Shown here: positions 1-64,000 of the stretch, piece after piece
How positions within the stretch are numbered: the first letter of the stretch is position 1
Layout: each line of letters begins with the position of its first letter
Virus record (IMG/VR): IMGVR_UViG_3300042343_001663
Coordinates: 1 to 64,000 of that record
Source: a virus
DNA: 64,000 nucleotides
Reading direction: 5' to 3' (one strand)
Position numbers and translations under genes: made by a program
The notes under the pieces: generated by a model
What the model saw: the letters and a program-made list of their open reading frames with translations, nothing else
Told to the model about the DNA's origin: nothing
Database searches by the model: none

Positions 1-3000
1 CCAGTAACATTTCCAATAATATCAGTACAACCACCAGTAAGAATACAAAATCGTCGAATGTATGATATTTATAGTATATCTAAAAATAATACCATATATG
101 GGCGCATGGTTGCAACCTCAATTTCTGATGTAAATTTTAATATTAGTGACTCAGAATATAACATAGTTAGCAAAGATGGTGGATTGACTTGGGATTTTAG
201 TGGTGGCGAAGCAGCTTCAAGGCCGGGATATACTAGAGTGGGAACATTCGCCAATGATGCTGGTGATAGGTATTTGTTAGCCTATGAATTTTCTAATAAA
301 ACAATATCGAATTTACCACTTGTTGTGAATTCTGTAATATATGAAAATTATGGAAAAACAGTCTATGATCTGCCATTATTAACAATAAATAATGCAGCAA
401 TAGGTATGAGTATTGATATTAAATTTATAAATAATACCATATATTTATATACAACAAATCAATCAGGATACGGATCACCAGAATATTACTATTATGTTTT
501 ATATTTGTCTTCAACTTCTGCGCCCACTAATCCAAACAATCCTATAGCAATAACTCCAACCCCAACAAAAAAAGCAAATCAATCATTTATTCCTTTAAAA
601 TTATATGATCTTGATCCAGAAAATAGATTTGAAAGAATTTTTCATATAAGCGAAGATCTTAATGAAATTATTGCTATTGAAAGAAACGACAACCAATTAT
701 GTTCGTATATTAGAAATGAATATAATACCTGGAATTTAAAAAATAATTATAACCTTAGAATAGCACTTACAGACATACGCGATGTATATATATCTAAGAA
801 TAAAAAAATAATAGGAATATTAGGAGAAACATCCTCTAATTATTGGAAAAATTCTGCTCAACCACGAATCCGCAATCTACTTATCTACGATATTTCCACG
901 GGGGTAGCAATATTTACAAATAATATTTCTGGAGATATTGATTTATTTTCAAGATTTGGAGCACCAAGCGAATATGATTCCCCTCCTTATTCTAATTTTT
1001 CCATGTCTGATGATGGAAAAGTAATGATTCTTGTTCGATCTCAACAAAAAAATGTTATTTATATTAGTGGGGCAGGCAAAACGAGTGAAAAGCAATTTGC
1101 TTACAGAACAAGTATTTCTACTGATTATGGTAAAAGTTTTGTCGCTGTACCATTTTTACAAAATATACTTAAGATTTCCTATGCAAATATTGATTTTAAA
1201 ATATCTAAAGATAATACTGAATTTTTATTTTTTATTTGGTATGATACGGAAACAGATAATGCTTTGTTGAGAACCAGTCCTTTAACATTATATAAAGGTA
1301 AAATAAATGGTTCAAATATAATAGATAATGGTTCAAATATAATAAATTACTCAAATTGGGAAAATAAATTTAAATCAGCATCTGATGATTTAAAGACTAT
1401 TTATATATCTAATACTAATCCTACAGAAACATCGACATCTTCAGCATCTACATACACAGAAAAAGGACTGTTATCAAAAGACGGTGGAGCAACGTTTGTA
1501 GAATCATATGCCCCCAACGGAACGAGAGAATATGGCAACGGAATTTCACTAAGGAACGATGTGACAATTTGCAATCCAGACGGAGATAAGTATTTCTCTA
1601 TTGTTAGAAACGATTTTCTTTGGGCTGGGTACAAAGATAATTTATCTTTAACATATTTTGAAAATTATGGACAAAAACTTATTACAGAAATATCATTAAA
1701 TGAAGATAATGACCCAATTAAAAATCAGTATTTTGGAGTTTGGGGAACCTATATTGGTGCAAAATGGTTGAATAATAATACTGTTGTTGTAAACTATGCT
1801 TTTCAAGGACCAGGTAGATCTGGTTATCTATACAAAAGTCGTATTTTTTTAACGGGGTCAAGTACGTCACTACCAGTAACTCCAACCCCCACAAAAAAGG
1901 CAACAAACTTAGGCATTACAAGGACACCAACCAGAACAAAAGCAGCAATAACCCCAACAAGAACTCCCACCAGAACAAAAGCAGCAATAGTTCCAACAAG
2001 AACACCATCATCAACGATACCAGGAAAAACTGTTAGGAATATTGTAGCAACTGGCGGAAATGAATGTGTTCGCTTAACATGGGATATGCCAGAAGATACC
2101 AGTAATCTTCTTGGATATAAATTATATTATTCTTATTCTACAACGAACTTTCAATTTGTGCCAGCATTTGATCCAACATATGGCGACACTCTCACTCCTA
2201 ATATAACGAGTGCCACAATAACAAATGTTCCAAATGATACCGGATATCAAGTTCAAATTAGAATTGAAACTGTATATTCTAATGGAAAAACATATCCAGC
2301 AGAAATTATGCAGTTTACAGACAAAACAAAATCTGTTCTAAATTCCTCTATATTAACTTTAACAAATCCATCAACTAGCTCTACAGCAAATTTAACATGG
2401 ACTCCTCCGATAGTTCAAAGGATTGGTCGCTTTACATGGACAACTCAATTATCTCTATTAATTTATAATAATGACGTACTAGAATTTCAATCTGATTATT
2501 TATCTAATTTTTATTCATATACTATTACTAATAAAAATGGAAATTATTCTTTTGAAATATCAGCAAGATATGTAAATGATTTTACCAATTCTTCTTTGAT
2601 ATATGTTAAATCTAATAGAGTAACTAAAACTTTAAATGCTGTAATAGCAACCTCAACTCCTACTCCAACCAACACTGTAACTCCCACAGTAACCCCAACA
2701 ACAACTCCAATAATTTTACCTGAATTTGTTAATATTTTCTTACAAGAAAATAGCTTTAATAAATCTAATAACTATTTTAATATAGATATATCAAACATAT
2801 CATCTAATTATCCAGTATTAGTATCTGATAGTTATGATATAGAAATCAATGGGCCTTATCCATTTGATGATATTCTTCATGTTGCAGCAATACAGTCGAA
2901 TGAGGCTAGCGAAGAAATTATTACCCAACCTTGGAGAAAAACAGAAACAAGAACAGCAAATGCGATATCGGATAAAATCTACATAACTCCAGAAGTTTTG

Positions 3001-6000
3001 GGAATATATTATGTTAGAATCAAACGAATAGTATCTAATACATATTCTAATATTCAATCGTTCTTTAGATCTTTTGATATTATAGAAGTGCCTCCAACAC
3101 CAACAGTCACTCCTACAGCAACAAATACGCCGACAGTAACAAATACGCCATCGGTAACTCCACAAATTAATCCAACTCCTACTAGAACTCCAACAAAACA
3201 AATTCCTGGATTAACAGCTATACCAACTAGTACTCCTAGTCAAACACCCACTAGAACACCATTTGTACCAAGACCCATAAATGAACTTGATTATACAACA
3301 GCTCAGATCGCGGTAAGAGATAGTAGCACTCCGGGAGCAGGATACTCACTAGACTGCAACATATCATTTAATCAACCAATAAGTTACGGTGGACAAAATT
3401 GGGAACAAGTATTCTTAAATTTTAATGGTAATTATATAAAAGCTCTATATGATAATGAAAATTTACCCAAAACACATAGAACATATACAACAACAGAAGC
3501 ATTCTTTAAAACAAACACCTCTAATGTATTAGGTCTTCATCAGTTAAAAAATACAACTCTGGTCATAGAACCTAAAGGAAACAATAAATATTTATGGATA
3601 GTAAAAACACAATACGATAAAAATAGTTTTAATTTATCAACGCCAATGTATGCTGCTGGTACAGTATTAACTTTTGAAATATTGTTAGATTATAGTCAAG
3701 GCAAAAAAACAAGTGCTACTTTTCTTAGCGCACGAGCAAATGCTCCTTACCCATATAGTGTTTGGGAATATTCTTATGATCCGTCACAATTTTTAATAGA
3801 TTTTGATATTAACGTAGATGCTACATCAATACCTGTAACGCCAACAGTGACGCCAACAGTTACTCCAACAATATCATTAACTCCCACAAATACTCAAACA
3901 AATACTCCAACAAATACTAGCACACCATCAGCAACAGTTACTCCAACCCCAACTAATATTGATACTAGCGTAACTAGAACACCAACCCCTACTAATACAA
4001 TAACTTCGACAAATACAGCAACTCCTACAATTACAGCAACGCCAACAGTAACTCCGTCAACGTCGGCTGCTCCAAGTCTTGAAGTATATTCTGCTGGAGA
4101 TAATCTTTATGGACAATTATCTAATCCGTTCGTAAGTTTTTCTTCAGAGTTCTCTAAAACTTATGATTCATTATTTATGAGTAGTAAAGAAATTTCGTGC
4201 GGAAATTATCATACATGTTTTGTAGCCAACGATGGAAATGTTTATAGTGTTGGACGTAATGCTCAAGGACAACTAGGAAGAGCAAGTTCTTCCATAAATA
4301 GTTTACAACATGGAGTTGTTCTATTCCCTGGAGGTGATTCGTCTCCATTTACACAAGTTTCTTGTGGAGCATCTCACACATTTGCGTTAAACTCTAAGGG
4401 GGAATTATATTCTTGGGGAAATAATACTAACGGACAATTAAGCTTAGGAGATAATATTGATAGAGCAACGCCGGTTCTAGTCAGTGGCATGATTAATGGG
4501 GCCCCATCTAATCCTGGAGTTTGGAAATATGTGGCCTGTGGTTCGTTTCATACTTTGGCGATTAATGTTAATGGAGAATTATATGCTTGCGGATTAAATA
4601 CTGATGGTCAACTAGGATTAGGAGACAATAGAGATAGGCTAAAATTAAGAAAAGTTACTGTTGATGGAAATTGGGTTAGTGCTGTTGGTGGAGGATATCA
4701 TACGTTAGCAATAAACTCTGCTGGACAGCTATATTCTTGTGGAAATAACTCTAAGGGTCAGTTGGGAGCAGGAACAGTAGGAGTTAATACTAATGTTCTA
4801 GGATTAAGTAATGGTAATATTACAAAAATATCCGCAGGACTATATCACTCTGTTTGCTTAAACAACTCATCTCCAACAGAGGTTTATGGATGTGGAGAAA
4901 ATTCATTTAATCAAATATCTAATGTTTCTAATAATTATCAACCATCTCCGTCGGTTGTTGGTTGGAGGTCTATAACATCTTATGGTACAGAAATCTCTTG
5001 TGGATATAATCATACTTTAATACTAAAAAATAATAATCTTTTATATGGTTGCGGAGATAATAGTAAAGGTCAGTTAGGAATAAAAAATAATACATCTAAT
5101 AATAATATTCTCACTCAGATAGGAGATAATAGTATTGTTAGAAAATTAGCTAATAAACAAGGATCAACACATTCTCTAATATTTATAGACGAAGGATCTA
5201 CAATATACTTACCACCAACTCCAACTCGTAGCAATACTCCAACCCCTACTCCAACAAAAAGACCCCCAGGATCAACAGCAACACCAACACCAACAAATAG
5301 TGTTACTCCAACAAGAACGCCAACATCAAGCAAAGTTCCAGGTATTATATTGGATCAAAGCGTATTCCAACCGAAATTTAATATTGTTGGAAGAAATAGG
5401 TCTTATTTGGTATCATATACCGGCCAACCTATCAGTTATAGATATAACACAGGAACTGTGTATGAGGACCCACGTACGGGAGCTCTTTACACAACATATG
5501 ATTATGGCAATAGATATGCTAGAACTTCTCAAGATCAACTAAGTCGAGTTGGAGGATATGTGCCGGGTCTAGGGGCTAGTACTTCTATTACAGACGATAA
5601 AAATTTATTACTTATAATATATGATCAGGATTGGAATATTTTTAAATATTTTAATGCAAATGAATTATTATCATATACAAGAAATTCCGATAACTCACAA
5701 ACCTATTCATTGGGTTATGCTGGTGGCAATGGTAAAATTGTTAATACATCTAATATATATAGTTATGACACTGGTAGTGGAACCTCTTATTATAATCCAA
5801 GTACAGTGTCCTTGTTGCCCCGCACGGTTGAAGTAAGTGAAAGAACAACTCAAATATTAGAGTTTCCTATTCAAGATGTAAATTTGCCGAGAGCTGGCCA
5901 ACCAAACTATATTGTGTTATATGGTTACAACGTATCAGAAGAATATAATTTAGATACATTAGTTAATGAATATTTAAATAGAACAACAGCAGATTACGGT

Positions 6001-7176
6001 TATAATAGTGTGAATATTAAATTTACACCTTTGGGTTGGTATAAAACAGATCCGTCAAAAACTACAGCAATTAGCCAATTAAACGAATATTCTGGAAATT
6101 TAGAGGTTAGTAATATACAAGATTATATAACAGCAAAAGTTACAACATATAAGAATAATTCAGTACGATTAAGGATTGGAACTACCAGTGGTACCACCCC
6201 CTCAGTAATAGATACTATTCTTCCAAATGATGATTATCCTCTTAAATATAGCGAAGGAAATACACCAATTCCAAATCCATATGCTACAGTAAGAGTTAAA
6301 ACTAATGCTACAGGAGAGTTTTCAGTATCATTACAAGGGATAGATGGAATTAACAGTTCCTCACAATTTTGGAAAAATTTTTACAATCTATCCGGCCCAG
6401 ACAAAACACTTACAATTAGTTCAATAGCCCCAAATCCTATTGTATCTCCAACAAACACAAAAACGCCGACGCCAACAAAAACGCCATCACAAACACCAAC
6501 ATCAGCCGCAAAAACTATTATAGCCCCAATATCAAATTACGTTCCTGGTAGCACCAGTATCTATACTCCGTATAAAACCTCCGGGGCTGTTTGCATATTT
6601 AACGAGCCCGATGGATCAGATTATATAAGAAATCAAATTAATGATCCTAAAGTGTATGCAAACGCTAGTACAAGTAAAATTATGGGAAATTGTTTGGTGC
6701 CACGAGTTCCAAACCCTACTAATGACTCGCCGTATCCCACAATAACTGCAGGAACTACTGAAGATATAGTCCCTAATTTTACAATAGAATATTATTTTTA
6801 TTTAAATAGTAATAAAGATACTACAATATATTCTAGTAATGCTAGTTACTATGACTCTGCTGCAAAAACGAATATAGACGCAAAATGGAAGTTAAAATAT
6901 AGTCCTTTGAGTGGTTTAGTATCAGAACAAAATCAGGGCAATATTGAACTTAATACAAAGCTACAAACAGGATGGTATCATTTTGCTGTAAGTTTTGATA
7001 AAGGAGATTTTAGATATTTTATAAATGGTAAACAAATAGCATTCAAATTTAATATTTTTATTAAATCGACAGCAATTAGACCACGCGTTATGACATATGT
7101 AGATCAATTAGACGCTTTAAGAATAACTAATGAATCTTTATACTATGTTCCTTTTGCAACGCTACCTCATATGTGA
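1..7176 (+). CDS. Giant multidomain fibre/adhesin-like protein (5' end outside window)
   Basis: The frame is open from base 1, so the first internal ATG (base 58) is probably not the true start; at least 2391 residues are visible. Counted from base 58: Asp-box/BNR-like motifs (SxDxGxT/SF) near residues 38, 360 and 470 suggest a sialidase-like beta-propeller; FnIII-like domains lie at about 660-860; an Ig-like stretch at 886-1010; an unassigned beta-rich domain at 1075-1255; six or seven RCC1-type repeats (GxNxxGQLG, SCGxxHT) at about 1345-1712; an unassigned domain at 1765-2125; and a LamG/concanavalin-like domain at about 2160-2372 (GWYHFAVSFD, YFINGKQ). Pro/Thr-rich linkers separate nearly every domain. 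I infer a tail-fibre or virion-surface adhesin. It overlaps the codons upstream of a protease gene. The domain mix is seen directly; the virion role is inference. Confidence 0.8.
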   Translation, partial: PVTFPIISVQPPVRIQNRRMYDIYSISKNNTIYGRMVATSISDVNFNISDSEYNIVSKDGGLTWDFSGGEAASRPGYTRVGTFANDAGDRYLLAYEFSNKTISNLPLVVNSVIYENYGKTVYDLPLLTINNAAIGMSIDIKFINNTIYLYTTNQSGYGSPEYYYYVLYLSSTSAPTNPNNPIAITPTPTKKANQSFIPLKLYDLDPENRFERIFHISEDLNEIIAIERNDNQLCSYIRNEYNTWNLKNNYNLRIALTDIRDVYISKNKKIIGILGETSSNYWKNSAQPRIRNLLIYDISTGVAIFTNNISGDIDLFSRFGAPSEYDSPPYSNFSMSDDGKVMILVRSQQKNVIYISGAGKTSEKQFAYRTSISTDYGKSFVAVPFLQNILKISYANIDFKISKDNTEFLFFIWYDTETDNALLRTSPLTLYKGKINGSNIIDNGSNIINYSNWENKFKSASDDLKTIYISNTNPTETSTSSASTYTEKGLLSKDGGATFVESYAPNGTREYGNGISLRNDVTICNPDGDKYFSIVRNDFLWAGYKDNLSLTYFENYGQKLITEISLNEDNDPIKNQYFGVWGTYIGAKWLNNNTVVVNYAFQGPGRSGYLYKSRIFLTGSSTSLPVTPTPTKKATNLGITRTPTRTKAAITPTRTPTRTKAAIVPTRTPSSTIPGKTVRNIVATGGNECVRLTWDMPEDTSNLLGYKLYYSYSTTNFQFVPAFDPTYGDTLTPNITSATITNVPNDTGYQVQIRIETVYSNGKTYPAEIMQFTDKTKSVLNSSILTLTNPSTSSTANLTWTPPIVQRIGRFTWTTQLSLLIYNNDVLEFQSDYLSNFYSYTITNKNGNYSFEISARYVNDFTNSSLIYVKSNRVTKTLNAVIATSTPTPTNTVTPTVTPTTTPIILPEFVNIFLQENSFNKSNNYFNIDISNISSNYPVLVSDSYDIEINGPYPFDDILHVAAIQSNEASEEIITQPWRKTETRTANAISDKIYITPEVLGIYYVRIKRIVSNTYSNIQSFFRSFDIIEVPPTPTVTPTATNTPTVTNTPSVTPQINPTPTRTPTKQIPGLTAIPTSTPSQTPTRTPFVPRPINELDYTTAQIAVRDSSTPGAGYSLDCNISFNQPISYGGQNWEQVFLNFNGNYIKALYDNENLPKTHRTYTTTEAFFKTNTSNVLGLHQLKNTTLVIEPKGNNKYLWIVKTQYDKNSFNLSTPMYAAGTVLTFEILLDYSQGKKTSATFLSARANAPYPYSVWEYSYDPSQFLIDFDINVDATSIPVTPTVTPTVTPTISLTPTNTQTNTPTNTSTPSATVTPTPTNIDTSVTRTPTPTNTITSTNTATPTITATPTVTPSTSAAPSLEVYSAGDNLYGQLSNPFVSFSSEFSKTYDSLFMSSKEISCGNYHTCFVANDGNVYSVGRNAQGQLGRASSSINSLQHGVVLFPGGDSSPFTQVSCGASHTFALNSKGELYSWGNNTNGQLSLGDNIDRATPVLVSGMINGAPSNPGVWKYVACGSFHTLAINVNGELYACGLNTDGQLGLGDNRDRLKLRKVTVDGNWVSAVGGGYHTLAINSAGQLYSCGNNSKGQLGAGTVGVNTNVLGLSNGNITKISAGLYHSVCLNNSSPTEVYGCGENSFNQISNVSNNYQPSPSVVGWRSITSYGTEISCGYNHTLILKNNNLLYGCGDNSKGQLGIKNNTSNNNILTQIGDNSIVRKLANKQGSTHSLIFIDEGSTIYLPPTPTRSNTPTPTPTKRPPGSTATPTPTNSVTPTRTPTSSKVPGIILDQSVFQPKFNIVGRNRSYLVSYTGQPISYRYNTGTVYEDPRTGALYTTYDYGNRYARTSQDQLSRVGGYVPGLGASTSITDDKNLLLIIYDQDWNIFKYFNANELLSYTRNSDNSQTYSLGYAGGNGKIVNTSNIYSYDTGSGTSYYNPSTVSLLPRTVEVSERTTQILEFPIQDVNLPRAGQPNYIVLYGYNVSEEYNLDTLVNEYLNRTTADYGYNSVNIKFTPLGWYKTDPSKTTAISQLNEYSGNLEVSNIQDYITAKVTTYKNNSVRLRIGTTSGTTPSVIDTILPNDDYPLKYSEGNTPIPNPYATVRVKTNATGEFSVSLQGIDGINSSSQFWKNFYNLSGPDKTLTISSIAPNPIVSPTNTKTPTPTKTPSQTPTSAAKTIIAPISNYVPGSTSIYTPYKTSGAVCIFNEPDGSDYIRNQINDPKVYANASTSKIMGNCLVPRVPNPTNDSPYPTITAGTTEDIVPNFTIEYYFYLNSNKDTTIYSSNASYYDSAAKTNIDAKWKLKYSPLSGLVSEQNQGNIELNTKLQTGWYHFAVSFDKGDFRYFINGKQIAFKFNIFIKSTAIRPRVMTYVDQLDALRITNESLYYVPFATLPHM
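1306..1344 (+). repeat. Tandem 18-bp direct repeat inside giant gene
   Basis: Two identical 18-base copies (1306-1323 and 1327-1344) with a 21-base period encode a repeated NGSNII peptide. It is in frame, so it adds one short peptide repeat. Probably a recent local duplication. Confidence 0.6.
3829..4068 (+). repeat. Longest Pro/Thr linker block (PT repeats)
   Basis: Degenerate runs of ACNCCNACN codons encode TPTVTPT-like linkers. This is the longest block; shorter ones lie near 545-575, 1876-2025, 2650-2710, 3091-3258, 5212-5335 and 6440-6510. They punctuate domain boundaries of the giant protein and look like flexible, possibly O-glycosylated spacers. Low complexity at DNA level makes them likely recombination or misassembly points. 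Confidence 0.75.
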
Positions 7177-7190
7177 GTGGAGAACAAGCA

Positions 7191-7943
7191 ATGAAAATTT
7201 TATTATATTTAGTAGTTGCTTATCTAATAATGTTAACCACAATAACTATAGCAGGAACAATTGATCCTAAAATTGCTGATAGTGAATATTTATCATACGG
7301 ATCAAAATTTAAGTGTGTTGTTGGATTATGTGGAACGGAGCAAGATGATCAGTTATATTGCGCTTCTGGAGTAGTTATAAAACCCAGATGGATACTAACT
7401 GCTGCACATGTTATTAAAAAAGCAAAAACTTGCCATATAACAGTTGATGATAAAAAAATAAATGTGTCAATATTATTTCCTCATAAAAAGTTTGATAGTG
7501 ATAATTTTGGATATTATGATATTGGATTGGTTTATTGTGATGAAGATGTTTTATTAGATTTTTATCCAGAATTATATAATCAAGAAGATGAACTTGGAAA
7601 AACTTGTGCAATATCGGGATATGGTATAGCGGGAACATTCAATACTGGGGCAAAGATTGGTGATCGTAAACGAAGAGCAGGATCTAATAGGATTAATAAT
7701 ATTGATAGACAATTATTAATGTGTGATCTTAAAGATAAATATACGGCCTTAGAGTTTTTAATAGCTAGTGGAGATAGTGGCGGTGGATTATTTATTGATA
7801 AAAAACTAGCAGGAATAAATTCTTGTGTAATAACATCTGATGGTCGTACAGATTCTAATCATAATGATGAAAGTGGTCATACTAGAATTAGTCAACACAT
7901 AGAATGGATAGAAAGCACAATCAATGAAAATGAAAAGAAATAA
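7191..7943 (+). CDS. Secreted trypsin-like serine protease (S1 family)
   Basis: 250 residues. The chosen ATG follows a GGAG site at a good distance and begins a hydrophobic signal peptide (residues 1-22, ending ITIAG); an in-frame GTG at 7173 overlapping the previous stop would add six residues. The catalytic triad is visible as H73 in TAAHV, D110 in YDIGL and S196 in GDSGG. Several cysteines could form disulfides after export. It sits between the giant fibre gene and a subtilase. It could mature the fibre or attack host surface protein; neither target is shown by the sequence. Confidence 0.88.
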   Translation: MKILLYLVVAYLIMLTTITIAGTIDPKIADSEYLSYGSKFKCVVGLCGTEQDDQLYCASGVVIKPRWILTAAHVIKKAKTCHITVDDKKINVSILFPHKKFDSDNFGYYDIGLVYCDEDVLLDFYPELYNQEDELGKTCAISGYGIAGTFNTGAKIGDRKRRAGSNRINNIDRQLLMCDLKDKYTALEFLIASGDSGGGLFIDKKLAGINSCVITSDGRTDSNHNDESGHTRISQHIEWIESTINENEKK

Positions 7944-8859
7944 AAATAAAGTAAGCCTATTACCATACATATCAGAAGAACTGAGCGGATACTCAACTTC
8001 ATCTCCGCAACAGAATGGTTGGGAATTAGATAAATTTAATATTCAATCATTATGGCCAAAAGCGCAAGGAGAAAATGTTGTTGTGGCAGTAATTGATACA
8101 GGGTGTGATTTGAATCATCCAGACTTAAAAGACAATCTGCTCTCTGGTAAAAACTTTGTTGACGGCACAAAACCTCCACAAGACGATAACGGTCACGGAA
8201 GTCATGTTTCGTCAACTATTGCGGCCATTAATAACGGAATAGGAATGGTAGGTTTGGCCCCAAAAACAAAAATATTACCAGTAAAAGCTCTGGATGACCA
8301 AGGATCAGGAGTTATGGACAATATAATTAACTCTATTATTTATGCTGCAGATTATGGTGGAGTTGATTTTATAACTATGAGTTTAGGTTCTCCAAATGGT
8401 ATCCCAAGACTAGAAGAAGCAATAAACTATGCAAATAGTAAGGGTTGTGTAATATTCTGTGCGGCTGGAAATAGTGGAGAAAATTCAGAGATCATGTATC
8501 CTGCTAAATATGAGAAAACAATAAGCATTGGGGCTGTTGATGAGAATTTAGATAGAACTAGTTTTACTTGTAGCGGAGAGTCTTTAGACTTTTTAGCTCC
8601 TGGACATAATATATTGGGTTGTGTGCAGGGTGGGAGGTATGCTATTATGAGTGGAACTAGTATGAGTAATCCATTTGCTGTAGGATGTGCGTGTTTACTT
8701 TTAAGCCATAATAAAAAGCATCATAAATACAGTTTAAACACTTATCAAGATTACATACAAGTATTTAAAACAACGGCTCTGGAGCTTGCTAATGAAAGGT
8801 ACAGAGGCAAAAGGAAGTATCAAGGATACGGGGTCATAAACCCTGTCGGTCTTCTGTAA
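7924..8859 (+). CDS. Subtilisin-like serine protease (S8 family)
   Basis: 311 residues with a complete subtilase core: D58 in VIDTG, H91 in HGSHV, oxyanion N183 in AAGNSG and S246 in SGTSMSNP. No signal peptide or clear propeptide is visible: the catalytic Asp lies only 58 residues in, so the enzyme may be active without long pro-region removal, or may be packaged or cytoplasmic. The gene overlaps the trypsin-like gene by 20 bases, implying coupled translation. Its last 40 bases overlap the end of a convergent minus-strand gene. Confidence 0.9.
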   Translation: MKMKRNKNKVSLLPYISEELSGYSTSSPQQNGWELDKFNIQSLWPKAQGENVVVAVIDTGCDLNHPDLKDNLLSGKNFVDGTKPPQDDNGHGSHVSSTIAAINNGIGMVGLAPKTKILPVKALDDQGSGVMDNIINSIIYAADYGGVDFITMSLGSPNGIPRLEEAINYANSKGCVIFCAAGNSGENSEIMYPAKYEKTISIGAVDENLDRTSFTCSGESLDFLAPGHNILGCVQGGRYAIMSGTSMSNPFAVGCACLLLSHNKKHHKYSLNTYQDYIQVFKTTALELANERYRGKRKYQGYGVINPVGLL

Positions 8860-9161
8860 TATGGATATGGGTTAATATTTGGCTGTATTTGATTTTGCTG
8901 CTGCATTTGTTGAGGCTGTTGTCTATTGATCATATTTCTATTGATCATATTTTCAGATTCTTGGTGATATTTATCACAAGCTGCTGATCTTCGTTCAGTA
9001 TCTATTAATGATCTAGGATCAGAAAATGGAACAGGATCTTTGGTGAAGAAATATATGAAACTGGTCATAGAGTCTGACAACATTCGATTCTCAACATTCG
9101 GATATTGGGCGGAGCATTGTGTTGCAATTACAACTAATAAAAATGTAATATAGTATTTCAT
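8820..9161 (-). CDS. Small secreted Gln/Pro-rich protein
   Basis: 113 residues. Residues 1-19 form a signal peptide (hydrophobic FLLVVIATQCSA, likely cleaved before QYP). The C-terminal third is rich in Gln, Asn, Pro and Tyr and looks disordered. It begins 1 base after the stop of the next secreted-protein gene, so the two are one transcription unit. The 3' end overlaps the convergent subtilase gene by 40 bases. No family recognised. Confidence 0.6.
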   Translation of the reverse strand: MKYYITFLLVVIATQCSAQYPNVENRMLSDSMTSFIYFFTKDPVPFSDPRSLIDTERRSAACDKYHQESENMINRNMINRQQPQQMQQQNQIQPNINPYPYYRRPTGFMTPYP

Positions 9162-9162
9162 G

Positions 9163-9543
9163 TTAGTAACTGTATGTTCTCAAAGGGTATTGGTTATTGT
9201 GATATAAATTATTTAGTTCTTGAACATTCCATGATCCAGAATACTTAGCCTCTCTGATAGCTTCTTTTTGTAGTTGCTCCAGTTCTCTATAGTAAGTATT
9301 CATTTGTCTTCGCTGAAAATAAGAATCAACAGCAGTGACCCTATTCTGTAGATACATAGAATATGCTGTTTGTTGATTCATAGAGGCGATTGAGTAATCA
9401 ACTGATGCCCGACCGTCTGAATAAGCTATGGCGGCTTGTCCATAATCATATGCCTGATACGGAGAAGAGGCATAATCAGAATAAACAACCTGGCCCATAG
9501 AAACATTTTGCATCAAAAATAGGACAAGAATAAAGTATCTCAT
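9163..9543 (-). CDS. Small secreted Tyr/Gln-rich protein
   Basis: 126 residues from the ATG at 9543. That start gives a signal peptide (RYFILVLFLMQNVSMG), has a GGAG 13 bases upstream and lies about 35 bases below a strong sigma70-like promoter (9587-9614). An in-frame ATG at 9678 would add 45 residues before the signal peptide, which is less likely. The mature part is Tyr-, Ala- and Gln-rich with a charged helix near the end (YYRELEQLQKEAIREAK). Function unknown; probably exported with its neighbour. Confidence 0.6.
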   Translation of the reverse strand: MRYFILVLFLMQNVSMGQVVYSDYASSPYQAYDYGQAAIAYSDGRASVDYSIASMNQQTAYSMYLQNRVTAVDSYFQRRQMNTYYRELEQLQKEAIREAKYSGSWNVQELNNLYHNNQYPLRTYSY

Positions 9544-9586
9544 GAGAGTAAGTAATCTCCAAGGCGAGTTATATGGCCATTTATAC

Positions 9587-9614
9587 ATAATATCACTTTC
9601 AACAAACTTGTCAA
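9587..9614 (-). promoter_or_regulatory. Sigma70-like promoter, leftward
   Basis: On the minus strand, TTGACA (9614-9609), 16 bases, then TATTAT (9592-9587). The same arrangement (TTGACA, N16, TATTAT) occurs before the gene at 16346. It would give the two small secreted genes transcription independent of the glycosyltransferase operon upstream, and it supports the start at 9543. Confidence 0.6.
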
Positions 9615-9664
9615 GAGCACGCTCATACTTTTTGCAGAAATGGTCATGAACCAGTTTTAATAAC

Positions 9665-10615
9665 TTATAATATATCATTTTCTATGATAATTTGTTTTAA
9701 GAAATCAATTTGTTTTATTGGGTTAGCATTTTTATTAAACCATTCATATGCATTAAATAGAATATATTGTTTTTCTTCTTGAGATATATTCATAATTTTA
9801 TCAATTATTTCATTACTTATTATTTTATAATTTTTTGTGTTGTATATTTTATTAATGGTGTCGTTATCTATGATGGTTTTATAATGCATATTTTCAATAA
9901 TTGGATCATGCGTAATAATATTTAGTTTTTCTCTTAAGCATAAGGTTCTTGTGCCAAAATATTCTAGATCACGATAGCAAATTTGTGCTGCTCCATTTAA
10001 AGATAATCCATATTCATACTTAGTGATATTTTTGTAATAATCTGTTTTATTTAGAAACTCATCACCTATTGATTTATTTTTCATTATGAAAAAATCATTA
10101 GTTTTTAAGCAATCCGTTACTGGCTGGCGATGTCCATAACACAGTCCATTAAAATAACAATTATTTTTTTTATCACTATTATGCCGTGCTAACTCTATAT
10201 GTTCGTGATCATTCCAATTCTCTAAAATATAAAACGATGGTAATATTTTAACTTTTACATGTTTGTATCTATCAAAAACATCATTAGTAAAATTAGAAGA
10301 AAAACAAAAAGTAGTTATATTAAGTTTTTGCAATGCTGCGTCATGCTCTAAGAATACTGGAGCATAATCAGATAAGGAGTGGACGAACCCCTTTTGGGTT
10401 ATGGTATTATATACTATTAAATTATAAATATTAAATAAAGAAGGTAAAGAATTTTCTCGATTATCATATGGTTCATTATAGGTCTTTGCTAATTCGTTAA
10501 TAGGAATAATATTAATATCACTAAATTGATTTTGCATATGAATTGCAAATGCTTCGTACAACTCTCCAACATACCAATTGTGTTGATATTTATTATATGA
10601 TATAATTATAGCCAT
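9665..10615 (-). CDS. Glycosyltransferase-like protein (GT-B/CAP10-like)
   Basis: 316 residues. The C-terminal half contains YEYGLSLNGAAQICYRDLEY followed by FGTRTLCLRE, resembling the nucleotide-sugar binding region of CAP10/exostosin-type transferases (small-residue loop, then Arg-Asp and a GTR turn). It is the last glycosyltransferase of the minus-strand operon and overlaps the preceding gene by 10 bases. Donor and acceptor are unknown. Family assignment is by pattern only. Confidence 0.6.
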   Translation of the reverse strand: MAIIISYNKYQHNWYVGELYEAFAIHMQNQFSDINIIPINELAKTYNEPYDNRENSLPSLFNIYNLIVYNTITQKGFVHSLSDYAPVFLEHDAALQKLNITTFCFSSNFTNDVFDRYKHVKVKILPSFYILENWNDHEHIELARHNSDKKNNCYFNGLCYGHRQPVTDCLKTNDFFIMKNKSIGDEFLNKTDYYKNITKYEYGLSLNGAAQICYRDLEYFGTRTLCLREKLNIITHDPIIENMHYKTIIDNDTINKIYNTKNYKIISNEIIDKIMNISQEEKQYILFNAYEWFNKNANPIKQIDFLKQIIIENDIL

Positions 10616-11439
10616 GATGTAACTTTTGTTTTATTAACTATTGGATAAAATAGAAAATTCGATATTCTATGCCAGGAGGTTAATAAAAAAATTTCTTTAG
10701 CATAGTTTATAGCCAATATTTCTGCGGCAGACAATAAGGTTTTTTGTTTGGCTATATCATTTGGTATTTTGTTTCTATAACAATGGTGACTTCCCATACT
10801 GTCTTCTAGGGGATGTTGTATTGATATTGTTTTAGATAATTTTAACAATTCTTTTTTAATAGAAAAGCTATTAGAGCAAACAAAAATTGTATTATATTGA
10901 TCATATAAATTATTAATTTTATCTAAATTATTTTCATATAAATACATTTCGTCATTTAAGTCTTGTGTGCGAACATGTAAACAAATATAATCATTTTTAA
11001 GTTTTAAGTTATTATAAATGTCATAAACCTCAGAAGAAAAATCAATTAAATTAAAATTTGGAATATTATTAAAATCGTGTCCGACATTAGGAAAAGTATC
11101 TATTATAGAAGGATCGATAGGATAATCAGTAAACAGATCCCACCAATGCAGCCCCGCTTCTCTAGCTCCGTATGATAAATGAGAAATTTCAAAATTATTT
11201 ATTGTTTTATAAGTAGAACTTATATGATCTATGTTATCAAATAAATTTATAAAGTTATGTTCATTTAATATATCAAATAAATTTAAATTATTGTAATAGA
11301 GATTATTTTCTGTATATATTTTTAAATCTATTGAAAAACCTAATGACTTTAATTTTTGTGCCGTACTAATATACTCTGTACAAGCAACAATGCAGTCTCC
11401 TAAACCCGATGTGAAATTGTGTTGTATTATAGCTTTCAT
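10606..11439 (-). CDS. Fucosyltransferase-like glycosyltransferase
   Basis: 277 residues. It starts with a glycine loop (SGLGDCI) like those binding GDP-sugars, and has ICLHVRTQD near residue 152, the H-x-R signature of the GT11/GT23/NodZ/POFUT fold. The C-terminal AINYAKEIFLLTSWHRISNF resembles the closing motif where other members have a conserved Ser and small-residue loop. The GDP-L-fucose synthase gene in the same operon makes GDP-fucose a plausible donor, but this is inference. Confidence 0.62.
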   Translation of the reverse strand: MKAIIQHNFTSGLGDCIVACTEYISTAQKLKSLGFSIDLKIYTENNLYYNNLNLFDILNEHNFINLFDNIDHISSTYKTINNFEISHLSYGAREAGLHWWDLFTDYPIDPSIIDTFPNVGHDFNNIPNFNLIDFSSEVYDIYNNLKLKNDYICLHVRTQDLNDEMYLYENNLDKINNLYDQYNTIFVCSNSFSIKKELLKLSKTISIQHPLEDSMGSHHCYRNKIPNDIAKQKTLLSAAEILAINYAKEIFLLTSWHRISNFLFYPIVNKTKVTSWL

Positions 11440-11442
11440 AAT

Positions 11443-12336
11443 TTAAGCAATATTTTGATTGTCTATAAATAATATGCAATTATTAAAACTTTGTCTCATT
11501 AGCGGAACAATAGTTAGCATATTGCCAGGGTACGATACGAAATAATTACATTGAGATGCTATATGAGTAATTGCTAAAAATTTTTTAAGATAATCTATTT
11601 TGGACATATTGTGCCGATTCATAAAATCAGCATTAGAAACATTATATAAATGACTATGGAATCCTTTATTGGTGTCGTTAGATGTCGGCAACTCATTTAA
11701 GACTATTATTCGGTCATCAATAGTTTTTATTATAGCAATTTCTTCTAATATAGAAACATCATCAGTTTGAAAATATATTTTTTTAATATTAGTATTATCT
11801 AATTGTTTAATGTAATCAATAGTATTAGGAATACGTGATTCTGTTACTTTGTCTGTCTTTCTTGCCCATATGAAAGCAGACATACTATAGTTTATATTAT
11901 AAGTATTCAAAATATTTTCTATCTCATATTTTATGTCATTATTAATGGTAAAAAATTTGTTATATAATTTTATAAGTATAGGCAAGAGTTCTGTTAGTTT
12001 TTGTTTATTGAATCTATGACTTAAATCAGACAGTCCATAATTAGTAGGATGCAAATTGTTTACAACTAGGTTTGCTTCTTCTTCGCTAATCTCAAATGAG
12101 TTTTGTTGTGTTTGAAAAAAATCATTATAAAAATCATAATTGTGTTCGTACTCATTAAGACACAATCTAATATTAGATACTCTATAGGAAGTTTGTTTTA
12201 ACATGCAAACACCAAATAATGACATAATAATATTAGAATATAATCCATATGGTCTATTAATAGTTAGGGTTTCAGAAGCAATATCATAAGAATTATTGCC
12301 TCCCCATAAGCTAAAATCATTAATATTGTCTATCAT
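11443..12336 (-). CDS. Fucosyltransferase-fold protein
   Basis: 297 residues. Features shared with GT11/GT23-like proteins: FIWARKTDKVTESRIP (a candidate donor-binding Arg motif), IYFQTDD (a strand with acidic turn) and a late SQCNYFVSYPGNM segment. The protein at 43773 has the same order of elements (FYRGNDK, FFIQTDD, THSGNCG), so the two are likely distant paralogs. Its ATG overlaps the stop of the upstream fucose synthase gene by 4 bases (ATGA), indicating coupled translation. Confidence 0.6.
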   Translation of the reverse strand: MIDNINDFSLWGGNNSYDIASETLTINRPYGLYSNIIMSLFGVCMLKQTSYRVSNIRLCLNEYEHNYDFYNDFFQTQQNSFEISEEEANLVVNNLHPTNYGLSDLSHRFNKQKLTELLPILIKLYNKFFTINNDIKYEIENILNTYNINYSMSAFIWARKTDKVTESRIPNTIDYIKQLDNTNIKKIYFQTDDVSILEEIAIIKTIDDRIIVLNELPTSNDTNKGFHSHLYNVSNADFMNRHNMSKIDYLKKFLAITHIASQCNYFVSYPGNMLTIVPLMRQSFNNCILFIDNQNIA

Positions 12337-13265
12337 TTATAGGTTTCCATAAATGAATCTATAGTTTTTTTTAAGCCTTCATCTATTCCGATAGTTGGCT
12401 CCCATCCTAGTAATGATTTAGCTTTGTTAATATTTAATAATCTTTTTGGCTGACCCTCTGGCTTTGTTGTGTCCCAAATAATATTACCATTATAAGATAA
12501 TAAATTTTTGATCTTGTGTGTAATATCTTTTATGCTAGTTTCTGAACCTCCTCCAATATTTATAGGATCTGGGTCATTAATATTTAATGCTGCTAATAAA
12601 ATAGCCCTTGCTGCGTCTTCTACATATAGGAAATCTCTAGTGGCTTCTCCGCTTCCCCAGCATTGAAGATATTCTTGGTTTTTTTGTTTCGCTAAAAATA
12701 TTTTAGTAACTATAGCAGGAATAACGTGGCTTCTTTTGTCAAAAAAATGATCATTTGGACCATACAAATTACTTGGAATTACTACAGAACTATTTAAATT
12801 GAACTGTTTTTTGTATGCCTGTAGCATAACAATAAGACTTTTTTTAGGTATCGCATAATAAGATATTAATTCTTCTGGAAATCCATTCCATAAATCGTTT
12901 TCGTTGAACGGAATAGGACAGTGTTTTGGGTAGGAGCACCCAGATGATACAAATGATAATTTATCAACACCAAATTTATGTGCATATTTGACTATATACA
13001 ATCCCATAATCATGTTATCAAAAAAAATATCTCCAGCATTATTGCATATAGTATCTATGCCTCCGACATTAGCAGCTAAATGAATAACAATATTAGGACG
13101 TGTACTTTCATATAAATTCTGAACATCTTTTTCAGAAGTTAAATCGTATTCTTTTGACGATGGGGCTATGACGGTATGGGATTTTGATAGGCTGTTACCG
13201 GCAAGGTTCTTAACGTAACTGCCTAAAAATCCGTTGCCTCCTGTTATTAGTATTGTTTTTTTCAT
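12333..13265 (-). CDS. fcl: GDP-L-fucose synthase (GDP-4-keto-6-deoxymannose epimerase/reductase)
   Basis: 310 residues. Short-chain dehydrogenase/reductase fold: NAD(P)-binding GGNGFLG near the N-terminus, LAANVGGID, the SSGCSYP catalytic Ser region and the Y-x-x-x-K pair in YYAIPKK; C-terminal GSGEATRDFLYVED is typical of this family. It converts GDP-4-keto-6-deoxymannose to GDP-L-fucose with NADPH. Start chosen at 13265 because ATGA overlaps the previous stop and a GGA lies 5 bases before; an in-frame start at 13292 adds 9 residues. The preceding enzyme (GDP-mannose 4,6-dehydratase) is not in this window, so its substrate would come from the host or another locus. Confidence 0.88.
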   Translation of the reverse strand: MKKTILITGGNGFLGSYVKNLAGNSLSKSHTVIAPSSKEYDLTSEKDVQNLYESTRPNIVIHLAANVGGIDTICNNAGDIFFDNMIMGLYIVKYAHKFGVDKLSFVSSGCSYPKHCPIPFNENDLWNGFPEELISYYAIPKKSLIVMLQAYKKQFNLNSSVVIPSNLYGPNDHFFDKRSHVIPAIVTKIFLAKQKNQEYLQCWGSGEATRDFLYVEDAARAILLAALNINDPDPINIGGGSETSIKDITHKIKNLLSYNGNIIWDTTKPEGQPKRLLNINKAKSLLGWEPTIGIDEGLKKTIDSFMETYK

Positions 13266-14551
13266 AGTGTTCCAGTTATTGGATCTGCCCATCCTTTACT
13301 AATACTATGTGGCCACACTATCCAGGTTGTGGGTTTTATATCGGTTTGAAATTCTCTCCAAACCTTACAATATCCATCTGGATCATTTTTCATATTATTA
13401 ATTTCATTAGCATCAGCATCTTGTCTATGTATATCATTTCCGTCTTTGTCTTTAAATGCTACCGCCCAGAAATCATAATCTTTCTCAGGAACTTGGTCAT
13501 ATGCAACATCAATACAGTGTTTAAAAATACTCATCAAGGCTTTATCAAACTCTTCATCAGAAGCATTTTGCATAATATCTGGTGGTGGTTTATGTTCCTG
13601 AACTTGCTTTGTTATTCCTCTTTTCTTAAAACATAATCCAGAATATTTTTCATAGTCATTTAGAGATCTTACAGATCCAAATCCATATTTACCAAAATCA
13701 ACATCTCTTTTTTCACCGTCCATTTCGAATAATTTTCTGTTCTTTAAATGGCAGTAATCATTTCTTTTTACCCATTCTTTATCATCATCCCACTGTTTTG
13801 TTCTTCCTTTTCGGGTATACTCATGCCAACAAACAACCTTATTAGGATGAAATATATCATATCCCCAGGTATAAGCTCTAACGGCTATGCTTATTTCTTC
13901 TCCGTGAAAATAATACTCTGGATCATGTTGAACCTCGTTACAAAAATCACCAACACTAAATGCAAAGTGTGCGCTATAAAATCTTCCTGGTAATGGTTGA
14001 TCTTTATTATCCCATGAATCAAAAGAGGCTGGCAAAAAGAATACTGCACCTTCTGGTATAAATCTGTCAAAGTTCATTTTCCATGGTTCATTAACTCTTC
14101 CAGAAGGATCGTTATCGGGATCAAAACTTGGAATATATGATGTTATCAATGGTTTTTTATGTCCATTTTTTTGTAATCCCTTTAACATATCTATAAGTTC
14201 GGTATCCCAATTTTTTACAAATCTATGATGACTATCTAATTGAAGAGTATATTTTTCTCCGTTATATAATTGTTGTACAGAGTTCCTGGCCCAGCATACG
14301 CCTTTAGATTCCAAATAATTTACATCTATTATTCTGAACCTAGGATCGTCTTTATATTTGTCCAAGGTATCCCATGGGTCATCGGCAGAATGCTGCCAAC
14401 ATATTCCTAGTCTTAAATTCTCTGGGTGTTCAGCTTTGTCAAACATGTCCTCTAATGTTGGTAACAGTTGAGGATCTCGATAAGATGCAATCTGAATAAA
14501 GATAGTGTTTTTTTTATCTTTTTTAATTTTCTCTTCTTTCTGACGCTTCAT
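13262..14551 (-). CDS. GlcNAc-transferase family protein (Skp1-type, GT60-like)
   Basis: 429 residues. The N-terminal IFIQIASYRDPQLLPTLEDM, LRLGICWQ and the QLDSHHRF motif (D-x-H) match the family of the Skp1 hydroxyproline N-acetylglucosaminyltransferase domain. Further conserved-looking points are SAHFAFSVGDF and YFHGEEISIAVRAYTWGYD. The known enzymes add GlcNAc to hydroxyproline or Ser/Thr, so a protein acceptor is possible. The last 150 residues are an unassigned extension. It overlaps its upstream neighbour by 29 bases. Confidence 0.8.
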   Translation of the reverse strand: MKRQKEEKIKKDKKNTIFIQIASYRDPQLLPTLEDMFDKAEHPENLRLGICWQHSADDPWDTLDKYKDDPRFRIIDVNYLESKGVCWARNSVQQLYNGEKYTLQLDSHHRFVKNWDTELIDMLKGLQKNGHKKPLITSYIPSFDPDNDPSGRVNEPWKMNFDRFIPEGAVFFLPASFDSWDNKDQPLPGRFYSAHFAFSVGDFCNEVQHDPEYYFHGEEISIAVRAYTWGYDIFHPNKVVCWHEYTRKGRTKQWDDDKEWVKRNDYCHLKNRKLFEMDGEKRDVDFGKYGFGSVRSLNDYEKYSGLCFKKRGITKQVQEHKPPPDIMQNASDEEFDKALMSIFKHCIDVAYDQVPEKDYDFWAVAFKDKDGNDIHRQDADANEINNMKNDPDGYCKVWREFQTDIKPTTWIVWPHSISKGWADPITGTL

Positions 14552-16184
14552 AAAAATGCACCCTATTATGTGTTATGGGACTTGCTAATAAAATTGCCGG
14601 ATTGATTTTATTCTCAACAGTAAGAGAATATATATGACTCATCCAGGTTTGTTCGAATGGATTATTCCATGTCGTATCCAAGAAGAGCTTTTGATTTCCT
14701 TCTTGATCTATAATATGGGGCCAATTACAATAGTAAATCTCACCATTAGCATACGGAACACCATTAAATGTTTTAATGTTTTTATATTTCATTGGTGGTC
14801 TTTTTGATGATTTACCAAAATATTTAACCCTATTTTCTGATGGAACATTATGCCAACTCCATTGATCTCCGTTATGTCCATAGAATTCACTAAAACTTAA
14901 TTTCAAAAAGTCGAAATTTTCCAGATCCATAATCCTAATACAGTTATTAAATAAATTATCAACTTTTTTATTAAATCCAAAATTACACCTACCATCAAAA
15001 TCTAATAACATATCGTCTTCAAAGAAGAACATATATTTATATCCATTATCATTAAAATGTTCAGCAGCCAATTGTCTTGCTCTGCATATTCCAAGATTTC
15101 CTTTCTTGATATGTTCTTTGAAATTATATTTGTCACAGATATTGTCATACTCGGCAAATACATTATTTTCTGTAGAATTATTAATTAATATTTTAGTAGT
15201 TTTTTCTAGGAATAATTTGTCGTATTTTTCAAAACTATCAAGAACCATTTTAAGTTGAGCAGGAAAATTGAAAGCATTAATATATAATGCTATTTCTTTG
15301 TTCTTGTGTTTTTTTCTTTCTGGAGCATTTGTTTGTTGTATTTTTAATTTGGTATTATTTTTTAAATTCTCAAAAAAGGTTGAGATTAATCCATTGTCTT
15401 CTATTGGTGAAAAATTATATGTATCTTCATCCAAATAGGTCATTATTGTAAATATACTCTCTTCTGTGCCCATATATCCGGACTTTAAGGAGTCATTTAG
15501 TAGTGAGTAGTATAGATTATTCGCTTGTGAGATTGTTTCTATGTGTCCTCCAAAAAATCCTCCCCTAGCGACCCTGTTAACTTCACTATTTCCTGCGAAT
15601 TCTTTTAGTTTATTAATTTCAAATCCATGAATCTCTGTAGAAGTTTCATAAGGAAAACAAATAAACATAAATTTTTTAACTAAATCTTCAAGCTTGTGTA
15701 ATACTTTGTCATGGCTAAAGTAGCCTGGGTGAACAGTATTTGTTATTCCACCATCTAGCCAAAACATGTATTCTGTATTAAAAGGATTATAACACTTAGC
15801 ATTATGCAATAAGAACATTTTACTCATAACCATAGGATTATAGTATTCCATTTTGGCTTGAGTACTTTCAGCTAACCATCCAACTTGATTTACCCATTTC
15901 TTATCGTTCCTTATTCTTTGAACATCGTTGAAAAATGGGAAAAAAGAACCAGAAAATTGATCTTTTGAATGATTATATACTACAGTGTTTTCTTTATTCC
16001 TGTATTTCCATACTATATGTTCGTGCTGTTTATCTATAAATACTATTAAAGGAACGTCATCGCCTAATGATTCTAGCAGACTGCTGAAGTGGGCGATATA
16101 ATGATCAAATCCTCTGCCCCAACCCTCAGAAAGAGAATCTCTTCCCAAATCCCATATGCCGGTGACTATTGTTGAGTTTATCAT
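14523..16184 (-). CDS. Two-domain glycosyltransferase (HtrL/YibB-like + GT-A)
   Basis: 553 residues. The first half (VTGIWDLGR, VPLIVFIDKQHE, MFWLDGGITN) resembles the HtrL/YibB family of bacterial surface-sugar proteins. The second half, from about residue 300, looks like a GT-A transferase: ALYINAFNFPAQLKMVL, GNLGICRARQLAAEHF and the acidic metal-site motif FFEDDMLL. It is the first gene of the leftward operon, 30 bases from a TATAAT box. Probably a fusion carrying two sugar-transfer activities; acceptors unknown. Confidence 0.68.
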   Translation of the reverse strand: MINSTIVTGIWDLGRDSLSEGWGRGFDHYIAHFSSLLESLGDDVPLIVFIDKQHEHIVWKYRNKENTVVYNHSKDQFSGSFFPFFNDVQRIRNDKKWVNQVGWLAESTQAKMEYYNPMVMSKMFLLHNAKCYNPFNTEYMFWLDGGITNTVHPGYFSHDKVLHKLEDLVKKFMFICFPYETSTEIHGFEINKLKEFAGNSEVNRVARGGFFGGHIETISQANNLYYSLLNDSLKSGYMGTEESIFTIMTYLDEDTYNFSPIEDNGLISTFFENLKNNTKLKIQQTNAPERKKHKNKEIALYINAFNFPAQLKMVLDSFEKYDKLFLEKTTKILINNSTENNVFAEYDNICDKYNFKEHIKKGNLGICRARQLAAEHFNDNGYKYMFFFEDDMLLDFDGRCNFGFNKKVDNLFNNCIRIMDLENFDFLKLSFSEFYGHNGDQWSWHNVPSENRVKYFGKSSKRPPMKYKNIKTFNGVPYANGEIYYCNWPHIIDQEGNQKLFLDTTWNNPFEQTWMSHIYSLTVENKINPAILLASPITHNRVHFYEASERREN

Positions 16185-16201
16185 GGGTTAGTTAGTATTA
16201 T

Positions 16202-16213
16202 TACTTATAAGTA
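16202..16213. promoter_or_regulatory. 12-bp palindrome in divergent promoter region
   Basis: TACTTATAAGTA is a perfect inverted repeat directly beside the leftward -10 box, about where transcription would start. It could be an operator, but a short AT palindrome may also occur by chance. Confidence 0.3.
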
Positions 16214-16226
16214 TTATATCCACCGG
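16213..16226 (-). promoter_or_regulatory. Leftward promoter, GGTGGA-TATAAT
   Basis: On the minus strand CCGGTGGATATAAT lies 29 bases before the ATG of the glycosyltransferase operon. The -10 hexamer is a perfect consensus; no good -35 box is seen. The GGTG just upstream resembles the GGTGTA element found before other genes of this window. Confidence 0.5.
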
Positions 16227-16286
16227 AGCTGCATAATCATAGTTCCATTTCGTAGTTTGGTCAAGTTGGAAAAATTTAAACCTCTG

Positions 16287-16314
16287 TTGACACCCAAACT
16301 TTTTCTACTATTAT
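16287..16314 (+). promoter_or_regulatory. Sigma70-like promoter, rightward
   Basis: TTGACA (16287-16292), 16 bases, TATTAT (16309-16314), then 31 bases to the ATG at 16346, which has GAGG just upstream. It would drive the rightward small-protein and glycosyltransferase block. Confidence 0.65.
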
Positions 16315-16345
16315 GAGATTAGTCACATTGGAGTTTTGAGGAAAA

Positions 16346-16549
16346 ATGACAAATATAGAAGATTTCGACGAAGACAAGAAAAATTCGGGCAGAAGACAAA
16401 AGTTTACTAGTAAAAAAAAGCATAACAAAAAAGATATGCTTGATGATGAAATTATTAGTAGAAATTATGAAAAGAAGCATATAAAAAAAATAAAAGAAAG
16501 CTTTAGCGACGAAGAATGGGAAGATTGGGATAAATATTACAATCGTTAA
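16346..16549 (+). CDS. Small highly charged protein, unknown function
   Basis: 67 residues, mostly Lys, Asp and Glu (basic middle, acidic C-terminus with DEEWEDWDKYY). Good GAGG ribosome site 5 bases before ATG. First gene after the rightward promoter, a typical place for small early phage proteins. No family recognised. Confidence 0.65.
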   Translation: MTNIEDFDEDKKNSGRRQKFTSKKKHNKKDMLDDEIISRNYEKKHIKKIKESFSDEEWEDWDKYYNR

Positions 16550-16554
16550 TAACT

Positions 16555-16806
16555 ATGAAATATTTAGAAGAATTAGATATTGGTGATTGCTTTTCATTTT
16601 CTGGTAATCATTTTATATTAACAGCAGACTTTAAAAAAAATGGTGATAAATTAGCAGTATGTTTATCTAATGGATTATCTCAGTGGGTAGGTTTAAGTTG
16701 TATTATTGACCCAATTGACATATTTACTCTTGATACAGAAAATAACATCATAGCTATGAAAGAGAGAAAGAAAGATGCTGCTAATACGAATTCAAACATT
16801 TCTTAA
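16555..16806 (+). CDS. Small beta-rich phage protein
   Basis: 83 residues. The N-terminus (KYLEELDIGDCF) closely resembles that of the small protein at 60404 (KFEELAVGAKF), both followed by short beta strands, so they probably share a small barrel-like fold. Function unknown. It overlaps the next gene by 32 bases. Confidence 0.6.
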   Translation: MKYLEELDIGDCFSFSGNHFILTADFKKNGDKLAVCLSNGLSQWVGLSCIIDPIDIFTLDTENNIIAMKERKKDAANTNSNIS

Positions 16807-17026
16807 GTCTTTATTCTTTCATGTTTGGCACGGATTTCCAAAGACCACCCAATCAGAAATTTTAGACAGATATTCTATATGCCTAGATTGTCCTGATTTT
16901 AATAAAGAGAAATCAGAATGTAAAATATGCGGATGTTCTATTAGTAAAAAGAGCAAATTCCTTAACAAATTAGCATGGGCTGATCAAGAATGCCCCGCTG
17001 GCAAATGGTTAAAAATAATCAGGTGA
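16775..17026 (+). CDS. Small Cys-rich zinc-ribbon-like protein
   Basis: 83 residues. Eight positions suit metal binding: C36 and C39 in CLDC, then CKICGC, and ECPAGKW near the end, a pattern (CxxC...CxxC...CPxGKW) recurrent in small phage and bacterial proteins. The first 20 residues are basic and hydrophobic. The start lies inside the preceding gene, after a purine-rich GAAAGAGAGAAAG. Function unknown. Confidence 0.65.
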   Translation: MLLIRIQTFLKSLFFHVWHGFPKTTQSEILDRYSICLDCPDFNKEKSECKICGCSISKKSKFLNKLAWADQECPAGKWLKIIR

Positions 17027-17030
17027 TCTA

Positions 17031-17600
17031 ATGGCAATCAAAACAATAAACAAAAAAAATTCAAATAATATAGTATATTCAAATTATGATCTATTTGAGA
17101 TGGTAAGAACCAGAGTTTCTTCAGGAAACGAAGGAGCAACAGTATTTGTTCCTCATGTATGCAATAATATAGATCTTTTTGGTGCGGGGTTTGCTGCTCA
17201 GGTAGCATTAAAGTATCCTGTGGTCAAAGAAAATTACCACTTATTGGGTAAGAGTTTTCTTAAAACAAATCTTGGATATTGCCAGATAGTCAAAGTATAT
17301 GAAAATGATAAATATAAACATAAGCTATGTTTTGTGAATATGATAGGGCAAAATGGAGTAAAAAGCAGCACTAATAATAGACCATTAAACTATTTAGCTC
17401 TTGTAAGATCCATGAACGCACTCTCTCAGCACATACATACTAATACTGGATTCTTAAATAAAAATGAGAAAATAGAAATCCATTGCCCCAAGTTCGGTAG
17501 CGGGCTCGCTGGTGGAGATTGGGATTTCATAACAAATCTAATAGAAGATATCTGGGGCAAATTTTTTGTAACAGTATATAATTATCCTCCTAAAAAATAA
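17031..17600 (+). CDS. Macro domain protein (ADP-ribose binding, Poa1-like)
   Basis: 189 residues. Macro-domain landmarks: VPHVCNN near the N-terminus, GAGFAAQVALKYP (ADP-ribose phosphate loop), CFVNMIGQNG, and CPKFGSGLAGGDWDFI, which matches the PKxGxGLAGG.W signature of Poa1p/ALC1-type macro domains. Such proteins bind or hydrolyse ADP-ribose derivatives. In a phage it could reverse ADP-ribosylation or remove NAD-derived signals used by host defence, or recycle NAD; this role is inference. It is followed 1 base later by a glycosyltransferase. Confidence 0.8.
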   Translation: MAIKTINKKNSNNIVYSNYDLFEMVRTRVSSGNEGATVFVPHVCNNIDLFGAGFAAQVALKYPVVKENYHLLGKSFLKTNLGYCQIVKVYENDKYKHKLCFVNMIGQNGVKSSTNNRPLNYLALVRSMNALSQHIHTNTGFLNKNEKIEIHCPKFGSGLAGGDWDFITNLIEDIWGKFFVTVYNYPPKK

Positions 17601-17601
17601 T

Positions 17602-18249
17602 ATGAAAAAAGTTATTAGTTTTAGTTTGTGGGGTGATAATCCTAAATATACAATAGGTGCTATAGAGAATGCTAAATTAGCACAAGAAATATATCCAGGG
17701 TGGGATTGTTATTTTTTCTTAGGATCATCTGTTACTGATAACATACAAGATAGACTATTGTCTATTCCTAATGTTGTTTTATTTTATAAGGACCATCCTG
17801 GAGATTGGAGTGGTATGTTTTGGAGATTCGAAACCTCTTATGATTTAGAGGTTGACATTTCTATTTTTAGAGATACAGATTCCAGATTAAGCTTAAGAGA
17901 AAAATATGCTGTAGACGAATGGATACAGTCGGACAAAACTTTTCATATTATGAGAGATCATCCCCATCATGGATTTCCTATTTTAGGAGGTATGTGGGGA
18001 TATAAATCCAATAATAAATATCCAATTAAAGAACTATTAGGTTCATTCAATAAAAATGATAGATATGGCACAGACTATGAATTTTTTTATAATTCACTGT
18101 ATCCATTAATAAATGATGACAAAGTGGTTCATGATCCCTTTTTTGATAAAATAGATTTTCCACAACCAAGAGATGGAACAGAATTTGTAGGCGATGTATT
18201 TGACGAAAATAATATTAGACATCCAGAATACCATAATTATATAATATGA
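17602..18249 (+). CDS. Glycosyltransferase with DxD motif
   Basis: 215 residues. Starts FSLWGDNPKYTIGAIENAKL, then MFWRFETSYD and the metal-binding FRDTDSRLSLREK (D-x-D), a pattern typical of a family of phage and bacterial GT-A transferases. MRDHPHHGFPILGGMWG follows. First transferase of the second glycan block; the methyltransferase gene overlaps its end by 4 bases. Confidence 0.72.
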   Translation: MKKVISFSLWGDNPKYTIGAIENAKLAQEIYPGWDCYFFLGSSVTDNIQDRLLSIPNVVLFYKDHPGDWSGMFWRFETSYDLEVDISIFRDTDSRLSLREKYAVDEWIQSDKTFHIMRDHPHHGFPILGGMWGYKSNNKYPIKELLGSFNKNDRYGTDYEFFYNSLYPLINDDKVVHDPFFDKIDFPQPRDGTEFVGDVFDENNIRHPEYHNYII

Positions 18250-18824
18250 ATATTTACAATATTTCAAAAAGAGACAATATATGTCAATACATAAACACAC
18301 TGAAAGACCCAATCATTTGCGAAGTTGGAACAAGAAAAGGTGAATTTTTTGATAAACTATTTACATCAAATTGCTCATTAGGAGTAATGGTTGATATATG
18401 GACGGATACTGGAAATCTATATCAGAATGACAATACTTATACTCAAATAGATTTGAATGAACAATATAGATATGTCTTTACTAAATTTTTAAACCAGCAC
18501 AATATTAAAATAATTAGAGAATTTAGTCATATTGCTAGTACTTTTTTTCCAGATAATTTTTTTGATTTTATATACATAGATGCTGATCATAGCAAAGAAG
18601 GATGCTATAAAGACCTGACTTGCTGGTATCCAAAAGTTAAAAAGGGTGGTATAATTTCCGGTCATGACTACATATCAAAAGAAAAAACTATAATATATGG
18701 ACATACAGTTGAATTTGGAGTTATAGAAGCCGTAAAAGAGTTCCGTGAACTGAATAATATTACAGATAATAATTTTCACTTAACAAGTGAAGAATATGCA
18801 ACTTATTTTATTATTAAATCATGA
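18246..18824 (+). CDS. Class I SAM-dependent methyltransferase
   Basis: 192 residues. Motif I ICEVGTRKGEF, VDIW (motif II acidic end), and DFIYIDADHSKEGCYKDL then GGIISGHDY match the Methyltransf_24-like family, often found among sugar-modifying genes. Likely methylates a sugar or glycan made by neighbouring transferases. Both ends overlap adjacent transferase genes by 4 bases. Confidence 0.78.
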   Translation: MNIYNISKRDNICQYINTLKDPIICEVGTRKGEFFDKLFTSNCSLGVMVDIWTDTGNLYQNDNTYTQIDLNEQYRYVFTKFLNQHNIKIIREFSHIASTFFPDNFFDFIYIDADHSKEGCYKDLTCWYPKVKKGGIISGHDYISKEKTIIYGHTVEFGVIEAVKEFRELNNITDNNFHLTSEEYATYFIIKS

Positions 18825-19513
18825 CCACAACACCTCGTAGAATTTTTTGTATATGGTCTGGGGATAATGAGATGTCTGATAATAGAAAAAAATGTTTGGA
18901 ACTAATAAGACAAAATTCACAGACTGTTGTTGATCTAGTAACTCCTGCTAATTTATCAGATTGGATAAAGGATCCACTACATGACTCTTATGATTATCTC
19001 AGTTTAACACACAAAGCAGATTATTTACGATGCTACTTGATGTATCACTATGGTTCAGGATATTGCGATATTAAACCCATATTTTTTAGTTGGCAACCAT
19101 ATTTTGATATTCTAGAGAATAGTTTCTTTGATTTTATAGGATACTCAGAACTAAGTCCCCTACACATAGCATCAGATATCAAAGAAATACAATCATCTTA
19201 TAGTCGCTTGTGTGGATGCTGTCACTTTATATTTAAACCTAAGAGCAGTTTTGCAGCACAGTGGCTCAGTAGTGTTAATACAATTCTAGATAAGAAAATT
19301 CATCTTTTAAAAAAATTTCCTGGAACATACCATCCTAGAGCAATCTTTGGAGGAGTTCATCATCCAGAGATAGATAATCTATATAAAGATTCCCAATACC
19401 CGTTATGTTGGAACGAAATACTTGGTCAAGTTATACATAAATTAATGTATAATAATTTTGGTGATTATACATCTGGTATGCCTTATGTCAATTTAACCTC
19501 TCAATATAGATAG
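18821..19513 (+). CDS. Capsular-polysaccharide-type glycosyltransferase (GT32-like)
   Basis: 230 residues. RRIFCIWSGD at the start and THKADYLRCYLMYHYGSGYCDIKP match the Caps_synth/GT32 pattern (SDxxRxxxLxxxGGxYxDxD). The normal second Asp of DxD is replaced by Lys (CDIKP), so metal binding may differ or activity may be lost. Good synteny with other transferases. Confidence 0.68.
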   Translation: MTTTPRRIFCIWSGDNEMSDNRKKCLELIRQNSQTVVDLVTPANLSDWIKDPLHDSYDYLSLTHKADYLRCYLMYHYGSGYCDIKPIFFSWQPYFDILENSFFDFIGYSELSPLHIASDIKEIQSSYSRLCGCCHFIFKPKSSFAAQWLSSVNTILDKKIHLLKKFPGTYHPRAIFGGVHHPEIDNLYKDSQYPLCWNEILGQVIHKLMYNNFGDYTSGMPYVNLTSQYR

Positions 19514-19520
19514 AGAATAA

Positions 19521-20174
19521 ATGTCAATCAGCTTATGCATAACATCTTATAGTCAAGACTACTCTTTAGTTTATGGTCTATTAGAAGAATTTAAGAAACA
19601 AATATTACCACCATCAGAAATAATTTTCTATTGCAGTGATGTCATAAGTGTTGAAATGCCAAAGTTTTTATCAATAAAATCATGCAATATTCCTATACAT
19701 ACAATATATAGCTCTAAAAGAACCAATCAAGCCACCGCTAGAAATATATCTGCTAAAATATCAAGTTCTGAATATGTAATGTTTTTTGATGTCGATGATA
19801 TTCCGCATCCTATGAAAATAAAGATTACAACAGATATTTTAAATAAAACACAAGCAGATTTTATGCTTCATAATTATCATGAAATTAATGAATCATCTAA
19901 TATATTTGAGCAGATACCACTTGATGTTGATTTATACCCTTTAAATGAAATAGATAAAAATTCTACTAATGTGGTATGCGGAGATCACTACATCCATCAT
20001 GCCCATATCTCTGTGAAAAGATCAATATTTGAAAAAATAAACTTTAATGAATCTATGGAATACTACAGAAGAGAGGATGGTAAATTTTGTCAAGACTTAA
20101 TAATAAATGGATATTCTGGAGTTTATTGTCCTATAAAACTTGTCAATTATACTCCGTCATATCTTAGAAAATAA
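19521..20174 (+). CDS. GT2 family glycosyltransferase
   Basis: 217 residues. GT-A fold: ISLCITSYSQDYSLVYGLLEEF at the N-terminus, RNISAKISSSEYVMFFDVDDIPHP with the DxDD metal motif, and a late REDGKFCQDLI acidic helix. Short length suggests a single catalytic domain without membrane segments. Substrate unknown. Confidence 0.75.
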   Translation: MSISLCITSYSQDYSLVYGLLEEFKKQILPPSEIIFYCSDVISVEMPKFLSIKSCNIPIHTIYSSKRTNQATARNISAKISSSEYVMFFDVDDIPHPMKIKITTDILNKTQADFMLHNYHEINESSNIFEQIPLDVDLYPLNEIDKNSTNVVCGDHYIHHAHISVKRSIFEKINFNESMEYYRREDGKFCQDLIINGYSGVYCPIKLVNYTPSYLRK

Positions 20175-20177
20175 ATC

Positions 20178-20858
20178 ATGAGTAATATTACAATATATCA
20201 TCACTTGGGTCTTGGCGACCATATTGCTTGCAATGGATTAGTAAGACACTTCGCCGAGTCTGCACCAGTAAAGCTAATATGCTATAAGAAAAATATACGT
20301 AATGTATCTTATATGTATAGAGATAATTCTATGATTGACTTTATTGGCGTTGATAGCGATGGTGAAGCCAGTGGAATAGTCGCATTTCATACCAATGTTA
20401 AAAGATTAGGATTTATATTCAATCCGTCGTATGCTAATATGATGTCTTATGACAGGGCTTTTTATGCTATGGCAAATATAGATTTTAATATTAGATTCAA
20501 CAAATTTTTTCTTCAAAGAGATCAAGAGACAGAAGATAAAGTCTATAAGGCTTTAAATCCAAATAGTGATCCATATATTTATGTGCATGATGATAAAACA
20601 TTAAATTATGTAATTGATAACAAAAAACATAGAAATGATCTTAAAGTAATTTATAATGATATGAATTATGGTATGTTTGAGATGGGAAAAATTATGGAAA
20701 ATGCAACAGAAATACATACTATGCAAACAGGATTCCTCGATTTATGTCATAGCATGGACATAAAGTGTCCTATATACATACATCTCTATGTTAGAAATTA
20801 TCCTCAAAGCCATTTTTCAGTTTGTAGAGATTCAAATAATTATATTCTAGTTTATTAA
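20178..20858 (+). CDS. GT-B-like glycosyltransferase (GT9-like)
   Basis: 226 residues. The start ITIYHHLGLGDHIACNGLVR is the glycine loop of GT-B enzymes that use nucleotide sugars. The C-terminal MENATEIHTMQTGFLDLCH resembles the donor-binding end of such proteins. Shorter than typical GT9 enzymes. Acceptor unknown. Confidence 0.62.
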   Translation: MSNITIYHHLGLGDHIACNGLVRHFAESAPVKLICYKKNIRNVSYMYRDNSMIDFIGVDSDGEASGIVAFHTNVKRLGFIFNPSYANMMSYDRAFYAMANIDFNIRFNKFFLQRDQETEDKVYKALNPNSDPYIYVHDDKTLNYVIDNKKHRNDLKVIYNDMNYGMFEMGKIMENATEIHTMQTGFLDLCHSMDIKCPIYIHLYVRNYPQSHFSVCRDSNNYILVY

Positions 20859-20885
20859 ATATTAATCATAAATAAGGATTTAACA

Positions 20886-21236
20886 ATGGAAACTATTGAT
20901 AGTTTTATAAAAAATAAAGTTCAAGAAGTACTTTCTCAGAATGATGGTTCGGAACTTCCTGACACCACAGATTTTATAGCCACAGACAATCTAGGAGAGG
21001 TTATAGAAAAATTAATAATACTTCATATTAGAATGTGGATGATAGAAGATTCAATGGAGGCGGTATATGAAGATGATATTAAGATTGCTGATTTAAAAAG
21101 AAAACTCGATATTTGCTTTAAACAAAAAAGACCCAAATTTGTTCAAGCTATAAATAGATTAGTAGAATCATCAATTAAACATGAAAAATCACTTATTGAA
21201 GATAGTGTAAAAATATATAAAGGTTTTGAGGAATAA
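20886..21236 (+). CDS. Helical DUF4254-like protein
   Basis: 116 residues, all helical. LIILHIRMWMIEDSMEAVYED and KRKLDICFKQKRPKFVQAIN resemble the DUF4254 family, which is often encoded beside glycosyltransferases. Family identity is from memory and uncertain. AAGGA lies upstream of the ATG. Probably an accessory factor for the neighbouring transferases. Confidence 0.55.
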   Translation: METIDSFIKNKVQEVLSQNDGSELPDTTDFIATDNLGEVIEKLIILHIRMWMIEDSMEAVYEDDIKIADLKRKLDICFKQKRPKFVQAINRLVESSIKHEKSLIEDSVKIYKGFEE

Positions 21237-21238
21237 TA

Positions 21239-21979
21239 ATGCCTGATAAAAAATATAAATGTTCATCTTTCTGCTCACTATACAAAGGACAAAAATTTAT
21301 TCAAGGCTATGTGGAGGATATGCTCAAGCAATCAGTATTTACTGATATTGAATTCGTTTTTTTGGATTGTAATTCGCCAGAGAATGAAAAAGATATTATA
21401 GAACCATTAGCTCAAAAATATGAAAATATTAAATATTTTAAATTAGACTCTGATCCTGGTCTATATCCGGCTTGGAATATCGCTATTAAAAAATGTTCTG
21501 CTGATATAATTGGGAATTGGAATATTGATGATAGAAAAAATGCTAATAGTTTTGAGATATTATTAAAAGCTTTTGAAAGAGACCCTGGGCTAGATTTAGT
21601 ATACGGAATTACTTATGTTTCAACAGAAGCTAATGAAAAATATGAAAATAATAATTATCAACATATATATCCGTGCTTACCTCATTCTTTAAATAATCTA
21701 CTGGTAAATAACAGTCCACACTGTATGCCGTTATGGAAAAAGAGTTTGCACGATAGATTTGGTTTCTTTGACGAATCATACAAAACGGCATCAGATGGAG
21801 ATATGTGGTTGCGTTCTTGCGTCGGAGGTGCTAAGATATCTATGGTCAACCATCCGGTTGGCTTGTACTACCACAACCCACAAGGTCGATCAACCGATCC
21901 TAAAACTATTGTGGAAATGGTTGCGGAAGTTCAAACTATGAGACAAAAATATAAAGAGTATTTGAGTACCAATGAATAA
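21239..21979 (+). CDS. GT2 family glycosyltransferase
   Basis: 246 residues. SSFCSLYKGQKFIQGYVEDM at the N-terminus, DPGLYPAWNIAIKKC followed by GNWNIDDR (acidic motif in place of DxD), and a late TASDGDMWLR acidic turn, as in GT2 enzymes. YYHNPQGRS near the end is often conserved. The 32-residue gene at 21972 overlaps its last 8 bases. Confidence 0.75.
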   Translation: MPDKKYKCSSFCSLYKGQKFIQGYVEDMLKQSVFTDIEFVFLDCNSPENEKDIIEPLAQKYENIKYFKLDSDPGLYPAWNIAIKKCSADIIGNWNIDDRKNANSFEILLKAFERDPGLDLVYGITYVSTEANEKYENNNYQHIYPCLPHSLNNLLVNNSPHCMPLWKKSLHDRFGFFDESYKTASDGDMWLRSCVGGAKISMVNHPVGLYYHNPQGRSTDPKTIVEMVAEVQTMRQKYKEYLSTNE

Positions 21980-22070
21980 TTTTATCCTATTGTGTTTATC
22001 TATTTCTTTGATTCTAGGTATTTTATCAGGAATAAGAGATATGATGAAGTCTTCAAGAAGTTTTTTTTAG
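21972..22070 (+). CDS. Membrane microprotein, 32 residues
   Basis: The ATG at 21972 lies within the last codons of the preceding transferase gene. The product is one hydrophobic segment (FILLCLSISLILGILSG) and a short basic tail (MMKSSRSFF). The region would otherwise be an unexplained 98-base gap in a tightly packed operon. Function unknown. Confidence 0.45.
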   Translation: MNNFILLCLSISLILGILSGIRDMMKSSRSFF

Positions 22071-22076
22071 AGAATA

Positions 22077-22607
22077 ATGAATAGATTAAAAAATCAAAGA
22101 GTGTATCTGGCCGGTGCTATGGACAGAGTAAAGGATAGAGGTAGCACATGGAGAGATAATATAACTCCATTCCTTGAGTCTCTCGGAGTAATAGTTTTCA
22201 ACCCTCTGAATAAGCCCAGTAATATTGGGATGGAAGATACAGAGGTTCATTTAGTTAAGAAAAAACTAAAAGAACGAGAGAATTATGACGAATTATCCAG
22301 CATGATGAAAACGATTCGTGGAGTTGATCTTAGACTAGTTGATATTAGCGATTTTTTAATTGTTAATCTGGATATAGATACCCATCCTTGTGGCACTCTT
22401 GAAGAGATTTTCTGGGCAAATAGGCAGAAAAAACCTATTATAATACATATGGAACAAGGGAAAAGTAATACTCCAGATTGGTTATTTGGCACAATACCTC
22501 ACCAGATGATTTTTTCCACATGGGACGAAGTAAAAGAATATCTTTTACATATAAATAATACTGCAAATATAGAATCATATAAAAGATGGTATTTCTTTTC
22601 TATTTAA
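22077..22607 (+). CDS. Nucleoside 2-deoxyribosyltransferase-like protein
   Basis: 176 residues. VYLAGAMDR, STWRDNITPFLESLGVIVFNP, then DISDFLIVNLD and CGTLEEIFWANRQKKPIII follow the NDT/DUF4406 fold, in which the Asp and the Glu of GTxxEI take part in nucleoside-bond chemistry. The family cleaves or exchanges deoxyribosyl bonds in nucleosides or nucleotides. Near GMP reductase, it may feed the phage nucleotide pool. Exact substrate unknown. Confidence 0.72.
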   Translation: MNRLKNQRVYLAGAMDRVKDRGSTWRDNITPFLESLGVIVFNPLNKPSNIGMEDTEVHLVKKKLKERENYDELSSMMKTIRGVDLRLVDISDFLIVNLDIDTHPCGTLEEIFWANRQKKPIIIHMEQGKSNTPDWLFGTIPHQMIFSTWDEVKEYLLHINNTANIESYKRWYFFSI

Positions 22608-22622
22608 TGAGCTGCTAATGCT

Positions 22623-22826
22623 ATGCCTAAATACTATGTTAAGTCTGGACAGATTAGATTTATAGTAGACTGTACAGATCATTTATGTGCGATATTAGCA
22701 GCACTTACTCATTACAAAGGCAAAGGAATAGTTACGGGACCAAAAATATGTGTTGGTGAACAGGGATTTGAAGATTTTAAAAAATGGAAATGTTACGATA
22801 CAGATAAGTATCTAAAAGGAATATAA
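22623..22826 (+). CDS. Small conserved-looking phage protein, unknown
   Basis: 67 residues with short beta strands (KYYVKSGQIRFIVDC) and a helix (HLCAILAALTHY). Stop overlaps the next start by one base (TAATG), so it is translated with GMP reductase. No function assigned. Confidence 0.6.
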   Translation: MPKYYVKSGQIRFIVDCTDHLCAILAALTHYKGKGIVTGPKICVGEQGFEDFKKWKCYDTDKYLKGI

Positions 22827-23953
22827 TGCAAAAAATTATAAATGAAATCAAGTTGGACTTTGATGATGTCCTTATTCGCCCAAAAAGATCAACATTAAAT
22901 AGTCGATCAGAGGTTTGTATCCAGCGAGAATTTAAATTTAAGTATTCTCCACGAAAATTATTAGCTGTGCCTATTATGGTAGCTAATATGGATACTGTTG
23001 GCACATTTAAAATGGCGGAATCCTTAACAAAAAATCAAACCATAGTATGTTTACATAAGCATTATAAAATTAATGAATACGTTGCTTTTTATACTGATCC
23101 TAGTATTGTAAATAAAAATCTTGCATTTTATTCAATCGGCACAAGCCAGACAGATCTGGAAAAATTAACTGAAGTATTCAATCAAATTAAAAAATATAAC
23201 TATCCTACTCCTAATATCTGTTTAGATGTAGCAAATGGATATACAGAACAGTTTGTTAAAGCTGCTCGTAAAATAAGAAATTTATATCCAGAATCAGTTA
23301 TAATGGCCGGAAATGTAGTAACTCCTGAAATGACAGAAGAATTAATTATTCATGGTCAGGTTGATATAGTCAAGGTTGGTATAGGATCAGGTAGTGTTTG
23401 TACCACTCGTTTAAAAACTGGCGTAGGATATCCTCAATTGAGTGCTGTGATGGAATGTACGGATGCTGCCCACGGCCTTGGTGGACACGTTTGTTCAGAC
23501 GGCGGGTGCAAAGTGGTTGGAGATATTTGCAAAGCGTTTGGTGCTAATAGCGATTTTGTAATGCTAGGAAGCATATTCGCAGGCACAGACGAATGTGAAG
23601 GAGAATGGAAATACGAATATTTAGTAGAAGCAGGATCATCTGCTCCTGGGTTTTGGCAATCTATAGATCCAGAAAACAATAATATAAAAAGAAAAGTATC
23701 TTTACAATATTATGGAATGAGTAGTTCGGAAGCGATGGATAAGCACCATAATGGAGTTGCTGACTACAGAACAGCAGAGGGTAAGTGCGTTACTGTTCCA
23801 TATAAAGGTATGGCAGAAGAAATTGTTCAAGATATTTATGGCGGAATACGAAGTGCTTGTACCTATATAGGCGCTAGTAAAATAAAAGATTTTGGTAAAA
23901 AAACAACATTTATACAAGTTAACAATACTCATAATAAGATATACGAAAAATGA
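22826..23953 (+). CDS. guaC: GMP reductase (IMPDH/GMPR family)
   Basis: 375 residues. LDFDDVLIRPKRSTL and VPIMVANMDTVG at the N-terminus, ICLDVANGY, MAGNVVTPE and GIGSGSVCTTRLKTGVGYPQ with catalytic C192; GGCKVVGDICKAFGA completes the phosphate site. No CBS domains are present, and the LDVANG and VCTTR forms favour GMP reductase over IMP dehydrogenase. It reduces GMP to IMP with NADPH, releasing ammonia. For a phage this could draw guanine nucleotides towards adenine nucleotide synthesis. Confidence 0.85.
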   Translation: MQKIINEIKLDFDDVLIRPKRSTLNSRSEVCIQREFKFKYSPRKLLAVPIMVANMDTVGTFKMAESLTKNQTIVCLHKHYKINEYVAFYTDPSIVNKNLAFYSIGTSQTDLEKLTEVFNQIKKYNYPTPNICLDVANGYTEQFVKAARKIRNLYPESVIMAGNVVTPEMTEELIIHGQVDIVKVGIGSGSVCTTRLKTGVGYPQLSAVMECTDAAHGLGGHVCSDGGCKVVGDICKAFGANSDFVMLGSIFAGTDECEGEWKYEYLVEAGSSAPGFWQSIDPENNNIKRKVSLQYYGMSSSEAMDKHHNGVADYRTAEGKCVTVPYKGMAEEIVQDIYGGIRSACTYIGASKIKDFGKKTTFIQVNNTHNKIYEK

Positions 23954-25008
23954 AAATAAATTATTCAAGTCCAATTAATAATACTGGCTATGGCTTAGCA
24001 TCAATCAATATTTTACGAGAACTAGCACAAATAGCAGACGTAACTTATTACCCTATAGGTCAGCCATCTGTTAATAATCAAAATGATCATGATCTAATAA
24101 TGTCCTTATTAAGAAAAAGGATGGAAGTTGATATTAATGCTATTAACTTTAAGATATGGCATCAGTTCGATTTGCTAGAACATATTGGACGAGGTAAATA
24201 TATTGCTTACCCATTTTTTGAGTTAGACACATTTAATGACTATGAAAAAAATAATTTAAAAGTCCCAGACAGCATATGTGTCAGCAGTAAATGGGGTCAG
24301 GAAGTTTTATTAAAGAATGGTATAGATTCTGAATCATTCGTCGTTCCACTGGGTGTTAATAGAAATATTTTTAATAATACCATCAAAAGAACTAGATCAG
24401 ATGACAAATATGTTTTTCTAAATATAGGGAAATGGGAAGTTCGTAAAGGACACGATATTCTATTTTCTTTATTCAATGAGGCTTTTCCAGATCAAAAGGA
24501 TGTTGAGCTATGGATATTAGCATCAGAAAAAACTAATTCATATTCATCTCCTGATGAGTTAAAACAATGGAAAAATATGTATGGTTCAGATAGAATAAAA
24601 TTATTTAACGGATTTGATACTCAAGAAGAAATAGCTCAATTAATAGCAGATGCTGATTGTGGATTATATCCATCAAGAGCAGAAGGATGGAATTTGGAAC
24701 TATTAGAAACCATGAGCATGGGAAAGCCCACCATAGCAACCAACTATTCTGCACACACAGAATTCTGCACATCAGATAACTGTTATTTGGTCAATATTGA
24801 CGAGACAGAAAAAGCTTTTGATGGAAAAGCATTTCAAGGCCAAGGGAATTGGGCCAAACTGGGAAAGAACCAGATAGAAAATATTATTGAGCATATGAGG
24901 TATGTTTATAAGAACAGAATAATGGCTAATCCATATGGAATAGAAACGGCCAAAAAGTATTCTTGGGAGAATGCTGCTCAACAACTTGTGAGGTGTATTT
25001 CTAAGTAG
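23950..25008 (+). CDS. GT4 family glycosyltransferase
   Basis: 352 residues, GT-B fold. N-terminal glycine-rich loop (NNTGYGLASINIL), hinge region FLNIGKWEVRKGHDIL, and the C-terminal E-x7-E motif in SRAEGWNLELLETMSMGKP. It resembles the partial transferase starting at 63427. Retaining transferase using a nucleotide sugar; acceptor unknown. Its ATG overlaps the stop of guaC. Confidence 0.85.
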   Translation: MKINYSSPINNTGYGLASINILRELAQIADVTYYPIGQPSVNNQNDHDLIMSLLRKRMEVDINAINFKIWHQFDLLEHIGRGKYIAYPFFELDTFNDYEKNNLKVPDSICVSSKWGQEVLLKNGIDSESFVVPLGVNRNIFNNTIKRTRSDDKYVFLNIGKWEVRKGHDILFSLFNEAFPDQKDVELWILASEKTNSYSSPDELKQWKNMYGSDRIKLFNGFDTQEEIAQLIADADCGLYPSRAEGWNLELLETMSMGKPTIATNYSAHTEFCTSDNCYLVNIDETEKAFDGKAFQGQGNWAKLGKNQIENIIEHMRYVYKNRIMANPYGIETAKKYSWENAAQQLVRCISK

Positions 25009-25018
25009 GAGATACTAT

Positions 25019-25531
25019 ATGCCAATACCATCTAAAAAAGAAAATGAAGATAAGCAAAAGTTTGTAGCTCGTTGCATGGGTGATGAGACTATGAAAAAGG
25101 ACTATCCTGACAGTAAGCAACGTGTTGCTATCTGCATAGGACAAAGCAAAAAAAATAAATCATCATTAATAGAAGATGTTCATGATGAACTATTAGCCAA
25201 TAATTGCACATGGGATGACGAATGGAATGAGTTTGTCTGGGAAGTAGAAGCAACAGAAATTTTTGACGAAGACGGCAAGATTATTGCCGCTGAAAAAAAT
25301 GGACGCAAAGTAACTTTGAACAAACCCTTTAGAACACCCGATGGGCCTAAAAAGTTTAGTGTCTATGTAAAGAACGGAAGCGGTAATGTTGTTAAGGTTA
25401 ATTTTGGCGATCCCAATATGAAAATTAAAAAATATATTCCCGAAAGACGCAAGAGCTTTAGGGCTCGTCATAACTGTGATAATCCTGGTCCCAAGTGGAA
25501 AAGTCGATATTGGAGTTGCAAGGCATGGTGA
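25019..25531 (+). CDS. Conserved phage protein (DUF5872-like C-terminus)
   Basis: 170 residues. The N-terminus (FVARCMGDETMKKDYPD, then QRVAICIGQ) is a module often seen at the start of phage structural or head proteins. The C-terminus (VYVKNGSGNVVKVNFGD, then RARHNCDNPGPKWKSRYWSC) resembles a recurrent phage domain I recall as DUF5872. Basic and soluble. Role not established; a virion or maturation role is possible. Confidence 0.65.
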   Translation: MPIPSKKENEDKQKFVARCMGDETMKKDYPDSKQRVAICIGQSKKNKSSLIEDVHDELLANNCTWDDEWNEFVWEVEATEIFDEDGKIIAAEKNGRKVTLNKPFRTPDGPKKFSVYVKNGSGNVVKVNFGDPNMKIKKYIPERRKSFRARHNCDNPGPKWKSRYWSCKAW

Positions 25532-25532
25532 T

Positions 25533-26021
25533 ATGAGAAAATGCAGAAAATGTAAAATAACTTTAGTTTTAGAATCCAAAAAATATTGTGAGAAATGTAA
25601 ACTAAAAAAGAAGACTTGTCCATGTGGTATGGTTTTTAAGTCAAATAAATGGGATTTTTGTAAAAAATGTAGAGGCTCACAAGGAAAAACAGGAAATTGT
25701 TATGGATGTGAACAGAACAAAAAACTATATTGGTCAACAGGCTTATGTCAAGGGTGCTATAAATATACCATAAAATATAATCTTGATAAAGATACTGTTA
25801 AACGACTTAGTTCTATTAAATTTTGTCAAATATGTGGAATTACATTACATCATAAACCAGGAAATTCGAATGATAGGGCTGTAATTGATCATTGTCATAA
25901 AACAGGTATAGTTAGAGGTATACTATGTAATAGGTGTAATATAATAGAAGGAATGATACGAGACGAACAACATTTAGAACAATTTTATATCAACTATAAA
26001 AAATGGATTTTAAAATCATGA
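25533..26021 (+). CDS. HNH endonuclease, recombination endonuclease VII-like
   Basis: 162 residues from the ATG directly after the previous stop; an upstream in-frame start at 25476 lies within the neighbour and is unlikely. An N-terminal series of CxxC pairs suggests zinc ribbons. The C-terminus has CQICG, AVIDHCHKTGIVRGILC and NRCN, the endonuclease VII pattern with catalytic His and zinc Cys. Could resolve branched DNA before packaging or act as a homing nuclease. ATGA links it to the next gene. Confidence 0.82.
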   Translation: MRKCRKCKITLVLESKKYCEKCKLKKKTCPCGMVFKSNKWDFCKKCRGSQGKTGNCYGCEQNKKLYWSTGLCQGCYKYTIKYNLDKDTVKRLSSIKFCQICGITLHHKPGNSNDRAVIDHCHKTGIVRGILCNRCNIIEGMIRDEQHLEQFYINYKKWILKS

Positions 26022-26611
26022 AAAGTATTGAAGAACTAATCAAAAATCAAGAGGTAATAATGGACAGCCAATCAGAAGAAACTCTATCGCCAAATGAAGA
26101 AGCAACTCTTCCAGAAGCTGAAATACAAGCACAAGAAGTTCCCGGCTATACTTCTGATAGTGTTATTGAATTACTAAAAAAATCACTCAACATTCACTGG
26201 CAACAAACAACCAGCCTTTCTGCCCAAGCGGTACATTTAGAGCGTTGGGGATATAAAAAACTAGCTGATATAATTAGACAAGATGCAGAAGAAGAACATC
26301 AGCACTCTATGATTAATCTAAAAAGATTAGAATTTTTTGATACTGACTATCAGCCATTAATGATAAACCCACCGGTCTGGAAAAGACACGATATGTTAGC
26401 AATGATTCAGTATAATCTTAATTCTGTTAGAGAAGCCTCTGTTACTGAAAGAGCAACAATAGTTGCTGCCAGAGCGGTGGGCGATGAAATAACTGCAAAT
26501 ATGATGATACCACTACTACAAGGTAGCGAAAATGGTATTGAATTATATGAAGGATATTTAAAGCTTATCGAACAGATGGGTCTGGACAATTTCCTAAGTA
26601 TCCAGGTCTAA
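26018..26611 (+). CDS. Ferritin-like diiron protein
   Basis: 197 residues. After an acidic 45-residue leader, a four-helix bundle begins: LLKKSLNIHWQQTTSLSAQA, then RQDAEEEHQHSMINL with the E-x-x-H iron ligands, and a second half with ATIVAARAVGDEIT. This is the bacterioferritin/rubrerythrin-like arrangement, although the expected Glu in the third helix is less clear. It may store iron or protect DNA; ATG overlaps the previous stop (ATGA). Confidence 0.72.
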   Translation: MKSIEELIKNQEVIMDSQSEETLSPNEEATLPEAEIQAQEVPGYTSDSVIELLKKSLNIHWQQTTSLSAQAVHLERWGYKKLADIIRQDAEEEHQHSMINLKRLEFFDTDYQPLMINPPVWKRHDMLAMIQYNLNSVREASVTERATIVAARAVGDEITANMMIPLLQGSENGIELYEGYLKLIEQMGLDNFLSIQV

Positions 26612-26615
26612 ATAA

Positions 26616-27272
26616 ATGACAAGGAATAAATTACTATCTGAATTTAGTTCAGTAATACCTTCTATCAACATAGATAATATTAAGTATACAGCCAAGACAG
26701 TAGAAGATCAAAAGGTTTCAAAACTTATTGATTTTGACTATAAGTCTATTCTTGATAATCCTCCTATAAATAGTAGTGGTTCTACACTAAAAGAATTAAT
26801 TTACATATCTAAGATTACCAATAATAGAGACAATAAAGATATCGAATTTCTCAATAAAATAGACAAAAATCCGGCATCTTTGGTTATAGACTTTTGTAAA
26901 AATAAAAAAATTACTTTTCCACAAAAGGATTTTGATAACCTATATGATATTATTAAACCTCTTATTCTTAATGTCAAATACTATTTTAATAGAGCAAGAC
27001 CCTATCAATTGGCCAAATTATACGGATTAACAATTGACGTTATTGAAACAGATACTCATCAAACTCCATCCTACCCATCTGGACACACGGTGTATGCTAG
27101 ACTAGCAGGCAATCTTGTAACAATTTCTCATCCAGAGTTCAAATACGAATTGGATCAAATTGTGAACAGGAGCGCTTATGCTAGGGTTTTGCAAGGCGTT
27201 CATTATCCCTCAGACAATACGGCTTCAATTATTTTTACTGATTTTATTTTTCACAAACTATATAAGAGATAA
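26616..27272 (+). CDS. PAP2-type acid phosphatase
   Basis: 218 residues. All three phosphatase signatures are present: K-x6-R-P as KYYFNRARP, PSGH in YPSGHTVYA, and the R-x5-H-x3-D as RVLQGVHYPSD. No signal peptide or membrane helices are clear, so it looks like a soluble class A-like (vanadium haloperoxidase fold) enzyme. Possible substrates are nucleotides or lipid/sugar phosphates from the glycan blocks. Confidence 0.8.
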   Translation: MTRNKLLSEFSSVIPSINIDNIKYTAKTVEDQKVSKLIDFDYKSILDNPPINSSGSTLKELIYISKITNNRDNKDIEFLNKIDKNPASLVIDFCKNKKITFPQKDFDNLYDIIKPLILNVKYYFNRARPYQLAKLYGLTIDVIETDTHQTPSYPSGHTVYARLAGNLVTISHPEFKYELDQIVNRSAYARVLQGVHYPSDNTASIIFTDFIFHKLYKR

Positions 27273-27277
27273 TAATT

Positions 27278-28138
27278 ATGGACAGAATTTACGATCTATT
27301 AAATAATGTAGAAAAGCTTATTAAAAAAACCGAAGGAACAATGCTACCTGTTCCAACCGTAGAAGTTCAACCAGAGGTTGATCCAAACTCTAAGCCACCA
27401 ATTAAACCAGAATTAGTAGATACAGACACTAATGAGGATTCTCTTAATTCTCAAAGAGAAAAAATTAATCAACTAAAAATCAAAAATCCAAACGAACAAG
27501 TTTCCTTACCAAATGGAGATAGTTCAGTCGCTGGTTGTAAGCTAATGGCTGGAGATAAAATTAAAAATACTAATCCTGCTTGTATGGAATATGGTAGTGA
27601 AGGCATTGTTGAAACCATAGAAGAGATGCCAGAAAATATAGGATATGTTATTGGTTATCGAACCACGAATTCTGGACCATCGTGGACAGTAGATCAATAT
27701 TTGAGAAAAACGGAGGATCAATTAAGTCTAATAGATTCTCTCGATGATTATGGGCTGGCCGAAGAAGAAATGGAATCGCCAGAAGAAGAATTAAATGAAT
27801 ATAAAGAAGATTTTTTTGAAATGAGTGTTGGCTCACTTAGAGCAATAGCCACACATGCTCAAGAAATAATGAATTCTTTGGACAATCCATCCGTAAAAGA
27901 AAACTTGACAGAGAGCTGGTTGCAGGGTAAGATCGCCATAACTGAGGACTACATGAGAACAATTCATGATTTTGTCATGTATGTCTCAGACTCTGACGAT
28001 ACTATATCTGCTGCTGACAAGCAAGGTCTTTGGGATAACATACGAAAAAAGAAAGAGAGAGAAGGAAAGAAGTATAGACCAGCAAAGCCAGGAGACAAAG
28101 ATAGGCCAGATCCAAAACAATGGAAAAAGCTGACGTAG
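27278..28138 (+). CDS. Putative virion or scaffold protein
   Basis: 286 residues. Acidic and proline-rich N-terminus, a middle segment with beta strands, and a helical region (MSVGSLRAIATHAQEIM, then LQGKIAITEDYMRTIHDFVM) like those in head-assembly proteins of T4-like phages. The basic C-terminus (LWDNIRKKKEREGKKYRPA) is similar to ends of phage structural proteins. Function is tentative. Confidence 0.55.
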   Translation: MDRIYDLLNNVEKLIKKTEGTMLPVPTVEVQPEVDPNSKPPIKPELVDTDTNEDSLNSQREKINQLKIKNPNEQVSLPNGDSSVAGCKLMAGDKIKNTNPACMEYGSEGIVETIEEMPENIGYVIGYRTTNSGPSWTVDQYLRKTEDQLSLIDSLDDYGLAEEEMESPEEELNEYKEDFFEMSVGSLRAIATHAQEIMNSLDNPSVKENLTESWLQGKIAITEDYMRTIHDFVMYVSDSDDTISAADKQGLWDNIRKKKEREGKKYRPAKPGDKDRPDPKQWKKLT

Positions 28139-28196
28139 TACGAAGTTAATAGGACTAACTGCTTAATTTATAAACTCAATAAAGGACATCTTGATC

Positions 28197-28793
28197 ATGG
28201 AAAGACAGTATGACAGTCTGGATACGTATATTAATTTAGCTAAAAAAACTATATCAAAATTTGGCCCTAAATTTTATAATGGTTTATCTGCTGAGATGCT
28301 AAAAAATAGTGATGCAATATCTGATGTTGCAACTGCTATAATGTATGCTGATTGGCGATTTGACCCAACAAGAACAGGAAAAGAAGGACAAAAGAAAACT
28401 CTATATTCTTATAGAAATCAGTGTGCTATTTGGGCGATAAAAACCTATATTACTAACAAATATAAAAAACAAAACGATAATTATGATACTATTAGTTTAA
28501 ACTTCAATAGTGAAGATGCTTCTGAGATATCATCAACAATTCAGGATAAAAAGTGCTTAAGTCCTGTGGATATTCTGATCGATAGAGAAGAATCAGAAAA
28601 TATAACTAGTTATATTAATGTTCTATTAAGTAGTGATATTTTATCATCTAAGCAAAAAGAACAAATTAGAATGTATTATTTAGACAATCTAACCCTATCT
28701 GCTATAGGTAAAAAATTTGGGGTTTCCAGAGAAGCCATTCGTCAGAATATAAAAAGAGCTATAGAGATTATAAAATCTTATGATAAGTGTTAA
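28197..28793 (+). CDS. Phage sigma-70 family RNA polymerase sigma factor
   Basis: 198 residues. Start chosen at ATG 28197, 10 bases after AAAGGA; TTG at 28191 is too close. The first half has a region 2-like helix set (VATAIMYADWRFD, YRNQCAIWAIKTYI). The second half is region 4: SSKQKEQIRMYYLDNLTLSAI and the helix-turn-helix GKKFGVSREAIRQNIKRAIE. It likely directs host polymerase to phage promoters, possibly the GGTGTA class found here. Such factors often switch on late genes. Confidence 0.82.
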   Translation: MERQYDSLDTYINLAKKTISKFGPKFYNGLSAEMLKNSDAISDVATAIMYADWRFDPTRTGKEGQKKTLYSYRNQCAIWAIKTYITNKYKKQNDNYDTISLNFNSEDASEISSTIQDKKCLSPVDILIDREESENITSYINVLLSSDILSSKQKEQIRMYYLDNLTLSAIGKKFGVSREAIRQNIKRAIEIIKSYDKC

Positions 28794-29124
28794 ATTAAAT
28801 ATAATACCAATATTTTTTGATCATAAAGAAATCAAATCTAAAATATTAACTTCTAAAGACTCAAAATTTCCCCAAATAATTGTTGAACCCTCTTTGGATA
28901 TAAATGCAGCACTAAACCATATTATTTCTTTGTATATAGATTCAGAAATTAAATTAAATAATTTCAAATTAACGGATGTTGTTATTACAGAAGATCAGTT
29001 AGACATATACTATATTCTATTCATCAACTATGAAACTAATTTAAAAAATAATGCTATATTACTAAATATAGAAGAAAAATTAGACATACCAAATAATGCT
29101 AAAAAAATTATTGAACTACTTTAA
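28780..29124 (+). CDS. Hypothetical protein
   Basis: 114 residues, mixed alpha/beta (IIPIFFDHKEIKSKIL, DQLDIYYILFINYE). Overlaps the sigma factor gene by 14 bases and the next gene by 29. No recognised motif. Operon position suggests a late-gene function. Confidence 0.6.
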   Translation: MISVKLNIIPIFFDHKEIKSKILTSKDSKFPQIIVEPSLDINAALNHIISLYIDSEIKLNNFKLTDVVITEDQLDIYYILFINYETNLKNNAILLNIEEKLDIPNNAKKIIELL

Positions 29125-29497
29125 GAGCTTATTCAAATGGCCTTCTTCAAAACAAAGAGAGCCAGATAATGTTTGTTCTATTAAAATAGACATGCGTTCT
29201 GATTTAGACATAGATGTTAAATTGTATTATGATCCGTCTATAGTTAATATTAGCAACGTTATTGGTACCGCAGAAAAATATGCAGAATTATTAGTCTATA
29301 TTAGTACTAATGCGTTTAAAAAAAGACTTGGTGAGATTTTAGAAGAAAAAATAAAATTAAGCACTAATATTAATGAACAATTATTATTAGACAATATTAT
29401 ATCATTTCAAGATTTGATCAAAAAAGAAATACAAAACGCATCGGCCGTTAATTATACTCCAATAATTAGACCAATATCTGTGTTTAATCCCCGATAA
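29096..29497 (+). CDS. Hypothetical protein
   Basis: 133 residues. Short basic amphipathic start (MLKKLLNYFKSLFKW), then an alpha-rich domain (KYAELLVYISTNAFKKRLGEIL). Could bind membrane or another protein through the N-terminus. No family recognised. Confidence 0.6.
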   Translation: MLKKLLNYFKSLFKWPSSKQREPDNVCSIKIDMRSDLDIDVKLYYDPSIVNISNVIGTAEKYAELLVYISTNAFKKRLGEILEEKIKLSTNINEQLLLDNIISFQDLIKKEIQNASAVNYTPIIRPISVFNPR

Positions 29498-29573
29498 TTC
29501 GTTGTGGGCCGGATTTTCTTTCTTACTATGAATATATAGAAATCTAGTCCAATTATCAAACTAGGCTATAAAT

Positions 29574-30017
29574 ATGGAATTAACTAATAAAATAATATGG
29601 CAGAAGTGGCTTGATCCTTTTGGGAATGAGTCTGACGATACGGAGCATGATCCGTATACTGGTAACTATTATGACGAAGAACACTATAACGATACCGAAG
29701 AAGAAGAGGATGAAGACGAAATACTTAAGAAAAATCTTACAAAAAATAAACAAGTTAAAGTTATAGCCACTCCCATGGGAATAATACCAATGAATGAAAA
29801 TACCATGAGTGGAAAAATATTTAATTTTTGGATGGGTCATACCAACTTTAATATTACAAAAAAAATTGCAGACATTATTGAACAAACCGACGGCGTAGAA
29901 ACTTTAGACATTTTTACCAGATATAGATTTCGAATCGGAGTAGGCAAAGCATTTGATGATTCGTCTGTTATGAGAACAATTAATAAAAGGGTTTACGGTG
30001 AAATAAATCATGCCTAG
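29574..30017 (+). CDS. Conserved phage protein, unknown
   Basis: 147 residues. A strongly acidic N-terminal linker (EEEEDEDE) precedes a compact domain with MGIIPMNENTM, FWMGHTNFNITKKIADII and RYRFRIGVGKAF. The domain resembles a family common in large phages, but I cannot name a function. The last 8 bases overlap the ClpP-like gene. Confidence 0.6.
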   Translation: MELTNKIIWQKWLDPFGNESDDTEHDPYTGNYYDEEHYNDTEEEEDEDEILKKNLTKNKQVKVIATPMGIIPMNENTMSGKIFNFWMGHTNFNITKKIADIIEQTDGVETLDIFTRYRFRIGVGKAFDDSSVMRTINKRVYGEINHA

Positions 30018-30669
30018 ACCAAATACCACCACAGACGAAATCCAAATAATACATTCTTATGGTTTGGATGTTAAAAATAGAGAAATTTATTTACATTCAT
30101 ACTTGGGTGATGAAGATGAAGGTGGTGTTGATTATAGGTCTGCGATAGTTTTTGAAAAAAATATTAGATACTTAAATCTTATCTCAAATGATCCAATATT
30201 CATTCATATGCATCTTCCTGGTGGTGATTGGGAGGATTGTTTGGGAATATATGACACTATTAAACATTCAAGATCAAAAACTATTATACTCGCTTATTCT
30301 AAAGTACAATCTGCAAGTAGTATAATTTTTCAAGCAGCAGATACTAGGGTGTTAATGCCTAATGTAAATATTTTAATACATTATGGATCTATAAGTATTG
30401 ACGATGAACACAAAGCAGCAATAAGTAGTCTGCAATGGAGCGAAAAAGAATCATCAAAAATGATTGATATTTTTGTTGATAAGTGGATGACTTCTCCAAT
30501 GTCAAAAGAAAAAAATTGGAAAAGACAATTTGCTAAAAAACATATCCAAAGTCAATTAGCCACTAAGAGCGATTGGATACTAACAGCAGAAGAATCGGTG
30601 TATTATGGTTTTGCAGATAGCATTCTTGGAGATAAAAAATATCCAACCATAGACTCACTTAAAAAATAA
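30010..30669 (+). CDS. ClpP-like serine protease
   Basis: 219 residues. Matches the ClpP/crotonase fold: S103 in QSASSII, H124 in NILIHYG and D188 in SDWILTAEESVYYG give the Ser-His-Asp triad; HLPGGDWEDCLGIYD supplies the oxyanion glycines. ClpP-type enzymes of phages often serve as head maturation proteases; no ClpX partner is seen. Lies with the sigma factor and a probable virion gene, consistent with a late role. Confidence 0.82.
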   Translation: MPRPNTTTDEIQIIHSYGLDVKNREIYLHSYLGDEDEGGVDYRSAIVFEKNIRYLNLISNDPIFIHMHLPGGDWEDCLGIYDTIKHSRSKTIILAYSKVQSASSIIFQAADTRVLMPNVNILIHYGSISIDDEHKAAISSLQWSEKESSKMIDIFVDKWMTSPMSKEKNWKRQFAKKHIQSQLATKSDWILTAEESVYYGFADSILGDKKYPTIDSLKK

Positions 30670-30670
30670 A

Positions 30671-31327
30671 ATGATAATTGAATATTGTTATTATGATACA
30701 GCATCCAAAGATCTTGAGCTAGTAGAAAATATTAATAAGGCTATAAAATATAATATTAGCTCATTGTCGGTGCTACCATCACAAATAAAACCAATAAGGT
30801 CAATATTGCCAGATAATATCAAGTTATCCACACCCATAGATTATCCCTTTGGGATTTTAGATACTCAGTCAAGGATGTCTATTGTTGAGTATGCTATAAA
30901 AAATGGGGCGCAAATTATAGACGTTGTGTGCCCAACTTATTATTTATGCAATAGAAAATACGAAAAATTTCGTGAAGATATTAAAAATATTCAATCTCTT
31001 TGCTCAGAATCAACTGAGGTTCGATACATATTAGAATATCGTCAATTTACATACGAACTATTATACAAAATAGCTCAAATATTATTTGACTTTAATATTA
31101 AAACAATCTATCCTGCTAGTGGATATTCATTAGACGATATATCTGATAATATCCTGGCTGCTGCACTAATCAACAAAAGAGTACCACAAATTAATATAAT
31201 TTCTAACGGAAATCTTTGGAATGATAGTCATATTAAACTGGTCAAAAATAGCATTTTATATGGTCTTAGGGTTAACTCATTAAATGCTCTTGAATTGTTG
31301 TCAAAAGAAAACATTTTAGAAAATTAA
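30671..31327 (+). CDS. DeoC-like TIM-barrel protein lacking catalytic lysines
   Basis: 218 residues. The layout follows deoxyribose-phosphate aldolase: TPIDYPFGILDTQSRMSIVE, the NGAQIIDVV strand, VRYILEYRQF, then TIYPASGYS and NIISNGNLW. In true DeoC the last two strands carry lysines (VKTSTG and KASGG); here these are Tyr and Ile by my alignment. So it probably has no Schiff-base chemistry and may be a binding protein or have changed function. Fold call is by eye. Confidence 0.6.
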   Translation: MIIEYCYYDTASKDLELVENINKAIKYNISSLSVLPSQIKPIRSILPDNIKLSTPIDYPFGILDTQSRMSIVEYAIKNGAQIIDVVCPTYYLCNRKYEKFREDIKNIQSLCSESTEVRYILEYRQFTYELLYKIAQILFDFNIKTIYPASGYSLDDISDNILAAALINKRVPQINIISNGNLWNDSHIKLVKNSILYGLRVNSLNALELLSKENILEN

Positions 31328-31334
31328 CCTTTTA

Positions 31335-31350
31335 GGTGTACTAAATTATA
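31335..31350 (+). promoter_or_regulatory. GGTGTA-class promoter candidate
   Basis: GGTGTACTAAATTATA lies 56 bases before the ATG of the probable major virion protein. First of a set of GGTGTA plus AT-box elements found before genes in this region. Confidence 0.5.
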
Positions 31351-31390
31351 GATTTTAAACAATCTTCACAGAACAAAACGGAGATATACA

Positions 31391-31969
31391 ATGGCTATAG
31401 CTACATCGGCAGGCGCTAATTACACAACACAACCAAACATCAATGGCAGCGGATCAAAGAACAACGGTGGTTCTGCTACCAGAGTCGGAACATCTGTAAA
31501 GTTAAACAATGTTGCAGTCAGCAAAGATACAACCGGAGTTGTTGGCTCAGTTGTTGTTGACGGAGCAGACACAGACAGAGCAGTTGACGGCGGAACAATC
31601 GCCCACAATCACGTTAAGCCAATCTCTGCCAAAGTCACAACAGAGATCGCAGGATTAGCCAGCTCAGTTCTATCTAGCAGTGCTAATAATCCAGCTCAAT
31701 TAAGAGCCATCAATAAGGTTGAAAGTGTCAAGAGCAATGGAGTGGCCACAGCTATTAGAGCTGGTTACTTTAATATCTATACTGGTAGGTTCTCGACCAA
31801 TCCAACACCAGTAACAGTTTATCCAACTGGAGTTCCAACAACTAACCAAGCATGGGTTGGCACTGACGATGCTGCCACACCAACCAGAAGTGCTCCTGGT
31901 GAACTTGTTTTCAGAACTGGTGCTAAGCTACCCGTTAGAGACAGAGACTATTCTGCCAAGAACGGCTGA
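31391..31969 (+). CDS. Probable abundant virion protein
   Basis: 192 residues, rich in Ala, Ser, Thr, Val and Gly with no cysteine. Repeated SVKLNNVAVSK, GVVGSVVVDG and AIRAGYFNIYTG segments suggest beta structure. The gene is visibly richer in G and C and uses AAG, ACC, GCC and AAC more than neighbours, a mark of high expression. It has its own promoter candidate, a CGGAG ribosome site and a strong terminator right after it. Capsid decoration or another major structural component fits; not proven. Confidence 0.65.
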   Translation: MAIATSAGANYTTQPNINGSGSKNNGGSATRVGTSVKLNNVAVSKDTTGVVGSVVVDGADTDRAVDGGTIAHNHVKPISAKVTTEIAGLASSVLSSSANNPAQLRAINKVESVKSNGVATAIRAGYFNIYTGRFSTNPTPVTVYPTGVPTTNQAWVGTDDAATPTRSAPGELVFRTGAKLPVRDRDYSAKNG

Positions 31970-31996
31970 TAGTAATAGAATAAAATTTAAGTTAAA

Positions 31997-32037
31997 AGAG
32001 CAAAGCCAGCAATTATATTGTTGGCTTTTTGCTTTTT
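31997..32037 (+). terminator. Rho-independent terminator
   Basis: An 11-bp stem (AAAGCCAGCAA pairing with TTGTTGGCTTT, one G-T pair) with a 5-base loop is followed by T-rich sequence. It ends the single-gene unit of the probable major virion protein, 27 bases past its stop. Confidence 0.8.
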
Positions 32038-32052
32038 AGTGTATCTAATAAT
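32038..32052 (+). promoter_or_regulatory. GGTGTA-class promoter candidate (AGTGTA variant)
   Basis: AGTGTATCTAATAATA follows the terminator directly and lies 41 bases before the ATG at 32079. It restarts transcription after the terminator. One mismatch from GGTGTA. Confidence 0.45.
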
Positions 32053-32078
32053 ACCACCACAATAAAAGGGTTTTAATT

Positions 32079-32399
32079 ATGAGTGATACCATAGTTCACT
32101 TTTGGGAAAGCATAGCAACTACCAGTATTGGTATCATTATTACTATGATTGGTTTTTGGGTTGCAATAGGCAAAAATATGGCCACCAAATCAGAAGTTGC
32201 AGAAATGATAGAAACAAAATCCCCATATCTGCATGATAGACAATTTATCATGGAAAGACTAGCGGTAAACAAAGAGACCCAGGCCGCTTTAACAAACATG
32301 CTTCAGAGAAATACTGAAGTTATGAACGAACTAAAAATTCAAATAGCAACACTTGGTAAAACATTAGAAGCACTAGAAGAAAGAATAGAAAGAACTTGA
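32079..32399 (+). CDS. Membrane protein with coiled coil
   Basis: 106 residues. One transmembrane helix (TTSIGIIITMIGFWVAIG, residues 13-31), then a long helix with heptads (NTEVMNELKIQIATLGKTLEALEERIE). Topology resembles inner-membrane spanins or small holin-associated proteins. Placed at the head of the fibre/lysis region. Confidence 0.6.
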   Translation: MSDTIVHFWESIATTSIGIIITMIGFWVAIGKNMATKSEVAEMIETKSPYLHDRQFIMERLAVNKETQAALTNMLQRNTEVMNELKIQIATLGKTLEALEERIERT

Positions 32400-32407
32400 G
32401 GTAAAAT

Positions 32408-32599
32408 ATGGCAATTGATATTGAATTAGCAAATACTAATAATCCAATTAAAAACGGAACAACCGTAACTACTTGTTCATTCTCTGGTAATTTTAATACT
32501 ATGAATACATATGTTAATAATAAACCAGTTATAACAGATATAGAATCAAAATATGATGAATTATTTGATGATGTTACATACTATACATTAGGAAACTAA
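32408..32599 (+). CDS. Small protein, unknown
   Basis: 63 residues, polar with little hydrophobic structure. AGGT lies upstream of the ATG and its stop is 2 bases before the next gene, so it may be a chaperone or partner of the fibre protein that follows. Confidence 0.55.
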   Translation: MAIDIELANTNNPIKNGTTVTTCSFSGNFNTMNTYVNNKPVITDIESKYDELFDDVTYYTLGN

Positions 32600-32601
32600 T
32601 T

Positions 32602-33837
32602 ATGGTTATTGATATACCGTCTCGTTATTTAATGAAATCTACCAGATCCACATATAGATTAAGTGGCACTCTGGACGGAAGACTGACTAACGCTCAACTT
32701 CCAGAAACAGTAGAAGCAAGACTTTGCGTACTCAATGATACAGATTCTGTGCTATCTCAACAATTATTATATAATGGAGAACTAGCAGCCCCAACAGACA
32801 AAAATTATTTACGCAGAGGTGACGGTATTACCTCAGGGGGAACAATATTAGCAAATGGAAATACTTATATAGAGAACAACGTACCGTCTTCGCCGTCAAT
32901 TATTGGTTTTACTACAAATGGTAGTGGGCTCGCTTCTTTTTCTTCTATTTCTGTTATTCCAAGTCAGAACTTTTATTTTCAGGTTAACAATAGTGGAGAA
33001 TTATTTAAATACGATGGATTATGGACAGGAGCCCTCAATTTTAGTGACGGATTTAGTACTATCGTATCTATTACAGTTAATAACGTTATTGGAGCAACCT
33101 CTGTTTCTTTTGCTAGTTATTCTAATTTAGTATCTGTTTCTATGCCATCTTTAAAGATTTGTACTGGCGATTTTAGAAATAACTCATCATCGGCAAACCA
33201 AACAATTCTAGATTTACCGTCTTTAGTAGTAGTTGGAGGTGCTTTTCTTCCAAATGGTAATAATATTACAACATTGAATATTCCATTACTTAAGAGTGTT
33301 GGATCAACTTTTGGTCCATCTGGAATGACCAATCTTGTTAATTTTAATATTTCATCATTAAAATATGTTATAGGATCATTCTCTCCTGGAGGATCTAGCA
33401 TTTCTTTTAATAATATGAATAGTTTAATTACTATAAATGCTAGTTCCTTAGAATTTGTAGGATCAATATCTCTTGGGGCAATGTCTTCTTTAACAACAGT
33501 GAGTTTTCCATCATTAGTAACAGTTAATGGACTCATAAACATCACCTCGTCAGCAACAGGATCGAATCTTACTAATTTTAGCATAGGCTCTGGCTTAAAA
33601 CACATAGGAGGAAATGTTACGATTACTGGTCAAAAGTTAACAGCAGCATCTATAGAAAATATATTAGTTAGATTAGCGGCTTTAGACGGAACAAGCAGCA
33701 CCATATCTTACGAAACTGGTCGCACAGTTAATCTTAGTGGCGGAACAAGTTCTGGGTTATCAGCCCTTACAACAAATGCCAGCAATGCTAGGGCAACGTT
33801 ACTAGCCAGAGGCGTTACAGTAACACTCAATGACTAG
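32602..33837 (+). CDS. Fibre-like protein with leucine-rich (BspA-type) repeats
   Basis: 411 residues. Residues about 1-130 resemble a tail-attachment region (LMKSTRSTYRLSG, LRRGDGITSGGTIL). From about 150 onward repeated units such as LVSVSMPSLK, TTLNIPLLKSV, NFNISSLKYV and TTVSFPSLVTV show about 22-25 residue spacing, as in BspA/receptor-L-type LRR solenoids. Ends with a short helical cap. Likely recognises a host surface ligand. No enzymatic motif. Confidence 0.65.
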   Translation: MVIDIPSRYLMKSTRSTYRLSGTLDGRLTNAQLPETVEARLCVLNDTDSVLSQQLLYNGELAAPTDKNYLRRGDGITSGGTILANGNTYIENNVPSSPSIIGFTTNGSGLASFSSISVIPSQNFYFQVNNSGELFKYDGLWTGALNFSDGFSTIVSITVNNVIGATSVSFASYSNLVSVSMPSLKICTGDFRNNSSSANQTILDLPSLVVVGGAFLPNGNNITTLNIPLLKSVGSTFGPSGMTNLVNFNISSLKYVIGSFSPGGSSISFNNMNSLITINASSLEFVGSISLGAMSSLTTVSFPSLVTVNGLINITSSATGSNLTNFSIGSGLKHIGGNVTITGQKLTAASIENILVRLAALDGTSSTISYETGRTVNLSGGTSSGLSALTTNASNARATLLARGVTVTLND

Positions 33838-33845
33838 GAGAATAT

Positions 33846-34031
33846 ATGAATAATAGTGAATCAGAAAATAGTTGGAGATTAATTTATACAAATAATATGG
33901 TTTTAGATTTATTTGAAAGCGAAGGCATTACGTCTACTATATATAATTTATTTGTTTCAAAAAATAAACAAGACTGTTTAGATCAAATATCTTCTTTAAA
34001 TCTGTATTATAATAATGAAAATAATAGCTAA
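33846..34031 (+). CDS. Small protein, unknown
   Basis: 61 residues, acidic and Asn/Ser-rich with a central helix (DLFESEGITSTIYNLFVSK). Strong AGGAG ribosome site. Overlaps the next gene by 17 bases. Confidence 0.55.
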   Translation: MNNSESENSWRLIYTNNMVLDLFESEGITSTIYNLFVSKNKQDCLDQISSLNLYYNNENNS

Positions 34032-35211
34032 TACTAACAGTCCTAAAGTTTCAGTAACTAAAGCTTTTGATTTATTGTCTTTAGACGCTATAGGTTCTAT
34101 CAGAGCTATTGATACCCAAGGTTCTGTTACTTATTCGACAATTCAAGACAGAATTTATGCTTCTTATCCGAGCATAACTTGTGTTCGTGACTATCAAATG
34201 AATCTTATTACCATAGGTCAAAAACAAAACTCAAATGAAAATGTTGTTTGGTCATCGAGCAACACATCCGTAGCAACGATCAACTCTAATGGTTATGTTT
34301 CGCACGTATCTGATGGAAACTCCAACATAACTGCTTCTATAGGTGGAAAAACATTATCTAAAAATCTAACATTCTTAGTAATTAATGCTGTAAATACGAT
34401 ATTTAGCGATTACGCCTCTTCTTCTTTAGCAAAATCTATTATTAGCACAATGGATTCAAGAATATCTGGTAAAGATCCGTCAACAAGCAAAAATATTTTT
34501 TCATTACAAAATCATGCTAATGGAATTTATACTCGGAATACACAATGCTGGGCACACGGCTTAGACTTGACTTGTTTTAGTCCGTGGAATTCATTAGGCG
34601 GACCACAAAGAGCCGGAACTCTTATAAGTCCTAGGCATATAATTTGCGCCGAACACTATCCTTTAGCTGTCGGCACCACCATTAGATTCGTTCGTTTAGA
34701 TAATACTGTTGTTACCAAAACCATAACGGCCATAGGGGATATATATAATACAGACATACAAATAGCACTATTAGACTCTGATGTTGGACCAGGAATATCT
34801 TTTGCTCAAATTTTACCAGAAAATTGGTATAACTATTTACCTTCTTTATACTCTAATCAAAGTCTTAATATTAATCGTGACTTTGCATTGCCTGCGTTAT
34901 GTTTAGACCAAGAAGAAAAAGCATTGAGACTCGACCTTGCTAGAATATCTTCTTCCCTCCGTAGTACCACTTATTATAAATCATTAAAACTTACAGATAG
35001 TGCATTTTATGAAGATATTATTGGTGGAGATAGTGGAAATCCAGCATTTTTAATAATTAATAATATATTAGTATTAACAAACACGTGGTATAATCCTGGA
35101 TCAGGGCCTTTTGTTTCGTACTATAAATCGGAAATTAATAGTCTCATGTCTCAACTAGGAGGAAACTATCAGCTCACAGAGATTGATCTTAGTTCATTTT
35201 CAACATATTAA
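34015..35211 (+). CDS. Ig-like (BIG2) plus trypsin-like serine protease fusion
   Basis: 398 residues. Residues about 60-125 resemble a BIG2 Ig-like domain (VVWSSSNTSVATINSNGYVS, then SNITASIGGK). The C-terminal half has a chymotrypsin-type core: AGTLISPRHIICAEHY with His, DIQIALLDSDV with Asp, and GGDSGNPAF with Ser. No signal peptide is seen. The Ig domain may anchor it to the virion or a glycan. Acidic linkers and absence of export signal favour a virion or lysis role. Confidence 0.78.
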   Translation: MKIIANTNSPKVSVTKAFDLLSLDAIGSIRAIDTQGSVTYSTIQDRIYASYPSITCVRDYQMNLITIGQKQNSNENVVWSSSNTSVATINSNGYVSHVSDGNSNITASIGGKTLSKNLTFLVINAVNTIFSDYASSSLAKSIISTMDSRISGKDPSTSKNIFSLQNHANGIYTRNTQCWAHGLDLTCFSPWNSLGGPQRAGTLISPRHIICAEHYPLAVGTTIRFVRLDNTVVTKTITAIGDIYNTDIQIALLDSDVGPGISFAQILPENWYNYLPSLYSNQSLNINRDFALPALCLDQEEKALRLDLARISSSLRSTTYYKSLKLTDSAFYEDIIGGDSGNPAFLIINNILVLTNTWYNPGSGPFVSYYKSEINSLMSQLGGNYQLTEIDLSSFSTY

Positions 35212-35215
35212 TATT

Positions 35216-35230
35216 GGTGTAATAATAATT
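35216..35230 (+). promoter_or_regulatory. GGTGTA-class promoter candidate
   Basis: GGTGTAATAATAATT lies 28 bases before the ATG of the holin-like gene, in a 32-base gap. Confidence 0.45.
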
Positions 35231-35243
35231 ATGGAGAAATATA

Positions 35244-35570
35244 ATGATTAAACCTGGTTATAGAACAAGTGAATTTTGGTTTACTTTAGTAAGTTTCATT
35301 TTTAGTGGAGCTTATTTATTTGGAGTATTAGATGACTTCAATCAAAAAGAAGATTTAATACAAGAAACAAGCAAAGGAGTAGAGGCAGTTATATTAATTA
35401 TTGGTCAATTAACATTATTATTTAGATACATAAAAGGAAGAACAGATCTTAAAAAGACTTGGTGGGATACAGCAACTCCAGAAGAGAGAAAAACGGTCGT
35501 TAAAAGGAACTCTACTAAGTCTAAAGCTAAAAAGAAAGTTAAAAAACCAATTCAGCCCAAAGTTGAGTAG
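35244..35570 (+). CDS. Holin-like membrane protein
   Basis: 108 residues. Two hydrophobic segments (FWFTLVSFIFSGAYLFGVL and AVILIIGQLTLLFRYI) flank a charged loop, and the C-terminus is very basic (KSKAKKKVKKP). Size, topology and tail charge fit a class II-like holin, but no sequence family is certain. Confidence 0.58.
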   Translation: MIKPGYRTSEFWFTLVSFIFSGAYLFGVLDDFNQKEDLIQETSKGVEAVILIIGQLTLLFRYIKGRTDLKKTWWDTATPEERKTVVKRNSTKSKAKKKVKKPIQPKVE

Positions 35571-35582
35571 ACAGTCTTGGTC

Positions 35583-35600
35583 GGTGTATTATAATATATA
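35583..35600 (+). promoter_or_regulatory. GGTGTA-class promoter candidate (best match)
   Basis: GGTGTATTATAATATATA is 45 bases before the ATG at 35628, with a perfect TATAAT 7 bases after the first G. No TTGACA-type -35 is seen at normal spacing. Confidence 0.55.
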
Positions 35601-35627
35601 GGGCGTTTTTTCAAAAAGGATATTTTT

Positions 35628-36071
35628 ATGGTAGAAACAGCTTCAATAGACTCAATAAAAATTAAAATGAACGAATTCATGACTCAGGTTAAAATCTCTT
35701 TAGGGGAGGTTAAGTCTGTTGCCATATCTCAAGCTTGGAAAATTCTGCAACTTGCTGTTGCTCAAACCGTACAAATATTAGAGCAGAATTCAGCTAATTT
35801 AGCTGGTCCAGATAAAAAAGCTATGGCTATGGACTATTTATCAAAATTTTATGATAGTGTTTTTACCATCATTGACGTTCCTATGATTCCAAACTTCATT
35901 CAACCAATTATTAGTAAATATGTAAAAGTATTTTTAATGGCACTAGTAAGTTCCAGTATTGATGCTATGGTCACCACATTCAGACAAGTTGGAGTCTTTA
36001 AAACACAACCATTAGTTTCACAATCTATCAAGTCCAACCCCAAAGTTAAAAGAGTGAGGAAAAAGAAATGA
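35628..36071 (+). CDS. Holin-superfamily-like amphipathic protein
   Basis: 147 residues. A helical N-terminus is followed by FIQPIISKYVKVFLMALVSSSIDAMV, like C-terminal segments of phage proteins I associate with LLH-type holins, and a basic tail. Not a classic multi-span holin; it may be membrane-peripheral. ATGA overlap with the next gene. Confidence 0.5.
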   Translation: MVETASIDSIKIKMNEFMTQVKISLGEVKSVAISQAWKILQLAVAQTVQILEQNSANLAGPDKKAMAMDYLSKFYDSVFTIIDVPMIPNFIQPIISKYVKVFLMALVSSSIDAMVTTFRQVGVFKTQPLVSQSIKSNPKVKRVRKKK

Positions 36072-36451
36072 ATTACACAGAAAGTTTTGAGCAATTTGCT
36101 AGCAGAGTAACACCAACAGATCTAGCCCTATATGCTGGGGCAGGAATTATCCTATGGATCCTATTCAAGGATAAACTAAGTCCAGTACAAAAATTCCTAG
36201 GAGACTTGGTTGGTGGATTAAAATCAAAACTTAACAATGGATCATCAGTTGTTCCTGTTGTTGTTCCAGACGTTGCTCCTGTTGCAGTAACTAAAGAGAC
36301 AAAAGAGGACAACTTTTTCAAATTAGTAGTTTCTTGGAAACAAACTAGAGATTTAGCAGTTAAGAGCGGATGTGATGAGGCCGTTAAGGTTGCTGATCAA
36401 ATGTTTCCATTCTTAAGCCCAACCGTTTGCTCAAAGGAAAAAAGTGTATGA
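36068..36451 (+). CDS. Single-span membrane protein
   Basis: 127 residues. One transmembrane helix (DLALYAGAGIILWILF), a Val/Pro hinge (VVPVVVPDVAPVAV), then a helical domain ending with two cysteines. Function unknown; part of the holin/protease cluster. Confidence 0.6.
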   Translation: MNYTESFEQFASRVTPTDLALYAGAGIILWILFKDKLSPVQKFLGDLVGGLKSKLNNGSSVVPVVVPDVAPVAVTKETKEDNFFKLVVSWKQTRDLAVKSGCDEAVKVADQMFPFLSPTVCSKEKSV

Positions 36452-36948
36452 ATCCCAAACTTAAAACAGGACTTTTAATACTCGCTCTTGCATTATTAGG
36501 AATTGGTATACTAAAACCAGACTTTGGCTCCTTTAATAATCCAGTATCTCCTTCGGCCGTTATTGAATTGGACGTTAAGGAACCAGAATCAGTAGAACTC
36601 AAAGAAAAAGCAGATGCTGTGATTAAGGCGCTATCTGTTGACTCTGATCGTAAAACTGACGGTTTGAGATTAGCTTATTTATATAATGATATGGCAACTT
36701 TAGTAGGTCTTGATGGAGACAGTGAAGTTATTAAGAATACTGAAGAAATTAGACAAGCTAATAGACTAGCTGGTTTAATGTTAAGATTAGATATTAAGGG
36801 TAAGTATGAAGATCTACCAGAAGCTGCTCAGGCTTTAGTATTAACAGCAATTGGTGACGATAATGTTCTATTAAATAAAGACCTTAGAGATAAAGCTGTT
36901 GAGGGTTTCAAAGCTTTGTCCTGGGCCTGTTTACAAGGAAGCAAATAA
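36448..36948 (+). CDS. Exported or membrane-anchored helical protein
   Basis: 166 residues from the ATGA-overlapping start (36427 is too far inside the neighbour). An N-terminal hydrophobic segment (GLLILALALLGIGIL) anchors or exports it; the rest is alpha helical (LRLAYLYNDMATLVG, IRQANRLAGLMLRLD). Its stop overlaps the papain-like protease start by one base. Perhaps a partner or inhibitor of that protease; this is inference from position. Confidence 0.55.
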   Translation: MNPKLKTGLLILALALLGIGILKPDFGSFNNPVSPSAVIELDVKEPESVELKEKADAVIKALSVDSDRKTDGLRLAYLYNDMATLVGLDGDSEVIKNTEEIRQANRLAGLMLRLDIKGKYEDLPEAAQALVLTAIGDDNVLLNKDLRDKAVEGFKALSWACLQGSK

Positions 36949-37874
36949 TGCCAAGACTTTCACCACAAGAGTTATATGATAATTATCGCAAAGGTTTTAG
37001 TGGATGTTTGTGGGAGCAGCACATATTTGATGAATTAATGCAAAATAGCAAATATCCATTATTTGGAGCTGCTAGCAAAAAAATTAAGAGTAGTGGTAAG
37101 GGCAAATTATCAACCCCATATAAGAGTGTGTTAAAGTTTGACAAAAGTCCTTATAATGAAAGACAAACTACTGGAGATTGTGTGAGTCATGGAACACGAA
37201 ATGCTTGTGATGTTAGTCGAGCAGTAGAAATAGATGTTCATGGACAAAAAGAAGCTTGGATAGCAAGAGGAGCAACAGAAGCTATTTATGGTGCTCGTGG
37301 TCATGGTGGAGAAGGAATGAGTTGCTCTAGGGCTGCTGAGTTTGTTAGTAAGAATGGTGGCATACTACTAAGACAAAATTATAAGGGAGTAGCCGACTTT
37401 ACTAAATATAATGGTAATCTAGGAGCCGGTTGGGGAGGAAGAGGATTACCAGATAAGGTTATTGATGCAGCTAATGACCATCAAATTAAAACAACCAGTT
37501 TAATAAAAACAGTAGAAGAAGCAAGAGACGCTTTAGCTAATGGTTATGGCTTAGCAGTATGTTCTAGTTATGGATTTTCTAATAAAAGAGACAAGAAGGG
37601 CATTGCAAATACTAGTGGAAGCTGGGCTCATTGCATGGCTTGGATAGCATGTGACGATACTGGTAGTGAGCCATTATTCTTAGTTCAAAATAGTTGGGGC
37701 AAATGGAATGATGGAGGTCATCCAGAATGGGGGCCTATACCAGACGGTAGTTTTTTAATACGAGCCGACGTAGCAGCAGGGATGCTTTCACAAAATGGAA
37801 GTTATGCGTTTAGTAATTTTGACGGATTCCCTGTACAAAAGCTACCATCTTACGGTTTCGAAGACTATCTATAA
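36948..37874 (+). CDS. Papain-like cysteine protease (C1 family)
   Basis: 308 residues. Oxyanion Q73 and catalytic C78 in RQTTGDCVSHGTRNA, H228 in SGSWAHCMAW and N248 in LVQNSWGKW give a full papain active site. About 60 residues precede the catalytic domain, possibly a short propeptide; no signal peptide is seen. It could degrade cell-surface protein during entry or release, or process virion proteins. Confidence 0.85.
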   Translation: MPRLSPQELYDNYRKGFSGCLWEQHIFDELMQNSKYPLFGAASKKIKSSGKGKLSTPYKSVLKFDKSPYNERQTTGDCVSHGTRNACDVSRAVEIDVHGQKEAWIARGATEAIYGARGHGGEGMSCSRAAEFVSKNGGILLRQNYKGVADFTKYNGNLGAGWGGRGLPDKVIDAANDHQIKTTSLIKTVEEARDALANGYGLAVCSSYGFSNKRDKKGIANTSGSWAHCMAWIACDDTGSEPLFLVQNSWGKWNDGGHPEWGPIPDGSFLIRADVAAGMLSQNGSYAFSNFDGFPVQKLPSYGFEDYL

Positions 37875-37904
37875 TATAGTGGTCTAAAAGCTAACCTTAA
37901 GTTT

Positions 37905-37920
37905 GGTGTATTATATTTAT
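37905..37920 (+). promoter_or_regulatory. GGTGTA-class promoter candidate
   Basis: GGTGTATTATATTTAT is 33 bases before the ATG at 37938. Upstream CTAACCTTAA is similar to TTAACCTTTT before the copy at 31335. Confidence 0.5.
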
Positions 37921-37937
37921 ACCTTTAGGGTTATATT

Positions 37938-38132
37938 ATGAAACTTTTAGATAGAATCGCTTTAAATAATTTATTACGAATAATAAGAGAACTTATTATA
38001 CGAATGGTTGACTTTTTTGAAAAGCAAAAAAAAACAGTCAAACCAGTACCAAAACCAAATCCCAATAGACCTCGCCCTTTGAAAAATATTATAGACCTGA
38101 TACCTGTTCCATGGAGAACAAAAGATGAATAA
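37938..38132 (+). CDS. Small basic protein with Pro-rich tail
   Basis: 64 residues: an amphipathic helix (NNLLRIIRELIIRMVDFFEKQ) and a Lys/Pro-rich tail. Could associate with the membrane. Overlaps the next gene by 8 bases. Confidence 0.5.
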   Translation: MKLLDRIALNNLLRIIRELIIRMVDFFEKQKKTVKPVPKPNPNRPRPLKNIIDLIPVPWRTKDE

Positions 38133-38472
38133 AATACTATTACCAATTTTAGCAGTTGCTATGATATTTGGGTCATATGGATATCATGGGTCAACAACTT
38201 CTGCAGTAACTCTTGTGGGTGGTATTGTTAAAGCTCAACATACTGAAAGTGTGAAAAAATACAAAAGAAAAGACTGTTTAATATGCAAAGGTAAAGGATA
38301 CTATATTAGTGGTGACGGTATCGAAAAAGTTAATTGTGGATATTGTATTCCTGATAAGGGTGAGACTCCAAAAAATCAATCACCAAGTACATATCCAAAA
38401 GTTATTGTTCATCCTCCGGTAACTGTTCAACAAAATTGCCCAAATGGCGTTTGTCCAATCCCTAAAAAATAA
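38125..38472 (+). CDS. Secreted Cys-rich protein with CxxCxGxG motif
   Basis: 115 residues. Signal peptide (LLPILAVAMIFGSYGYHG). The mature part has CLICKGKGYYISG and NCGYC, a DnaJ-type zinc motif, plus a Cys-containing CPNGVCPIP tail. Disulfides or zinc after export are likely. Function unknown. Confidence 0.6.
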   Translation: MNKILLPILAVAMIFGSYGYHGSTTSAVTLVGGIVKAQHTESVKKYKRKDCLICKGKGYYISGDGIEKVNCGYCIPDKGETPKNQSPSTYPKVIVHPPVTVQQNCPNGVCPIPKK

Positions 38473-38482
38473 AGGTATAAAA

Positions 38483-38881
38483 ATGGACGATAATCTTAGA
38501 GAAAAATTAAAGGCTATAGCAGAAAAAGTATTAAAACAAGCAAACGTACCAAATGATGAAAAATTTGGTAGTGTTATTGCTATACTGATGATGATTAGTA
38601 TTATACTAACCGTAATTAGAGTATTACAAGAATGTAATAAAAATAAAACGCAAGGTATGACATCAGAAAATAAACAATCACTCTATGCTGAAAATATTAA
38701 ATCTTATAGTAAAAAACGAGGTTGGTTTACTAGACTAAGAATAAAAAGAATTCTTAAAAGAGAACTCACCTCAGAAGAATATAATAAATACGGTATCAAA
38801 TTAACAGAAGCATTGTTAGATATAGGAGAAACCCTCAAGGATGATGAAGTAGCAACTCTAATGGAGGCAGCAAATGTTTAG
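38483..38881 (+). CDS. Membrane protein, unknown
   Basis: 132 residues from the ATG at 38483, preceded by AAAGG; an earlier in-frame ATG at 38444 lies within the previous gene. One transmembrane helix (SVIAILMMISIILTVIRVL) followed by a basic, helical domain (WFTRLRIKRILKRELTSEEY). No function assigned. Confidence 0.6.
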   Translation: MDDNLREKLKAIAEKVLKQANVPNDEKFGSVIAILMMISIILTVIRVLQECNKNKTQGMTSENKQSLYAENIKSYSKKRGWFTRLRIKRILKRELTSEEYNKYGIKLTEALLDIGETLKDDEVATLMEAANV

Positions 38882-39125
38882 TATATTAATCTGGTGTGTA
38901 TATGGTATTTTTGTTGGCGGCATAGCAAAAGCTATAGTCCCAGGGGAAGAAAATTTTGGTTTTGTAAAAACAGTAGCACTAGGAGTATGTGGCTCCTATA
39001 TGGGTGGCGCACTATTATACTTACTGGGCAAGTATGAATCGGTGTCTCCTGCTGGATTGTTCATGGGGGTCGCCGGTGCTGTTTTAGCATTGGTGCTTTA
39101 TAACAAACTACAACAAAAAACCTAA
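38874..39125 (+). CDS. GlsB/YeaQ/YmgE-like small membrane protein
   Basis: 83 residues, three hydrophobic segments. IFVGGIAKAIVPGEENFGF, LGVCGSYMGGALLY and LFMGVAGAVLALVLY match the transglycosylase-associated (GlsB/YeaQ) family. Its length is normal. Role in a phage unknown, perhaps membrane stress or lysis timing. The reading frame after its end is discussed under the next gene. Confidence 0.75.
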   Translation: MFSILIWCVYGIFVGGIAKAIVPGEENFGFVKTVALGVCGSYMGGALLYLLGKYESVSPAGLFMGVAGAVLALVLYNKLQQKT

Positions 39126-39126
39126 A
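39112..39126 (+). other. Possible frameshift or unusual start site
   Basis: At CAACAAAAAACCTAA the GlsB-like frame stops while the +1 frame runs on as KPKVAIVLYLYHIDLW, the conserved start of an RgpF-like domain. There is a six-A run. Either ribosomal slippage, a non-standard start, or a one-base sequence error is needed. Confidence 0.4.
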
Positions 39127-39222
39127 GTAGCTATAGTCTTATATCTTTACCATATTGACTTATGGCCAGAGTTTAAAAATCTATTAATAAACCTAGATAT
39201 AGACTATACTTTATATATCGGT

Positions 39223-41088
39223 TTGTGTAAGGACAATAATAATTCTTTCATTGTTGACGATTTAAAAAATCTTAATGGCAACAGTGTAAATATAAGTTAT
39301 CATGATAATTATGGGGCTGATATAGCCCCTTTTCTTTCTCAATTATCTTCCATAACAGAACCTTTATTTATCAAACTACATTCCAAAAAAACTAGTTTGC
39401 CAAATTATGAATATATAAATTGGCGAGCAGTTCTTTTGCATGATTTTATTGGTGGTACAGATATAGTAAAGTCAAATATTTCTATATTTAAAGACAAATC
39501 TGTTGGTATGGTATGTAATGGGCCTCTAATGTTAGAAGAATTAGAAGGAACTAATGTAGAGAATATTAAGCAAGTATGTTCGCTATTGAATATCGACTAC
39601 GGGTCTGTAAAAAACGGAGCTTTTCCAGCAGGGTCTATGTTCATGTCCAGAACAGATCTCTTCCAAACAATATTTAATAATCGGCTTGTTAAAAAGATAA
39701 CTACAAAACTAAAAAATGAGCACGGAAAAGTAAACGATTGGACATCGGGCAAGTACTCTCATGCCATAGAGAGGATATTTGGGTATGCAATAAATAATAA
39801 AAAATTAAAAATACAATATACTCAATATCCTACTATTCAGATCAAAAACGATTTAGCCACAAACGGATATCTAAAATTAATAAGAATGTATAATAACGAA
39901 TGCTATATCCTAGAAGACATACATACTTACGGAAAAATATTAGAAAACAATACCCAAATTGCAATACAATGGTATAATTTACCAACTAAACCACAAATTT
40001 ATTCCCATATCACAAATGACACAATTATAAATATAACCTCGTCTTTAGATAACCTAAAAGATTTTGATGAAAAGTTTTATATATCAGAATATCCAGATGT
40101 AATAACGTATGATCAGTATTCAAAAACGTCTGTTAGGCAAAGGATGCTGGATCATTATATGAGATATGGTAAAAACGAAGGACGATGTAAAAACCACCCA
40201 CACCTGTCCAATATTTTAATAGACGAGTCAAATGATATAATTAAAAACATTAAAAATAAAAATATATTATGTCCATGTAATAGTTTAGAGTGCATATGTT
40301 TGCTTACTACTTCAAAAGAAATACAAAAAAAAACATACGACAAATTTATAAGACATTTATGTAGCATGACCCAGTTAAGTAAACATGCTAAAAAACTGCA
40401 TTTTAAAATTATTCTCAATAACGATCAGCACATTCCTAAGATTAACAATTTAAAAAAAATCTTTAAAACCGTGGAGATTGTTAATTTAAACTTATCTCCA
40501 GATGATGATATTTATCTTCCTCGTTTACCTTACAATAAAACTATGCCAGTCCACGGCTTAAAATCTGGCCCCAACTTATGTTTTTTTAAAACTATTCAGC
40601 ATTGTGCAAATTATAACACAACACTACTATTAGAAACAGACTGTGTATTAGGAGTCGATTGGATAGAAAAAATTATGAATTACACACGATATACTAATGG
40701 ATTTTTAATCTCTGGGGCAGTGTATGATGGTGAATCTGACCATAAAAGCAGCTCTGTTATGGCTACCCATATTAATGGAGGCACAGGAATTTATGCTACC
40801 GGGAACAAAATACTACAATCTCTTATAAAAACCCTAGAAGAACTCATGAAAGAAGAAGTATCAAAAGATATGATAGGCTTAGCCTATGATTATGCCCTGA
40901 AAGCTATGATAGACAATAATAACGACAGAAAAGAGGTATCTCCACAAATTAAAAAAATATGGAGATTTATTAAACGAAACTATTTACCAAATAAATTAAT
41001 TATTAATTGCAGCACCATCAATGACAATCAACTAAGCAAAACGTATCTTAAAAAGATACATAATTATGCTATATTACATAAAAAATAA
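39223..41088 (+). CDS. RgpF-like glycosyltransferase with second GT-A domain (true 5' end uncertain)
   Basis: At least 621 residues from TTG 39223, but the frame is open from 39088, and the skipped codons encode KVAIVLYLYHIDLWPEF, the typical RgpF (rhamnan synthesis F) N-terminus. No ATG, GTG or TTG lies in that stretch. IKLHSKKTSLPNY and GMVCNGPLML belong to the RgpF domain. A middle module FDEKFYISEYPDV then YGKNEGR is a repeat often joined to transferases. The C-terminal domain has LLLETDCVLGVDWIEK, a GT-A-like acidic motif. Likely a two-domain polysaccharide transferase. Confidence 0.72.
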   Translation: MCKDNNNSFIVDDLKNLNGNSVNISYHDNYGADIAPFLSQLSSITEPLFIKLHSKKTSLPNYEYINWRAVLLHDFIGGTDIVKSNISIFKDKSVGMVCNGPLMLEELEGTNVENIKQVCSLLNIDYGSVKNGAFPAGSMFMSRTDLFQTIFNNRLVKKITTKLKNEHGKVNDWTSGKYSHAIERIFGYAINNKKLKIQYTQYPTIQIKNDLATNGYLKLIRMYNNECYILEDIHTYGKILENNTQIAIQWYNLPTKPQIYSHITNDTIINITSSLDNLKDFDEKFYISEYPDVITYDQYSKTSVRQRMLDHYMRYGKNEGRCKNHPHLSNILIDESNDIIKNIKNKNILCPCNSLECICLLTTSKEIQKKTYDKFIRHLCSMTQLSKHAKKLHFKIILNNDQHIPKINNLKKIFKTVEIVNLNLSPDDDIYLPRLPYNKTMPVHGLKSGPNLCFFKTIQHCANYNTTLLLETDCVLGVDWIEKIMNYTRYTNGFLISGAVYDGESDHKSSSVMATHINGGTGIYATGNKILQSLIKTLEELMKEEVSKDMIGLAYDYALKAMIDNNNDRKEVSPQIKKIWRFIKRNYLPNKLIINCSTINDNQLSKTYLKKIHNYAILHKK

Positions 41089-41095
41089 AAACAAT

Positions 41096-42259
41096 ATGAT
41101 ACAAAATAATAAAAGTATAAATAATTTTGATGAAAATTTTTACTTAACAAATTATCCTGTAGTCTCTGAGTACATGGCAGAAATCAATTCTTTGTCTCTA
41201 AAAGAAAAATTATATAATCATTATATTAATTATGGTGCAAAATTAGGCTGCTATGCTAATGAGTATGATGCTGCAAATTTATCTCCAGACTACAAAATAA
41301 TATCAGATTTAACAATTACAACAGACAATTGTTCAATATTACTGGAGACACCCAAGGCTCAGTGGCAATATCCCGCAAATACCGAAAAGCACTATTTTAA
41401 TAACCACAATAATTCATTATTAAAATCAACAGATAATTGGTACATAGGTTTCCCATGGGCATCATTAATTAATTCTAATATGTCATTCGATATTAATGTT
41501 ATACAAGAATTAAAAACTTTTTTATCAAAACTAAATGGAAGAAAACACACAGTATGTCAGCATATTTGGTGGAAAAGGTTGGCTTATCTGTGGGAGGCAA
41601 TAGGACTGACAGACGTTCACCTGTCTCATTATGAAAAAAATATTTATAACACCAATAATTTAACGTTCCATTCGTGGCCAATAACATCTGCTAATCTAGA
41701 AAACTCAGGCAGATCGACTGGTTTGAATTTTAAGTATTATGATAATAAAAAATATTTAGCCTCTTTTATTGGTTCATATGAAAATTATAATTATAGAAAT
41801 GACACTCGTTTAAAGTTACAACAAGTATTCTCTAATATTGATAAAATATATTTTAAGCTATATGATAGTTGGTTTTATCATGATGTGGTAAATCGAAATC
41901 AAATAAATAAAGAGATACTAGATACAAAAATTATAGATGACTTTGATCAAAAAACTATACAATACAATGAAGTATTGAGTGATTCCGTTTTCTCTCTGTG
42001 TCCAGAAGGATCTGGACCAAATACAATTAGACTATGGGAAAGTATGTCTGTGGGAACTATCCCAGTAATATATTCTGATGATTGGATCCCACCCACCCAG
42101 TATCAAGCTGCTTTAGAAAAATGCTGTGTCTTTATATCAAGAACAGAAATAGATAAAACAATCAAGATTTTATCGTCATACGATAAGTCTGTAATACAAA
42201 ATATGCAAATTGATTGTATAAATACCTATAAAGACATTAAAAATATGACTTGTTTTTAA
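41096..42259 (+). CDS. Exostosin-family glycosyltransferase
   Basis: 387 residues from the ATG at 41096. Residues about 8-50 repeat the FDENFYLTNYP and YINYG module of the previous protein. The C-terminal half has DSVFSLCPEGSGPNTIRLWESMSVGTIPVIYSDDW, divided among SLCPEG, RLWE and PVIYSDDW signatures of GT47-like exostosin domains. Probable inverting transferase; sugars unknown. Confidence 0.75.
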   Translation: MIQNNKSINNFDENFYLTNYPVVSEYMAEINSLSLKEKLYNHYINYGAKLGCYANEYDAANLSPDYKIISDLTITTDNCSILLETPKAQWQYPANTEKHYFNNHNNSLLKSTDNWYIGFPWASLINSNMSFDINVIQELKTFLSKLNGRKHTVCQHIWWKRLAYLWEAIGLTDVHLSHYEKNIYNTNNLTFHSWPITSANLENSGRSTGLNFKYYDNKKYLASFIGSYENYNYRNDTRLKLQQVFSNIDKIYFKLYDSWFYHDVVNRNQINKEILDTKIIDDFDQKTIQYNEVLSDSVFSLCPEGSGPNTIRLWESMSVGTIPVIYSDDWIPPTQYQAALEKCCVFISRTEIDKTIKILSSYDKSVIQNMQIDCINTYKDIKNMTCF

Positions 42260-42260
42260 T

Positions 42261-43043
42261 ATGATTGATTATTTTATAATTGGACACAATTCAGAATGTT
42301 TTAATGCTCATAATTTAGAGTCGGCTAAATATTTATTAGTTGGGCCTCAAACTTCTGCAAATACCAAACATATAGACTGCAAAGCCTTGAAGAATAACTT
42401 GGAAGATTATCCCTTCTTATGTTCATATACTGCTTGGTTTGCTATTGCAAAAAATAATTTATTCAATAATCCTTTTGTTTCTATGATAGAATATGATACT
42501 AAAATTAGTAGCAAATTTCATAGTGTTAATTTAGAAATAATTAGCAATCAAAAACAAGATAATAATTTCGTTATAGCATATAGTAAAACATTAACAGATC
42601 ACTATGTTTTTTATAAAAGTACTCCATGGTTAGAACTAACTCTAAAAAAAATCTACAACATAGACTTGCGAGCATTCGTAGAAAGCAACAAACAGAAACA
42701 TCCTTTTTGGCCCACTACAACCAATATTACAGCACCACAAAGCATATTATTAAAGTTCGTTGAATGGTTTGATCCCATATCAAAATACATTCGTTCTGAG
42801 CCGTTGGGATCTTATGTTCATGAGCGTGCTTTTTTTGTGTTTTGTGTTATTAATAATATCGATATAGTTTATCCAAAATATAATGTTCTTCAACATCAAC
42901 AGTTATGTTCTCATAATAATAATGATATTTATGGTCAGTTTTTAAAACAAAAAAATACAGACATACTAACAGAAGATATGGCATTAGAGTATGATTATTT
43001 TTACAAAAAACAATACAATCTGTTAAGAAAGACTAATCAATGA
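42261..43043 (+). CDS. Putative glycosyltransferase
   Basis: 260 residues. LCSYTAWFAIAKNN and VSMIEYDTKIS suggest a GT-A fold with acidic motif EYD; ERAFFVFCVINNIDIVYP near the C-terminus fits a transferase acceptor region. Family not recognised. Starts right after the exostosin stop and overlaps the next gene by 4 bases. Confidence 0.5.
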   Translation: MIDYFIIGHNSECFNAHNLESAKYLLVGPQTSANTKHIDCKALKNNLEDYPFLCSYTAWFAIAKNNLFNNPFVSMIEYDTKISSKFHSVNLEIISNQKQDNNFVIAYSKTLTDHYVFYKSTPWLELTLKKIYNIDLRAFVESNKQKHPFWPTTTNITAPQSILLKFVEWFDPISKYIRSEPLGSYVHERAFFVFCVINNIDIVYPKYNVLQHQQLCSHNNNDIYGQFLKQKNTDILTEDMALEYDYFYKKQYNLLRKTNQ

Positions 43044-43762
43044 ATATATATACTTATTATGAAGATGTAAACTTTGAATTACAACACAATCTTTTAGAGT
43101 TATGGACAACAAGTTGGAAAAGACATGGCTTCGATCCTATCATTCTATCTAGAGAAGATGCCAAAAAATCCCCCTTATACAATGAATACTATGATTTTGT
43201 TCAAAGCGTTCATGAACTTAGTGTTGGTAAGCAATTGCCAGAAGGCGAATACTGCCTTGCGGCACAGTTAGAAATAGTGGCTTTTCATACTATATCTGAT
43301 CCATCATATATTTCTGATTATGATATGATTAACAACGGATTTAAATTAGGAGAAACGGTAGAAGGCCTAGTACACTGGAGAAATGACGCTTGTTCTTGTT
43401 TCGCTTCTGGCGATTGTGATGGTTGGGAAAAATATATTCAATTTTTATTTAATCACAAACAAATCGTCATAGATCACTGCAAAAAAATAAATTATGAAAC
43501 AAATAGGATGCATTTTCATGATCAAGATTTTTTAGTTGCAGTAAGAGAATTAGGATTAAAAAATAATATATATAAGATGTATCGTAACTTAGAAATAGCT
43601 GGAGCAGAATATGATCCAGACGGAGAGAATTTATGCAAAATAATACATTTACCACATGATAATATGATACGTATAAAAAAAACATATCCAGAGTATGCTG
43701 ACTACTCTCAGGACGAACTAAGAATTCTTTTTGCTAACAAAATTATTAACCGCAAACACTAG
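43040..43762 (+). CDS. Putative GT-A-like glycosyltransferase
   Basis: 240 residues. INIYTYYEDV-like start, WTTSWKRHGFDPIILSREDA (nucleotide-binding order), and YISDYDMINNGF in the place of DxD. HFHDQDFLVAVRELG is a late conserved-looking helix. Pattern fits small phage transferases; substrate unknown. Confidence 0.58.
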   Translation: MNIYTYYEDVNFELQHNLLELWTTSWKRHGFDPIILSREDAKKSPLYNEYYDFVQSVHELSVGKQLPEGEYCLAAQLEIVAFHTISDPSYISDYDMINNGFKLGETVEGLVHWRNDACSCFASGDCDGWEKYIQFLFNHKQIVIDHCKKINYETNRMHFHDQDFLVAVRELGLKNNIYKMYRNLEIAGAEYDPDGENLCKIIHLPHDNMIRIKKTYPEYADYSQDELRILFANKIINRKH

Positions 43763-43772
43763 GTTATTATTA

Positions 43773-44570
43773 ATGTATAATAGTCAAAATGGAATATGTG
43801 TGATTCACGACTGTGGATTCTTTTCTTGTTTTAGCCAAAGACTTGGACAAATTATAAAATACGCTAACCTAAATAGAGAATTCCCACCTTATATTGATAG
43901 TTCCAAACAATTTAGTATATTTAAATCAAACAATAGCTTTTTAGATATTTCTTATGAATTTTTAAATATAAATTTGTTGATTCCTAAATATACAAATGTT
44001 GTTAATTTTACAGATCAGTTTACAGACTATAAAAAACTAAATTTTGATTTATTAAATCCTATCATTACCACATATTTTCAACCCAGTAAACACGTTGTAA
44101 ATACTATAAAATATTTTGAAAAACAATATAATCTAAACTATGAAAATACCTGTGCTATTTTTTATAGAGGAAACGATAAACATTATGAATGCACCATAGC
44201 CAACTATGAGGATTACATCAAACAAGCACTAAAGGTACAATCTGATAATCCAAATATTAACTTTTTTATTCAAACAGACGATTCATTATTTATTAAATTT
44301 TGTATTGATAATCTTAAAAATATTTTTTATATTAGAGAAATACCAACTATACATGACTCGTCATCTGCTGTTGTATATACTTTACCGACAGAACAAAGAA
44401 TAGAGCATGGAGTAAAATTTCTTGCAGCAACGAATATAGTGGCTAAATGCAAGTTTTTAATTACTCATTCTGGAAATTGTGGATATTGGGCTTCTTTATA
44501 TAGGGGCAAATCTGATGGTATAATACAATGTTTTACTGATGAAACTAAACAACCAACGAAATGGATTTAA
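43773..44570 (+). CDS. Fucosyltransferase-fold protein
   Basis: 265 residues from the ATG at 43773, with AGG 9 bases upstream. Contains CAIFYRGNDKHYE, INFFIQTDDSLF and LITHSGNCGYWAS, an order of motifs shared with the minus-strand protein at 11443. The FYRGND element matches the HxRxGD donor-binding motif of GT11-like enzymes. Donor may be GDP-fucose. Confidence 0.6.
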   Translation: MYNSQNGICVIHDCGFFSCFSQRLGQIIKYANLNREFPPYIDSSKQFSIFKSNNSFLDISYEFLNINLLIPKYTNVVNFTDQFTDYKKLNFDLLNPIITTYFQPSKHVVNTIKYFEKQYNLNYENTCAIFYRGNDKHYECTIANYEDYIKQALKVQSDNPNINFFIQTDDSLFIKFCIDNLKNIFYIREIPTIHDSSSAVVYTLPTEQRIEHGVKFLAATNIVAKCKFLITHSGNCGYWASLYRGKSDGIIQCFTDETKQPTKWI

Positions 44571-44572
44571 CA

Positions 44573-45367
44573 ATGAATACAGATATTATTATACATTGTA
44601 GTGGTGGCTTGGGCAACAGACTAACTACTCTATACTCTACTTATGCCCTAACATTAAAGTACGGATTTAAATTTAAATATTTTTGGGATTCTGATTTTGG
44701 ATATGAATGGAAATTTAATAGTTTATTTGACTATGATTTACCTTTGATTGAAAAAACATCAAATTCTAATATTGTAAGAAATAAATTATTTAATGAGAGT
44801 GATCGTACACATAAAAAATCTGAAATTTTAACTGTTCAAGATTTACACAGTAAAATTTTATGGCTATCTCCTGGCCATCCAAGGATAGAAAATGATTTAA
44901 CTTATACTACCAGTAGTTATAAAAATGTTTTTGAACATATATCGATATCTTCTAAATTATTAAATAAAATCAATAATATACATATACCTAAAAATACTAT
45001 TGGTATACATATCCGTGGTGGAGATATAAAAAATCCTCAGAATCTTGATCCAAATGATAAAAGAAGATATGTTTTTCCAACAAATATATTTACTATAATC
45101 GATAATAGTAATAATTCTTTTTTTATTAGTTGTGAAGATAGCGAGGATCAGATGCTATTCAAAAATAGATATTCAAATAATAAAATTATATATTTAGAAA
45201 ACTGTACTTATGACCGAATCAGTGAACTTGGACTACAAGATGCTTTCATTAATCTAATATTATTATCAAAGTGCTCGATGATTATTGGAAATATGGGAAG
45301 TACTTTTTCAGGGGTGGCTAGGATGATAGGAGAGATTGATTTTAAAGATTGTACCAATGAAGGATAA
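44573..45367 (+). CDS. Fucosyltransferase-like (GT11/NodZ-like) protein
   Basis: 264 residues from ATG 44573, just past the previous stop; 44561 would add four residues. CSGGLGNRLTTLYSTYAL is the N-terminal GDP-sugar loop, GIHIRGGDIKNP is the classic HIRRGD-type motif and IGNMGSTFSGVARM is the third conserved block. The best fucosyltransferase candidate in the window. Confidence 0.72.
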   Translation: MNTDIIIHCSGGLGNRLTTLYSTYALTLKYGFKFKYFWDSDFGYEWKFNSLFDYDLPLIEKTSNSNIVRNKLFNESDRTHKKSEILTVQDLHSKILWLSPGHPRIENDLTYTTSSYKNVFEHISISSKLLNKINNIHIPKNTIGIHIRGGDIKNPQNLDPNDKRRYVFPTNIFTIIDNSNNSFFISCEDSEDQMLFKNRYSNNKIIYLENCTYDRISELGLQDAFINLILLSKCSMIIGNMGSTFSGVARMIGEIDFKDCTNEG

Positions 45368-45374
45368 ATTTCTC

Positions 45375-45403
45375 TTGACTCAAGTCTATGTTTCTGGTAC
45401 TAT
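45375..45403 (+). promoter_or_regulatory. Sigma70-like promoter
   Basis: TTGACT (45375-45380), 17 bases, TACTAT (45398-45403), 35 bases before the dCMP deaminase ATG. It stands where the glycosyltransferase block ends and the nucleotide/replication block begins. Confidence 0.5.
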
Positions 45404-45437
45404 ACAACATACAACCAATCAGCGAATTATTACAATT

Positions 45438-45905
45438 ATGAGACCGTCGTGGACAGATTATTTTTTAGGCTTGGCAAAAGTTGTTTCTCAACGAAGTCAT
45501 GATCTGCAAACTCAACACGGGTGCATAATTACAGATAACAATAATCGTATTTTGGGTGTTGGATATAATGGATTTGCTAGAGGATTAGATGATTCATTAT
45601 TACCAAATACCAGACCCGAAAAGTATCCGTGGATGATTCATGCTGAAAGAAATGCTTTATCTAATTGTGTGGTTAGGCCAGATAATGGAATAGCATATGT
45701 TACCGGCCAATGCTGTAATGATTGTATTATGGCCTTATGGCAAGAAGGAGTAACCAAGGTTTTTATGGCCGACGATCATGGAACAAAATTATTTGATCAA
45801 GATGCAAAAAAAAGATTTGATACATTTGTAAATATGAGTGGTATAGAAATTTCTTACATAAAACCAAATCTTTCTTGGCTCAAGGATTTGAGTGGTGTAT
45901 TATGA
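45438..45905 (+). CDS. dCMP deaminase-like (deoxycytidylate deaminase) enzyme
   Basis: 155 residues from MRPSWTDYFLGLA, the usual family start; earlier in-frame ATGs lie in the previous gene or promoter. Zinc site: HAERNALSNC with catalytic Glu, and QCCNDCIMAL with two Cys. SQRSHDLQTQHGCIITD and GVGYNGFARGLDD are family hallmarks. It makes dUMP from dCMP for dTMP synthesis. ATGA overlap with the next small gene. Confidence 0.85.
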   Translation: MRPSWTDYFLGLAKVVSQRSHDLQTQHGCIITDNNNRILGVGYNGFARGLDDSLLPNTRPEKYPWMIHAERNALSNCVVRPDNGIAYVTGQCCNDCIMALWQEGVTKVFMADDHGTKLFDQDAKKRFDTFVNMSGIEISYIKPNLSWLKDLSGVL

Positions 45906-46039
45906 GTTTAATAATATATTATATATCGTGCGGTATATATTTTTACCATCAGGTGTTTAATGGTAATTCAGATATCACAAATTTTTCTTTCCAAACCGCA
46001 ATCATCATAGGCATAATTGCCATTTTAAATAGGAGATAA
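45902..46039 (+). CDS. Membrane microprotein, 45 residues
   Basis: The ATG overlaps the deaminase stop (ATGA), and the stop is 1 base before the ribonucleotide reductase ATG, whose AGGAG ribosome site lies inside this gene. The product has two hydrophobic segments (LIIYYISCGIYFY and TAIIIGIIAIL). Perfect packing between two real genes supports coding. Function unknown. Confidence 0.6.
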   Translation: MSLIIYYISCGIYFYHQVFNGNSDITNFSFQTAIIIGIIAILNRR

Positions 46040-46040
46040 T

Positions 46041-48230
46041 ATGTCGGCCCTTCAAGAACTTCAGAATTATACGTTTGTTAGTAAATATGCTCGTTGGATA
46101 GAAGACAAGAATCGCAGAGAAACATGGAAGGAAGCTGTTGATCGTGTAAAAAACATGATGCATACCCAGTATCCGGAAGTAAAAGAAGATATTGATTGGG
46201 CATATGATATGATGTATAAGAAGAAGGTTCTAGGTAGCCAAAGAGCACTCCAATTTGGTGGGGAGCCAATTCTAAAAAGACATGCTAAAATATATAATTG
46301 CACAAGTTCGTATTGTGACAGACTACGATTCTTCCAAGAGTGTTTTTGGTTGTTGCTTTGCGGCAGCGGCACAGGATTCAGTGTTCAAAAACATCACGTT
46401 GCAAAACTACCAACACTAGAACATGATATTCCAGATAATAATGAAGGTATCAAATACGTAATCGAAGACAGTATTGAAGGTTGGGCAGATGCTTTAGGTG
46501 TTCTTCTTAGCTCATACTTTAGTAAGCCAATCGAAGAATTCAAGATGTACAAAAATACTTATGTTGTTTTTGACTATTCGAATATTAGACCCAAAGGGTC
46601 ATCACTAGCCAGCGGAGTTGGTAAGGCCCCAGGATTTGAGCCACTACAAAACGGTCTAGAAAAAATTAGAACCTTACTAGATCGTTGTATTTCTAATAAC
46701 CAAAAGAAACTACGACCAATTGACGCTTATGATATTGTTATGCATAGCAGTGATGCTGTATTGAGCGGCGGAGTTAGACGTTCTGCTAGTCTTGCTTTAT
46801 TTAGCCATGATGATGAAGAAATGGCAAAAGCTAAAACAGGCAATTGGTACATTGATAATCCTCAAAGAGCACGAAGTAATAATTCCGCATTGTTGTTGAA
46901 AGACGATACAACACTTGAGGAATTTCAAACTCTTATGAATAGTGTTAAAGAATTTGGAGAACCTGGATTTATTTGGAGCGACTCAACAGAAATGACATTC
47001 AATCCTTGCGTAGAAGTTGGTATGTGGCCAGTCGATGAAGAGACAGGCAAAAGCGGATGGCAGGGATGCAATCTGTCTACTATCAATTGTTCGTCTATTG
47101 AAGACGAAGATGATTTTTATGAAAGATGCAAGGCTGCTGCTATTATAGGAACTCTACAAGCAGGATTCACTAAACTAGACTATCTTGGAGAGATCACTTG
47201 CAGAATCTTTGAAAGAGAGGCCCTACTTGGAGTTTCCTTAACTGGAACAATGGAAAAGCATGATCTTATTCTTTCAGAAAAGGTTCTTCGTGCTGGAGCT
47301 AAAATTGCAGTTGAAACAAATAAAGATCTTTCCAAGAAGATAAAAATTAACCAAGCAGCAAGAGTAACGTGCTTAAAACCAGAAGGAACAAGTTCTAGTA
47401 TGCTTGGAACAAGCTCTGGTATTCATCCGCATCACGCTAAACGCTATATAAGACACGTACAGGCCAATATTTTAGAAGCACCGTACCAGCACTTCAAAAA
47501 ACTAAACCCGCAAGCCTGTGAAAAGTCTAGTTGGTCAGCAAATAATACGGATGAGGTAATTAAGTTTCCAATAGAGGTTCCAGATGGAGCCAAATTAAAG
47601 AACCAATTACCAGCAGTAGAAATGTTATCTATTGTTAAAGATACTCAAAAAAACTGGGTTCAAAGTGGAAAAAATAGATCATTATGCACTCAAGAATATC
47701 TAAGTCATAATGTTAGTAATACCGTAACTGTGAAACCAGACGAATGGGACGATGTTACTAAATACATCTATGATAACCGTAAATACTTTGCTGGTATAAG
47801 TTTAATTCCACAGAGCGGAGATAAAGATTATACCCAAGCCCCATTCACAACAGTTTATACTAGTCGTGAAATAGTTAAAGAATATGGAGATGCTGCATTA
47901 TGGTGCTCTGGACTAATCCAATTAGGCCTGAATGCTTTTAATAATAATCTATGGGCGGCTTGTGATTATGTTAGTATGAACCAAGCAAAAGAAAATGATA
48001 GTCAAGATAAATTATTATTTATTACTAAAATGAAAAATTTTGCTGGTAAATATTTTGATAGTGACCTTAAGAGATTAACATATTGTATGAAAGATGTTTA
48101 TAATTGGAAAATCTATTGCGATCTATATAATGGATTTAAAAAAGTAGACTATACACAACTTCTGGAAAATGAAGATAATACTGTGGGGATTGAGGAAATA
48201 AGTTGTGCTGGTGGGGCTTGTTTACTATAG
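46041..48230 (+). CDS. Adenosylcobalamin-dependent ribonucleoside-triphosphate reductase (class II, monomeric)
   Basis: 729 residues, close to the Lactobacillus leichmannii-type enzyme. YNCTSSYCD (C87), FNPCVEVG (thiyl C323 and E325) and GCNLSTINC (C343) form the active site; the C-terminal CAGGACLL provides the C722/C727 relay pair. GSGTGFSVQ and SGGVRRSASL are typical of the nucleotide and barrel regions. It reduces NTPs to dNTPs with B12 from the host, with no oxygen requirement. The strong AGGAG ribosome site and GC-richer codons suggest high expression. Confidence 0.92.
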   Translation: MSALQELQNYTFVSKYARWIEDKNRRETWKEAVDRVKNMMHTQYPEVKEDIDWAYDMMYKKKVLGSQRALQFGGEPILKRHAKIYNCTSSYCDRLRFFQECFWLLLCGSGTGFSVQKHHVAKLPTLEHDIPDNNEGIKYVIEDSIEGWADALGVLLSSYFSKPIEEFKMYKNTYVVFDYSNIRPKGSSLASGVGKAPGFEPLQNGLEKIRTLLDRCISNNQKKLRPIDAYDIVMHSSDAVLSGGVRRSASLALFSHDDEEMAKAKTGNWYIDNPQRARSNNSALLLKDDTTLEEFQTLMNSVKEFGEPGFIWSDSTEMTFNPCVEVGMWPVDEETGKSGWQGCNLSTINCSSIEDEDDFYERCKAAAIIGTLQAGFTKLDYLGEITCRIFEREALLGVSLTGTMEKHDLILSEKVLRAGAKIAVETNKDLSKKIKINQAARVTCLKPEGTSSSMLGTSSGIHPHHAKRYIRHVQANILEAPYQHFKKLNPQACEKSSWSANNTDEVIKFPIEVPDGAKLKNQLPAVEMLSIVKDTQKNWVQSGKNRSLCTQEYLSHNVSNTVTVKPDEWDDVTKYIYDNRKYFAGISLIPQSGDKDYTQAPFTTVYTSREIVKEYGDAALWCSGLIQLGLNAFNNNLWAACDYVSMNQAKENDSQDKLLFITKMKNFAGKYFDSDLKRLTYCMKDVYNWKIYCDLYNGFKKVDYTQLLENEDNTVGIEEISCAGGACLL

Positions 48231-48257
48231 AACAATATTACTCGTTATTCTTATAAA

Positions 48258-48272
48258 GGTGTATTATTAAGC
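48258..48272 (+). promoter_or_regulatory. GGTGTA-class promoter candidate
   Basis: GGTGTATTATTAAGC lies in the 82-base gap between the reductase and phoH, 55 bases before the phoH start. A weak inverted repeat (AGTATTTTAATACT, 48275-48288) follows. Confidence 0.45.
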
Positions 48273-48312
48273 ACAGTATTTTAATACTCCTTATATAAGA
48301 AAAGGGCACACA

Positions 48313-49044
48313 TTGAGAAAAGCTAATAAAAACTCAAAGAAAAAAGCTAAGGTTATTGATGCGACAAATAGTTTGGAACCCAAAGGAGCTGCTTATAGAA
48401 ATCGATTAAAACCAAGAACCGAAAATCAAAAAGAATACATAAGGACTGTTGCAGAAAATACTATAACGTTTTGTCAGGGCTTAGCTGGTAGTGGTAAAAC
48501 ACACATCGCTATCGGTATGGCTCTTGAATATCTTTTAGACGAAAAAGTAAAAAAGATTATTATCACAAGACCAATATTAGAGGCTGGAGAAAAAATGGGA
48601 TATCTCCCAGGATCAGCAGAAGAAAAATTACATCCTTATCTATTGCCAATACTAGATGAAATTGGACATTTCATAAGTTCAGCACATTATGCTTCACTAA
48701 GACTTAACAACAAAGTTGAAGTTGTACCATTGGGACTCATGAGAGGTCGTAATTTTCATAATGCTTTTATTGTTGCTGACGAGTGCCAGAATGCATCGTA
48801 TGAACAATTAAAAATGTTAATAACAAGAACAGGACAATCTAGTAAAATGGTTTTAACTGGTGACGTTGCTCAGTCTGACTTAAGCAGACATTTACAAGGT
48901 GGTTTTAGCGATATGATATCAGCCCTTAATGGAGTTGAAGGTATAGGTTATTCTAAATTAGAAGCCTCAGATATTGTAAGAAATCCAATTATCTCTAAAA
49001 TCTTATATAGACTTGATGATTATGAGCAGCAAAGCCGAAAATAG
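48313..49044 (+). CDS. phoH: PhoH-like ATPase
   Basis: 243 residues from a TTG start with AAAGGG upstream; no ATG is nearby. P-loop GLAGSGKT (residues 56-63), Walker B-like FIVADECQNA, and the TRPILEAGEKMGYLPG and TGDVAQSDL motifs are diagnostic. PhoH proteins are RNA/nucleotide-related ATPases common in phages; the precise role is unsettled. Confidence 0.9.
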   Translation: MRKANKNSKKKAKVIDATNSLEPKGAAYRNRLKPRTENQKEYIRTVAENTITFCQGLAGSGKTHIAIGMALEYLLDEKVKKIIITRPILEAGEKMGYLPGSAEEKLHPYLLPILDEIGHFISSAHYASLRLNNKVEVVPLGLMRGRNFHNAFIVADECQNASYEQLKMLITRTGQSSKMVLTGDVAQSDLSRHLQGGFSDMISALNGVEGIGYSKLEASDIVRNPIISKILYRLDDYEQQSRK

Positions 49045-49612
49045 TAAATGCTTGTTGTTAAATGCAGACTATGCCCCTCTAAGAATAATATCTTGGCAGA
49101 GGGCTATAGTTTGGTCTATTAGATACGAAGACAACAAAAGTTATGGTATTGAAATATTATCATATTATAAAGATAAATATATCCAAGGATCTGCTGGCAA
49201 ACAATATCCAGTTCCAGCAGTAGCTAAAACTCTTAGATATTTTAATCTCTATAATAGAAAGATTAATTTTTCTAGACATAATTTATTTATTAGAGATAAT
49301 CATACATGCCAATATTGTGGTATGCAATTGTGTTCTACTCAATTAACTTATGATCATATCATTCCCAAATGTCGATTTAATGAAAACAAAAGATTATCAA
49401 CAAATTGGAATAATATAGTAACAGCCTGTAGACCATGTAATCATAAAAAAGGAAACAGGACTCCAAAAGAAGCGGGAATGAAATTAATAAATTCGCCAAT
49501 AGAACCCAATTACTCGTTGGAGTACTTGCCTTGGTTTCAAGAAATCTCTACTATAAGCGATGGACCTTCTTACGAACTATGGAAACCCTTTATTGTCAAT
49601 AAATATGTCTAA
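49022..49612 (+). CDS. HNH endonuclease
   Basis: 196 residues from ATG 49022 (49016 also possible). CLLLNADYAPLRIISWQRA at the N-terminus and CQYCG, LTYDHIIPK, NIVTACRPCNHKKGNRTP: HNH with two CxxC zinc pairs. This resembles stand-alone HNH proteins of phages and bacteria. It may cut DNA in replication/packaging or be a selfish homing nuclease. Confidence 0.85.
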   Translation: MSSKAENSKCLLLNADYAPLRIISWQRAIVWSIRYEDNKSYGIEILSYYKDKYIQGSAGKQYPVPAVAKTLRYFNLYNRKINFSRHNLFIRDNHTCQYCGMQLCSTQLTYDHIIPKCRFNENKRLSTNWNNIVTACRPCNHKKGNRTPKEAGMKLINSPIEPNYSLEYLPWFQEISTISDGPSYELWKPFIVNKYV

Positions 49613-50012
49613 TTTTATTTTTAATTCCAAGCCTATCGAAGATATTGAAATGTTTTATTGTCTTAGTGGAAAAGAAGACTTTGTAGACAGCGAAGGTAAT
49701 GCTAGGCTGAATTCATTGGAATCAGAAAATGTGGCTGCCAAATGCAGACAAAACAAAAAGCCAAAAAGCTTTAATAATAATCAGTATCAATATAGTTACT
49801 ATATTAGAACCACTCCAAACTCTACTCTATTTAATCCAATAGAATTATTATCTCCAATTAAAAATAAACGACAATTTGATTTTATAGACGGCGTTTGTAA
49901 AAACAAATGGATGTTTAAAGAGGTATCAAAAATAACATTTGATAAATATATAAAATTTCTCAATACCAAAAATATATCTTGGTTAAAGGATGCTGAGAGA
50001 GACTTGAAGTAA
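49605..50012 (+). CDS. Phage protein, paralog of the one at 50701
   Basis: 135 residues from ATG 49605. Shared with 50701: NFIFN at the start, LSGKEDFVDSEGNAR against VSGAEDYLDADGMPR, LFNPIE against LFNPMD, and SWLKDAERDL against SWLTKAEREL at the end. A tandem duplication with the two copies now diverged. Function unknown. Confidence 0.65.
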   Translation: MSNFIFNSKPIEDIEMFYCLSGKEDFVDSEGNARLNSLESENVAAKCRQNKKPKSFNNNQYQYSYYIRTTPNSTLFNPIELLSPIKNKRQFDFIDGVCKNKWMFKEVSKITFDKYIKFLNTKNISWLKDAERDLK

Positions 50013-50013
50013 T

Positions 50014-50364
50014 ATGCCAACTTACTCGTATGCGTGTGACAAATGCTCAAATCATTTTGAGTTATTTTATTATATTAAAGACTATATCGATAATCCAAAA
50101 TGCGCCAAGTGCGGATCAAGCCGAACATACAGAGAATATATAAAAGACGTATCTACACAAAGTTCTTCTGTTAGAAAGTCTGATACTGAATTAAAAACTA
50201 TTGGTGATTTAGCTAATAGAAACAGAGACAAAATGACGGATGATCAAAAAATAGAACTTTATAATAAGCATAATGCATATAAAGAGGAACAGCCCAAAAC
50301 GGAACTTCCCAAAGGCATGAAAAGACTCAAAAAACAACCAAAAATTAAATGGACAGACAAATGA
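50014..50364 (+). CDS. FmdB-like zinc ribbon protein
   Basis: 116 residues. N-terminal TYSYACDKCSNHFEL with CPKCGS-type CAKCG: the FmdB zinc ribbon with two CxxC pairs, then a charged helical tail. Perhaps a small nucleic-acid-binding or regulatory protein. Confidence 0.75.
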   Translation: MPTYSYACDKCSNHFELFYYIKDYIDNPKCAKCGSSRTYREYIKDVSTQSSSVRKSDTELKTIGDLANRNRDKMTDDQKIELYNKHNAYKEEQPKTELPKGMKRLKKQPKIKWTDK

Positions 50365-50708
50365 CCGACAAGCCAGAAATAAACGAACAAGATAAACAAA
50401 AAATACTAGACGCTATAGAAGCACTAAGAAAACAACATGATAGTGCCTCTTTGGCTCATAATATATCAATGTCATCAGACAAGCTGATTGAGTGTAAGCA
50501 TGAAATAGTGATTCAGGTAGTGGCAAAAATTCTTGAAGAAGATAATCTAGGCACGACCATAGGGGCCAAAGAGATATGTCAAAAGAATTATCACATACCT
50601 GTTCCTGCTAACAGAGACTATAATGAATATACAAAGGGATTCTTTGAATTTCTAGAAAACTGTATGTCAACATCTATAAATAATTTAGAAGAGGATAATA
50701 ATGGATAA
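50361..50708 (+). CDS. Hypothetical protein
   Basis: 115 residues from ATGA-overlapping start. Helical (KQKILDAIEALRKQHDS, HEIVIQVVAKILEED), with a conserved-looking NYHIPVPANRDYNEY. Overlaps the next gene by 8 bases. No family recognised. Confidence 0.6.
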   Translation: MTDKPEINEQDKQKILDAIEALRKQHDSASLAHNISMSSDKLIECKHEIVIQVVAKILEEDNLGTTIGAKEICQKNYHIPVPANRDYNEYTKGFFEFLENCMSTSINNLEEDNNG

Positions 50709-51081
50709 TTTTATATTTAATCCAACTGAAAAAACCCAGGATTCTATGTCTTTCGAATACTACGGAGTATCTGGTGCAGAAGATTACTTGGATGCTGATG
50801 GTATGCCGAGAATGGCACAAGATAGTCCTAAGGTTTTTGCTAAAAAAATAATACGATCAAACACCACAACACAGTACTGCATTAAGCTTTCAAATAATAA
50901 TAAACTATTTAATCCTATGGACTATGGTTTAGACGAAAGATCATACAGTATAGTAGACAATGTATGTAGGCCGTCTGATAAATTTAAAATAGTAAATCAA
51001 GCCGTTTTCAATATGTATATTAATTTTTTAAGTTCCAAGAACGCTTCTTGGTTAACAAAAGCCGAAAGAGAGTTAATCTAA
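50701..51081 (+). CDS. Phage protein, paralog of the one at 49605
   Basis: 126 residues, related over its whole length to the protein at 49605 (see its shared motifs). TAATG junction with the next gene. Possibly a small DNA-metabolism accessory; no motif supports a function. Confidence 0.65.
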   Translation: MDNFIFNPTEKTQDSMSFEYYGVSGAEDYLDADGMPRMAQDSPKVFAKKIIRSNTTTQYCIKLSNNNKLFNPMDYGLDERSYSIVDNVCRPSDKFKIVNQAVFNMYINFLSSKNASWLTKAERELI

Positions 51082-51398
51082 TGTCTAAACTGAATAAAAC
51101 ACAAAAGTATGCAATACAATGGCTAAGTCATACAGGGTCTGATTCTGATGCAATAGCCAAGGAATTAAATGTTACGTCAACTCAGGTTCTGTCGGTGATA
51201 GGGACTCCATCATCTAAAACAGAAACAACAGCTAGGCCACAAGCTAAGGATTTAATGATTACTCATACGTCTGGAAAGAAAAGTAATTCTGTTTCTATAA
51301 TGACAAAAGAAGCATCAGAGATTGGGGACGCTTCAAGAAACAGACACAATAATACTAAGACTAATGAGCAAAAAGGAATTTTTAGACCAAAGAAATAA
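51081..51398 (+). CDS. Helix-turn-helix-type phage protein
   Basis: 105 residues from the TAATG start. TQKYAIQWLSHTGSDSDAIAKEL and NVTSTQVLSVIG form a likely DNA-binding helix-turn-helix; the second half is polar (HTSGKKSNSVSIMTKEAS). Could regulate the replication operon. Tentative. Confidence 0.6.
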   Translation: MSKLNKTQKYAIQWLSHTGSDSDAIAKELNVTSTQVLSVIGTPSSKTETTARPQAKDLMITHTSGKKSNSVSIMTKEASEIGDASRNRHNNTKTNEQKGIFRPKK

Positions 51399-51822
51399 AA
51401 TGTATCCATCTAGATACTCGAACGGCAAGACTGTATCAGCAGCACAGTATATTACAGAGCTAATCTGTGAGCACAAAGCAAGGATAGAGAAGTTAGATCT
51501 TCATTATAGATTTTGGACCAATAAAGAATGGTCAAAATATTATCGTGATCAAATAGCTACGGCAAATAAATTATTAAAAAAATATACTCCAAAAGCTATT
51601 GTTAGAGCACTAAATGACAAAAAAACAGAAAAAATCTATTCTTTGCGAGCCCCGCATCTTATTGCTATTATAGAACATCATGAGATGTTAGCTCAGTCTG
51701 AAAATAAAAATATGAAAGATACCATAGACAGATCTGATGATAAAAAATTCAGACAACCCATTAAGAACAAAAACAATATTTTATCCAAGTTAAAGGAAAT
51801 GGAAGATGGCGACAACTCTTAA
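51364..51822 (+). CDS. Conserved-looking phage protein, unknown
   Basis: 152 residues from ATG 51364; 51400, just after the previous stop, is another option. RYSNGKTVSAAQYITELICEH and FWTNKEWSKYYRDQIATANK suggest a helical protein. Lies directly before the recombinase gene with a 17-base overlap. Function unknown. Confidence 0.6.
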   Translation: MSKKEFLDQRNKMYPSRYSNGKTVSAAQYITELICEHKARIEKLDLHYRFWTNKEWSKYYRDQIATANKLLKKYTPKAIVRALNDKKTEKIYSLRAPHLIAIIEHHEMLAQSENKNMKDTIDRSDDKKFRQPIKNKNNILSKLKEMEDGDNS

Positions 51823-52825
51823 AGAAGATGTGATGAAAAATTTTGGTGATGAAATCATACTATCCGGCAATGCCCTAGTAGACAAAAAGGTATTAACAAT
51901 ACCAGTTAGTCCAGCACTAGATATTGCTCTAAATGGAGGAATACCAGAAGGAAGTTTCGTTGTATTAACAGGACAACCAAAGTGTGGAAAAACAACAACA
52001 TCGCTAGCCTTCTCTGCAACCGCACAACAAAAGCAATATGCTCATGGATCATTTAAAGAAGGTCGCCAAGTGTACTACCTAAATATAGAGGGTAGATTAA
52101 AAAAGAGAGACCTAGAAGGAATACCAGGACTAGATCTGGCTAGATTTCATATTATAGGTAGTCAGCAAGGAAAAATATTACACGGTGAAGAATATTTGCA
52201 AATTGGAGAAAGAATTATAAATGAGGTTCCAGGATGTGTCTTAATTATAGACTCATATTCTGCTTTGTGTACTGAAGCAGAAATTACTAGTGATATGGAT
52301 AAGATGCAAAGAGCAGATGGCGCCAAGCTATTAGCAAAATTTTGCCGCAAGGTGGCCAATGTTATTCCTGTTAATCGCAATATAGTTATAGGCATTACTC
52401 ACTTAATGGGCAATCCTACCGGATATGGTGCAGAATTCAAAGAAAAAAGCGGTCAAGCTATTGCTTATCAAACAGACATTAAGCTCAGGGCTAAAACATT
52501 TAAACCGTGGATCGTTGGAACCGATAATACTCAAATAGGGCAGGAGATCGAATGGCAGGTGGTCTGCTCGGCACTTGGGCCTCCTGGTGCAGTCACAACC
52601 AGCTTTGTTAGATATGGTCAGGGAATTGATAAGTATACAGAACTGATTAATTTAGCGTCTGATGTTGGAATAATTAATAAGGGAGGAGCTTGGTATACCA
52701 TCACAGTAATGGATGATAAACCAAAGTTTCAAGGAACTGAAAAGGTAAGAAACTTCCTTCTGGAAAATAAAGAAGCCTATGAATCTGTTGAGAAATCGGT
52801 CAAAGAGGTTTTAGGTATCAAATAA
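51806..52825 (+). CDS. RecA-like recombinase
   Basis: 339 residues. Walker A GQPKCGKT (56-63), Walker B VLIIDSYSALC, and GITHLMGNPTGYGAEFKEKSG in the L2 region. Divergent from bacterial RecA (no typical MAW motif) and somewhat like UvsX. Promotes strand exchange for recombination-linked replication. The next gene begins right at its stop. Confidence 0.86.
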   Translation: MATTLKEDVMKNFGDEIILSGNALVDKKVLTIPVSPALDIALNGGIPEGSFVVLTGQPKCGKTTTSLAFSATAQQKQYAHGSFKEGRQVYYLNIEGRLKKRDLEGIPGLDLARFHIIGSQQGKILHGEEYLQIGERIINEVPGCVLIIDSYSALCTEAEITSDMDKMQRADGAKLLAKFCRKVANVIPVNRNIVIGITHLMGNPTGYGAEFKEKSGQAIAYQTDIKLRAKTFKPWIVGTDNTQIGQEIEWQVVCSALGPPGAVTTSFVRYGQGIDKYTELINLASDVGIINKGGAWYTITVMDDKPKFQGTEKVRNFLLENKEAYESVEKSVKEVLGIK

Positions 52826-53245
52826 ATGATCGTTAAAGACCTGAATGGAAATATGGTTAACTGGAACTTAACGGGCCACATAGCAAAAGGTAGAGTTAAA
52901 GAAAAATCTTCTTTTCATTTGGCCGCTAGGAAAATATTAACACAGATATTCCCAACTCTGCAAATACTAGAAGAAGTTCCTATACCTCTAAGAAAATCAG
53001 AAACTCTATATTTAGACTTTTACCTTCCTCTAATAAAAAGAGCAATAGAAGTTCATGGTGAACAGCATTATAAATTCACGCCCTTTTACCACTCGAATAG
53101 GATCAATTTTTTAAAAGCACAAAAAAAAGATAATGAAAAAAGAGAATGGTGCGAAACAAATGGGATAAGTCACATTGTATTACCTCATTTTGAAAACACA
53201 GACAAATGGAAAGCATTAATAATATATGATAACCAGAACAGCTAA
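52826..53245 (+). CDS. Putative endonuclease of PD-(D/E)xK/Vsr-like fold
   Basis: 139 residues. LYLDFYLPLIKRAIEVHGEQHYKF has spaced acidic residues and an HGxQHY motif, as in Vsr-like or restriction-like nucleases of phages; KAQKKDNEKREWCETNGI follows. Metal ligands D and E are probable, but no strict motif assigns the class. Confidence 0.6.
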   Translation: MIVKDLNGNMVNWNLTGHIAKGRVKEKSSFHLAARKILTQIFPTLQILEEVPIPLRKSETLYLDFYLPLIKRAIEVHGEQHYKFTPFYHSNRINFLKAQKKDNEKREWCETNGISHIVLPHFENTDKWKALIIYDNQNS

Positions 53246-53723
53246 AGAAGATTTACAGCATTGGGATAATATTCTAGATGAGTATGAGTCATCAATAGCT
53301 CTTCCTAAATATTCTCCTCAATATGGTGTGTCGGAAACTGAGATTAACCAGTATCTAACAATGACTCGTGACGAGATAGAAAAAATATCACCAGAGGACT
53401 GTGCTCAAATATCATATAGATTAGCACAATTCTCGTTTCATGTTCAGAGAACTATTAATAGAGAAATCGCACGATGTAATTGGTCAGAAGAGTCAATTAA
53501 AGACGCTATTGCTGACGAGATAAATAACTATAAAGGCTATGGTTTTGTTGAAAAGTCTTTACAAGCAATAAAACATAATGACAAAGCATCTGCGCTAAAT
53601 AGCATAAAGAAATATGCTAAACAGAGAATTGACAGATTATCATATATTGCTAATAGTATAAAAAATTTATCTGACATTATGATGGCTATACAAAAAACTA
53701 AGGTGCAACATGGATCCAAATGA
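53226..53723 (+). CDS. Helical phage protein, unknown
   Basis: 165 residues, nearly all helix (QISYRLAQFSFHVQRTINREIA, AKQRIDRLSYIANSIKNL). It overlaps both neighbours and stays in the recombination/replication operon, so an accessory role is likely. Confidence 0.6.
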   Translation: MITRTAKEDLQHWDNILDEYESSIALPKYSPQYGVSETEINQYLTMTRDEIEKISPEDCAQISYRLAQFSFHVQRTINREIARCNWSEESIKDAIADEINNYKGYGFVEKSLQAIKHNDKASALNSIKKYAKQRIDRLSYIANSIKNLSDIMMAIQKTKVQHGSK

Positions 53724-54153
53724 ACTATTAAAAGACCCAGAACAAATCAAAGCATTGATCTCTCTTTTACAGGGTTTGGTTGATCAATCAAGCCCAAAGC
53801 CAGATGAAGAAGAAGAACCCGAAAACAATAGGGTGGCACCATCAAAACCTGGGTCTACTATAAAAACGAAGGGCCGTCAAAAAGCCGGCGCCAACAATAC
53901 TATCAAATCAAAAAAACTACAGTCCAAAAATACAAATCAATTTGAAAAAATGGCTGAGTTTAGAATGCATAAGGATGATTGTGCAATAGATAAAAAACTA
54001 TGTTCAAATCCACCTGTTGCAAGAATGCGAGATTTTGAGTTTATTGATGTTGTTTGTCGCGTTTGTGGAAAAAAAGAATCAATAGCTCCTGCGTTATTGT
54101 TCGATGTTCCTTCAAGATATAAATGTAATAATTGTTCAACCCAATCTGGTTAA
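53710..54153 (+). CDS. Zinc-finger phage protein
   Basis: 147 residues. Disordered acidic/basic N-terminal half, then CRVCGKK and CNNCS with a HKDDC region as a candidate zinc site. Placed before the helicase gene, possibly a DNA-binding accessory such as a loader. Function unknown. Confidence 0.6.
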   Translation: MDPNELLKDPEQIKALISLLQGLVDQSSPKPDEEEEPENNRVAPSKPGSTIKTKGRQKAGANNTIKSKKLQSKNTNQFEKMAEFRMHKDDCAIDKKLCSNPPVARMRDFEFIDVVCRVCGKKESIAPALLFDVPSRYKCNNCSTQSG

Positions 54154-54156
54154 AAT

Positions 54157-55626
54157 ATGATTTTGTGTGATCCCTCGGCCGAAAGAGCCATACTTAGTGG
54201 TATATTAAAATATGGTGAAGATGCTTATTTGGATATAGCCGATATCCTTCAAGAATCATCTTTTACCATAGATAGCAATCAGGTAATCTTTAAATGTCTC
54301 AAAAACATTTGTGATAAAGAACCTAAGCCATCAATAGATCTTGCTTCTGTCTATTCTTCTTCAGAAGAACTAGGCTTGTCTAATATATTGTCCAAAAAAG
54401 AAGAAGCTCAACATCTTAAAGCGATATTCGACTTCCCCGTTAATTTGGAGAATGTTAGAAAATTTGCTACAAAGGTTAAAAAACTAGAGATAGCCAGATT
54501 ACTCCACAAAGAAATGGATCAGGTGCAGGATAGACTACTTGATGTTAATGGTAGTGAATCATTGTCCTCCATTATCGGAATAGCAGAAGAAGTAATATTT
54601 AATTTTACTTCAAAAATATCCAACGATGGAGAATCCGCTCCCGCTCCAATATCTTCTAATATAGATGATTACATGGAGTTTTTACAGTCAAATAAAGTTG
54701 ATCAAATAGGAATACCTACAGGATTTCCAGTATACGACAAAGCCATTGGCGGAGGCTTAAGAAGAGGCACGGTGAATGTAATAGCAGCACGACCAAAAGT
54801 GGGAAAAACCCTCTTATCTGACAATATGGGCTATTATATAGCTAGCAAGCTCCAGATACCTGTGCTTAATATGGATACCGAAATGACCAAGGAAGACCAT
54901 ATTCACAGAATACTTGCTATGTCTTCAGAAATAGAACTATCAAAAATTGAGACCGGTAAGTTTTCTGATACTCCAAGTTCGTTATCAAAAATTAAATCAT
55001 CAATAGAAGAATTGAAAGCAAGTAAGTTATTTCATAAAAGTATTGCAGGAAAAGCATTTGATGAACAACTTTCAATAATGAGACGATGGCTTATCAAAGA
55101 AGTCGGATTAAATGACGATGGAACAGCAAAGGACTGTGTTATATTTTATGACTATCTAAAGCTTATGGACAGTGCTGGTATAAGTCAAGATATGAAAGAA
55201 TATCAGGTTCTTGGTTTTATGATGACGGCGTTACATAATTTTGCTATACAGTATAAGGTTCCTATCTTAGCGTTTATTCAGTTAAATAGGGATGGCATAA
55301 CTAAAGAAAGTACTGATACTGCTAGCGGTTCTGATAGAATTATTTGGCTATGTAGCAATTTTACAATATTTAAAAGAAAATCAGACGAAGAAATAGCAGA
55401 GGATGGTTCTGATGCTGGTAATCGTAAACTAGTTCCATTAATCAGCCGTCACGGGGGAGGATTAGACGATAACGATTATATTAATTGTTATATGAAGGGC
55501 TGGTGTGCTAAGATTACCGAAGGTAAAACTCGTTTGGAGCTAATGAGCGGATCAAATAAGCAAAAGGGTGGATTTATAATTAATGAAGACAACAATGACA
55601 ATGAAGAAGAAATCCCATTCGTATGA
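54157..55626 (+). CDS. dnaB: Replicative DNA helicase (DnaB-like)
   Basis: 489 residues. N-terminal helical domain (ERAILSGILKYGEDAYLD), then a RecA-type motor: GLRRGTVNVIAARPKVGKT (Walker A about residues 210-218), MDTEMTKEDHIHR, Walker B VIFYDYLKLM, and QLNRDGI near the sensor. Hexameric 5'-3' helicase at the fork. Overlaps the primase gene by 44 bases, so the two are co-translated. Confidence 0.9.
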   Translation: MILCDPSAERAILSGILKYGEDAYLDIADILQESSFTIDSNQVIFKCLKNICDKEPKPSIDLASVYSSSEELGLSNILSKKEEAQHLKAIFDFPVNLENVRKFATKVKKLEIARLLHKEMDQVQDRLLDVNGSESLSSIIGIAEEVIFNFTSKISNDGESAPAPISSNIDDYMEFLQSNKVDQIGIPTGFPVYDKAIGGGLRRGTVNVIAARPKVGKTLLSDNMGYYIASKLQIPVLNMDTEMTKEDHIHRILAMSSEIELSKIETGKFSDTPSSLSKIKSSIEELKASKLFHKSIAGKAFDEQLSIMRRWLIKEVGLNDDGTAKDCVIFYDYLKLMDSAGISQDMKEYQVLGFMMTALHNFAIQYKVPILAFIQLNRDGITKESTDTASGSDRIIWLCSNFTIFKRKSDEEIAEDGSDAGNRKLVPLISRHGGGLDDNDYINCYMKGWCAKITEGKTRLELMSGSNKQKGGFIINEDNNDNEEEIPFV

Positions 55627-56752
55627 TCAACATCAACTAAAGCAGCTTTCTGATTTAGTTTGTGATGATATAGAGAATTTATTGTCGAATCTAGGGATAG
55701 ATTCTTATAAAATGCTAGACAAAATGGTTACCATGAGTTGTCCAATTCATGGTGGAGATAATGATTCTGCATTTAATCTGTACCACCAAGGAGATACCTA
55801 TAGAGGGAACTGGAAGTGCAGAACTCACGGATGTGAAAATGTATTTAAGTCATCAATTATAGGCTTTATAAGAGGGTGCTTGTCTCATGAAGAAGGGTGG
55901 GGAAAACCAGGAGATCCCACTGTGTCGTTCAAAAAGGCATTAGATTTTGCCATAGAATTTGGCAAATATAATCCAGCAAAAAATAAACAATCAAGAAAAG
56001 CAAAAGAAAAAAATGATTTTGTTAATACGGTAAAAAATATTACACAAGAATCTCAAAACAAAACACAATTAGTTCCTAGGAAATCAGTTCAAAAAGCCTT
56101 AGCTATTCCTTCTGAGTATTTCTTGCAAAGAGGATTCTCTAGAGATATTCTCATAAAATATGATATTGGGGATTGTATTGGACAAGGTAAAGAAATGAGC
56201 AATAGGGCGGTTGTTCCTGTATATGATAATGATATGACAGGAATGATTGGATGCTCTGGTAGAAGTATTTTTAATAAGTGTGGCGAATGCGGATGTTTCC
56301 ACCAAGAATCATCAGACTGTCCTGCTGATCATGAAAAATGGCTACAATCAAAGTGGAGACATAGCAAAAATTTTAAAACTCAAGAATGTTTATATAATTA
56401 TTGGTTTGCTAAAGAATTTATTTTAAAAACTAAAACAGCAATTATAGTAGAAAGTCCAGGAAATGTTTGGAGACTAGAAGAAGCAGGAATACATAATAGC
56501 GTAGCTATTTTTGGTTCTTCTATGGGAAACAAACAAAAAATTCTTTTAGATACTTCTGGTGCTATGAATATTATAACAATAATGGACAATGACACTGCTG
56601 GACAAGAGGCTGCAAAAAATATAGCTAGTAAATGCGATAGGATATATAATATTAAAAACATTAAATTGTCCGTTAATGATATTGCAGAAATGACTCTTGA
56701 AGAAATTCAAAAAGAAATTTTACCCCAAATAGAAGAGTATCAAGTATGTTAG
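55583..56752 (+). CDS. DnaG-like primase
   Basis: 389 residues. N-terminal zinc-binding part (SCPIHGGDND, CRTHGCEN), a middle RNA polymerase-like region (LQRGFSRDILIKYDIG), a second Cys cluster (CGECGCFHQESSDC), and a TOPRIM domain with IVESPGN (Glu about 290) and MDNDTAGQEAAK (acidic pair). Makes primers for DNA synthesis. Two other nearby ATGs at 55595 and 55601 are possible starts. Confidence 0.86.
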   Translation: MKTTMTMKKKSHSYDQHQLKQLSDLVCDDIENLLSNLGIDSYKMLDKMVTMSCPIHGGDNDSAFNLYHQGDTYRGNWKCRTHGCENVFKSSIIGFIRGCLSHEEGWGKPGDPTVSFKKALDFAIEFGKYNPAKNKQSRKAKEKNDFVNTVKNITQESQNKTQLVPRKSVQKALAIPSEYFLQRGFSRDILIKYDIGDCIGQGKEMSNRAVVPVYDNDMTGMIGCSGRSIFNKCGECGCFHQESSDCPADHEKWLQSKWRHSKNFKTQECLYNYWFAKEFILKTKTAIIVESPGNVWRLEEAGIHNSVAIFGSSMGNKQKILLDTSGAMNIITIMDNDTAGQEAAKNIASKCDRIYNIKNIKLSVNDIAEMTLEEIQKEILPQIEEYQVC

Positions 56753-57486
56753 TTATAGGAGTTTCTGGAAGAAAGCAATCTGGCAAAAGCACATTAGGCA
56801 GATTTGTACTGTCTTTGTCGTTGGCTCAGCTAGATTATTGCAATAATATTTACATGGACGAAGAAACTGGAGAAATTTTAGTTTCAGATATTCTTGGTGA
56901 CGATAGGTTCAAAGGGGTGTTTGATATTAGGGAATATAAAGAAAAATTTAACGATCCCAGATTAGATCAGGCTATAGAAAAATTAAACAGAAAAATTAAA
57001 ATATATAATTTTGCCGATGTTTTAAAAACCGACATTTGTATGAATATACTTGGTCTTACATATGATCAATGCTATGGTTCTGATGATAATAAAAATGAAC
57101 TTACCGATATGAGGTGGGATGGGAAACAGATAACAGCAAGAGAGGTAATGCAGATTATTGGGACTGATATTTTTCGAAAAATGGATACGAATGTTTGGGT
57201 TAGGGCGACTATCAACAAAATCATAAACGATAAGCCAGAAATTGCTGTTATTACAGATTGTAGATTTCCTAATGAGGTTGAATCAATTAAGAACATTGGT
57301 GGGAAAGTTATCAGATTAACAAGAAATCCATTTAACTCTGATCATATTAGCGAGTGCGTACTTGACGAAGATAGATATGACTGGTCTAATTTTGACTATG
57401 TATTAGACAATAAAAACTCTTCAGTATACGAGCAGTTTGTTCAGTCTAAAAAGCTCATAGAAGAAATACTTACCACAACCAAATAA
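56746..57486 (+). CDS. Deoxynucleoside monophosphate kinase
   Basis: 246 residues. P-loop GVSGRKQSGKST; ADVLKTDICMNILGL, then TAREVMQIIGTDIFRKM and VWVRATI, ITDCRFPNEVE, as in T4 gp1-like dNMP kinases. Phosphorylates dNMPs for the dNTP pool alongside the reductase and deaminase. Overlaps primase by 7 bases. Confidence 0.85.
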   Translation: MLVIGVSGRKQSGKSTLGRFVLSLSLAQLDYCNNIYMDEETGEILVSDILGDDRFKGVFDIREYKEKFNDPRLDQAIEKLNRKIKIYNFADVLKTDICMNILGLTYDQCYGSDDNKNELTDMRWDGKQITAREVMQIIGTDIFRKMDTNVWVRATINKIINDKPEIAVITDCRFPNEVESIKNIGGKVIRLTRNPFNSDHISECVLDEDRYDWSNFDYVLDNKNSSVYEQFVQSKKLIEEILTTTK

Positions 57487-57496
57487 GGACTTTATA

Positions 57497-58537
57497 GTGA
57501 TAATAACATATTTTAGAAGCAGTTCATACAATACACACTCCATGTGTGAGCAACAATATTTTGCTGAATATGTTTTGGGGTGGAGAGGTCCGTCTGGTCA
57601 AAAAGCAGACAAAGGAACAATCACGCATAAAATATTAGAGATTCTAGCAGTCATAAAGAAAGCTGAGCAAGACAATCAAAATACAATAAATGACGATTTA
57701 ATTGGAGACATTGACGTTAAGAATTATGACTTAGATTCGATCATAGACACGGTATACACATACTATACAAATAATACTCAGCATCATAAGTGGACACCAA
57801 AAGATCTCAGAGATTGTAAAAATTGGACATATAAAGCCATAGAATTTAATAATGGAATGTTTGATCCTAGAAATAGGAACATACTCATGCCAGAGCAACA
57901 CTTTGATTTTGAAATAAATAAACCATGGGCTAAATATTCATATAATATGGACGGTCAAGAAATTAGTGGCAACTTAGCACTAAAAGGAACCATAGATTTA
58001 ATTACACAAGTTAATGACTCTACCATCGAGGTAATTGACTGGAAAACTGGTCGCAGACTTGATTGGGCCACAGGAGAAGAAAAGACTTTGGAAAAACTAG
58101 AAAAAGATCCTCAACTAAAGATATATCACTATGCTATCAAACATCTCTACCCAAATATTAAAAATATAATTTTTTCAATCTATTTTATAAACGATGGAGG
58201 ACCGTTCTCTATTTGTTTCCATGACTCGGACTTGCAGTCAACAGAAGATATGTTGAGGTATAAATTTGAAGCTATTAAAAGCACCAAAAAACCAAGACTA
58301 CATAAAAGCTGGATGTGCAATAAGTTATGTCATTTTGGTAAAACCACTTTTGAAGGTACTCATATTCAACCAACAGAAGAATATAGAGATGGTCAGACTT
58401 GTAACATAGGGCAAAATATGACCAAGTGCGAACAAATAAAACATGACCTTGACCTATACGGAATCGACACTACAATGGTCATGTACAAAAACAAGAATCA
58501 CTCTATTGGACATTATAAAGCTCCTGGGTCACTATGA
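57497..58537 (+). CDS. PD-(D/E)xK nuclease (Cas4/RecB-like)
   Basis: 346 residues from a GTG start with AAGGAC upstream. SSSYNTHSMCEQQYF, GTITHKILE, LKGTIDLITQ, IEVIDWKTGRR and LKIYHYAI form the RecB-family nuclease core. Cys at the N-terminus plus a C-terminal CNKLCHF and CEQ could bind an iron-sulfur cluster. Likely processes DNA ends in recombination or replication. Overlaps the polymerase gene by 4 bases. Confidence 0.82.
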   Translation: MIITYFRSSSYNTHSMCEQQYFAEYVLGWRGPSGQKADKGTITHKILEILAVIKKAEQDNQNTINDDLIGDIDVKNYDLDSIIDTVYTYYTNNTQHHKWTPKDLRDCKNWTYKAIEFNNGMFDPRNRNILMPEQHFDFEINKPWAKYSYNMDGQEISGNLALKGTIDLITQVNDSTIEVIDWKTGRRLDWATGEEKTLEKLEKDPQLKIYHYAIKHLYPNIKNIIFSIYFINDGGPFSICFHDSDLQSTEDMLRYKFEAIKSTKKPRLHKSWMCNKLCHFGKTTFEGTHIQPTEEYRDGQTCNIGQNMTKCEQIKHDLDLYGIDTTMVMYKNKNHSIGHYKAPGSL

Positions 58538-60402
58538 CAAAAACGTACTCTGTTCTTCATGCCCATTCTCACTATAGCCTCCTAGACGGCCTCAGCAAGC
58601 CATCTAAAATGGCAGATAGGTGCTTGTCAGCAGGAATCAAAACCTGTGCTCTCACGGATCACGGGACAATATCTGGCTGTGTTCAATTCTATAAAGAAAT
58701 GACAAGCAAAAAGATAAAGCCGATATTGGGTTGTGAAATATATGTACCAAAACAAGACTCGCACATTAAAGAAAAAGAGAATAGTCAATTAAGCCATTTT
58801 TTATTGCTGGCTAAAAATCTAGCAGGATGGAAATCTCTTATTCAAATAATTTCTGAAACGAATAAAGCAGAAAACTTTTATCACAAACCACGAATAAGTT
58901 TCGATAGACTTGCACATCTATTGGATGGAAATATTATTGGATTTTGTGGTCATTTAGGGTCTAGTTTGTCAGATTTAATAGAAGAAAACCCTACTGACTA
59001 TCTAAAGGGCTCGCTGTCTTTTATAGACTATATGAAAGAAATTTTTGGTAAAGATAATTTCTTTTTAGAATCACAACTAATGGATCAAGAAATAAATCCT
59101 AAGCAAAAAACAATGACAGATATAATGAGAATATTGGGAGATAAGAGCAAAACTAAAATTATTGCTACTCCAGATGCTCATTATTGCGAAAGAAAAGATG
59201 CTATAGATCAAAGAATTTTATTATGCAATAATCTAAAAACAACTTTGATTGATATTAATAAAAAGCTATTGTCAAATGAAGATGTTCCAATGAGTTGTTT
59301 TTTTAAGTCTGATAGTTTTCATATACCTGATCCAGAAGAAATGATATCTTGGCACACACAGGATGAAATTGAAAATACTTTATATGTAGATTCTTTGTGT
59401 GAAGAATATTCAATTTTATCGAAGCCAGCATTGCCCGAATTTAAATGTCCAAAAAATAATACTCCAGAAGAATACTTAAGACATTTATGTCGAGAAGGAT
59501 GGAGACAAAAAATTGTTAATCATATACCAGAATCAGAACATACTCCTTATGTTGATAGAGTAAAGTTTGAATTAGATATTTTACAAAAGGCTGGTTTGTC
59601 TAGCTATTTTTTAATAGTTCAAGATATTGTTGAATATGTTAAATCAAATAACTGGCTTCCTGGGCCTGGACGAGGTAGTGCGGCTGGATGTCTTGTGTCT
59701 TATTTAATTGGCATAACGGATATTGATCCGATCAAATATGACTTGTTGTTTGAAAGATTTTATAACGAAGGACGAAATACAGCCGATCACATATCCATGC
59801 CAGATATAGATGTTGACGTACCTATCAATAAGAGAGAATATATAATTGATTATATCAAAAATAAATACGGGTCTGATAAAGTCTCTCAAATGATTACATT
59901 TAACACAATGAAAGGAAGAGGGGCTTTAAAAGAAGTATTAAGAGTATATGATAATGTAAGTTTTGAAGAAATGAATAGAATCACAAAATTTATTCCTGAC
60001 GAATCAAAAATTGCAGATGAACTACAAGAAATGAAAGAAGATACCGGAGAGGCATCAATTATAAGATGGGCTTTAGAGAACAATGTTGACAAGCTCAAGG
60101 AATGGTGCTATATATCAGAGGACGGATCTCTGGCTGGTCCAATGGCCAAGAGGTTTGAACAAGCTATACGTTTAGAAGGAACTAAGTCTAATCAGTCAAA
60201 ACATGCTGCCGGTGTAGTTATTAGTAGTCAGAAGCTTAATGGGGTATGTCCTATGGTTTATGACTCTAAAAATAAACAATCTATTGCTGGCATGGAAATG
60301 CAAGATTTAGAAGGTCTTGGTTTAATAAAATTTGATATATTAGGCGTAGCTATGTTGGATAAGATTATGACTATTTCAGATATTTTATCAAAAGGAGAAT
60401 AA
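58534..60402 (+). CDS. dnaE: DNA polymerase III alpha, N-terminal half (PHP and palm)
   Basis: 622 residues. PHP domain: HAHSHYSLLDG, ALTDHGTISG, CGHLGSS and ATPDAHYCE look metal-competent. Polymerase core: PGPGRGSAAGC, PDIDVD with catalytic D424 and D426, and IKFDILG with D601. The protein stops 21 residues after D601, where complete C-family polymerases continue into fingers and OB domains; that part is encoded separately at 61283. It ends cleanly (ISDILSKGE) with no intein sequence. The halves probably assemble into one enzyme. Confidence 0.88.
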   Translation: MTKTYSVLHAHSHYSLLDGLSKPSKMADRCLSAGIKTCALTDHGTISGCVQFYKEMTSKKIKPILGCEIYVPKQDSHIKEKENSQLSHFLLLAKNLAGWKSLIQIISETNKAENFYHKPRISFDRLAHLLDGNIIGFCGHLGSSLSDLIEENPTDYLKGSLSFIDYMKEIFGKDNFFLESQLMDQEINPKQKTMTDIMRILGDKSKTKIIATPDAHYCERKDAIDQRILLCNNLKTTLIDINKKLLSNEDVPMSCFFKSDSFHIPDPEEMISWHTQDEIENTLYVDSLCEEYSILSKPALPEFKCPKNNTPEEYLRHLCREGWRQKIVNHIPESEHTPYVDRVKFELDILQKAGLSSYFLIVQDIVEYVKSNNWLPGPGRGSAAGCLVSYLIGITDIDPIKYDLLFERFYNEGRNTADHISMPDIDVDVPINKREYIIDYIKNKYGSDKVSQMITFNTMKGRGALKEVLRVYDNVSFEEMNRITKFIPDESKIADELQEMKEDTGEASIIRWALENNVDKLKEWCYISEDGSLAGPMAKRFEQAIRLEGTKSNQSKHAAGVVISSQKLNGVCPMVYDSKNKQSIAGMEMQDLEGLGLIKFDILGVAMLDKIMTISDILSKGE

Positions 60403-60403
60403 A

Positions 60404-60586
60404 ATGGAAACCAAATTTGAAGAGTTGGCTGTCGGAGCAAAGTTTAAAGTAAATGATATAGAATATATTAAAACAGATGAAGTTAGAATAAGCTGTTGCA
60501 GAACAGTGAACTGCTATGCGTCGGCAGATTCTGCTCAGAAGGGTCATTTCCCAGGAAATACGGTGGTAACTTTAATTAATGGCTAA
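60404..60586 (+). CDS. Small beta-rich protein between polymerase halves
   Basis: 60 residues. KFEELAVGAKFKVNDIEYIK resembles the start of the protein at 16555. A KGHFPGNTVVTLI end suggests a small barrel. It overlaps the exonuclease gene by 8 bases. Function unknown. Confidence 0.6.
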   Translation: METKFEELAVGAKFKVNDIEYIKTDEVRISCCRTVNCYASADSAQKGHFPGNTVVTLING

Positions 60587-61283
60587 TTTTCAAAAAATAT
60601 GTGTGTTCGATCTGGAAACCGACGGAGTGAATCCAGATGTATGTAGTCCTGTGCAGATAGCCGCTATTATTGTTGATCCATCAAAATTGGAAATTGTGAA
60701 AGATTCAGAATTTAATATAACAATAAAGCCAGATATACTTGAGCAACAGCCAGATTACACATATGCCGACTCTGATGTTTTAGACTTTCATGCTAAAGTA
60801 AGAGGAAAGGCAAAAGATGAGATTCTGTCTGATTGGAAAAGCTATAAAAGACAAGATCATGGATGGGATATGTTTGTTTCTTATTTAGACATGTACCATA
60901 CAAGATCTCATGGAGGTAAAAAATCTTGTTTCACAGCGCCCATAGCTGCTGGTTATAATATTAATAGATTTGATCTTAGAATTATGGATAGGCTAAGTAA
61001 AAAATATAATAATCTGAATAAAGAGGGACGATCTTCTTTATTTTATCCAAGAGATGTGATAGATATTATGAATCTTGTATTCTATTGGTTTGAGGGTAAT
61101 AACGAACTTAAAAACTATACATTAGACAATCTTAGAGATTATCTTGGTATAGACAAAGAAGGGGCTCATGATGCTCTAAAAGACGTTAAAGATACTGCAA
61201 ATATATTAATTAGATTTTTAAAACTACATAGAAATCTATGTAATAAAATAAAATTTAAATCATCATTTATTGGACTCGAATAA
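60579..61283 (+). CDS. DnaQ-like DEDDh 3'-5' exonuclease (proofreading)
   Basis: 234 residues. FDLETDG (D11, E13), YNINRFDLRI (D132) and HDALKDVKDTAN (H197, D202) are the DEDDh set. IDIMNLVFYWF and NLRDYLGI are family-typical. It lies between the two polymerase gene halves, so it is a strong candidate epsilon subunit. Its stop overlaps the start of the C-terminal half by one base (TAATG). Confidence 0.88.
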   Translation: MANFQKICVFDLETDGVNPDVCSPVQIAAIIVDPSKLEIVKDSEFNITIKPDILEQQPDYTYADSDVLDFHAKVRGKAKDEILSDWKSYKRQDHGWDMFVSYLDMYHTRSHGGKKSCFTAPIAAGYNINRFDLRIMDRLSKKYNNLNKEGRSSLFYPRDVIDIMNLVFYWFEGNNELKNYTLDNLRDYLGIDKEGAHDALKDVKDTANILIRFLKLHRNLCNKIKFKSSFIGLE

Positions 61284-62908
61284 TGGCCGAAGTGTTTACG
61301 TTTGATTGCGGTTGTAAATTTCCAGTTATAGAGAATAATTCTACTTTTCCAAAAATAGAATTTACTCCAAAACTATCCGATATTAGTCTGGAATGTGAAA
61401 AGACTTGGGATTTGATTTCTGATGGAAATACCAAAGGGTGTTTTCAGTTAGAATCAAGACTTGGACAAACAATGGCACGAAAACTCAAGCCCAAAAATAT
61501 ATATCAGCTTTCTGGGCTGATTAGTATTTTGAGACCAGGATGCTTGGAGGCTATGAGAGATGGCAAGAGCGTATCTAATCACTATATAGATAAAAAGAAC
61601 GGATTAGAGTCTATAGACTATTTCCATCCGGCATTAGAGCCTATTCTCAAAGATACATATTCAGAAATGATATATCAAGAACAGGCTATGTCTATTGCTA
61701 AACAATTAGCAGGATTTAATCTTAAGGAAGCTGATGATCTTAGAAAAGCTATTGGTAAAAAACAAGCAGACAAAATGGCCAAGGTTAAAGAACAATTTAT
61801 TATTGGTTCTAAAAATAAGGGCTTAATAAACGAACAAGAAGCAGAGCAAATTTTTGAATGGATTGAAAAAAGTCAAAGATACTTATTTAATGCCAGTCAT
61901 TCTATTAGCTATGCTATGAACGCATATTTATCAGCATATGCAAAAGCTCATTTTCCAAAAGTATTTTTTGCTTCGTACTTGAGATTCGCAAAAGATAAAA
62001 TAGATCCACAACAAGAGATAAAAGAATTAGTAAGAAATGCTATAGAGATGGATATCGACATTAGCATACCGGATTTTAGAAACTTAAATGAGTTATTTAT
62101 ACTTAAAGATAAAAAGATCTATTTTGGATTAACAGATATCAAAGGTGTTGGTAAGTCTGTTTATAGTAAAATATTAGAAATAATGAAAGATAAGAATCCT
62201 CAAGAAATGAGTTGGATGGATATTATTTCATCAGTTTTACTGAATATCAATTCTAATGCCGCTAAGGCTCTTATTAGTTGTGGAGCGTTTGATTATTATA
62301 AAAAGAATCGATCTGAAATGGTATTTGAATATGACATATGTTCTAAATTAACCAAAAAAGAACACATATCTTTGAATCATTATCTTTCAGTAAAAAAAGA
62401 TTCAGGTATTGTTGAGGCTTTTAGATATATTTATGATAACACAAAACTAATCAAAACTAGAAAAGAAGCGATTGGTAATCTTATAAGTCTATTGAATAGT
62501 CCTCCGTATTCATTAATAGATAAAATAGAATGGCTGTCAGACTCTGAAAACTCATTATTGGGAGTTGGTATAACGTGTTCAAAATTAGATGTTTATGATA
62601 TCACGAACGCCAACTGTAACTGTAAAACATTTAAAACCTCTTTGATTAAAGATAATATTATTTTAGCAGGGGAGATCTCTAATGTTAATGTTACTAAAAC
62701 TAAGACAGGTAAAAATCCCGGCCTTGAGATGGCATTCGTGACAATCGAAGACCAGTATGGGACACTGGATACTGTTGTGTTTTTCCCAGAAGCATTCTCT
62801 AAGTATAGGTCTAATATTTTTACTGGAAATATTCTAGTGTTCGTTGGTAATAAAAGCAAGTCTAAGGATGGCCTAATTGTAGAAAAATGCTTTATTCCAG
62901 CATCTTGA
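61283..62908 (+). CDS. dnaE: DNA polymerase III alpha, C-terminal half (fingers, OB)
   Basis: 541 residues. Begins with a small Cys-containing segment (TFDCGCKFPV), then resumes the family at ISDGNTKGCFQLESRLG, LSGLISILRPGCLEAM, YQEQAMSIAKQLAGF, NASHSISYAMNAYLSAY, then a helix-hairpin-helix-like stretch (GLTDIKGVGKSVYSK) and an OB domain at the end (LAGEISNVNVTKTKTG). It lacks the catalytic Asp residues, which are all in the other half, so it cannot polymerise alone. Confidence 0.88.
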   Translation: MAEVFTFDCGCKFPVIENNSTFPKIEFTPKLSDISLECEKTWDLISDGNTKGCFQLESRLGQTMARKLKPKNIYQLSGLISILRPGCLEAMRDGKSVSNHYIDKKNGLESIDYFHPALEPILKDTYSEMIYQEQAMSIAKQLAGFNLKEADDLRKAIGKKQADKMAKVKEQFIIGSKNKGLINEQEAEQIFEWIEKSQRYLFNASHSISYAMNAYLSAYAKAHFPKVFFASYLRFAKDKIDPQQEIKELVRNAIEMDIDISIPDFRNLNELFILKDKKIYFGLTDIKGVGKSVYSKILEIMKDKNPQEMSWMDIISSVLLNINSNAAKALISCGAFDYYKKNRSEMVFEYDICSKLTKKEHISLNHYLSVKKDSGIVEAFRYIYDNTKLIKTRKEAIGNLISLLNSPPYSLIDKIEWLSDSENSLLGVGITCSKLDVYDITNANCNCKTFKTSLIKDNIILAGEISNVNVTKTKTGKNPGLEMAFVTIEDQYGTLDTVVFFPEAFSKYRSNIFTGNILVFVGNKSKSKDGLIVEKCFIPAS

Positions 62909-62932
62909 CATGGGTGGGTGTGAGTCTATAAT
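62905..62932 (+). promoter_or_regulatory. Consensus sigma70-like promoter for ssb
   Basis: TTGACA (62905-62910), 16 bases, TATAAT (62927-62932): both boxes match consensus exactly. GGTGTG (62917-62922) lies in the spacer, similar to the GGTGTA element. 40 bases to the ssb ATG. Confidence 0.75.
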
Positions 62933-62972
62933 ATGTTAGTTGCGTGTTTTCTTTTACAAGGAGTTTGATTAT

Positions 62973-63353
62973 ATGAATATTACATTGCTAAAGGGTAATC
63001 TTGCTAGAGATCCAGAACTAAGGACAGTTAACACTGGAGGTAAGCAGACATCAGTTGTTAATTTCACTATTGCCGTATCACGAGAGTATACCAAGGCTAG
63101 TGGAGACAAGGATAAGATTACTTCGTTTATTAATTGTGAGGCATGGGACAGTGGGGCTGAGACTATCGCTGAGTCCTTAAAGAAGGGTGATCTGGTGATG
63201 GTAGAAGGGTCATTACGTAATGACTCTTGGGAAAAGGATGGAGTAAAGCATAATAGTCTTAAGGTACGAGTAAATAATTTTTCAAAAATTACTAAGCTCT
63301 CCAAGACTCCAAATGCTAAAACCGACACATCAAAGGAAGTTGTCGCTTTCTAA
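62973..63353 (+). CDS. ssb: Single-stranded DNA-binding protein
   Basis: 126 residues from ATG 62973, which has AGGAG 11 bases upstream. OB fold: NITLLKGNLARDPELR, VVNFTIAVSR, FINCEAWDSGAETIAESLKKGD, VEGSLRNDSW. The C-terminus (KEVVAF) lacks the usual DDDIPF acidic tip of host SSB, so partner recruitment likely differs. Own strong promoter and terminal hairpin suggest high, separate expression. Confidence 0.9.
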   Translation: MNITLLKGNLARDPELRTVNTGGKQTSVVNFTIAVSREYTKASGDKDKITSFINCEAWDSGAETIAESLKKGDLVMVEGSLRNDSWEKDGVKHNSLKVRVNNFSKITKLSKTPNAKTDTSKEVVAF

Positions 63354-63372
63354 GTAGGAATAAAGTGTTATT

Positions 63373-63403
63373 GAAATATGGGGGTGGAAACACCCCCTAT
63401 TTC
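63373..63403 (+). terminator. Strong GNRA-loop hairpin after ssb
   Basis: GAAATA, a bulged T, GGGGGTG, loop GAAA, CACCCCC, TATTTC: a 13-bp stem with one bulge and a GNRA tetraloop. No long T run follows, so it may end transcription poorly or instead stabilise the ssb mRNA. Confidence 0.55.
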
Positions 63404-63426
63404 ATAGCATGATTCTGATCAAACAC

Positions 63427-64000
63427 ATGAATACAAAACCCAAATTAAAAATACTAATGTGTTCCGAAGCCAGTTTTATCAATTCTGGTTTTGGAGTATA
63501 TACAAAAGAGTTACTAACTCGTTTACATAATACCAATAAGTATGAGATAGCGGAATTTGCTTCTTATGGATTTGTTAATGATCCAAGAGACTCGTCCATA
63601 TCTTGGAAATATTATGCTAACGGTGTTAGAGAAGATGATCCAAGACATAGAGAGTATTCATCAAGAGGGGATAATCAGTTTGGTCGTTGGCGTTTTGAGA
63701 AAGTGTTATTAGATTTTAAGCCAGATATAGTGTTTGATATTAGAGACTATTGGATGACAGCATATCAAAGAATCTCTCCGTTAAGAAAATTCTTTCATTG
63801 GATTTTAATGCCTACAGTAGATTCGTCTCCACAGCAAGAAGAATGGATTGATACCTTTTTAGATGCTGATGCTGTTTTTACCTATTCCGATTGGGGGGCT
63901 GATGTTCTCAAACAGCAATCTTCTGGTAAGATTAATTATATAAATACAGCATCCCCAGGAGTAGATTGTAATATTTTTAAGCCAAAGGATAGGCTCAAAA
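63427..64000 (+). CDS. GT4-like glycosyltransferase (3' end outside window)
   Basis: The frame stays open to the last base; at least 191 residues. The N-terminus (KILMCSEASFINSGFGVYTKEL) is the GT-B glycine loop, and TYSDWGADVLKQQ and ASPGVDCNIFKPK resemble the second-domain entry of GT4 enzymes, as in the gene at 23950. ATG 63427 is preferred; in-frame ATG 63409 lies beside the hairpin. Confidence 0.75.
   Translation, partial: MNTKPKLKILMCSEASFINSGFGVYTKELLTRLHNTNKYEIAEFASYGFVNDPRDSSISWKYYANGVREDDPRHREYSSRGDNQFGRWRFEKVLLDFKPDIVFDIRDYWMTAYQRISPLRKFFHWILMPTVDSSPQQEEWIDTFLDADAVFTYSDWGADVLKQQSSGKINYINTASPGVDCNIFKPKDRLK

What the first reader, a model, noticed from the sequence alone, without database searches (positions are those of the whole stretch)
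58534..62908. Replicative polymerase split into two genes with the proofreading exonuclease gene between the halves
The N-terminal half holds PHP and all three catalytic Asp (D424, D426, D601); the C-terminal half holds the fingers, HhH-like and OB regions. The break lies just after IKFDILG and before ISDGNTKG, different from the known cyanobacterial split-intein site, which falls at the NxSHSxxYA region (intact here in the C-half). No intein sequence is visible at either edge. A DEDDh exonuclease and a 60-residue protein occupy the gap. If the genome is assembled correctly, the holoenzyme must assemble from separate chains, with epsilon possibly acting as a bridge.
Basis: partly seen in the sequence, partly recalled or inferred. 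Interest (0 to 1): 0.75.

Follow-up and report, generated by a model that had tools for sequence, protein, structure and literature searches.

The report
Phage replicase split around its proofreader
A large group of uncultured phages makes its bacterial-type replicative DNA polymerase as two separate proteins, with the proofreading-enzyme gene sitting between the two halves and no splicing element to join them, so the copying enzyme must work as an assembly of separate chains.

Summary
The N-half (58534-60402; PHP, palm and thumb, all three catalytic Asp) and the C-half (61283-62908; fingers, HhH, OB) are contiguous and non-overlapping against full-length DnaE. A 60-aa gene and a DEDDh exonuclease lie between them. 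In 318 loci (176 distinct sequence combinations) the order N-exonuclease-C is kept, and no clade member is fused. The split lineage is monophyletic with full support. Sixteen records of 121-244 kb hold no second DnaE, PolA, PolB or beta clamp. No intein or intron fits at the break: tails are 16-28 aa, C-half leaders 17-56 aa, and in some relatives up to 3.9 kb of cargo lies inside the gaps. Best reading: a non-covalent two-chain family-C replicase with its own epsilon, probably born by gene fracture. The C-half gained a conserved CxC...C cap at the break. A cultured phage (Rossellomorea phiT1) carries a separate break at the same linker. Epsilon as a bridge is untested. A different split Pol III alpha (minimal, distant genes, beside PolB) was reported in jumbo phages in 2021, so this is a new variant of a known kind.

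The parts
58534..60402 (+). Polymerase N-half (alpha-N): PHP, palm, thumb; ends 18 residues after the IKFDILG motif
   Evidence: PF02811 and PF07733; phrog_405 41-613; single PF07733 hit in own record
59803..59811 (+). Catalytic Asp codons D424 and D426 (PDIDVD)
   Evidence: translation; conserved in the family alignment
60334..60336 (+). Catalytic Asp codon D601 (IKFD)
   Evidence: translation; conserved in the family alignment
60404..60586 (+). S: 60-aa protein with invariant CC and nearly invariant N36; predicted SH3-like barrel; present only in part of the clade
   Evidence: not detected, replaced or absent in 34 loci
60579..61283 (+). E: DEDDh 3'-5' exonuclease (epsilon-like), overlaps the end of S by 8 nt
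   Evidence: PF00929, phrog_192; motifs FDLETDG, GYNINRFD, HDALKD kept in most distinct members
61283..62908 (+). Polymerase C-half (alpha-C): fingers, HhH, OB; start codon overlaps the E stop by 1 nt (TAATG)
   Evidence: PF17657, PF14579, PF01336; phrog_405 622-1055; model pLDDT 85.4, Z about 20 to Pol III alpha
61283..61396 (+). N-terminal cap of the C-half (residues 1-38) with C9-G-C11...C38; no counterpart in the fused DnaE compared
   Evidence: CxC+C in 172 of 176 distinct members, all absent together in 3; invariant in A2; not seen in fused relatives
54157..55626 (+). DnaB-like replicative helicase, same gene cluster
   Evidence: PF03796, phrog_19
55583..56752 (+). Toprim primase
   Evidence: PF13662, phrog_47
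57497..58537 (+). PD-(D/E)XK exonuclease; stop overlaps the start of the N-half
   Evidence: PF12705, phrog_69
62940..63353 (+). Single-strand binding protein
   Evidence: PF00436, phrog_44

Best explanation
This is a naturally two-chain family-C (DnaE-type) replicative polymerase with its own epsilon proofreader, encoded in one translationally coupled operon. Shown by sequence: alpha-N carries PHP, palm, thumb and the complete metal-binding triad; alpha-C carries fingers, HhH and OB; the break falls in the linker between the last palm Asp and the first conserved fingers motif (GNTKGCFQLES). Inferred: the two chains are made from one mRNA in a fixed order, fold as domains and dock non-covalently into a working alpha subunit, onto which the nested epsilon binds. 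The CxC...C cap of alpha-C, which sits where the severed linker was, most likely binds a metal or otherwise stabilises the new N-terminus or the inter-chain joint. Inferred history: one ancestral fracture at the palm/fingers linker, plausibly by a homing endonuclease of the kind still found in this gap in some relatives; the break was then fixed, and epsilon was placed or kept between the halves.
For: Halves are contiguous and complementary. Order N-E-C holds in 318 loci, 176 distinct combinations, with none fused in the clade. Split lineage is monophyletic, SH-aLRT 100, long stem. No second DnaE, PolA, PolB or beta clamp in 16 records of 121-244 kb. Both halves are under purifying selection (dN about 0.1-0.17 for N and C against near-saturated dS), and N and C have the most correlated distances of all pairs, r = 0.84. 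N tails end 16-28 aa after the catalytic motif and C leaders are 17-56 aa, too short for intein halves. Junctions overlap (stop/start) or are 1 nt. No Rfam intron. Cargo of up to 3.9 kb lies between E and C in some relatives. A cultured phage (phiT1) is broken at the same linker with an unrelated 49-aa gene between. Homing-endonuclease-like ORFs lie in the N|E gap of L073, L083, L173 and L426.
Against: No biochemical, proteomic or transcript evidence. No complex could be modelled here. The IMG/VR records are classed as linear, so complete genomes are not proven. The beta-clamp and tau contacts of this polymerase were not examined. The metal role of the cap rests on a Cys pattern only.
Confidence: 0.87

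Rival explanations
1. The halves are joined after translation by a trans-splicing intein too divergent to recognise.
For: Split inteins with freestanding endonucleases do occur elsewhere in the same polymerases: L082/L083/L146 at GRG/SAAG (PF14890 in L146) and L426 at FNK/SHAVSYA (PF01079, PF14890).
Against: At the main break the tails (16-28 aa) and leaders (17-56 aa) are far shorter than intein halves, and their sequence is either ordinary DnaE or the CxC cap. No intein domain was reported in N-half or C-half by Pfam.
Confidence: 0.03
2. The halves are joined at RNA level by an intron, or by frameshift/readthrough.
For: Some phage DnaE genes look intron-broken (Bacillus phage Jayan at MP/DIDTD, Enterocloster phages with I-HmuI-type endonuclease genes).
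Against: N stop and S start are 1 nt apart in the window, E and C overlap; N, E and C lie in three frames; no Rfam intron at gathering threshold; cargo genes of up to 3.9 kb between E and C.
Confidence: 0.02
3. Epsilon is an obligate bridge: the core enzyme is N-epsilon-C, and the two alpha chains do not hold together without it (a stronger form of the best explanation).
For: Epsilon lies between the halves in every locus of the clade where all three genes could be read, also where S is absent (L416, L396) or where other cargo moves in.
Against: Gene order can be kept for stoichiometry or coupling alone. phiT1 has the same break without an exonuclease gene in the gap. From general knowledge, epsilon in E. 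coli binds the PHP side of alpha, so contact with the N-half alone is the default expectation.
Confidence: 0.25
4. The split polymerase is decaying or accessory and replication is done by another (host or phage) polymerase.
For: Records may be incomplete; the window's own record is 64.8 kb.
Against: Catalytic residues and purifying selection on both halves; no other polymerase family in 16 large records; gene cluster with helicase, primase and SSB.
Confidence: 0.05

Closest known systems
Bacterial DNA polymerase III alpha (DnaE) with DnaQ/epsilon
   Same: Same domains in the same order; catalytic Asp triad; DEDDh proofreader as a separate chain
   Different: One chain in bacteria; here two chains, epsilon gene nested between them, and a CxC...C cap at the new N-terminus
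Cyanobacterial split-intein DnaE
   Same: DnaE encoded by two genes
   Different: Different break site; there an intein joins the halves; here no intein at the main break
Split minimal Pol III alpha of group 2.2 jumbo phages (PMC7824862)
   Same: A phage Pol III alpha made as two stand-alone chains without reported intein
   Different: There a minimal catalytic core only, split between NTP-binding and Mg/template-binding subdomains, in distant genes, beside a family B polymerase; here full domain set with PHP, break after the last catalytic Asp, adjacent genes with epsilon between, no PolB found
Rossellomorea phage phiT1 gp20/gp18 (PV767480)
   Same: Break in the same palm/fingers linker; a small gene in the gap; no intein seen
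   Different: Outside the split clade in the tree, no exonuclease gene in the gap, no CxC cap, unrelated 49-aa gene
Split PolA of OM43 phages MEP401/402 (PMC10580990)
   Same: Phage replicative polymerase in two ORFs with a small unknown ORF between
   Different: Family A enzyme, authors consider an intron, no separate proofreader gene
Fractured genes with split inteins (Dassa 2009, cited in PMC6892783) and HEG-made genes in pieces such as phage RNR (mentioned in PMC10448857)
   Same: Likely origin mode; both modes seen in relatives inside this polymerase
   Different: In the window the gap holds no endonuclease and no intein

Membership tests
Family C DNA polymerase (DnaE) | PHP, palm with three catalytic Asp, fingers, HhH, OB in order | tested here: met
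Family C DNA polymerase (DnaE) | single polypeptide (usual, not strictly defining: cyanobacteria encode it in two genes) | tested here: not met
   two ORFs in different frames with two genes between, conserved in the clade
Family C DNA polymerase (DnaE) | beta-clamp and tau binding | not tested
   No phage beta clamp found with PF02767 in 16 relatives; contact motifs were not examined by a tool
DnaQ/epsilon DEDDh exonuclease | ExoI, ExoII, ExoIII motifs (D.E, D, H...D) | tested here: met
   PF00929, phrog_192; patterns for motifs I/II/III in 171/162/157 of 176
Cyanobacterial-type split-intein DnaE | intein halves at the break | tested here: not met
   tails 16-28 aa, leaders 17-56 aa; no intein domain in Pfam scan
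Dassa-type fractured gene | split intein plus freestanding endonuclease at the break | tested here: not met
   main break has neither in the window; met at other breaks of L146 and L426
HEG-made genes in pieces | homing endonuclease gene in the break | tested here: not met
   none in the window; HNH-like ORFs, judged by eye, in L073, L083, L173, L426; Pfam gave only weak HTH matches for them
Group I/II intron-interrupted polymerase | intron RNA between exons | tested here: not met
   no Rfam match; 1-nt and overlapping junctions
Group 2.2 jumbo-phage split minimal Pol III | co-occurring family B polymerase | tested here: not met
   no PF00136 in 16 records
Group 2.2 jumbo-phage split minimal Pol III | distant genes, core domains only | tested here: not met
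   adjacent genes, PHP and OB present

The most novel reading that the evidence does not exclude
The clade uses an obligate three-chain catalytic core (alpha-N, epsilon, alpha-C) in which epsilon and the metal-bound CxC...C cap of alpha-C hold the severed palm/fingers joint together, so polymerisation and proofreading are structurally interdependent, unlike in any family-C replicase I know of.
Probability: 0.22. Interest if true: 0.8.

Novelty: new variant of a known kind. Interest (0 to 1): 0.62.

Why it matters
A replicase is among the most constrained enzymes, yet one lineage of large phages has kept it in two pieces over deep divergence, with the proofreader gene locked between them. It offers a natural, intein-free break point in Pol III alpha, useful for split-polymerase design. 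It makes testable whether palm and fingers can work as separate chains and what epsilon contributes to core assembly. Automatic annotation may call each half 'DNA polymerase III alpha' or miss one, so surveys may mis-count phage family-C polymerases.

Tried and rejected
Bacteroides phage DAC19: the exonuclease match suggested a swapped order, but the neighbours do not match N or C by BLAST or profile. Searching phiT1's N-half in IMG/VR found no relatives. S has no relative in the phages collection and no Pfam family; its predicted fold resembles EF-P domain I/Tudor-like barrels at Z about 5.5, a common arrangement, and weakly some small uncharacterised phage proteins. Intron hypothesis for the LAGLIDADG-interrupted N-halves (L096, L140): no Rfam hit; left open. 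Papers: no held paper found describes this arrangement; the passages shown from the 2024 Caudoviricetes polymerase survey do not mention split PolC-family genes. Dassa 2009 itself was not held.

Full report
Observation. Pfam and PHROG profiles place PHP and the Pol III alpha palm/thumb in 58534-60402, a DEDDh exonuclease in 60579-61283, and fingers, HhH and an OB match in 61283-62908. On the full-length phage DnaE profile phrog_405 the halves cover 41-613 and 622-1055. Against Taq DnaE 2HPI they end at 625 and start at 648. They are therefore complementary and do not overlap. D424, D426 and D601 are all in the N-half.

Recurrence. Scans of IMG/VR with either half returned the same gene set in the same order, N-S-E-C. 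Two contigs binned with a Lokiarchaeota MAG (probably phage contigs, inference) led to a deeper branch in which S is replaced by another 70-80-aa gene or is absent, while N-E-C stays. In all, 318 loci (176 distinct N/E/C sequence combinations) have the order N, E, C. The only fused genes among the viral loci, L428, L429 and L431, are 26-29% identical to the query, and L428 and L431 fall outside the clade in the tree. Loci from different calls can overlap, so 176 is the safer number. Scans seeded with split halves favour their relatives, but the genome scan also returned 74 fused DnaE, so fused forms could be seen.

Phylogeny. In a quick maximum-likelihood tree of 50 sequences the 27 split members form one group (SH-aLRT 100) on a long stem; phiT1 lies elsewhere, and L426 branches first. 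Several rows are long or biased in composition, so the exact sister group is not settled.

Is it the replicase? Sixteen related records of 121-244 kb each have a single fingers hit and a single palm hit (or its two pieces), and no PolA, PolB or beta-clamp domain. All are classed as linear, so absence is strong but not complete. In the window the genes sit between a DnaB helicase, a primase, a dNMP kinase, a PD-(D/E)XK exonuclease and an SSB.

Can the halves be joined? Residues after the palm Asp motif number 16-28 in the N-half, and 17-56 precede GNTKG in the C-half, with no room for intein halves. In the window the junctions are 1 nt (N/S), an 8-nt overlap (S/E) and a 1-nt overlap (E/C), typical of translational coupling. 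No intron family matches the window or six further loci. In relatives up to 3.9 kb of unrelated genes (for example ThyX and a DUF1559 pseudopilin-like protein) lies between E and C. Joining by intein, intron or frameshift is therefore very unlikely.

Selection and co-inheritance. dN is about 0.1-0.17 for N and C at near-saturated dS. Pairwise distances of N and C correlate best of all pairs (r = 0.84; C-E 0.75, E-N 0.71, S with the others 0.48-0.58).

The cap. The C-half starts with about 30-45 residues, not seen in the fused DnaE compared, carrying CxC and, before the first fingers motif, a third Cys. The pattern is present in 172 of 176 distinct members, all three Cys are missing together in 3, and one keeps only the last. 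The AlphaFold model (pLDDT 85.4) gives this stretch short strands, and most solved Pol III alpha align only from about residue 15-25 on. A metal or stabilising role is inferred. L426, the first branch, lacks the cap, as does phiT1, so the break probably preceded the cap.

Origin. The same polymerases carry further breaks in some members. These are split inteins with a freestanding endonuclease at GRG/SAAG (L082, L083, L146) and at FNK/SHAVSYA (L426), a LAGLIDADG gene at the PDIDVD motif (L096, L140), and HNH-like ORFs in the N|E gap itself (L073, L083, L173, L426). Fracture by a homing endonuclease with later loss of the endonuclease is thus plausible, but not shown. phiT1, a cultured phage, has the same linker broken separately, with an unrelated 49-aa gene.

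Known work. Iyer et al. 2021 (PMC7824862) described a split minimal Pol III alpha in group 2.2 jumbo phages, in distant genes and beside PolB. A split PolA with a small ORF is reported in OM43 phages (PMC10580990) and a split-intein PolB in MIJ3 (PMC6892783). None of the papers found describes a full-domain Pol III alpha broken at the palm/fingers linker with epsilon between. The finding is a new variant of a known kind.

What is inferred only: non-covalent assembly, the metal in the cap, the bridge role of epsilon, and the homing-endonuclease origin.

Noticed in passing
L082, L083, L146 (N-half): Split intein at the GRG/SAAG motif with a freestanding endonuclease between, making the N-half itself two genes; PF14890 hit in L146.
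   Followed up: partly
L426:11018-13850: C-half broken by a split intein at FNK/SHAVSYA with a DUF559/NUMOD3-like endonuclease, a few residues from the cyanobacterial DnaE intein site.
   Followed up: partly
L096, L140 and related loci (N-half): LAGLIDADG gene at the catalytic PDIDVD motif; the downstream piece has about 90 extra residues and repeats the motif; no intron or intein recognised.
   Followed up: partly
L331, L334, L335, L337, L338, L352, L427 N|E gap: A second 70-80-aa family (KYPFIKKV...SFD...GSM.FE) takes the place of S directly after the N-half.
   Followed up: no
L157 and L171, E|C gap: DUF1559 pseudopilin-like protein and ThyX as cargo between epsilon and the C-half; DUF1559 is typical of Planctomycetota (own knowledge), a host hint.
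   Followed up: no
L346:5915-6172: GroES-like (Cpn10) gene between the N-half and the exonuclease.
   Followed up: no
window 58-7176: 2372-aa protein matching 'regulator of chromosome condensation' PHROGs.
   Followed up: no
L159 (Enterocloster phage CB457P2), L167 (Bacillus phage Jayan): dnaE in several pieces with I-HmuI-type genes, or broken at MP/DIDTD, probably intron cases.
   Followed up: partly
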